A stretch of 32,106 bases of DNA from an uncultured Lachnospiraceae bacterium (GTDB lineage: Bacteria > Bacillota > Clostridia > Lachnospirales > Lachnospiraceae). The DNA is taken from contig CAMNAQ010000007.1 of the NCBI GenBank assembly GCA_946531495.1, forward strand, positions 1-32,106, in the 5' to 3' direction. The notes under the pieces were generated by a model, which worked only from the letters and a program-made list of their open reading frames with translations, had not been told where the DNA came from and did no database searches. The position numbers and the translations under genes were made by a program. Below, piece by piece: positions 1 through 32,106 of the stretch. Within the stretch, counting starts at the first letter, position 1. Each line of letters begins with the position of its first letter.

Positions 1-616
1 CACAGCCGGTCCTTCCCTCCATGCAGAGCGTATCATCGGACAGCTTATATACCTTTCCGCACTGATCGCCTCGTTCCGCAAAGATCCTTATGGGAGCTCC
101 CTGGCTTTTTATTGCCATCACTTTGTCCGGATATGAGATGAAGCTTTCCCGCATCATCTTCACACCGTCCTTCGTATAACTGACGGTATGAATGCCTGTA
201 TCAATGTCCAGCTCCCTTATGTAATCAGGAATCTCCTCTATACGCTTAAGCTGTCCGCTCCAGTGCTGACGTATGCCAAGGATCTGAATGCGCTCTTCCC
301 CGTCCGGAATTATGAACAGATCTCCGAGAGGCTCGTAATGACTCTGATATTCCGGAATGCCGCACATGGTCTCATTTGCAAGATCCTCGGCCTCTGCGAT
401 CCTGCCGTTTCGTATCAGTTCTCTTATTACAGGAATGTTTTCCTTTGCGTCAGGGTTTATACGGTCGCGAGGTCCGCCCCACCATATGCTGTCATTGTTC
501 AGCTGGAAACGGTCAATAAGTGTTCCGCCAAAGCACATTGCTCCCATGAATCCATTGCCCAGCGGAAGTGCGCTGTTCCAGTCTGCCGCTGCTTTCCTGT
601 ACCAAAGTCTGTTCAT
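1..616 (-). CDS. Glycoside hydrolase family 95-like protein (alpha-L-fucosidase/galactosidase type), N-terminal part, cut by left window edge
   Basis: Reverse-strand frame from ATG at 616 is open to position 1: MNRLWYRKAAADWNSALPLGNGFMGAMCFGGTLIDRFQLNNDSIWWGGPRDRINPDAKENIP..., the characteristic GH95 N-terminus. GGGGG RBS just upstream. Absent from the ORF track, probably because no stop lies in the window. Confidence 0.85.
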   Translation of the reverse strand, partial: MNRLWYRKAAADWNSALPLGNGFMGAMCFGGTLIDRFQLNNDSIWWGGPRDRINPDAKENIPVIRELIRNGRIAEAEDLANETMCGIPEYQSHYEPLGDLFIIPDGEERIQILGIRQHWSGQLKRIEEIPDYIRELDIDTGIHTVSYTKDGVKMMRESFISYPDKVMAIKSQGAPIRIFAERGDQCGKVYKLSDDTLCMEGRTGC

Positions 617-733
617 CTTTAACCCCCTGCAAAAACACAAATTCAAGTCATCATCATCCAAAATATTTGCTTTTCTTACGGCCTTTTCTTATGGCGTCTT
701 ATTCCGGTCATATGGTTTCCTGCCACCACTTAT

Positions 734-766
734 AAAAATTCGGGACAAAAAAACTTTGTCCCGAAT
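734..766 (-). terminator. Rho-independent terminator downstream of the GH10-esterase gene
   Basis: Perfect 12-bp inverted repeat attcgggacaaa / tttgtcccgaat (738-749/755-766) with a 5-nt loop, followed on the minus strand by a T-run. Confidence 0.85.
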
Positions 767-770
767 CATA

Positions 771-2843
771 TCAGATTCTCTTTATCCATGCCTGCGCAAG
801 ATCCGTCCAGAGGCCAACATCCTCTTTCAGGCTCATATCGATACCGTTTGCCGGCATTTCCTTTCCGCTGAAGAACTGCTCTATCAGCTCTTCCTTTCTC
901 TTATCGGATACGTTTATTCCCTTGCCATCCTTTACGGCATGTACAGCGCGCATGGTCTGCTCCATGGTATTGTTCCATCCATCCGGAGACCATCCTCTGA
1001 AATAATACTTATTCGCAACGGATAGTCCGTGGAATCCGTCCGGGAAAACATAATGGGCAAATTTCACTCCAGCTTTCCTGAGTGCCATGGCAAAAAGATA
1101 ACTGTTTTCCACGGGAACAAGGTCGTCTGCTGCGGTCTGCCAGATAAAGCACTGGGGAGTATTCTCGATCACATGCTTTTCAAGAGAGAAATAATCAAGT
1201 TCCTCTGCGGTGGCATCATCCCCAAGGAGTGCCCTGAAGGAATCCCTGTGTGCATATTCTCCCGAGGTGATAACGGGATAAGAAAGGATGACCCCGTCAG
1301 GTCTGTTTGAGATCTTATCAAGCTCAGGATCCTGATCCTTCACATCGCCAAAATGTACGGCAAGACTTCCGCATACATGGGCTCCTGCAGAAAATCCGCA
1401 GATGACAAGCTTCCTTCCGTCTATGTTATATTCTTCAGCATTATGCCTTATAAATCTCACTGCTCTGGAGATATCTTCAAGGGGCTGCTTTTTCAGAGGC
1501 ACAGACATTGTGATGTCCGTTGTGTAGGTAAGGACAAATGCATTCATTCCTCTGTTATAGAATTCCATTGCAGCGATTTCGGCCTCATGAGGAACCACCA
1601 TGCAATATCCGCCCCCGGGCACCACAAGCATGCAGTCGCGCCCTTCATCATCATTATGAAGATAAGCGAATATATTCGGAGTAAATCCGTAGGAAGCTGC
1701 ATAATCATATTCACCGTCATTCCATATATTCTTACGGAACTTTTTTATCTCAGGCTTGCCCAGTCCGGTTATTTCATAATCCGAATCGGGATATCCGGCT
1801 TCCCACTTATCTATTTTCTCCTCGGGAAGCACAACCTTAAGAACCGAATAATATGCTTCCTTTGCCTTACTCTTTCCTGCAAACAGCAGCGGGTAACTGG
1901 TCTCTCTTCTAAAGCCAGTAAGCCAGCTGTCTTCATCCTTGAGATTCCAAAATGTCACGGATGTCACATTTGCCTTGCCGGACTTCTTTGCCTCTACATA
2001 TATCCTGAAAAACTCCGCATATCTCTCACCAAGCGCCTTCATAGACTCTTCGGAAGGATCGGCGTTGTGCAGATCCAGCTCCGTGATATTAATCTTAAGT
2101 CCGAGGCCGCCGTACATTTCAAGAGCCTTGCGGTAATCATCATACCCCGGATGATCCATGAGAAGATGGGACTGCATTCCCATTCCGTCCACAAGTCCTT
2201 TTTCCTGAAGGGGCTTGAGGATATTGGCAATGATAAAATCCCTTTTCCATTCAAGGGCAGTCTCATAATCGTTATAGAAAAGATCCACGCCTTCCGCAGC
2301 GTATTTTCTGGCAAATTCGAATGCCTTGATCACAAAATCGTTTCCGACTGTTTTAGTCCAGAATGATTTTCTGAAATCTCCGTCATCAACCGCCTCATTT
2401 ACAACATCCCATGCATAGATGATGCCCGGATACTGAGTCTGTACAAAATCCAGGACTCCGTGAATATAACTCTCCAGACGGGCAAGCATGGTATCTCTGT
2501 CTGCAAGAGGGAAGTTCTCATTGTAATGCTGACAGAAGAACCACTTGGGGGTCTGGTTGTGCCATACAAGAGTATGACCACGCATTGGTATTTTGCTCGA
2601 TGCGGCAAATTCCAGATAAGGCTTTGCTTTTTCAAAGCAGAGTGCAGGTTCAAGATCGTATCTGTCCGGATCCGACTTGCATTTATCCTCATCAAGATAA
2701 TACATGGGCTTCATATCGTTTTCGCAGGTGAAGCTGTTAAACTGGGCATTCAGCAGCTTCATATCTGCAGGTGTATGCAGATTCTTCCATGAAATGGCTG
2801 CTCCTATTTTAAAATACTGCTCATAAGCTGTTTTTAGATTCAT
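771..2843 (-). CDS. Bifunctional GH10 endo-xylanase fused to a C-terminal alpha/beta-hydrolase esterase (no signal peptide)
   Basis: GH10 motifs GHTLVWHNQTPKWF, WDVVNEAVDDG, NITELDLH; C-terminal half has VVPGGGY, GFSAG nucleophile elbow and DGFHG catalytic-His context. N-terminus MNLKTAYEQYFKIGAAIS lacks a signal peptide. Confidence 0.9.
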   Translation of the reverse strand: MNLKTAYEQYFKIGAAISWKNLHTPADMKLLNAQFNSFTCENDMKPMYYLDEDKCKSDPDRYDLEPALCFEKAKPYLEFAASSKIPMRGHTLVWHNQTPKWFFCQHYNENFPLADRDTMLARLESYIHGVLDFVQTQYPGIIYAWDVVNEAVDDGDFRKSFWTKTVGNDFVIKAFEFARKYAAEGVDLFYNDYETALEWKRDFIIANILKPLQEKGLVDGMGMQSHLLMDHPGYDDYRKALEMYGGLGLKINITELDLHNADPSEESMKALGERYAEFFRIYVEAKKSGKANVTSVTFWNLKDEDSWLTGFRRETSYPLLFAGKSKAKEAYYSVLKVVLPEEKIDKWEAGYPDSDYEITGLGKPEIKKFRKNIWNDGEYDYAASYGFTPNIFAYLHNDDEGRDCMLVVPGGGYCMVVPHEAEIAAMEFYNRGMNAFVLTYTTDITMSVPLKKQPLEDISRAVRFIRHNAEEYNIDGRKLVICGFSAGAHVCGSLAVHFGDVKDQDPELDKISNRPDGVILSYPVITSGEYAHRDSFRALLGDDATAEELDYFSLEKHVIENTPQCFIWQTAADDLVPVENSYLFAMALRKAGVKFAHYVFPDGFHGLSVANKYYFRGWSPDGWNNTMEQTMRAVHAVKDGKGINVSDKRKEELIEQFFSGKEMPANGIDMSLKEDVGLWTDLAQAWIKRI

Positions 2844-2904
2844 ATTATTTCCCCTTATGCATCAAAAGATCTACAGTCCTCCGCTCTCATACAGGATTTA
2901 AGTC

Positions 2905-3807
2905 TCAGCGGTTCAGAAGCTCCCGTACCTCTTCAAGTCTTGGAGGATTCAGCGGAAGCGGGAATCTGGAGATTGCGATTGCAGAGCATGCACTTGCAAA
3001 TCTTACGATTTCTTCATCGCTCATTCCCTTTAATAATCCATATACGCAGCCTGCCTTGAAGGTATCTCCCGCACCCAGCGTGCTCTTGACCTCCACATCA
3101 AAGGGCTTCATATAGTGGATCTCTTCACCCTTTCTTGCGTAGAGCATATCTCCGCCGCCCTGGGTTATGATGGTAAGACCTTCCGTTTCATTCTGCATCA
3201 GGCCCATTATCTCCTCGGGACTCATTCCCTTATAATGCTCGCCCGTGCACTCTTTTGATACAACATTTATCGCTGCGTTTCTGTGGAGAAACGATTTATG
3301 GTCACTGTCTATGGTAACGTAGGGGATTCCCTTGCTTATACAGATCTGGGCAGCCTTCTCGGTCTCTTCCCCGAAGAAGGGATCTATCGCCGCCACTTTG
3401 CAGCCTTCCACATCTATCTCCCTCGGGATGCTCCACCATCTCTTGCCTGATGCAAAGAGGGACTGGAATCTTCCCATGGGTGATCGGACAAGGCCCGCGA
3501 TGACCACGTAATCCATCACTCCGGGATCATCCTCTGCAAAATACATGAGGGAATGATCCACATTTGTACCCTCGTAAAAATCCCTGAGCATGGGAGCGAC
3601 TTCCGTTCCTATCCAGGTGCCGTCCATCCTTACGCCTACGCCAAGGGAATCCAGGACCGTGGCGGCCGTTCCCGTCTCGCCTCCCGGAAGAAAATAGTGA
3701 GCCTTTATCTCCGAATACTCATCCGGCTTCAGGAATCCGTCTTTAAGAAGAAAAGAATGTGTTCCAAGAACCTGCCCGAACAGATATACTTCCGACTGTT
3801 TTTCCAT
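2905..3807 (-). CDS. PfkB-family carbohydrate kinase
   Basis: C-terminal PfkB signature STLGAGDTFKAGCVYGLLKG, N-terminal FLPGGETGTAATVLDSLG; GGAGG RBS. Confidence 0.85.
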   Translation of the reverse strand: MEKQSEVYLFGQVLGTHSFLLKDGFLKPDEYSEIKAHYFLPGGETGTAATVLDSLGVGVRMDGTWIGTEVAPMLRDFYEGTNVDHSLMYFAEDDPGVMDYVVIAGLVRSPMGRFQSLFASGKRWWSIPREIDVEGCKVAAIDPFFGEETEKAAQICISKGIPYVTIDSDHKSFLHRNAAINVVSKECTGEHYKGMSPEEIMGLMQNETEGLTIITQGGGDMLYARKGEEIHYMKPFDVEVKSTLGAGDTFKAGCVYGLLKGMSDEEIVRFASACSAIAISRFPLPLNPPRLEEVRELLNR

Positions 3808-3846
3808 TGACCGTACCTCCCCGTATTTAACCCCATGTAAGATCCA

Positions 3847-4389
3847 CTACCTGCCGACTACTATATTCGGCGCAGTCACCTGCCTGTCACAGTAAGGGCA
3901 TATTCCGGTTGTGGCCGCCCTGATCTTGAGGCTCGCACCGCATCCGGGACAATCCATTCCCACAAATGGTCTGTCCTTGATCGGATCTGCGGGTATGTAT
4001 CTGTCGGTGAGGATGAACCTTACTCCCTGCGCATCATATACCAGATTGATGAGGATCTTTTTCTTTTCCCCGTAGGATATCAGGCGCATAAGCTTGTCCT
4101 GTGTGATGTGCAGATAATCCGCAACCTCCTGTGCAGGAACCGATCCGTCGGGATCTGCCCTGAACACCCTGTCCATGGATCCGAGCCTTCCCACATAGCC
4201 AAGTGTCTTCAGATAGTTGGCAAGAAGCGCCACTGTTATTCCTGTCCACAGCATGAACAGAGGAACGGTGTCGGTGGTCCCGTATTCCACCATGGTTCCG
4301 ATAAATACGAAGGTCATTGTGAATGCGGGAACTGCTATGAATGACCAGATGGCAAGCTGAAAATATAACTTTCGAAGATTAATGTACAT
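3847..4389 (-). CDS. Two-TM membrane protein with winged-helix-like segment and C-terminal zinc ribbon (paralog 1)
   Basis: Two hydrophobic N-terminal segments, VPAQEVADYLHITQDKLMRLISYGEKKKILINLVYD, then CPGCGASLKIRAATTGICPYCDRQ. Confidence 0.7.
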   Translation of the reverse strand: MYINLRKLYFQLAIWSFIAVPAFTMTFVFIGTMVEYGTTDTVPLFMLWTGITVALLANYLKTLGYVGRLGSMDRVFRADPDGSVPAQEVADYLHITQDKLMRLISYGEKKKILINLVYDAQGVRFILTDRYIPADPIKDRPFVGMDCPGCGASLKIRAATTGICPYCDRQVTAPNIVVGR

Positions 4390-4927
4390 AGTCAGACTCC
4401 GATCTCAGATAGGTGCCGCAGTGAACGCATCTTGCGCCTCCTCCGACTCTCATCTGTACCTGTGCTCCGCAGTGAGGACAGTCCACGCTAATAAAATCCC
4501 CTTCCGTTTCGGGCTTCATTATGACCATGGCGCCTTCCCAGCCGTAGGTGACATTACGGAGGATGTTCTTATCCGTAAGTACACGGATATCGCTGCGGAC
4601 TCTCTGTCCTGTAAAGCCTGTGAGCTTTTCAAATGCCGAATAGGGTACCAGGCCGTCATAATCTTCCTCGAAGATCCTGTTATACTTCTCCGCACGGTAT
4701 ATCCTTCCCTTCAGAAGTACCGCAGGAAAAGTAAAGACTGATGCTAATCCCCCTGCCATCACTGTCATGAAGCCTCCGCCTGCCAGTGCAACCATTCTGT
4801 CCTCTGCCACGTGGGTGATCATGAAGATGACGAACATCGCCGCAAAAAACCAGAAGAATGCACCTATGGCGATAAAAATATTACATATGACTTTTGTCGA
4901 AGCGATCTTAAGCTTGTTCAGATACAT
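4379..4927 (-). CDS. Two-TM membrane protein with winged-helix-like segment and C-terminal zinc ribbon (paralog 2)
   Basis: Same architecture as the 3847-4389 gene: two TMs, VPYSAFEKLTGFTGQRVRSDIRVLTDKNILRNVTYG, CPHCGAQVQMRVGGGARCVHCGTYL; overlaps it by 11 nt. Confidence 0.7.
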   Translation of the reverse strand: MYLNKLKIASTKVICNIFIAIGAFFWFFAAMFVIFMITHVAEDRMVALAGGGFMTVMAGGLASVFTFPAVLLKGRIYRAEKYNRIFEEDYDGLVPYSAFEKLTGFTGQRVRSDIRVLTDKNILRNVTYGWEGAMVIMKPETEGDFISVDCPHCGAQVQMRVGGGARCVHCGTYLRSESDYVH

Positions 4928-4944
4928 TTTTCATTCTCACGTTA

Positions 4945-4971
4945 GAAAAATGCCCCGGCATTAACCGGGGC
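4945..4971 (-). terminator. Rho-independent terminator after the PurF-like gene
   Basis: gccccgg-(6 nt)-ccggggc stem, followed on the minus strand by TTTTT. Confidence 0.85.
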
Positions 4972-4981
4972 TAAGAATTTA

Positions 4982-6388
4982 TTATTCTACGCCGTTCCAG
5001 CAGTAAGTACAGAGATCATCATGCGGAAGTCCCGTTGAATCGAGCATATCATCAAGTCTTGCATATCTGAGGGAGGTAAAGTTCATTTCTTTTCTGATCT
5101 CTTCTATCATAGCAGCATACTTCTCTGTATCCGGATCCGCATACTGCTTGAGAACTTCTTCCGTAACATTGCCGCCCTCGAGTCTTTCGATGACTCTTCT
5201 GGTGATAAGATCCATTTCAGACTTTGATCTTGAGAAGTTCAGATATTTACATCCGTATACAAGAGGAGGACATGCAGGTCTTACATGAACTTCCTTTGCG
5301 CCAGACTTGTACAGAAATTCGGTTGTCTCGCGAAGCTGTGTTCCTCTTACGATTGAATCATCGATGAGGATGATGCTTCTGTCCCTGATAAGCTCCTCTA
5401 CCGCAAGCAGCTTCATCTTGGCAATCAGATCACGCTTGCTCTGAATGGTGGGCATAAAGGATCTTGGCCAGGTAGGCGTGTACTTTATAAAAGGTCTGGA
5501 GAACGGAATTCCCGATGCATTGGCATATCCGACCGCATGAGCGGTTCCGGAATCAGGAACGCCGGCAACAATGTCAGCCTTAACATCATCCCTTCCGGCC
5601 ATTGCGGCACCGTTTCTGTATCGCATCTCCTCAACAGACATTCCTTCATATGAGCTTGAAGGATATCCGTAATATACCCAGAGGAATGTACAGATCTTCT
5701 TCTTGTCACCGGGAGCCTTCAATGTGACACAGTTGGAATCGGTGACACATACGATCTCTCCGGGGCCCAGTTCCTTATAGTTATTGTATCCTAGATTCTT
5801 ATATGCAAAATTTTCAAAGGAAATACAGAACGCATTATCCTTCTTGCCTACGACTACGGGAGTTCTGCCAACCTTATCTCTTGCGGCATAGATCCCCTTG
5901 GGTGTAAGCAGAAGGAGCGATACGCTTCCGTCAACCGATTCTAGGGCATAGCTTATTCCATCGATCAGATTTTCCTTGGTATTGATAAGAGCGGCGATAA
6001 GCTCTGTTGCATTGATCTCGCCCGAGCTCATCTCCATGAAATGGCTGAGTCCCCTGTCGATAAGATCCCTGGCAAGCTCTTCCGAATTGTTGATCTTGCT
6101 TACGGTAACTATCGCATAGGTGCCATGGTGTGAATGAATGATAAGAGGCTGGGGTTCATAATCAGAGATCGAACCGATGCCCATATATCCGTCCATCTCC
6201 TGGACCTCTTTATCGAATTTGGTCCTGAAGGGAGAATTCTCTATATTGTGGATCGCACGGTCAAAACCGTTTTTTCCGTATACGACAAGTCCGCCTCGTC
6301 TTGTTCCGAGATGCGAATGATAATCCGTACCGAAAAAGAGATCAAATACACAACTTTCCTTAGCAGCTACTCCAAAAAAACCACCCAT
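4982..6388 (-). CDS. Amidophosphoribosyltransferase (PurF)-like protein lacking the N-terminal catalytic Cys
   Basis: PRPP loop SIILIDDSIVRGTQLRETTEFLYKSGAKEVHV, GVPDSGTAHAVGYA, RPFIKY; the Ntn domain starts MGGFFGV instead of the expected CG(I/V)FG. Confidence 0.85.
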   Translation of the reverse strand: MGGFFGVAAKESCVFDLFFGTDYHSHLGTRRGGLVVYGKNGFDRAIHNIENSPFRTKFDKEVQEMDGYMGIGSISDYEPQPLIIHSHHGTYAIVTVSKINNSEELARDLIDRGLSHFMEMSSGEINATELIAALINTKENLIDGISYALESVDGSVSLLLLTPKGIYAARDKVGRTPVVVGKKDNAFCISFENFAYKNLGYNNYKELGPGEIVCVTDSNCVTLKAPGDKKKICTFLWVYYGYPSSSYEGMSVEEMRYRNGAAMAGRDDVKADIVAGVPDSGTAHAVGYANASGIPFSRPFIKYTPTWPRSFMPTIQSKRDLIAKMKLLAVEELIRDRSIILIDDSIVRGTQLRETTEFLYKSGAKEVHVRPACPPLVYGCKYLNFSRSKSEMDLITRRVIERLEGGNVTEEVLKQYADPDTEKYAAMIEEIRKEMNFTSLRYARLDDMLDSTGLPHDDLCTYCWNGVE

Positions 6389-6424
6389 GACTAACTAACC
6401 CTTTCAAACTCTTTTTGTTGTTTC

Positions 6425-6440
6425 ATGACACGCATGTCAT
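6425..6440 (-). other. Short intergenic hairpin between rpe and the PurF-like gene
   Basis: atgaca-cgca-tgtcat perfect 6-bp inverted repeat. Confidence 0.4.
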
Positions 6441-6481
6441 TTATCACTTAAATGCTAACCCCCGACATAAGAGTTTTGGTA

Positions 6482-7156
6482 TTAATTTATAAGTCCCGTC
6501 AGTCTGACGGTATTATCCTTTGCATCTCCCCTGAAGACCGCAGAGCCTGCAACGATCACATTTGCTCCGGCCTTCATGATATCAGCGATATTATCTCCGG
6601 TAATTCCGCCGTCAACCTCGATATCGGTATCAAGTCCCTCCGCAGTCATAAATGCCCTGAGTGCCCTTACCTTATCAATGGTCTCCGGTATAAGCTTTTG
6701 GCCTCCGAAACCGGGTTCCACAGTCATCACTAGGATCATGTCCGCTTCTTCCGCATATGGAAGCACGGCGCTTATCGGTGTTCCGGGCTTTATTGATATG
6801 CCGGCCCTGACCGGAACGCCCTTCAGGCTTGTGGTTTCCTTGATATGTCTTATGATACGCCCGGCATTGTCCGGATCAGCCTCAATATGGAAGGTGATCC
6901 CGTCAGCACCGCATTTGGCAAATTCCTCGACATATCTGTCCGGTTTTTCGATCATCAGATGTGTATCAAAAAAAAGATCGGTACACTTTCTGATGGAAGT
7001 CATCACCGGCATCCCGAAGGATATGGACGGGACAAATATCCCGTCCATGACATCAAAATGGAGATAGGTCGCCCCACCGCTTTTAACCGCACTTATCTGT
7101 TCTCCGAGAACAGTAAAGTCAGCTGCAAGTATCGAGGGGGCTAAGATATTACTCAT
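6482..7156 (-). CDS. rpe: Ribulose-phosphate 3-epimerase
   Basis: LAPSILAADFTVLGEQ, HFDVMDGIFVPSISFG, VMTVEPGFGGQKLIPETIDKVRALR, DIEVDGGI. Confidence 0.95.
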   Translation of the reverse strand: MSNILAPSILAADFTVLGEQISAVKSGGATYLHFDVMDGIFVPSISFGMPVMTSIRKCTDLFFDTHLMIEKPDRYVEEFAKCGADGITFHIEADPDNAGRIIRHIKETTSLKGVPVRAGISIKPGTPISAVLPYAEEADMILVMTVEPGFGGQKLIPETIDKVRALRAFMTAEGLDTDIEVDGGITGDNIADIMKAGANVIVAGSAVFRGDAKDNTVRLTGLIN

Positions 7157-7158
7157 TT

Positions 7159-8112
7159 TCAGATGAACTCCTTAACTGACTTGTAAACGCCCTCTGCATC
7201 AAGGCCATACTTGTGGATAAGATCTGCTGCGGATCCGGACTCGCCGAATACATCCTGCATTCCCACTCTCTTAACCTTTACAGGGCACTCTTCGGAAAGA
7301 ACCTCGCATACCGCAGATCCAAGTCCGCCGATAACCGAATGCTCTTCACAGGTAACAACCTTTCCTGTCTTCTGAGCACTCTTTATTATAATATCCCTGT
7401 CAATGGGCTTGATAGTGCAAATATTGATAACCTCGGCATCTATTCCGTCAGCTGCCAGCTTCTCTGCTGCACCGAGTGCGGAATCAACCATGATGCCTGT
7501 TGCTACTATGGTAACGTCCTTACCTTCCCTTACAATGCTTCCCTTGCCGATCTCGAACTTGTAATCAGGCTTGTCGTTGATAACGGTACAAGCAGCACGT
7601 CCGAATCTGATATAAACAGGTCCCTCATACTCGAGTGCCGCTCTTACAGCCGCCTTAGCCTCCACATCATCTGCGGGACACATTACCACCATTCCGGGAA
7701 TGGTTCTCATAAGAGCAATATCCTCGTTGCACTGATGGGATGCACCGTCCTCACCAACGGAGATACCTGCGTGAGTAGCGCCGATCTTAACATTGAGATG
7801 AGGATATCCGATCGAGTTTCTGACCTGCTCAAATGCTCTTCCTGCTGCGAACATTGCGAAGGAGCTTACAAAAGGGATCTTGCCGGTAAGGGAAAGTCCG
7901 GCTGCAACACCCATCATGTTGGACTCTGCGATACCGCAGTCGATATGTCTGTCGGGATATGCCTTCTTAAAAATTCCTGTTTTTGTAGCTGCTGCAAGGT
8001 CTGCATCAAGTACTACGAGCTGGGGAAATTCTTCTGCCAGATCCTTAAGAGCATTTCCGTAGCTCTCTCTGGTTGCAATTTTCTTAACGTCTGCCATTTT
8101 TATTCCTTTCAC
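7159..8112 (-). CDS. Transketolase, C-terminal (pyrimidine-binding plus C-terminal domain) subunit
   Basis: ATRESYGNALKDLAEEFPQLVVLDADLAAATKT, DCGIAESNMMGVAAGLSL, THAGISVGEDGASHQ; split transketolase C-subunit. MADVKK at 8097 is an alternative start. Confidence 0.92.
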   Translation of the reverse strand: MKGIKMADVKKIATRESYGNALKDLAEEFPQLVVLDADLAAATKTGIFKKAYPDRHIDCGIAESNMMGVAAGLSLTGKIPFVSSFAMFAAGRAFEQVRNSIGYPHLNVKIGATHAGISVGEDGASHQCNEDIALMRTIPGMVVMCPADDVEAKAAVRAALEYEGPVYIRFGRAACTVINDKPDYKFEIGKGSIVREGKDVTIVATGIMVDSALGAAEKLAADGIDAEVINICTIKPIDRDIIIKSAQKTGKVVTCEEHSVIGGLGSAVCEVLSEECPVKVKRVGMQDVFGESGSAADLIHKYGLDAEGVYKSVKEFI

Positions 8113-8163
8113 GCCGTTTAGGCATTTAATCTGTATTTTTGATCATCCTGGATTACGCTGTTA

Positions 8164-9000
8164 TCAGCCCTCTTTTGCCAGTTCCTCATCAATCTTTGCA
8201 AGATCGGCCATTGCTACAGCATACTCCTCATCATTGGGAGCCTTGCCGTGCCAGTCAACCGAGTTCTCCATGAAGGATACGCCCTTACCCTTGATCGAGT
8301 GAAGGATGATACATGTGGGCATGCCCTTTGTTTCTCTTGCGTTCTTGAACGCTGATCTGATCTGATCGAAGTCATGTGCATCGATCTCTACAACATTGAA
8401 ATTAAATGCCTTGAACTTATCTGCGATGGGATAGGGAGAGCAAACCTTATCGATGGGTCCGTCAATCTGAAGACCGTTATTGTCTACGATCACGCAGAGA
8501 TTATCCAGCTTGCGGAAGCCTGCGAACATTGCTGCTTCCCAAACCTGTCCTTCCTCTATCTCGCCGTCGCCGAGAAGGGTATATACTCTGAAATCCTTAT
8601 TATCGAGCTTAGCACCGAGTGCCATTCCTGCAGCGGCGCTGATTCCCTGTCCGAGGGATCCGGATGCCATATCGACACCTGGAATATGCATATTGGGGTG
8701 GCCCTGAAGATATGAACCGAGCTTTCTTAATGTCTTAAGATCCTCAACAGGGAAGTATCCTCTGTTTGCAAGTGCTGCATACAGTCCGGGAGCGGTATGT
8801 CCCTTTGAAAGAACGAATCTGTCTCTGTCTTCCTTTGCGGGATCCTTAGGATCGATGTTCATTTCCTCAAAATAGAGAAATGTGAAAACGTCAGCAGCAG
8901 AGAGGGATCCGCCGGGGTGTCCCGCCTTTGCGCTGTGGGTTGATGTTACTATGCCCTTACGTACTTCATTGGCATATTTCTTGAGCTGAAGATTGTCCAT
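8164..9000 (-). CDS. Transketolase, N-terminal (TPP-binding) subunit
   Basis: SAKAGHPGGSLSAADVFTFLYF, LSKGHTAPGLYAAL, GSLGQGISAAAGMALGAK, GDGEIEEGQVWEAAMFAG. Confidence 0.93.
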   Translation of the reverse strand: MDNLQLKKYANEVRKGIVTSTHSAKAGHPGGSLSAADVFTFLYFEEMNIDPKDPAKEDRDRFVLSKGHTAPGLYAALANRGYFPVEDLKTLRKLGSYLQGHPNMHIPGVDMASGSLGQGISAAAGMALGAKLDNKDFRVYTLLGDGEIEEGQVWEAAMFAGFRKLDNLCVIVDNNGLQIDGPIDKVCSPYPIADKFKAFNFNVVEIDAHDFDQIRSAFKNARETKGMPTCIILHSIKGKGVSFMENSVDWHGKAPNDEEYAVAMADLAKIDEELAKEG

Positions 9001-9015
9001 TTTCTCTCCTTTTTT

Positions 9016-9094
9016 CGCAGTTTTACTGCGGTGTTTATTTTATGTACCCCTCATCATCCGTGACCACGCGCAGTTCTCGCAAAATGCGGATGAT
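9016..9094 (-). other. Structured intergenic leader upstream of the transketolase N-subunit
   Basis: Inverted repeats cgcag-tttta-ctgcg (9016-9030) directly upstream of the RBS, and atcatccg/cggatgat (9053-9060/9087-9094). Confidence 0.4.
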
Positions 9095-9128
9095 TCAAAA
9101 CTAACCCCCGTCGTAATGATGGGATACT

Positions 9129-9827
9129 TTATTTCTTTTGTCCGTAGTAAGCATTGGGGCCATGCTTTCTCATGTAATGCTTGTCCTGAAGCTCCTGAGG
9201 CGCCGGCTTTATCTCCGGATTGATGAGCTGTGCTCTGTATGCCATCTTGGCAACCTCTTCAAGGACAACCGCATTATGTACGGCAGATACAGCATCCTTG
9301 CCCCATGCAAAGGGTCCGTGGTTCTTGCAGAGTGCTGCGTTTACAGCCAGAACCTCTCTGCCGGTCTTTTTGAAATAGTCAACGATCAGAAGTCCCGTAT
9401 TCTTCTCATATGCTTCGTCGATCTCTTCCTTTGTAAGGCATCTGAGACAGGGAACATCGCCATAGATATAGTCGGCATGTGTTGTTCCGTAGCAGGGGAT
9501 ATCCTTTCCTGCCTGAGCCCAGCTTGTGGCATACGAAGAATGGGTATGAACGATTCCGCCGATTTCCGGAAAAGCCTTATAGAGCTCTACATGCGTGGGC
9601 ATATCGGAGGAAGGATTTAGATCACCCTCCACAACATTTCCCTCGAGGTCTACGACGACCATGTCCGAAGGCTTCATTGTCTCATACGGAACTCCGCTCG
9701 GTTTAATGACAATAAGTCCGCTTTCGTGATCGATCTCACTTACATTTCCCCAGGTAAAGGTTACAAGCCCGTATTTGGGGAGAAGAAGATTCGCATCACA
9801 TACTTTCTTTTTTAATTCTTCAAGCAT
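9129..9827 (-). CDS. araD: L-ribulose-5-phosphate 4-epimerase
   Basis: Class II aldolase family: [71 protein letters not shown]. Confidence 0.93.
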
Positions 9828-9908
9828 TTTCTTTCCTCTTCTGTATCCGGCACAAAGCTTTCTTCGTGTCAGGTATTTTCAGACATCACGGTGCTAAGCG
9901 CATCCGGA

Positions 9909-11516
9909 TCATTCATCAGCAACTACCTTCTCTGCCTTAAGAGCCTTGCGGTAGCTTTCCATATACTCATCGAAGCCCTTAACACCCTCGGGATCCGGCT
10001 CAAGAGTTGTTCCGCTCTGGCCTGCAAATACCTTGTTGTGCAGGTAATCTCCGAGCTTTTCTCCATCTCCTTTATTCAGCATATATGCCGCGAGAACTGC
10101 CATTCCCCAAGCACCTCCTTCGGATGCGGTATCCATTACGGTCACCGGAGAAGCAAGCGCATCGGAAAGCATCTGCTGTGCGGCAAGAGGAGTCTTGAAA
10201 AGTCCGCCCTGTGCCATCATCCTGCTGGTCTTAACGTTTTCCTCACGAAGAAGAATGTCATTGCCGTACTTAAGAGTTGCAAATGCGCTGTAGATATTGC
10301 TGCGCATGAAGTTTGAAATTGAAAAAGCTGCATCCGGAGTCCTTACTACCATGGGGCGTCCGTTTACAAGACCTGTTACGGGCTCGCCGGAAAAATAATT
10401 GATCGATGTAACTCCTCCGCAATTCTTGTCACCGTTTTTATATGCATCGGTGAAAAGCTTTGTATAGATATCTCCGATATTAACATCGAGTCCCATCACA
10501 TCCGCAAACTCCGCAAAAAGCTTCACCCATGCATTGATATCCGATGAGCAGTTATTGCAGTGGACCATTGCAACGGGAAGACCGTCGGGAGTGGTGACAA
10601 CATCGATCTCCTCATGAGGCGCTTTAAGATTCTTCTCAAGAACTATCATGGAAAATACTGAGGTTCCTGCCGAGATATTTCCGGTTCCTGGATCGACGGA
10701 GTCGGTCGCGCACATTCCGGTTCCTGCATCTCCCTCGCAGGGAGCAAAAAGAGCTCCTGCCTGAAGCACTCCGCTCTCGTCAAGAAGCTTCGCACCCTCT
10801 TCTGTAAGCGAACCTGCTTTTTCACCTGCATTAAGCACGGTGGGAAGGATGTCCTTTATCTTCCATGCAAAACCCTTGTCTGCGATCATGGCATCAAAGG
10901 TTTCTATCATCTTCTCATCATATGTGCAGGTATCCGGATCGATGGGGAACATTCCGGATGCCTCTCCGACACCCATGTTCTTCTCACCGGTAAGTCTGTA
11001 ATGAATGTATCCCGCAAGAGTTGTAAGGAAAGCAATGTCCTTAACATGCTCTTCGCCGTTCAGTATAGCCTGATAGAGATGTGAAATACTCCATCTCTGC
11101 GGAATGTTGAAATAAAAGCTCTCCGATAACTTAGCGGCAGCCTCTGCGGTCATGGTGTTTCTCCATGTTCTGAAGCCTGCAAGCTGTTTGCCCTCTGCAT
11201 CGAAAGGAAGATATCCGTGCATCATTCCGCTGATACCTATTGCGGCAAGATTTGTGATGCTTATGTCATATTTGCTCTTTACATCGGACACAAGAGATGC
11301 GTAGCTTCCGCGCAGACCTGCAATGATCTGCTCCATGGGATATGTCCATATCCCATCGGTAAAGGAATTTTCCCAGTCATAGATGCCAGTTGCCAAAATG
11401 GCATGGGATGCATCAGTCAGCACACTCTTGATCCTGGTGGAACCGAATTCTATTCCCAGTATTCCTTCTCCGTTTTCAATTACCGTTTTTGCGTCGTTTG
11501 CCATAGTAACCCCCAT
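9909..11516 (-). CDS. FGGY-family carbohydrate kinase, L-ribulokinase-like
   Basis: LGIEFGSTRIKSVLTD, AIGISGMMHGYLPFD, GNISAGTSVFSMIV, MAQGGLFKTPLAAQQMLSD. Adjacent to araD. Likely real start MANDAKT at 11504 behind a GGGGGT RBS. Confidence 0.85.
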   Translation of the reverse strand: MGVTMANDAKTVIENGEGILGIEFGSTRIKSVLTDASHAILATGIYDWENSFTDGIWTYPMEQIIAGLRGSYASLVSDVKSKYDISITNLAAIGISGMMHGYLPFDAEGKQLAGFRTWRNTMTAEAAAKLSESFYFNIPQRWSISHLYQAILNGEEHVKDIAFLTTLAGYIHYRLTGEKNMGVGEASGMFPIDPDTCTYDEKMIETFDAMIADKGFAWKIKDILPTVLNAGEKAGSLTEEGAKLLDESGVLQAGALFAPCEGDAGTGMCATDSVDPGTGNISAGTSVFSMIVLEKNLKAPHEEIDVVTTPDGLPVAMVHCNNCSSDINAWVKLFAEFADVMGLDVNIGDIYTKLFTDAYKNGDKNCGGVTSINYFSGEPVTGLVNGRPMVVRTPDAAFSISNFMRSNIYSAFATLKYGNDILLREENVKTSRMMAQGGLFKTPLAAQQMLSDALASPVTVMDTASEGGAWGMAVLAAYMLNKGDGEKLGDYLHNKVFAGQSGTTLEPDPEGVKGFDEYMESYRKALKAEKVVADE

Positions 11517-11524
11517 TAAATATA

Positions 11525-12637
11525 TTAATTATCGTCTTCGGCAAGATCCATTCCGGTCTGGTCCACAAGGGCCTCGAAATCATTTCGGCTTTTTCTGAAC
11601 GACTCAACGATCCTCGGTGCAAACATTCCACACTCACCATTAACGATCATTTCAAAAGCCATGCTCTTTGACTTTGCCTTTTTATATATCTTCTCACTTA
11701 CAAGTCCGTCATAAATATCGGCAACCGACACGATCTGTGCGGAAAGCGGAATCGCGTCCCCGACAAGTCCTTCAGGATATCCCTTGCCATCATATTTTTC
11801 ATGATGATATCTGCAGATATCCATAGCCGCATTGAATTGCTCCCTGCCGATATAGGATCTTATCCCTTCAAGAAGCTCTCCGCCTTTGGAGGTGTGGGAT
11901 TGCATCACCTCGATCTCCTCGGGTGTCAGTCGCCCGGGCTTCAGGATTATGCTGTCCGGAAGACATACCTTGCCGATATCGTGGAGCATACTGGCGGTTG
12001 CATACAGCTCGACCTTTTCCTTGGTCAGCCCCATATCCGGATAGTCCTTCATTATCCTTGTTCCGAGTATCAGAGTGAATTTCCTGACCCTCTCAATATG
12101 ATCCGAGTAGTCAAGGGTTCTGTATTCAACGATCGATCCTATTGCTTCCAGAAGCGAGTTGCGGCTCTTCTTAAGCTCTTCCGACTGAAGAGTAAGGAGC
12201 TTAAACTGTTTCTTAAGCGTCTCATCCTGGGCTCCGAGCTTTTCAGAAGACTTTTCCGCTCTTTTTGATATCCTCAGAAGGTTCATTACGCGTCTTTTTG
12301 TCATCCTGGTCCTGAATGGCCTTCTGACAAAATCCATAACTCCCATTTCGAACCATTCGTTCGGAGTATCGGGATCATCCTCACCCTCTATCACAATAAA
12401 GGGAATCTTCCGCGTAAGGCCGCTGGAAAAAGCTTCTTTCAGAAGCACGGCACCGGGGATCCCGGGCAGATCAGCTCTCATGAACACACACGCAAGATCT
12501 GAAATCCCCTCGGAAAGCAGCTTTCGGCCTTCCTCTCCGTTTGATGCGCAGACGATCTCAAAGGTATCTCTTAAGATATCGGAAAGTTCTTCTCTCTCAA
12601 CAAGTTTTCCTGTAATGATCAGCACTTTTGCCGCCAT
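11525..12637 (-). CDS. HD-GYP domain protein with degenerate N-terminal receiver domain (putative c-di-GMP phosphodiesterase)
   Basis: HD-GYP signature MLHDIGKVCLPDSIILKPGRLTPEE...HTSKGGELL...CRYHHEKYDGKGYPEGLVGDAIPLSAQIVSVADIYDGL. N-terminal receiver-like fold. ATG at 12637 is preceded by GAGGTG; the track start at 12643 is a GTG. Confidence 0.9.
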   Translation of the reverse strand: MAAKVLIITGKLVEREELSDILRDTFEIVCASNGEEGRKLLSEGISDLACVFMRADLPGIPGAVLLKEAFSSGLTRKIPFIVIEGEDDPDTPNEWFEMGVMDFVRRPFRTRMTKRRVMNLLRISKRAEKSSEKLGAQDETLKKQFKLLTLQSEELKKSRNSLLEAIGSIVEYRTLDYSDHIERVRKFTLILGTRIMKDYPDMGLTKEKVELYATASMLHDIGKVCLPDSIILKPGRLTPEEIEVMQSHTSKGGELLEGIRSYIGREQFNAAMDICRYHHEKYDGKGYPEGLVGDAIPLSAQIVSVADIYDGLVSEKIYKKAKSKSMAFEMIVNGECGMFAPRIVESFRKSRNDFEALVDQTGMDLAEDDN

Positions 12638-12661
12638 AGTCACCTCACATCAGTAGGTCCG

Positions 12662-14920
12662 TCATTCTATTATCGCGTTCGGATCCTTCGGGTCCTTATT
12701 ATTGTGATAAGCTAATACTTTCTCTTCAGTTCCTTTTCTTACCTTGCGGAGCGTTATTCCCGTCAGTTCTTTTGAAGAAGCCCAGTTTGCGGAGCCCAGC
12801 TGTATCTTGACTTCCTCATGCATCGTGCCGTTTACGACTATCACGGCGCGGTTGAGTTCCATGAGCTTTTCTCTGACCTCTTCCTGTTGTTTATTTAAAT
12901 CCTCAAAATCCCTGTTCTTCTGGAAAAGAGCATTTTGCACCTTCTCGTAAACAGGCTGCTCTGCCAGCTGATCGGGAGGCATTTTGCTTTCCATCTCCCT
13001 GCGGGCATTCTCCAGGATCCTGAGTTCCTCCTGTGCACTGCTCAGCTTGCGGTATATCTCGTTGTTCAGTTTTAAGAGTGCCGTCGAAGATCCGGCTCTT
13101 ATGGTGGTGAGCTTTCCTGCACCGGATCCGACGTTCTGTGCATTTACGCCCTTAACTCCGGTACATATGCCTCCGACGATGGTTCCCGTTCTTTGCTTGG
13201 CCTCCACCAGTTCCTCAGCATAGAGGACACTGTTCATGGCATAATCGATATGGATAGTGCCGCCTGAATATACATCCGCAGATTCTATAAACCTCGCAGA
13301 TACATTTCCCTTGGCATTTATCTTACCCTTGCCTGCACCGTTTATTCCCTTCCTGAGAATAATCTCACCCCCGGCTTCAAGGGTGGCGCCTTCAACAAAT
13401 CCGTCTACTATTATATCCTTGCCGGCCTTGACTACCGCTCCGGCTCCGACATTGCCCTTTACTCTTATCGACCCTTCGAAAATAACATTTCCAAGAGATG
13501 TGGTAACGTCCTCGACCTCAAGCATTTCACTTACTTCAAGCCGTTCGCCGTCAAGTCTTACCATTCCGTCTGTCTTGGCGGTATAGGTGCATCTGTCCTT
13601 ATCCATTATAAATCCGCTGCCGGAAAGGATCGTCTGCTCCCTTCCTCTTGTGGACTTAAGGATGTTGCCCTCCACATCATAGCCGTCGACACCGTCTTCA
13701 GCTTTATGATAGTATGCGATCTTATCGCCCTTTTTTACGGCGTCATACCACTCGATATCCTGATAATCCACGGATCCGTCAGGTAAAAGCTTCGGCTTTC
13801 TGTTTACATTCGTGTTAAAGAAATACTCATACCATCCGTCCCTGCCGTTCCTTGCGTTCTGGCCGACAGCAATGAGAATGGTGTCTTCCTCATAGGAACC
13901 GTCCGTTGCATTTTTGATCTCATTCCTGAGTATGCCCTTACGTATCTTACAATTCCAGATCTCGGCAAGTACATCCTGCTCGGTCGGGCGGTGTTCATGA
14001 TCGGTTATCGACAGATAAGCTTCCATTCCGTCCGGAGAGATCACGATCTTGAAGGGTGCTTCCTGAACGCTGCTTTCATCGGACTCAAGAAGCTTATCAA
14101 GCTTATCAAAATCAAAGGATTCGGAAGATGATGATATCTTGGCCGCTTTTTCGACCTCTTCCTTTAGCGCCTGTCTCTTGCGCCTCATATCCATGGCGGA
14201 AAAACGAAGCTTCGCATAGGACGATACATCAAGGCCATCCTCGATACCGAGTCTGATCTCCTTCATCTGCGTTGCAAGAAACAGCGGGTTGGAATAAAGA
14301 CTTACATCTATACGCTTTTCAAGCCCGAGTCTGATCTCCCTCATCTGCCTCCACTCGTAAGCAGAATTCACATAAGGGGTTATATCAAGACCTTTTTCAA
14401 GTCCTACACGGTACTCCTCTATGGAAGGAGCAGCAAGCTCGGGCGAAAGATATTCTTCAATGGGTATTTTTTTTGTGAGAGAGATACGGATCTGCTCAAG
14501 CTGCTCGTCGTTATATCCGGCCTCAACATATTTCTTGATATCCACGCCGTCGCGCTTTGACTTGCGGATCTGACGTACCACCATTGGCGGATAATCCAGA
14601 AAGTCCGATACATCAATCCCGATCTCAAGACCTTTTCTGATCTGGCGCATGGCATGGAATGACAGCTCGGGATTGGCATAACGCTTTACATCAACTTTAC
14701 TCTCAAGACCCAGTCTGATCTCCTGCATCTGGAGCCAATCAAGTTCCGGATTTTTAAGCGCACTCACATCCAGACCCTTTTCCAGCGCCAGCCTGATCTC
14801 TCTCATCTGGATAGCAAGGAATTTAGGATCTTCATAAACGGTTGTGTTCAGGCCCTTAATCTTGCCCTCTTGTATCTCGGACCGCTGGTCCGGAGTATAG
14901 AGTGAAGTTTTTTCAGCCAT
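12662..14920 (-). CDS. FapA/DUF342 domain protein with N-terminal array of ~26-aa repeats
   Basis: C-terminal half with polar beta-helix motifs (VEGATLEAGGEIILRKGINGAGKGKINAKGNVSARFIESADVYSGGTIHIDYAMNS) typical of FapA/DUF342; N-terminal repeats NPEL..xQMxEIRLGLExGLDVSxY. Confidence 0.88.
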   Translation of the reverse strand: MAEKTSLYTPDQRSEIQEGKIKGLNTTVYEDPKFLAIQMREIRLALEKGLDVSALKNPELDWLQMQEIRLGLESKVDVKRYANPELSFHAMRQIRKGLEIGIDVSDFLDYPPMVVRQIRKSKRDGVDIKKYVEAGYNDEQLEQIRISLTKKIPIEEYLSPELAAPSIEEYRVGLEKGLDITPYVNSAYEWRQMREIRLGLEKRIDVSLYSNPLFLATQMKEIRLGIEDGLDVSSYAKLRFSAMDMRRKRQALKEEVEKAAKISSSSESFDFDKLDKLLESDESSVQEAPFKIVISPDGMEAYLSITDHEHRPTEQDVLAEIWNCKIRKGILRNEIKNATDGSYEEDTILIAVGQNARNGRDGWYEYFFNTNVNRKPKLLPDGSVDYQDIEWYDAVKKGDKIAYYHKAEDGVDGYDVEGNILKSTRGREQTILSGSGFIMDKDRCTYTAKTDGMVRLDGERLEVSEMLEVEDVTTSLGNVIFEGSIRVKGNVGAGAVVKAGKDIIVDGFVEGATLEAGGEIILRKGINGAGKGKINAKGNVSARFIESADVYSGGTIHIDYAMNSVLYAEELVEAKQRTGTIVGGICTGVKGVNAQNVGSGAGKLTTIRAGSSTALLKLNNEIYRKLSSAQEELRILENARREMESKMPPDQLAEQPVYEKVQNALFQKNRDFEDLNKQQEEVREKLMELNRAVIVVNGTMHEEVKIQLGSANWASSKELTGITLRKVRKGTEEKVLAYHNNKDPKDPNAIIE
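14144..14899 (-). repeat. Region encoding ~10 tandem 25-26 aa repeats in the FapA-like protein
   Basis: Repeats such as NPELDWLQMQEIRLGLESKVDVKRYA / NPELSFHAMRQIRKGLEIGIDVSDFL / NSAYEWRQMREIRLGLEKRIDVSLYS / NPLFLATQMKEIRLGIEDGLDVSSYA; period about 78 bp. Confidence 0.9.
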
Positions 14921-14989
14921 ATCTGTGACAGGATTCCAATCCGTAAAACCGTTTTCTGCGGTGTCAGGTCATTCCGCACAGTTATAATT

Positions 14990-14998
14990 ATTATAACA
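14990..14998 (-). promoter_or_regulatory. Putative extended -10 promoter element upstream of the FapA-like gene
   Basis: Minus-strand TGTTATAAT (TGnTATAAT) about 70 nt upstream of the start codon; no good -35. Overlaps the inverted repeat ttataat-t-attataa. Confidence 0.45.
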
Positions 14999-15091
14999 TC
15001 AAAGCCCCCGAGGCTCTACATTTTTTGCACATAATCAGCCCTATTTTTGCGAATATATAATGCCCGGAAGAAAAGCCTCTTTTCCGGAAAT

Positions 15092-15126
15092 AAAAAAGGG
15101 TGCCGCACCATCGGTGTGACACCCTT
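15092..15126 (-). terminator. Rho-independent terminator after the zinc-ribbon membrane protein gene
   Basis: aagggtgccgcacc-atc-ggtgtgacaccctt imperfect inverted repeat, followed on the minus strand by TTTTTT. Confidence 0.85.
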
Positions 15127-15143
15127 AGAAGGCTATAAAAGAT

Positions 15144-15680
15144 TTACTGGATCTTGGTTCCGCATCCTGCGCAGAAGGTAGTTCCGGGAGCTACGGTCTT
15201 TCCGCACTTGGGGCATACGCCGGGGGCCGCCTGAACGGGAGCCTGTGCCTGGGGAGCCGCTGCCTGTACGGGCTGAACTGGAGCCTGAGGCTGAACTGGA
15301 GCCTGAGGCTGAACAGATGTTGCAGCGGGTTTATTGGCTCCGAGTCCCTTAATGCCGTTTATGATGATGAAGACTATCAAGGTGCAAAGAAGCGCAGCAT
15401 CAAGGAAATAGTCTATCTTATTCATGACTCTGTAGAAACCTGATGCATCGTCTGCAAATGTTCTTACGATATCCTCAATAAAATTGAGGCAGCTCTGTAC
15501 AAGAATGAATCCTGCCTTGATGATAAGAGCAAGTCTTGAACCTGCGTTGATGACTTCGCTCTTTTCCACAACCGCTGCGAAAAGAATAAGGCCGAGCATG
15601 GGAGTGATTCCCCAGATAGCTCCTGTGAAGATAAGTGCTACGAATAAGTACTCATTGATGCCAAGCTTTGTCTTGTTCAT
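15144..15680 (-). CDS. Small multi-TM membrane protein with Pro/Gln/Ala linker and C-terminal zinc ribbon
   Basis: Hydrophobic segments, then linker QPQAPVQPQAPVQPVQAAAPQAQAPVQAAP, then CPKCGKTVAPGTTFCAGCGTKIQ. Confidence 0.75.
   Translation of the reverse strand: MNKTKLGINEYLFVALIFTGAIWGITPMLGLILFAAVVEKSEVINAGSRLALIIKAGFILVQSCLNFIEDIVRTFADDASGFYRVMNKIDYFLDAALLCTLIVFIIINGIKGLGANKPAATSVQPQAPVQPQAPVQPVQAAAPQAQAPVQAAPGVCPKCGKTVAPGTTFCAGCGTKIQ
15271..15314 (-). repeat. 18-bp tandem repeat encoding the PQAPVQ linker
   Basis: ggctgaactggagcctga x2 plus partial third copy (ggctgaac). Confidence 0.85.
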
Positions 15681-15733
15681 TTTTCCTCCTTCAGGCCTTA
15701 GATGGCCACCCGTTAATATTTTTCATCAGATGC

Positions 15734-15907
15734 TTACATCTGGTGTCTTACGACGGCATACTCGTCGTCATTTCTGTAATACGGACACTCTGCGCGGGAA
15801 TCGGTCATGATGCGGTAAGCATCATCCTCGTCCATGGAGACCATACAATCGTAACAATCGTCTTCCTCGTCATATACATAATTTACACAGGTGTCGCATG
15901 AGTACAT
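15734..15907 (-). CDS. Small Cys/acidic-rich protein (DUF6472-like)
   Basis: MYSCDTCVNYVYDEEDDCYDCMVSMDEDDAYRIMTDSRAECPYYRNDDEYAVVRHQM; ATG at 15907 preceded by AAAGGA. The track ORF starts further upstream at 15952. Confidence 0.7.
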   Translation of the reverse strand: MYSCDTCVNYVYDEEDDCYDCMVSMDEDDAYRIMTDSRAECPYYRNDDEYAVVRHQM

Positions 15908-15935
15908 ATATTTTTCCTTTAGATCTGCCGGACCG

Positions 15936-17276
15936 TCAGGCCTTCTCGGCATCGCTCTTTTTCTTGGGGATCATTACGAAGCAGACGATGCAGGCTACGA
16001 TGTAAAGAGCAAGGGTCACATAGAGAACGGTCTGATAACCCTGGGTGTTTACGGAAACCTCGGTTCCGTCGGAAAGAACGATGGTCTTGAACTCGCCGAC
16101 ATGCTTAACGATGTAGGTTGCAAGCTGGTTGCCGGTAAGTCCTGCCATAGCCCATGCAGAAAGGCACATTCCGTGAACTGCCGAGATGCTCTTCATTCCG
16201 AAGTGATCGGAAAGAAGTGTGGGAACATTGGAGAAGCCTCCGCCGTATCCTGCATTTACCATGATAAGGAGCGCAACACAGAGTACAACGATCTGATTAT
16301 CGAGTCCCTTGGTGATAACAACTGCAGCGGTAAATACTATGGACAGGATGAAGATGATCTTATAGATGGTATTACGATCCTTGAACATATCAGCCCATGC
16401 GGAGAATCCGAGTCTTCCTGCAGCATTTGCGATAGCTGTAACAGATCCCAGAGTAGCTGCCACTGCAAGGCTTAAGCCTACGGAATTGAAGATTGCCTTC
16501 TCCTGGGAGATGAGGGCAAGGCCGCAGGTGATGTTGATATAGAACATGATCCAGATTCCGATGAAGGTCTTATTGGAGAATGAGAGCTTGAAATTCTTGC
16601 CAAGTGTTGCAAAGAATTCCTTTATTCCGCCCTTCTCGCTGTGAGCCTCAACCCAGTCTGAAGGCTTCTTGAGAAGAAGATGTCCTACAAACATCATTAC
16701 GCAGTATACTGCACCCATGATGAAGAACATATATGCGGGGTTGTTGTCAAATGCATTCAAGAGCTTTTGCATTATGGGAGTTGCGATAGCCTTTGCAAGT
16801 CCGAAGCCTGCAACTGCAAGTCCGGTAGCAAGTCCCTTGCGGTCCTTGAACCAGAGCATGAGGGTCTTGACCGGGCTCAGATATCCGGTTCCGAGGCCGA
16901 TGCCCATGATGCATCCGTAGAAAAGATAGATAAGAGGAAGGGACTTAAGAAGGATCGCTGCGCCCGTTCCGATCATACCTACTGTAAAGCAGATAGTTGC
17001 GATAAGAGATGATCTGTGGATATCCTTCTCAACAACGTCTCCGAGGAATGCAGCTGACATTCCGAGGAAGAATATTGCGAATGAGAAAGCCCACTGTATA
17101 GCGCTGGAATGAGCATTATAATTTCCAACTCCGTAAAGATACTCTCCGATCTCCTTGGAGAAAGTACCCCAACAGTAAACAGTACCGATGCTGCAGTGAA
17201 GAAGAAGTGCGGGAATAGCGGCACATACCCACTTATTACCCTTACTGCCTCCCTGCTTTGAATTAGATTCTGCCAT
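15936..17276 (-). CDS. OFA-type (oxalate/formate antiporter-like) MFS transporter
   Basis: About 12 hydrophobic segments; CSIGTVYCWGTFSKEI, GCIMGIGLGTGYLSPVKTLMLWFKDRKGLATGLAVAGFGLAKAIATP are typical of the OFA/MFS family. Confidence 0.85.
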   Translation of the reverse strand: MAESNSKQGGSKGNKWVCAAIPALLLHCSIGTVYCWGTFSKEIGEYLYGVGNYNAHSSAIQWAFSFAIFFLGMSAAFLGDVVEKDIHRSSLIATICFTVGMIGTGAAILLKSLPLIYLFYGCIMGIGLGTGYLSPVKTLMLWFKDRKGLATGLAVAGFGLAKAIATPIMQKLLNAFDNNPAYMFFIMGAVYCVMMFVGHLLLKKPSDWVEAHSEKGGIKEFFATLGKNFKLSFSNKTFIGIWIMFYINITCGLALISQEKAIFNSVGLSLAVAATLGSVTAIANAAGRLGFSAWADMFKDRNTIYKIIFILSIVFTAAVVITKGLDNQIVVLCVALLIMVNAGYGGGFSNVPTLLSDHFGMKSISAVHGMCLSAWAMAGLTGNQLATYIVKHVGEFKTIVLSDGTEVSVNTQGYQTVLYVTLALYIVACIVCFVMIPKKKSDAEKA

Positions 17277-17292
17277 TTTAAAACCTCACTTT

Positions 17293-17321
17293 AATAAATT
17301 AATGATACTAAATTTAGTCAA
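17293..17321 (-). promoter_or_regulatory. Putative promoter of the MFS transporter gene with overlapping palindrome
   Basis: Minus strand TTGACT-17 nt-TTTATT; perfect 12-bp palindrome actaaatttagt (17307-17318) overlaps the -35. Confidence 0.45.
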
Positions 17322-17383
17322 AAACCTTTAAAAGAGTAGCACTAACGCTGTAAAAATGCAACGATTACGCTTTTTACGCCTTC

Positions 17384-18238
17384 TTATTTCTCCTTTTCGA
17401 GAGCAGAATAAATATCCCTCTTGCTTACACCTCTGTCAGCGGCGGCGGCCTTCATGGCTTCCTTTCTGTCCATGCCCTTTGCTTCATACATGGCAACATG
17501 GTCGGGGATGCTCATGCTTTCCCATTTGGCATTTTCTTCCGCTTCTATGGATCTGATATCCCTTCCCTCTATTACAAGAACATATTCTCCTCTGGGATCT
17601 TCATTTTCATACCTGAGCAGAGCGCTGTTTATCGTGGTATGAATCACCTCTTCAAATTTTTTGGTAAGCTCCCTGCAAAGCGCAATCTTCCTGTCTCCTC
17701 CGCAGTAAAGTGACGAAGCTAAGTCTGAAAGCGTTCCCTTTAGATGGTGCGGAGCTTCATAGAGGATAAAAGTCCTGCTCTCATTCTCAAGACGCTTCAG
17801 CGCCTGTTCACGCTCCTTCTTTTCACGGGGAAGGAAGCCTTCGAAAACGAATCTTCTCGTATCAAGGCCAGAAAGCGTAAGGGCGGTGATACATGCGCAC
17901 GGGCCTGGAAGAGAGGTCACGGTTATCCCGGCTTCAATACACATTCTTACAAGAACCTCACCCGGATCGGAGATCACCGGTGTTCCCGCATCCGTGATAA
18001 GCGCTATGTTCTTTCCCTCATGAAGCTGGGCTATCAGTATATGAGCCTTCTCCACCTTATTGAACTCATGGTAGCTGGTCATGGGAGTATGAATGTCAAA
18101 ATGATTCAGCAGCTTCAGGCTGTTGCGTGTATCCTCGGCCGCAATAAGGTCAGCGTTCTGCAGACACTCCAATATCCTCGGAGACATGTCCCCGAGGTTT
18201 CCTATGGGTGTTGCACACAGTTGTAATATTCCGCTCAT
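17384..18238 (-). CDS. rsmI: 16S rRNA (cytidine1402-2'-O)-methyltransferase
   Basis: LQLCATPIGNLGDMSPRILECLQNADLIAAEDTRNSLKLLNHF, ALITDAGTPVISDPGEVLVRMCIEAG, FEGFLPREKKER. Confidence 0.95.
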   Translation of the reverse strand: MSGILQLCATPIGNLGDMSPRILECLQNADLIAAEDTRNSLKLLNHFDIHTPMTSYHEFNKVEKAHILIAQLHEGKNIALITDAGTPVISDPGEVLVRMCIEAGITVTSLPGPCACITALTLSGLDTRRFVFEGFLPREKKEREQALKRLENESRTFILYEAPHHLKGTLSDLASSLYCGGDRKIALCRELTKKFEEVIHTTINSALLRYENEDPRGEYVLVIEGRDIRSIEAEENAKWESMSIPDHVAMYEAKGMDRKEAMKAAAADRGVSKRDIYSALEKEK

Positions 18239-18257
18239 ATTTTTTCTTTATCCTATG

Positions 18258-18442
18258 GTGCACAGCTTACATATATGTTTTTTTCGATTTGTCGGAGCGC
18301 TTAATGAGCAGCTATCGACCGTGATTCGTTCCGAGGACTGTCTGAGCGAAGCAATTTCCGCAGGAACGAATCGAATATGGGCGATACCTGCGAATTTAGC
18401 AGCGCAGACCATGAGAAAAAAACATATATGTAAGCTGTGCAC
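18258..18442. repeat. 185-bp intergenic element with 28-bp perfect inverted termini and internal hairpins (MITE-like or structured RNA element)
   Basis: gtgcacagcttacatatatgtttttttc (18258-18285) is the exact reverse complement of gaaaaaaacatatatgtaagctgtgcac (18415-18442); nested gattcgttcc/ggaacgaatc (18323-18332/18363-18372) and ctgcg/cgcag (18388-18392/18403-18407). Confidence 0.9.
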
Positions 18443-18464
18443 TCACCACATTCACAAAAGTTTT

Positions 18465-19205
18465 TCAGAATCCGTAGAGCTCCCTGACCTCGTCGGTATA
18501 GGTTCCGTCCGCATCCTGCAGTATCAGAGGCTTTTCCACGGTAATGCGCATGTTCGCCCCGCGGACTCCTTCGATAAGAACCATATTGGGTTCACGGTCC
18601 GCCATCGGATATACAAGTCTCATCCTCTTCGGTTCGAGATTATGATCATGCATAAGGCACATTATCTCCGAAAGCCTGAAGGGTCTGTGGACCATGTAAA
18701 AATGTCCGCCGGGTTTAAGCAGTATCTCCGATTCCCGGATGACATCCTCAAGTGTGCACAGCATCTCGTGCCTTGCGATCGCTTTGGCATCGGATGGATT
18801 TACGATCCCGTGGCTCCCCTGAAGGTACGGAGGATTACATGTAATAACGTCAAAAGAGGCACGGGGGAATAACCGTCCTGCCTCTTTAATATCTCCTTCA
18901 ACAATGGATATCTTTCCTTCAAGATCGTTCATCCTGACACTTCTGTCAGCCATTTCGGCACTCTCTGCCTGGATCTCAAGTCCGGTAAGATGGGATGCTT
19001 TTGTTTTGGCGGACATGAGGATCGGAATGATACCGGTTCCAGTCCCGAGATCAAGTACTTCGGCACCTTCCTGAGCCTGTGCAAAATAGCTCAGGAGCAC
19101 CGCATCCATTCCAAAGCAGAATCTGTCCGGATCCTGAATGATCTTCAGTCCCGCTCTTTGGAGATCGTCTATTCTCTCTCTTTCCTTAAGACTGACCTTC
19201 GCCAT
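18465..19205 (-). CDS. tRNA1(Val) (adenine37-N6)-methyltransferase-like protein (TrmN6/YabB family)
   Basis: FCFGMDAVLLSYFAQ, EVLDLGTGTGIIPILMSAK, ITCNPPY catalytic motif. MAKVSLKERERIDDLQ at 19205 is the likely start; the track ORF begins at 19565 in an alternative frame over the upstream gene. Confidence 0.9.
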   Translation of the reverse strand: MAKVSLKERERIDDLQRAGLKIIQDPDRFCFGMDAVLLSYFAQAQEGAEVLDLGTGTGIIPILMSAKTKASHLTGLEIQAESAEMADRSVRMNDLEGKISIVEGDIKEAGRLFPRASFDVITCNPPYLQGSHGIVNPSDAKAIARHEMLCTLEDVIRESEILLKPGGHFYMVHRPFRLSEIMCLMHDHNLEPKRMRLVYPMADREPNMVLIEGVRGANMRITVEKPLILQDADGTYTDEVRELYGF

Positions 19206-20460
19206 TTGATGTATTGTCTCCGCCGTTTTCGGGTTTAGGCCCTCTCCCGCCGCGGTTTCTGTGATGGTGATTTCTGTGGTTTCTGCTTTGTCCTTCGCTC
19301 TGCTCACCTTCACCGGGCTGTTTCGCCTGTCCGCCCTTTTCGGATCTGTCGCCGCCGTTTTCGGGTCTGTCCCCGTTTTTCTCCGGCCTGTCACCATTTT
19401 TTTCGGGTCTGTCTCCGCCCTGGCGGTTACGGCGATCTGGTCTGTTCTTTTTGTCGCTACGCTCACCGCCCTGTCGGTCCGAGCCGCGTCCGTCGCGGCC
19501 ATCCTTAGCTTTATCCTGACGGCCTGCTTCCGCGTTCTTTTTGTTTTCTTCGGCTTTGAGTTCACGCGCTTCGTCTTCGAGAAGTGCGATCATCTCCGGT
19601 GAATCCTCCGCGGCTATTCCGATATGGGAGCCTCCGCGCTTTCCCTTCTTTCTGCGAAGAACCGTTATATCGGTTGCGGGATAATCCCTAAGCTCCTTAT
19701 CATCTCCAACCTCGACAAGGACCTTCGCAATCTGCCTGAGGACATTGATGCCGGATACTTCACCCCTCATGCCATCCGAGGTTGCGACATAGTCGCCCAG
19801 AGCAGGCATTGTGGAATTGAGCTCCTCGTATGCTTCCTCCTCATATTTGAGACAGCACATGAGTCTGCCGCATACACCCGAGATCTTTGTGGGGTTAAGG
19901 GAAAGATTCTGCTCCTTGGCCATCTTGATCGAAACCGGAACAAAATCACTTAAAAAATCGGAGCAGCACAGAGGTCTTCCGCAGGATCCGAATCCGCCGA
20001 GGCTTCTTGCTTCGTCTCTTACACCGATCTGTCTGAGTTCTATCCTGGTCCTGAAGATACTTGCAAGATCCTTGACCAGATCCCTGAAATCAACTCTCTG
20101 TTCGGCAACAAAGAAAAATATGATCTTACTGTTGTCGAATGCATATTCTACGTCGGTAAGCTTCATATCAAGGCCATGCTCTGCTATCTTATCCTGAGCT
20201 ATCCTGTATGCATTCTTCTCTCTTGCGATATTATCCTCGACCTGTCTGTCATCCGTCTCGGTCGCTTTTCTCATTATCTTTCTAAGCGGTGCGGGAATCC
20301 TCGCATCATCCACTTCCTGAACGTCACTGACAGCCTGTGCATATTCGATACCCTTTACGGTCTCGACGATCACATGGTCATCCTTTGCGATCTCCAGATC
20401 ACCGGGATCAAAGAAATAACTCTTTCCGCCCGCTTTAAATCTTACTGCTATAACCTTCAT
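19186..20460 (-). CDS. ricT: PSP1-domain protein, RicT/YaaT family, with long low-complexity C-terminal tail
   Basis: MKVIAVRFKAGGKSYFFDPGDLEIAKDDHVIVETVKGIEYA; Cys motifs GSCGRPLCC and GVCGRLMCC; tail GDRPEKNGDRPEKNGDRPENGGDRSEKGG. Confidence 0.93.
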   Translation of the reverse strand: MKVIAVRFKAGGKSYFFDPGDLEIAKDDHVIVETVKGIEYAQAVSDVQEVDDARIPAPLRKIMRKATETDDRQVEDNIAREKNAYRIAQDKIAEHGLDMKLTDVEYAFDNSKIIFFFVAEQRVDFRDLVKDLASIFRTRIELRQIGVRDEARSLGGFGSCGRPLCCSDFLSDFVPVSIKMAKEQNLSLNPTKISGVCGRLMCCLKYEEEAYEELNSTMPALGDYVATSDGMRGEVSGINVLRQIAKVLVEVGDDKELRDYPATDITVLRRKKGKRGGSHIGIAAEDSPEMIALLEDEARELKAEENKKNAEAGRQDKAKDGRDGRGSDRQGGERSDKKNRPDRRNRQGGDRPEKNGDRPEKNGDRPENGGDRSEKGGQAKQPGEGEQSEGQSRNHRNHHHRNRGGRGPKPENGGDNTSNGEGQS

Positions 20461-20491
20461 GTCATCTCCTGAAAACAGGCCCCGTGGCCCT

Positions 20492-21484
20492 TTATCCGTT
20501 CTCCTGTATTACCGCAAAGAGAAGCTCCATGGCCACCTCGAACGTAACCTTTGCCCTGAGTCTTTCCTTTGCTCTTCCGATCGCATCCAGCACTTCTTCG
20601 ATCCCTTCGTAGCTGCTGCGACGCGCTATCTTTCTGATTATTGACAGATCTTCCTTATACACGAGGCCTTCGGTCTCTCCAGTTGCCTTGAATATCAGAA
20701 CATCCCTGTACCACACTGTGATCATATCAAGGAATTCGCCGGCATCCACCTTGTATTCCGAAAGGCTTCTTACAAGAGCTATCATATCGGCGATGGAATC
20801 TTCTCTTGCATTCTTCACCACGGACTGTGCTGCAGCCTGCATCGCGGAAAAATCGTCACTGGCCGCCATGTCCCTTGCTTTTCCCAGATTTCCCTGTGCA
20901 AAGGCGATCGCTACATCGGCTCTGTAATCGGGAACCTCAAGTTCCTTCATAAGGTATTTTTTTAAGACCTCGGGAGGAACGGGCTTCAGATCCCAGGTGA
21001 TACACCTTGATCTTACCGTCGGAAGCATCATATTGATATTCGATGCAAGAAGCATTATCACAACATAATCCGGTGCTTCCTCAAGGCTCTTCAAAAGTGC
21101 ATTCTGAGCCTGGGGTGTCAGTTTATCCGCCTCGCTTACTATATAAATCTTGCGGGATGCCTGATAAGGCTTAAGAGAAATGTCATCGCATATCTGCTCT
21201 CTTACTTCATTAACGCTTATTGAATTCGGCTTCTCATGAACCACATACTTAATATCCGGATGGGAATGAGCCTCAGCCTGTTTGCATGAATGGCACTCAC
21301 CGCATGCATCGATTCCGTCACTCTCACATACGAGCATCTGCGCAAAAACAGACGCAATGAATTCCTTGCCGGAGCCCTTTTCGCCGGTAAGTATATATCC
21401 GCCGGAAACGCGGTCGTTTGCTATTGATTCGGTGATCTGCTTCTTTATCAGATCCTGTCCGATTATGTCTTTCAGCCTTGGCAC
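20492..21484 (-). CDS. holB: DNA polymerase III delta' subunit-like
   Basis: IIGQDLIKKQITESIANDRVSGGYILTGEKGSGKEFIA, CGECHSCKQ, KIYIVSEADKLTPQAQNALLKSLEEAPDYVVIMLLASNINMMLPTVRSRC. Confidence 0.93.
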   Translation of the reverse strand: MPRLKDIIGQDLIKKQITESIANDRVSGGYILTGEKGSGKEFIASVFAQMLVCESDGIDACGECHSCKQAEAHSHPDIKYVVHEKPNSISVNEVREQICDDISLKPYQASRKIYIVSEADKLTPQAQNALLKSLEEAPDYVVIMLLASNINMMLPTVRSRCITWDLKPVPPEVLKKYLMKELEVPDYRADVAIAFAQGNLGKARDMAASDDFSAMQAAAQSVVKNAREDSIADMIALVRSLSEYKVDAGEFLDMITVWYRDVLIFKATGETEGLVYKEDLSIIRKIARRSSYEGIEEVLDAIGRAKERLRAKVTFEVAMELLFAVIQENG

Positions 21485-21498
21485 GGTGCTCCTTTCGA

Positions 21499-21939
21499 TC
21501 AGGTGAATATATCGAGCAAAAGCCCTTTAATCTCCCCGATCTTATTAAGTATCTCAAGATTATCCTTCTCATCCTTCATCAGCTCCTGGGCAAGCTGATC
21601 AAGATTGTCATCCACAAGCCTTATTATCCCGTAGACTCTGTGACGGCCCTTACGGTCCAGAAAATTCTCTCTGGTAAAAGAATGTGAATGAGTAACTATT
21701 TCATTGAGAAAGTCTTTGACCAGCGCACGATAATGACGCATGTCCTTAACGTCTCTCCGCTTGGCCAGCTTCTTGCCCTCAGAATCGATCTGTTCCATGA
21801 GCGAATTTAATCTTCCTGCAAGCTCAGACTCTTCAATATTGCTGGCCAGCATGAATTTGAAGCTGCCATCGGATTCCTGAACATGCGGAGTCTGGGCAGT
21901 GGGTGCGGTTTGATTTACCTGATTGACTCTTATATCCAT
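21499..21939 (-). CDS. yaaR: YaaR family protein (DUF327)
   Basis: Size, conserved C-terminus ([22 protein letters not shown]...LLDIFT) and position next to holB. Confidence 0.8.
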
Positions 21940-22529
21940 TAAAGATTCCTGATAAAACCGGCTACTTCATCAACGCACTTATCGAGATCTTCGTTATTCA
22001 TGAAAATATTTGTGACGCCTGCTTCCTTGAGCTTATCATCATCAAAATCTTCCGTATCCGTGATAAACCTTCGGCACATTTCCTTATATCTGGGTGCAGA
22101 CTGCTTCTTTTCACGGCGCATCGCTCTTTCAAGCCTTATTCCGTCATCGGTCTCTATCATGACGGGGCAGGTGTTCTCCGCTCCAAAATAATCCCTCAGC
22201 CTCAGATACGCAGGAATGGTACCTGCAGCGGCGATGATGTTTTTGCCGTCCGGAGAAAACGTACCGTCATCGACCGTAAAATATCTCCACAGACCGTAAA
22301 CGGTATCATATGATCTGTCTTCGATGACCTTGCCGGATTCCTTCAGCCTGTTAAATCCCTCTTCATCGGTGAAATGGTATTCTCTTCCCTCCTGCTCTCC
22401 TATCCTCTTAGGACGGGTAGTATAGGAAACAAGAGGAGCAAGCTGTAGGGAATCATCAGCCAAAAGCCTTTTATAAATTGTGTCCTTGCCGCTGCAGCTT
22501 TTTCCCAGCAGGCATATTATCTTAGCCAT
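21939..22529 (-). CDS. Guanylate kinase-like protein
   Basis: P-loop [17 protein letters not shown] followed by [20 protein letters not shown], the guanylate-kinase GMP-binding signature. Confidence 0.85.
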
Positions 22530-23937
22530 TTTTTACAACGGAGACAAAGCCGTCCCCTATCCCTTTAATATTATATCCCTCGCGAATGCATCTTATGATG
22601 TGATCCCTGTGGGCATCCGATATCTCCTCACCGGGAACAAGTATCGGTATTCCGGGCGGATACATAGAAATGATATCCGCACATACCCTTCCTGCCGCTT
22701 CGGATAACGGAACCGTTTCATTTTCGGAATCGACAGCATCAGCCGGCTTCATCACCCTTACCGGCACAGGGAGATCCTTGTCAAAAGAATGCCTACAGCC
22801 TGCATTTCCGGATAATATGGGATCTTTATCAAATTCCAGAAGAGCATTTAATACCTTTTCAAAGCCTGCCTTGTCGTCGCAAACCGTAAACATGGCAAGA
22901 ACATATCCCGGACAGGCCATTTCGGTTTCTATGCCGTATTTTTCCCTCAGGACCTTTGCGGCATTCGTTCCGCTTATTCCTGCAGTCTCGGTACATATGA
23001 GAAGCTTTCCGTAATCTGCCATGCAGGAATGCAGTTCACCCGCAAAAGGCCTAAAGATAAGTTTATCACATACTTCAAGGCGTTTTAACAGTTTTTCGAA
23101 ATTATCCTTAAATGCCGGAATAAGCGCCCTGTTGTCCGCCATATATCTGATACAGCCGTCTGTCATGGCCATCAGGGGATATGACGGTGAGCTCGACTGA
23201 TAGATGGATAAGAATCTCCTGAGCTTTACTCTGTCAACAAGACTGCCCTTTACCGAAAGCACTGCAGTCTGAGTGGGCGCGGGAAGCGTCTTATGAACCG
23301 ACTGGATCGCGATGTCAGCGCCGCTCCTTATGGCATCCGCTCTGCTTTCTTCATCAAATGAAAGATGAGCTCCGTGTGCCTCGTCCACGATAAGAGGTAT
23401 TCCCTTTTCGTGAACCGCCTCCGCAACAGCTCTTATATTGGCAAGCCTTCCCTCATATGTGGGAGAGACGATAAGAACGGCCTGTATATCCGGATTTTCA
23501 TCAAGCGCCTTCCTTACCTCATCGGCGCTTACAGCCTCCGGTATGCACGGCATTTCCATAACTTCCGGAAAAACATATACCGGATCAAGCTCTCTTAAAT
23601 ATACGGCATTATATGCGGACCTGTGGGAATTCCTTGCCATCAGTATCCTGCCGCCTTTATCCGTACATGAGCTGACAGCGGCAAGAACCCCAGATGAACT
23701 TCCGTTTATCAGAAAAAATGATTCGTCGGCACCAAGCTGCAGGGCGGCGAATCTTTCCGCTTCAAGTATGATCCCGGAAGGATCATGAAGCTCGTCAGTG
23801 CCCTCTACCTCTGTCAGGTCGATCCGCGCGATGTCCTGCGGAATATGATCGAAGGCATGTCTTTTATGTCCCGGCATATGGCAGGGATAAATGTTTTTTT
23901 CGGAATAATCCTTAAGTTCATCAAGTAATGATGTCAC
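22522..23937 (-). CDS. Orn/Lys/Arg decarboxylase family protein (PLP-dependent)
   Basis: PCHMPGHKR, INGSSSGVLAAV, IVDEAHGAHLSF, SVHKTLPAPTQTA PLP-lysine motif. Confidence 0.92.
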   Translation of the reverse strand: MTSLLDELKDYSEKNIYPCHMPGHKRHAFDHIPQDIARIDLTEVEGTDELHDPSGIILEAERFAALQLGADESFFLINGSSSGVLAAVSSCTDKGGRILMARNSHRSAYNAVYLRELDPVYVFPEVMEMPCIPEAVSADEVRKALDENPDIQAVLIVSPTYEGRLANIRAVAEAVHEKGIPLIVDEAHGAHLSFDEESRADAIRSGADIAIQSVHKTLPAPTQTAVLSVKGSLVDRVKLRRFLSIYQSSSPSYPLMAMTDGCIRYMADNRALIPAFKDNFEKLLKRLEVCDKLIFRPFAGELHSCMADYGKLLICTETAGISGTNAAKVLREKYGIETEMACPGYVLAMFTVCDDKAGFEKVLNALLEFDKDPILSGNAGCRHSFDKDLPVPVRVMKPADAVDSENETVPLSEAAGRVCADIISMYPPGIPILVPGEEISDAHRDHIIRCIREGYNIKGIGDGFVSVVKNG

Positions 23938-24365
23938 TTATCCATCCCCTTAATGATCTCATCCACCGTGCGCCATCCCAAAACAGCACACTTAACTCTT
24001 GCGGGCATATGCGAAATATCGGACAAAGCTCCCGCTTCGCCGAGTTCATCTATCTCATCCTGAGTGGCCTCACCTTTTATCATCCTGATAAAATTATCCG
24101 CAAGGTGCTTTGCTTCCGTGACATTCTTACCTATGATCATATCGATCATTATGTCTGCAGAAGCCTGGGAAATGGCACATCCGTCGCCAATGAAGGAACC
24201 ATCGGAAATAATGCCGTCCTTCACCTTAAGCTGCACGGTTATCTCATCACCGCATGAAGGATTAACTCCTTCCATCTCGATATCGGGATCTTCGATTGAA
24301 TGCTTGTGCAGCGGATGCATATTGTGGTCAGTGACCACCTCATTGTAAAAAGTTTTAAAATCCAT
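23934..24365 (-). CDS. sufU: Fe-S cluster assembly protein SufU
   Basis: MDFKTFYNEVVTDH, NPSCGDEITVQLKV, GDGCAISQASADIMIDMIIGK, KCAVLGW. The track ORF start at 24440 lies inside sufS; MDFKTFY at 24365 is the likely start. Confidence 0.93.
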   Translation of the reverse strand: MDFKTFYNEVVTDHNMHPLHKHSIEDPDIEMEGVNPSCGDEITVQLKVKDGIISDGSFIGDGCAISQASADIMIDMIIGKNVTEAKHLADNFIRMIKGEATQDEIDELGEAGALSDISHMPARVKCAVLGWRTVDEIIKGMDK

Positions 24366-25608
24366 AACCAAGAAGCCCTCTGACTTTTGATAATTCTTCA
24401 AGGAATCTGTCGACTTCCTCTTCGGTATTATAGAATGCAAAGCTTACGCGGCATGTTGACTTTACACCGAGAAAATCCATGAGGGGCTGGGCACAATGAT
24501 GCCCTGCTCTGATGCATACTCCCGACCTTCCGAGTATATCGGAGGTATCATGGGGATGTACATCATTCACACAGAATGTGACTATTCCCTTATGGTCATT
24601 CGCATTTTGAGATCCGATGATACGTATTCCGTCGATAGCCCTGATGCCCTCTATCGCCCTTTTCGTCAGGATCTCCTCCTGAGCTTCTATTATATCCCAT
24701 CCGACTTCATTAATAAAATCAATGGCAGCTGACAGTCCGACAGCTCCTCCCACATTTACCGTGCCGGCTTCGAACCTGTGGGGAACCTCCGCATATGTAA
24801 CCCTGTCCCAGTGCACGGTCTGGATCATCTCACCGCCGTACATGAAGGGACGCATCTTCTCAAAATGCTCTCTTTTTCCATAGAGCACTCCGATGCCCAT
24901 GGGACCGAACATCTTATGTCCGGAAAAAGAAAGAAAATCGCAGTCAAGCTCCCTTACATCAACCTTCATGTGGGGAACGCTCTGGGCTCCGTCAACCGAT
25001 ATCAGGGCGCCACACGCATGAACCTTTTCGGCGATATGCTTTATATCATTGACCCTTCCGAGAACATTTGACACCTGTGTCAGTGCTACTATCCTGGTCT
25101 TTTCGGAAAGGCATTTATCAAGTGCCTCATCGGAGATATATCCGGTCTCATCCGGCTCAAGCTTTACAAGATGAGCCTTCTTTTTTTCCGCCATATACTT
25201 CCAGGGAAGAAAATCCGAATGGTGCTCCATCACGGATACGACCACTTCATCGCCCTCAGCAAGGTTATCCTCACACCATGAATAAGCAAGCAGATTAAGC
25301 GCCTCCGAAGCATTTCTTACGAAAATGATATTCTCCGGGGCTTCCGCATTTATAAAAGCTGCCGTCTTTGCTCTTGCATTTTCATAACATTCAGTCGCTC
25401 TCTCGCTCAGATCATATACGCCGCGAAAGGGATTTGCATTGTTCTTCTCATAATAATCCCTGACCGCATCCAGCACCTTTGAAGGTTTCTGCGTGGTAGC
25501 AGCATTGTCAAGATATGCTATATCCTGTGAAAGGAGCGGAAAGCACTTCCTGTATTCTTTAACTTTTTCCAGGATCTTTGTCTCAGTCATCTTCTCTGTT
25601 CTCATCAA
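24355..25608 (-). CDS. sufS: SufS-type cysteine desulfurase
   Basis: YLDNAATTQKPSKVLDAV, VSVMEHHSDFLPWKYMA, SVDGAQSVPHMKVDVRELDCDFLSFSGHKMFGPMGIGVLYGK, IRAGHHCAQPLM. Confidence 0.96.
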   Translation of the reverse strand: MMRTEKMTETKILEKVKEYRKCFPLLSQDIAYLDNAATTQKPSKVLDAVRDYYEKNNANPFRGVYDLSERATECYENARAKTAAFINAEAPENIIFVRNASEALNLLAYSWCEDNLAEGDEVVVSVMEHHSDFLPWKYMAEKKKAHLVKLEPDETGYISDEALDKCLSEKTRIVALTQVSNVLGRVNDIKHIAEKVHACGALISVDGAQSVPHMKVDVRELDCDFLSFSGHKMFGPMGIGVLYGKREHFEKMRPFMYGGEMIQTVHWDRVTYAEVPHRFEAGTVNVGGAVGLSAAIDFINEVGWDIIEAQEEILTKRAIEGIRAIDGIRIIGSQNANDHKGIVTFCVNDVHPHDTSDILGRSGVCIRAGHHCAQPLMDFLGVKSTCRVSFAFYNTEEEVDRFLEELSKVRGLLGYGF

Positions 25609-26614
25609 TGATATTCATTACATACTCATATGCGGCAGGATCCGCAATATGGGAAACAGCCGCTTCAAGAGAAGCTCTTTCGAGGATCTTTAACGCTTTT
25701 TCCCTGTCAATGCCTCTGCTCATCATATAGAAGAGCATATCCTCAGCCGGTTTCCCGATGGATGCTCCGTGACTTCCCGCTACATTTTCCTCCGTACAGA
25801 GAATGAGGGGAACCGTCTTATTGATAACGGTGTCATCAAGTATCAGAACTCTTTCATTTTCAGCTCCGTCAGCGCCTGCGCAGCCCTTCACAAAGTCTAT
25901 GGTCCCTCTGAAGATCTTTACGGCGCTCTTTGAAAGGGCTCCGCTTACGTTTATCTCTGACTTTGAGCGGGGAGCAAGATGCTTCATGACATAATTCATG
26001 TCCAGCTTCTCCCCGTCAGTCCTTATGAAGCCTATCCTGCATCCGGCAAAAGAATCCTCGCCGGAAAGCCCGGATCTGTAGCCTGCATTTATGATGCTTC
26101 CGCCCGTAAATATCTGGACGAGATTGACCTGTGCCTTATCGGATATATCGGTACCGATATCATTTATGAGCTCAAGTCCCCTGCCGGGTCTTATGACCTG
26201 GGTAAGGTTTACAACAGAATCCTTCGCTGCTTTTATAAGGACCTTAAGGATCGCGGACGCTTTTATTTTTTCATCTGATGTTATATCGATGAGAATATTT
26301 ACAGTCTCGCCTGCGCCTGCTTCGAAGCAGAGTACATCAGCCGTATCGGCTGTATAATCCTTCTTTATTACTGTCAGTTCTCCGGGATCTGCAGTTACCT
26401 TTACCGGTCCTATTCCATTATTTTCAAGATATCCTGCAAGCTCTTCCCCACAGCCTGTTTCGATCTTCCATTCGGAAGCATCCGCCACAGGTACTGCCCC
26501 GTCTGTTTTTCCGGAGGATACGGATGCGGGAAGTTCTACATATGTTTCATTTACCTTAAGCCTGTTCCATGTAGGAGGAACGAGGCTGTTTATCATTATC
26601 TTATCAGCCATCAT
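25583..26614 (-). CDS. sufD: Fe-S cluster assembly protein SufD
   Basis: SufBD C-terminal motifs: GSHGASIGKPAEDMLFYMMSRGIDREKALKILERA; located between sufB and sufS. Confidence 0.9.
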   Translation of the reverse strand: MMADKIMINSLVPPTWNRLKVNETYVELPASVSSGKTDGAVPVADASEWKIETGCGEELAGYLENNGIGPVKVTADPGELTVIKKDYTADTADVLCFEAGAGETVNILIDITSDEKIKASAILKVLIKAAKDSVVNLTQVIRPGRGLELINDIGTDISDKAQVNLVQIFTGGSIINAGYRSGLSGEDSFAGCRIGFIRTDGEKLDMNYVMKHLAPRSKSEINVSGALSKSAVKIFRGTIDFVKGCAGADGAENERVLILDDTVINKTVPLILCTEENVAGSHGASIGKPAEDMLFYMMSRGIDREKALKILERASLEAAVSHIADPAAYEYVMNIIDENREDD

Positions 26615-28020
26615 CCTATGCTCCCCTTCATCTCAAGTCTTATCAGATTGTTCATCTCAGCAGCATATTCCATCGGAAGCTCTCTTGATACATTGTCTGC
26701 AAATCCGCTTACTATAAGGGCTCTTGCATCTTCCTCGGTCATACCCCTGCTCATCAGGTAAAAGACCGCATCATCGGGTATGCTTCCTATGGATGCCTCA
26801 TGTCCGATATCGGCATCATCGGTACGGATATCCATTACGGGAATGGTATCCGAACGTGAGATACTGTCGACCATCAGGGATTCACAGCTTACAACGGACT
26901 TGGCACCCTTTGCTCCGGGCATTACCTGTACGGATGTCCTGGTTGTGCTGACGCCTCCGCTCTTGGCTATGGATTTTGTATTTACAACGGATGATGTGTT
27001 TTTTCCAACATGCATGACCTTCATTCCGGTATCGAGATTCTGTCCCTCTCCGGCAAAGGTTATACCTGTATATTCCATTGTAGAATTATCGCCTTTAAGA
27101 ATAGTTGAAGGATACAGATATGAGGTGTGGGATCCGAAGGAGCCCGAGACCCACTCCATCCTTGCGTTTTCTTCAACGATCGCCCTCTTTGAATTGAGGT
27201 TATACATATTCTTGGACCAGTTCTCGATAGTGGAATATCTGAGCCTTGCATTCTTTGAAACAAAGAGCTCAACACATCCCGAATGAAGATTGGCCACGTT
27301 ATACTTGGGAGCAGAGCACCCTTCGATAAAGTGAAGATCCGCACCCTCATCCACAATTATAAGTGTATGCTCGAACTGTCCGGCGCCCTTTGCATTCAGT
27401 CTGAAGTATGACTGAAGAGGGATGGATACCTTAACTCCCTTGGGTACATATACAAAGGATCCTCCCGACCATACGGCTCCGTGAAGAGCATTGAATTTGT
27501 GATCGGTGGGAACAAGGAGCTTCATGAAATGCTCCCTTACCATATCGCTGTACTCACCCTTAAGCGCACTTTCGAAATCGGTATAGACGACGCCCTGCTC
27601 TTCCACTTCCTTCATTACATTGTGGTAGACAAGCTCGGAATCATACTGAGCACCCACTCCGGCAAGCGAAGCACGCTCAGCCTGCGGAATACCGAGACGC
27701 TCGAAGGTATTCTTGATATCTTCCGGAACCTCGTCCCAGGAATTCTGCATTTTCGTATTCGGTCTTACATATGTGGAAATGCGCTCCATATCCAGACCGT
27801 CTATGCCCGGTCCCCACTGGGGCACCTTCAGTTCATTATAGATCTTTAGGCAGCTTAGTCTGAACTCTCTCATCCAGTCGGGATCATCCTTTTCCTCGGA
27901 GATCTTGCGGATGATATCCTCATTCAGGCCTTCTTCAAGCCTGGTCGCATTATTTTCTTTATCTATTACGTCATAGACACTGCGGTTAATGTCTTCGACG
28001 ATAGTCTTTTCTTCACTCAT
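26611..28020 (-). CDS. sufB: Fe-S cluster assembly protein SufB
   Basis: VWSGGSFVYVPKGVKVSIPLQSYFRLNAKGAGQFEHTLIIVDEGADLHFIEGCSAP, IGHEASIGSIPDDAVFYLMSRGMTEEDARALIV. Confidence 0.97.
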   Translation of the reverse strand: MSEEKTIVEDINRSVYDVIDKENNATRLEEGLNEDIIRKISEEKDDPDWMREFRLSCLKIYNELKVPQWGPGIDGLDMERISTYVRPNTKMQNSWDEVPEDIKNTFERLGIPQAERASLAGVGAQYDSELVYHNVMKEVEEQGVVYTDFESALKGEYSDMVREHFMKLLVPTDHKFNALHGAVWSGGSFVYVPKGVKVSIPLQSYFRLNAKGAGQFEHTLIIVDEGADLHFIEGCSAPKYNVANLHSGCVELFVSKNARLRYSTIENWSKNMYNLNSKRAIVEENARMEWVSGSFGSHTSYLYPSTILKGDNSTMEYTGITFAGEGQNLDTGMKVMHVGKNTSSVVNTKSIAKSGGVSTTRTSVQVMPGAKGAKSVVSCESLMVDSISRSDTIPVMDIRTDDADIGHEASIGSIPDDAVFYLMSRGMTEEDARALIVSGFADNVSRELPMEYAAEMNNLIRLEMKGSIG

Positions 28021-28023
28021 ATA

Positions 28024-28767
28024 TTATGCCTTCAAATATTTCTCAAATCCGCTTTCATTGATCTCGTCAACGAGGTTTCTGTCTCCCTCGGCGACAACAC
28101 GACCGTCAGCAACAACATGTACCTTGTCCACGTTCAGGGCATCAAGGATCCTGGTGGAGTGGGTTATGATAAGGAGCGATCCTCCAACCTGTTCCTGATA
28201 TGCCTTTACGCCTTCGGACACGGTACGGACTGCATCGACATCAAGACCCGAATCGGTCTCATCAAGGATAGCAAGCTTCGGCTTCATCATAAGAAGCTGA
28301 AGGATCTCCGTTTTCTTTTTTTCTCCGCCGGAAAAGCCAACGTTGAGTTCCCTGTCAAGATAACCCGGATCCATATTCAGAACCTTCATCTGCTCTGCGG
28401 CAGCCTTCTTGAAGTTCCAGAGAGACATCTTATTTCCGAGAGCCTCACAGGAATTACGGATAAATTCCGAAAGCCTTACTCCGGGGACCTCGACGGGATT
28501 CTGGAATGACATGAACAATCCCTTCCTTGCTCTTTCATCGGTGGCCATTTCAAGAAGATCCTCCCCGAAAAATGTCACCTTTCCGGAAGTGACCTCATAT
28601 TCACTCTTTCCCATAAGGGTATTGCCAAGCGTGGATTTTCCCGCCCCGTTCGGTCCCATGATGACATGGGTCTCACCTTCTCCGATTTCAAGATCAAGTC
28701 CTTTAAGTATCTCCTTGTCCTGAACCTTTACATGCAATTTTTCTACTTTTAAGATTTCCTGACTCAT
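28024..28767 (-). CDS. sufC: Fe-S cluster assembly ATPase SufC
   Basis: VIMGPNGAGKSTLGNTLMG, FSGGEKKKTEILQLLMMKPKLAILDETDSGLDVDAV. Confidence 0.97.
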   Translation of the reverse strand: MSQEILKVEKLHVKVQDKEILKGLDLEIGEGETHVIMGPNGAGKSTLGNTLMGKSEYEVTSGKVTFFGEDLLEMATDERARKGLFMSFQNPVEVPGVRLSEFIRNSCEALGNKMSLWNFKKAAAEQMKVLNMDPGYLDRELNVGFSGGEKKKTEILQLLMMKPKLAILDETDSGLDVDAVRTVSEGVKAYQEQVGGSLLIITHSTRILDALNVDKVHVVADGRVVAEGDRNLVDEINESGFEKYLKA

Positions 28768-28819
28768 TTTTTAAAGCCTTTCAATATAAAAACACTGTTT
28801 ATTGGGGCAAATCGTACCT

Positions 28820-28848
28820 ATTTTACTTGGAAAATGCCCATATTTCAA
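28820..28848 (-). promoter_or_regulatory. Putative sigma-A-type promoter of the suf operon
   Basis: Minus strand TTGAAA (28848-28843), 17-nt spacer, TAAAAT (28825-28820), about 50 nt upstream of sufC ATG. Confidence 0.6.
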
Positions 28849-28896
28849 TACTTTCAGGGTAAAAACCTATAAAAATTATATATTTTTAATATGCAA

Positions 28897-28937
28897 AAAA
28901 GACAGAAGACGGATCCTGTTTTCCGCTTCTGTCTTTT
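28897..28937 (-). terminator. Rho-independent terminator after the ABC exporter genes
   Basis: aaaagacagaag ... cttctgtctttt perfect 12-bp inverted repeat with internal cgga/tccg, followed on the minus strand by a T-run. Confidence 0.88.
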
Positions 28938-28975
28938 CTTCATAAACCTGCGTTATTCACACGGCATCATCCGGA

Positions 28976-30742
28976 TTATGCCTGGGCCATGTTCAGGTTG
29001 TAGTATAGCCCCTTCTTGGCCATGAGCTCATCGTGCTTTCCGCTTTCCGCGATGCCGCCGTTTTCGATAACGAATATCCGGTCGGCATTTCTTATGGTCG
29101 AAAGCCTGTGAGCGATGACAAATGAAGTCCTTCCCTTAAGGATCGTGGCTATTCCCTTCTGAACCATGAGTTCTGACTTTGTGTCAATAGACGATGTAGC
29201 CTCGTCAAGTATAAGGATCCTGGGATCTGATATGATCGTCCTCGCAAAGGCAAGGAGCTGCTTTTGTCCTGCAGATAATCCTCCTCCGCGCTCCGTAAGC
29301 TCAGTCTCATATCCCTTTTCCAGTTTCATGATAAAGTCATGAGCTCCAACCTTTTTACATGCTTCCTCTATTTCCTCATCGGTCGCATCCAGTTTTCCGT
29401 ACCTGATGTTTTCGCGGATGGTTCCGGTAAAGAGGAAGTTATCCTGAGTCATGATGCCCAGCTGACTTCTCAGACTTTCTATGGACACATCCCTGACATT
29501 GCTGTCGTCAATCATGATATTTCCCGTCTGAACATCATAGAATCTGGAAATGAGGTTCACGATAGTGGTCTTGCCGGCACCTGTGGGACCTACCAGAGCA
29601 ATGGTCTCGCCGGGAGTGATATCAAAGCTTACATCCTTCAGTACAGGAACGCCGTCTTCATATGCAAAACCGACATCCTCAAATCGCACTCTACCGGTTA
29701 TCTGGGGCATCTCTCCGACCTGCTCTCCATCCTTTATCTCGGGCTCAAGATCGATGATCTCAAAAACACGCTCTGCCGCAGCCAGGTTTGCGATTATCTG
29801 GTTATAAAAGCTTCCGAGATTGGCAATCGGCTGCCAGAAAAGCGACAGATAACTGGTAAATGCAACAAGAAGTCCCACATTTGATGCATCGATATGCATT
29901 ACATTTATCGCTACATACAGCATGCATACGATACTTATCGCAGTGCTGACCTCTATTACCGAGTTAAAGGCATCATTTACCCTGACCGCATTTATAAAGC
30001 TGTTTTTGTGCTCCTCTGTCAGTTCGTCGAAAGTCTCGAGCGCCTCTTCTTCGGCGGCAAAGGTCTTTACTATCCTTATTCCCGAGATATCCTCATGCAG
30101 GAATGCGTTCAGGTTCGACGATTTCTTCCTGTGAATCTGCCATCTGACACGGCACATATTCTCAATCACCAAAAGTCCCGCGATCAGGAGAGGAAGGCCT
30201 ACCATTCCAGCAAGTGCAAGTTTCGGATTCTTGATGAGCATTATGATAACCACCGCTACGACCGTGATAAAGTCCGGAAGCAGCGTTATGACAAAGTTCT
30301 GAAGCACCTGCTTGAGAGAATTGACATCACCCATTACACGGGACAGTATCTTACCTGTCGGACGGGAATCAAAAAACTTAAATCCGAGGGTCTGCAGGTG
30401 TGTGAACACCTCTTCACGGATGTTCTGTATGATCGAGTTCGTCATCTTACTCATCAGATACATTCTGATCTTGACGAGCAGCACTTTTATGACATTAAGC
30501 GCAAGTGCGATAAGTACAAGCACTATCATCCCCTTTATATTTCCCGGGGTAATATAATCATCAATGGCTGATTCTATGATGAGTGGGTTTGCCAGGCTTA
30601 TACCCACACAATACGCCATGATCAGCAGTACCACCGCTATTGTTTTCTTATATCTGAACAGATATCCCAGAAGTCTTTTGATGGTTATGGACTTTTTTAC
30701 CTGTGATACCTCTTCATCGTCTTTTATAGAATTAGCTGCCAT
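28976..30742 (-). CDS. ABC exporter half-transporter (TMD-NBD), second subunit
   Basis: Walker A GPTGAGKTT, signature LSAGQKQL, Walker B ILILDEATSSID, N-terminal six-TM region. Confidence 0.93.
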   Translation of the reverse strand: MAANSIKDDEEVSQVKKSITIKRLLGYLFRYKKTIAVVLLIMAYCVGISLANPLIIESAIDDYITPGNIKGMIVLVLIALALNVIKVLLVKIRMYLMSKMTNSIIQNIREEVFTHLQTLGFKFFDSRPTGKILSRVMGDVNSLKQVLQNFVITLLPDFITVVAVVIIMLIKNPKLALAGMVGLPLLIAGLLVIENMCRVRWQIHRKKSSNLNAFLHEDISGIRIVKTFAAEEEALETFDELTEEHKNSFINAVRVNDAFNSVIEVSTAISIVCMLYVAINVMHIDASNVGLLVAFTSYLSLFWQPIANLGSFYNQIIANLAAAERVFEIIDLEPEIKDGEQVGEMPQITGRVRFEDVGFAYEDGVPVLKDVSFDITPGETIALVGPTGAGKTTIVNLISRFYDVQTGNIMIDDSNVRDVSIESLRSQLGIMTQDNFLFTGTIRENIRYGKLDATDEEIEEACKKVGAHDFIMKLEKGYETELTERGGGLSAGQKQLLAFARTIISDPRILILDEATSSIDTKSELMVQKGIATILKGRTSFVIAHRLSTIRNADRIFVIENGGIAESGKHDELMAKKGLYYNLNMAQA

Positions 30743-32106
30743 TAGATCACCTCCTTCAGCAGCTCGGGCTCTCCATACTGCGAGACATATGTCTCATAGT
30801 AAAGCCCTCTGCGTTTAAGAAGCTCGTCGTGGGTGCCTCTTTCGGCAATCCTTCCGTCTTCGAGCACTATTATTTCATCTGCATCCTTTACCGAGCTTAT
30901 CCTGTGAGCGATTATGATCTTCGTCATATCGGTAAGCTCTTTTAATCTCTTCTGGATATCGCGCTCGGTCTCCATATCCAGCGCTGAGGTTGAGTCATCC
31001 ATTATGAGGATGGGCAGCTCTTTGGCAAGTGCTCTTGCAATGGATATCCTCTGCTTCTGCCCGCCGGACAGTCCCACGCCTCTTTCTCCTATGACGGTTT
31101 CATAGCCCTTGTCCATCTTATCGATGAACTCGCTCGCTCCGGCATTCCTGCTGGATCTTTTTACAACCTCGTCACTGATCCCGTGCCTGCGACCCATTCT
31201 GATATTCTCTGCGATGGTGTCAGAGAAAAGGAATACATCCTGCATTACAAGAGAAATGCTTCCTCTCAGCTGCTTGAGCGTCAGTTTCTTTATTGGCACT
31301 CCGTCAAGTCTGATCTCTCCCTCGGTTACATCATAGAGTCTGGTCAGAAGCGATACTATCGAGGTCTTGCCGGCACCGCTCGCGCCCATGATACCAAGTG
31401 TTTTTCCGGCAGGAATCTCAAATGAGATATCCTTCAGGATGTCATGCATATCCTCTTTGTGGAATCCTACATTATCGAATGTCACGGTTCCCTTTACTTC
31501 GTCCAGCACAACCGGATCCTCAGGATCATTGATGGTGGATACCTCCTCATAGATCCTGTTCAGTTTTTTCACGGAAGCTACAGCCTCCGAAAAACTGTTT
31601 GTAAGCCAACCGAGCATTTCCATTGGCCATACGATATTACTGGAATAGGTGATATATGCTGTGATCACACCGAGAGTAATACCAAACATTCCCTTTACAT
31701 AGAATATTCCGCCTATCACAATGACAAGAAGCGGGACTATCCCGGAGATGAACGAAAAGAACGGATAGTACTTAACAAAAACCCTGGAGAGATCCACGTT
31801 AAGCTCCTTGTACCTGTCGTTGTGTTTCTTGAACTTAAGAAGCTCGAACTTTTCCTTTGCAAAAGCCTTGACCGTTCTTACACCTGCAATGTTCTCCTCA
31901 CAGGTGGTGTTCAAAACCGCATTTTCCTCAGATATATCACCGAATACCTTATCAAGCTTCTTATCCATCCTTACCGCGGTAATGCCGCAGAAGACGATGG
32001 CCATTACCGGTATGATCGCCATATAGACGTTCAGGCGGATCATGCAGACGATGATGAAGATCGTATACAGGAACACCTCGATCAAAAGCATCGATATGAA
32101 TGAAAG
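30742..32106 (-). CDS. ABC exporter half-transporter (TMD-NBD), first subunit, 5' end beyond window
   Basis: Walker A GASGAGKTS, signature LSGGQKQR, Walker B ILIMDDSTSALD. Frame stays open upstream of the track Met to position 32106 (LSFISMLLIEV...), so the N-terminus is truncated by the window. Confidence 0.92.
   Translation of the reverse strand, partial: LSFISMLLIEVFLYTIFIIVCMIRLNVYMAIIPVMAIVFCGITAVRMDKKLDKVFGDISEENAVLNTTCEENIAGVRTVKAFAKEKFELLKFKKHNDRYKELNVDLSRVFVKYYPFFSFISGIVPLLVIVIGGIFYVKGMFGITLGVITAYITYSSNIVWPMEMLGWLTNSFSEAVASVKKLNRIYEEVSTINDPEDPVVLDEVKGTVTFDNVGFHKEDMHDILKDISFEIPAGKTLGIMGASGAGKTSIVSLLTRLYDVTEGEIRLDGVPIKKLTLKQLRGSISLVMQDVFLFSDTIAENIRMGRRHGISDEVVKRSSRNAGASEFIDKMDKGYETVIGERGVGLSGGQKQRISIARALAKELPILIMDDSTSALDMETERDIQKRLKELTDMTKIIIAHRISSVKDADEIIVLEDGRIAERGTHDELLKRRGLYYETYVSQYGEPELLKEVI

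Follow-up and report, generated by a model that had tools for sequence, protein, structure and literature searches.

Several kinds of short palindromic repeat are known from bacterial genomes. ERIC/RU and bcr1 are dispersed, non-coding intercistronic elements of ~100–200 bp that fold over their whole length into a hairpin, and bcr1 shows compensatory changes. MITEs are short and non-autonomous, carry terminal inverted repeats and leave both occupied and empty sites. For REP/BIME sequences with RAYT, recognition probably involves a single strand that is folded and has defined mismatches; in integron attC sites, structure is conserved over sequence and the strand-specific form is folded single-stranded DNA; in invertons, the interior between inverted repeats is found both ways round. 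The palindrome described here resembles, or may resemble, each of them in these respects. Judged against general descriptions, it differs from ERIC/RU and bcr1 in its free stem sequence, its multi-phylum tip and its inversion at orthologous sites. Unlike MITEs, it had no target-site duplication, ends common to the genus or autonomous partner that could be found, and unlike REP/BIME it is much longer, with no GTAG box noted and a Y1 transposase that is inconsistently present. It is conserved at the tip rather than at the base as in attC, lies outside cassette arrays and lacks basal recombination boxes (GTTRRRY/RYYYAAC was absent from the hairpin base, which reads GTGCACAGC...GCTGTGCAC). In contrast to invertons, a hairpin makes up its interior, neither a promoter nor a recombinase was shown, and inversion was seen between species only.

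The element was found in the window, a 32,106-nt stretch of DNA from an uncultured Lachnospiraceae bacterium, between rsmI and a TrmN-like gene, where a previous sequence-only reading had placed it; NCBIfam backs both gene names. The gap from the rsmI start (18238, − strand) to the TrmN-like stop (18465, − strand) is 226 bp, and the core motif of the element is on the + strand, with both flanking genes on the − strand. Over its initial ~110 residues (window 19186–19565), the TrmN-like ORF is of low complexity, overlaps the next ORF and has no match in relatives, so that the real start codon probably lies inside it. The features of the locus are as follows.

17384–18238, − strand: rsmI, the downstream gene (TIGR00096, E 8e-78)
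18465–19565, − strand: TrmN6-like methyltransferase gene, upstream (NF047853, E 1e-17, under the curated cut-off)
18258–18442, + strand: whole hairpin element (inverted repeat, fold z −12, copy in the nearest genome, G010)
18258–18285, + strand: left outer arm of the exact 28-bp inverted repeat, with a T7 tract at its end
18415–18442, + strand: right outer arm, with an A7 tract at its start
18294–18405, + strand: conserved interior (covariance model R1, 102 bits, E 8.9e-22)
18305–18308, + strand: TGAG, 5′ half of the tandem G·A internal loop (consensus TTAAT-GA; alignment A2)
18391–18394, + strand: CGAA, 3′ half of the tandem G·A internal loop (consensus GA-ATTTAG)
18346–18352, + strand: GCGAAGC, apical GC-GNA-GC mini-hairpin (loop census and PMC4686876)
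18333–18363, + strand: apical core GAGGACTGTCTGAGCGAAGCAATTTCCGCAG, which departs from the family consensus at two letters (AATTT instead of GAGTT)
18373–18376, + strand: GAAT, recurring 3′-side bulge (4–6 nt) under the apical stem (predicted folds)

The 28-bp inverted repeat reported for the two arms is exact, and under laxer matching the inverted repeat at the element ends covers 41 nt at 85% identity. The presence of ACATATATGT in both arms (18269–18278 and 18422–18431) and the pairing of GATTCGTTCC (18323–18332) with GGAACGAATC (18363–18372), at 100% complementarity, were also confirmed. Two other proposals were not borne out by the predicted fold: CTGCG and CGCAG are unpaired with each other, and the stem with several side arms is replaced by a single rod with internal loops and bulges. 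The + strand of the 185-nt element folds at −91.7 kcal/mol, against a mean of −45.4 for dinucleotide shuffles (z = −12), and 0 of 200 shuffles matched it. The repeat is exact and the fold lies 12 SD below the dinucleotide shuffles; chance is excluded.

Copies of the element were searched for using the covariance model R1, which gave 14 strong matches in the genus of the window. In the 167 contigs of the host metagenome assembly, which is 75% complete, only the present copy was detected. A 94% identical copy occupies the same site in G010, and the arms of the two copies differ in a co-ordinated way that preserves pairing. Among the genus genomes with a readable rsmI site, only G010 and the window carry the element there; the gap is 226–232 bp in these two carriers and ranges from a slight overlap to 69 bp in the others. 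Taken together, the rsmI, rsmD and dut gaps measure 208–247 bp if occupied, and empty ones are mostly <75 bp with some gene overlaps. The rsmD gap is 218–226 bp in five carriers and 8–120 bp in the other genomes. At dut, the element is present in G012, G019, G016, G007 and G028; G022 has a member of a different subfamily there, and G023 retains a decayed outer-stem remnant from which the interior is gone.

The element was also found both ways round at orthologous sites, in each case between species only. At rsmD it runs in the sense of the gene in G028, G012 and G026 and is reversed in G016 and G007, the reversed portion comprising every asymmetric feature out to the T/A tracts; both orientations occur among species at dut, and G010 and G030 have opposite orientations at miaB. 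All of the copies (64/64) lie outside ORFs, and the 48 located between tandem genes show no orientation bias relative to them (20 same, 28 opposite). Inverted pairs of hairpins 260–450 bp apart were observed as well, with the core strands always diverging (−,+) and no (+,−) pair (L217 2211–2589, L218 2139–2676, L219 2111–2558, L402, L403, L341 and L344).

The conservation of the fold was evaluated in 51 aligned copies, in which 29 of the 30 model pairs showed compensatory double changes. Double-change cells numbered 359 (86 in shuffled controls; no more than 68 in slid ones). Of all cells, 95.1% were paired, versus 67% after shuffling. This alignment was fitted to the model and therefore leans toward structure; a MAFFT alignment made before the model showed compensatory changes in 26 of 38 pairs. 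The outcome named by the sequence-only reading as refuting it, a single copy with no compensatory changes in relatives, does not apply: although one copy was detected in the host assembly, relatives show very strong compensatory changes, and further copies occur in related genomes. Across members, the stem sequence is free while pairing is kept.

The shared architecture consists of an outer stem of variable length (roughly 20–60 bp) at the base of the rod, a 5-bp stem ending CTT/TTAG and then the tandem-GA loop, which reads YGAR on both strands in 31 of the 45 distinct sequences. From this loop to the tip there are ~10 bp, a 3′-side bulge of 4–6 nt, a further ~10 bp and an asymmetric apical loop (5′ TGTYTGA, 3′ GAGTT) flanking a mini-hairpin, mostly GC-GNA-GC. 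The tip loop bases that the search pattern leaves free read GNA in 51 of the 66 tips counted among the matches listed, against a chance of 1/16; this census omits 10 further listed tips, all from G706, which read GGA. In copies with longer tip stems, other loops are possible. At L215 of G110, the same ~115-bp insert, made up of three hairpins, interrupts the 3′ arm at one shared position in three of four neighbouring copies (2876–2989, 5549–5662 and 6999–7113). Copies at L206, L208, L191, L413 and L447 are accompanied by part of a second, tandem copy of one of their ends.

Beyond the genus, R1 gave 26 matches in one Lachnospiraceae genome, G110, and at E ≤ 1e-5 it detected the family in 30 of 397 family genomes. 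Weaker matches elsewhere have the tip and a few unpaired motifs in common, on hairpins that are equally long with unrelated stems. The recurrent tip motif of these long hairpins is GAGGAC-TGTYTGAGC-GNA-GCGAGTT-CCGCAG. A 19-nt tip pattern matched 17 of 399 Bacillota genomes, with at least 37 copies in one, and the reversed-pattern control gave 0 in all of them. In G706 (at least 37 tip matches), 10 of 10 inspected copies lie at contig ends (L376–L385); because short-read assembly breaks at the copies in this genome, true copy numbers are probably underestimated.

A clear long hairpin bearing the tip was found on the Butyrivibrio fibrisolvens plasmid pNP243 (L340), and others on Parabacteroides and Variovorax plasmids and in IMG/VR contigs, which, judged by gene order and sizes, appear to be P2-type phages. 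In Ilyobacter the tip is present, yet the single region read there gave no clean rod fold. The likeness across phyla consists of the short tip and a similar TTA/TTTAG mid-stem motif, and common descent, resting on these two motifs, is likely but unproven. BLASTN of the window element against plasmids and phages gave 0 matches, as did a related element and a tip consensus against 5,426 E. coli genomes; to this extent, the family has no detected sequence relation to ERIC/RU. A second hairpin, of the type GGTTACTTTTCTTT...AAAGAAAAGTAACC, follows the main one in phage, Bacteroidota and Variovorax copies (L316, L318, L326, L317, L325, L339, L341 and L343–L345) and is absent in Lachnospiraceae copies. 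The Aureibacter plasmid pAT6 (L339 2976–3060) likewise has a clear long hairpin with the tip, placed within a type I-D CRISPR operon where cas7d and cas5d flank it. On another Aureibacter plasmid, pAT2 (L343), a related hairpin is immediately upstream of a pair of tyrosine recombinase genes that overlap each other and are a possible lead to a partner enzyme.

The partner and the ends of the element were analyzed in the carrier genomes. The earlier observation of no clear target-site duplication held, as none of ≥3 bp was detected at the window, genus or G586 copies. Y1_Tnp (PF01797) is present in 5 of the 14 carrier genomes and absent in G000, G007, G016 and G010, and the Y1 genes tested had 0 flanking R1 matches; a Y1/RAYT transposase was rejected as the partner due to this inconsistent presence. 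No transposase or recombinase was consistently found next to the copies, whose neighbors are diverse; those of the clustered copies are ordinary genes only. An autonomous element with the same ends was found neither near the copies nor in a non-exhaustive search with the G586, G547 and G653 ends. The copies have no coding capacity. Their outer arms and ends differ from site to site in the genus of the window and in G110; G586 holds near-identical copies with the common ends AGAAAATG...CATTTTCT, and near-identical copies also occur in G706. Several G110 outer arms end in T runs, which is suggestive of terminators. Insertion into existing terminators, considered as the origin of the unique GC-rich outer arms of G110, is not general because the trmN6–rsmI gap of the window has no such terminator.

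On balance, the window element is probably one copy of a dispersed, non-coding and non-autonomous family of DNA hairpins whose folded strand is recognised in trans. The members are dispersed, present at some sites and missing at others, conserved in structure and found in both orientations. Recognition would act on the conserved features of one DNA strand in its folded state, exposed, for instance, in a cruciform or on the lagging strand, and a putative trans-acting enzyme would read this strand and insert new copies. Mobilisation in trans is suggested because the copies are non-coding and near-identical copies exist in G586 and G706. The complementarity of the arms may be kept by selection together with arm-to-arm copying (template switching), and the near-perfect arms may recombine, or strands may switch between them, so that the interior inverts. 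The lack of a consistent transposase or recombinase, the diversity of the neighboring genes, the lack of target duplications of ≥3 bp, the roughly twofold excess of G·T over A·C on the core strand, the restriction of the observed inversions to comparisons between species and the single copy detected in the host count against this explanation. We also consider, tentatively, that the hairpins could form a cross-phylum mobile class, existing purely as a folded single-stranded DNA hairpin that re-inserts and inverts either way via a widespread putative enzyme reading the hyperstable tip and the internal mismatches.

An unlikely alternative is a dispersed intercistronic structured RNA acting as a regulator, processing site or RNase III substrate, in which case the covariation would reflect an RNA fold. 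Strong covariation, the very stable fold, the placement of most copies between tandem genes and the core-strand excess of G·T (about twice A·C) are all consistent with it. However, the copies show no orientation bias relative to the genes and lie either way round at orthologous sites, and G·T pairs are rare, making up 3% of the model pairs (42 versus 1213 Watson-Crick, with 13 A·C). In the outer arms, the core strand has 62 G·T versus 31 A·C, a mild sign that the fold of this strand matters. At the tip, a GNA triloop of DNA type caps a 2-bp stem, and RNA of this sequence has far lower stability. In DNA, the GC-GNA-GC mini-hairpin is hyperstable, with a Tm of 78 °C for GCGAAGC (PMC4686876). In Rfam 15, neither the window nor any of 11 other element loci matched a curated family at the gathering threshold. 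Lax thresholds gave nothing relevant either; matches to microRNA and SOX2OT were attributed to chance or hairpin composition, and the sRNA-Xcc1 match of one phage contig falls in a different part of the contig and has nothing to do with the element. The DNA-type tip and rare G·T pairs favor folded DNA rather than RNA as the acting form, and orientation independence and flipping likewise point to action at the DNA level. The same features (either orientation, flips and tip) disfavor the structured RNA or terminator/processing element that the sequence-only reading had offered as an option.

A DNA element useful to the host, whether a protein-binding hairpin, a BIME-like nucleoid or supercoil site, or an invertible switch for the downstream gene, is a quite improbable explanation. 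It would fit the occupation of several sites in several species, the flipping of copies and their position close upstream of the downstream start codon. At each site, however, most genus genomes are without the element, its orientation and neighboring genes are inconsistent, and the G023 dut copy has decayed.

We regard a classical MITE, moved by a DDE transposase via its terminal inverted repeats, as very doubtful. Such repeats are present, and the G586 copies are recent, near-identical and have common ends, but no target-site duplication was seen, the outer arms vary by site in the genus of the window and G110, conservation is strongest at the tip rather than the ends, and the non-exhaustive search gave no autonomous copy. 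The proposal of a MITE/REP-like non-autonomous element is partly supported: the copies are dispersed and extragenic with occupied and empty sites, but those of the genus differ in their ends, no target duplication was seen and Y1/RAYT is inconsistent, so the evidence stops short of a classical MITE or REP. A passive quasi-palindrome, functionless and immobile, whose arms were made to match by template switching during replication, would explain the co-ordinated, still paired differences between the window and G010 arms and is hardly credible, since the conservation of unpaired motifs across phyla, the unpaired tip above all, largely refutes it, and the copies are dispersed with reversed-pattern controls of 0.

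In summary, the reading we prefer is a family of DNA hairpins recognised in trans as a folded strand. Text searches of 5.39 million papers for two motifs, that of the core and that of the second hairpin, with coverage that leaves aside most subscription journals, returned nothing relevant, and the family appears to be previously undescribed as far as this coverage extends. As palindromic interspersed elements are known, it does not amount to a categorically new kind; the family is new, and unusual in the features it combines. Interspersed bacterial palindromes are usually defined by their sequence; here, the fold of the DNA is conserved and the sequence is nearly free. The conserved tip is the exceptionally stable DNA mini-hairpin known from biophysics, found here in several phyla and in phage contigs. 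The 19-nt pattern and the covariance model provide a direct handle for finding the putative enzyme that reads the hairpin, and the family offers a natural system for studying how a long palindrome survives in a bacterial chromosome, keeps its arms complementary and comes to be inverted.
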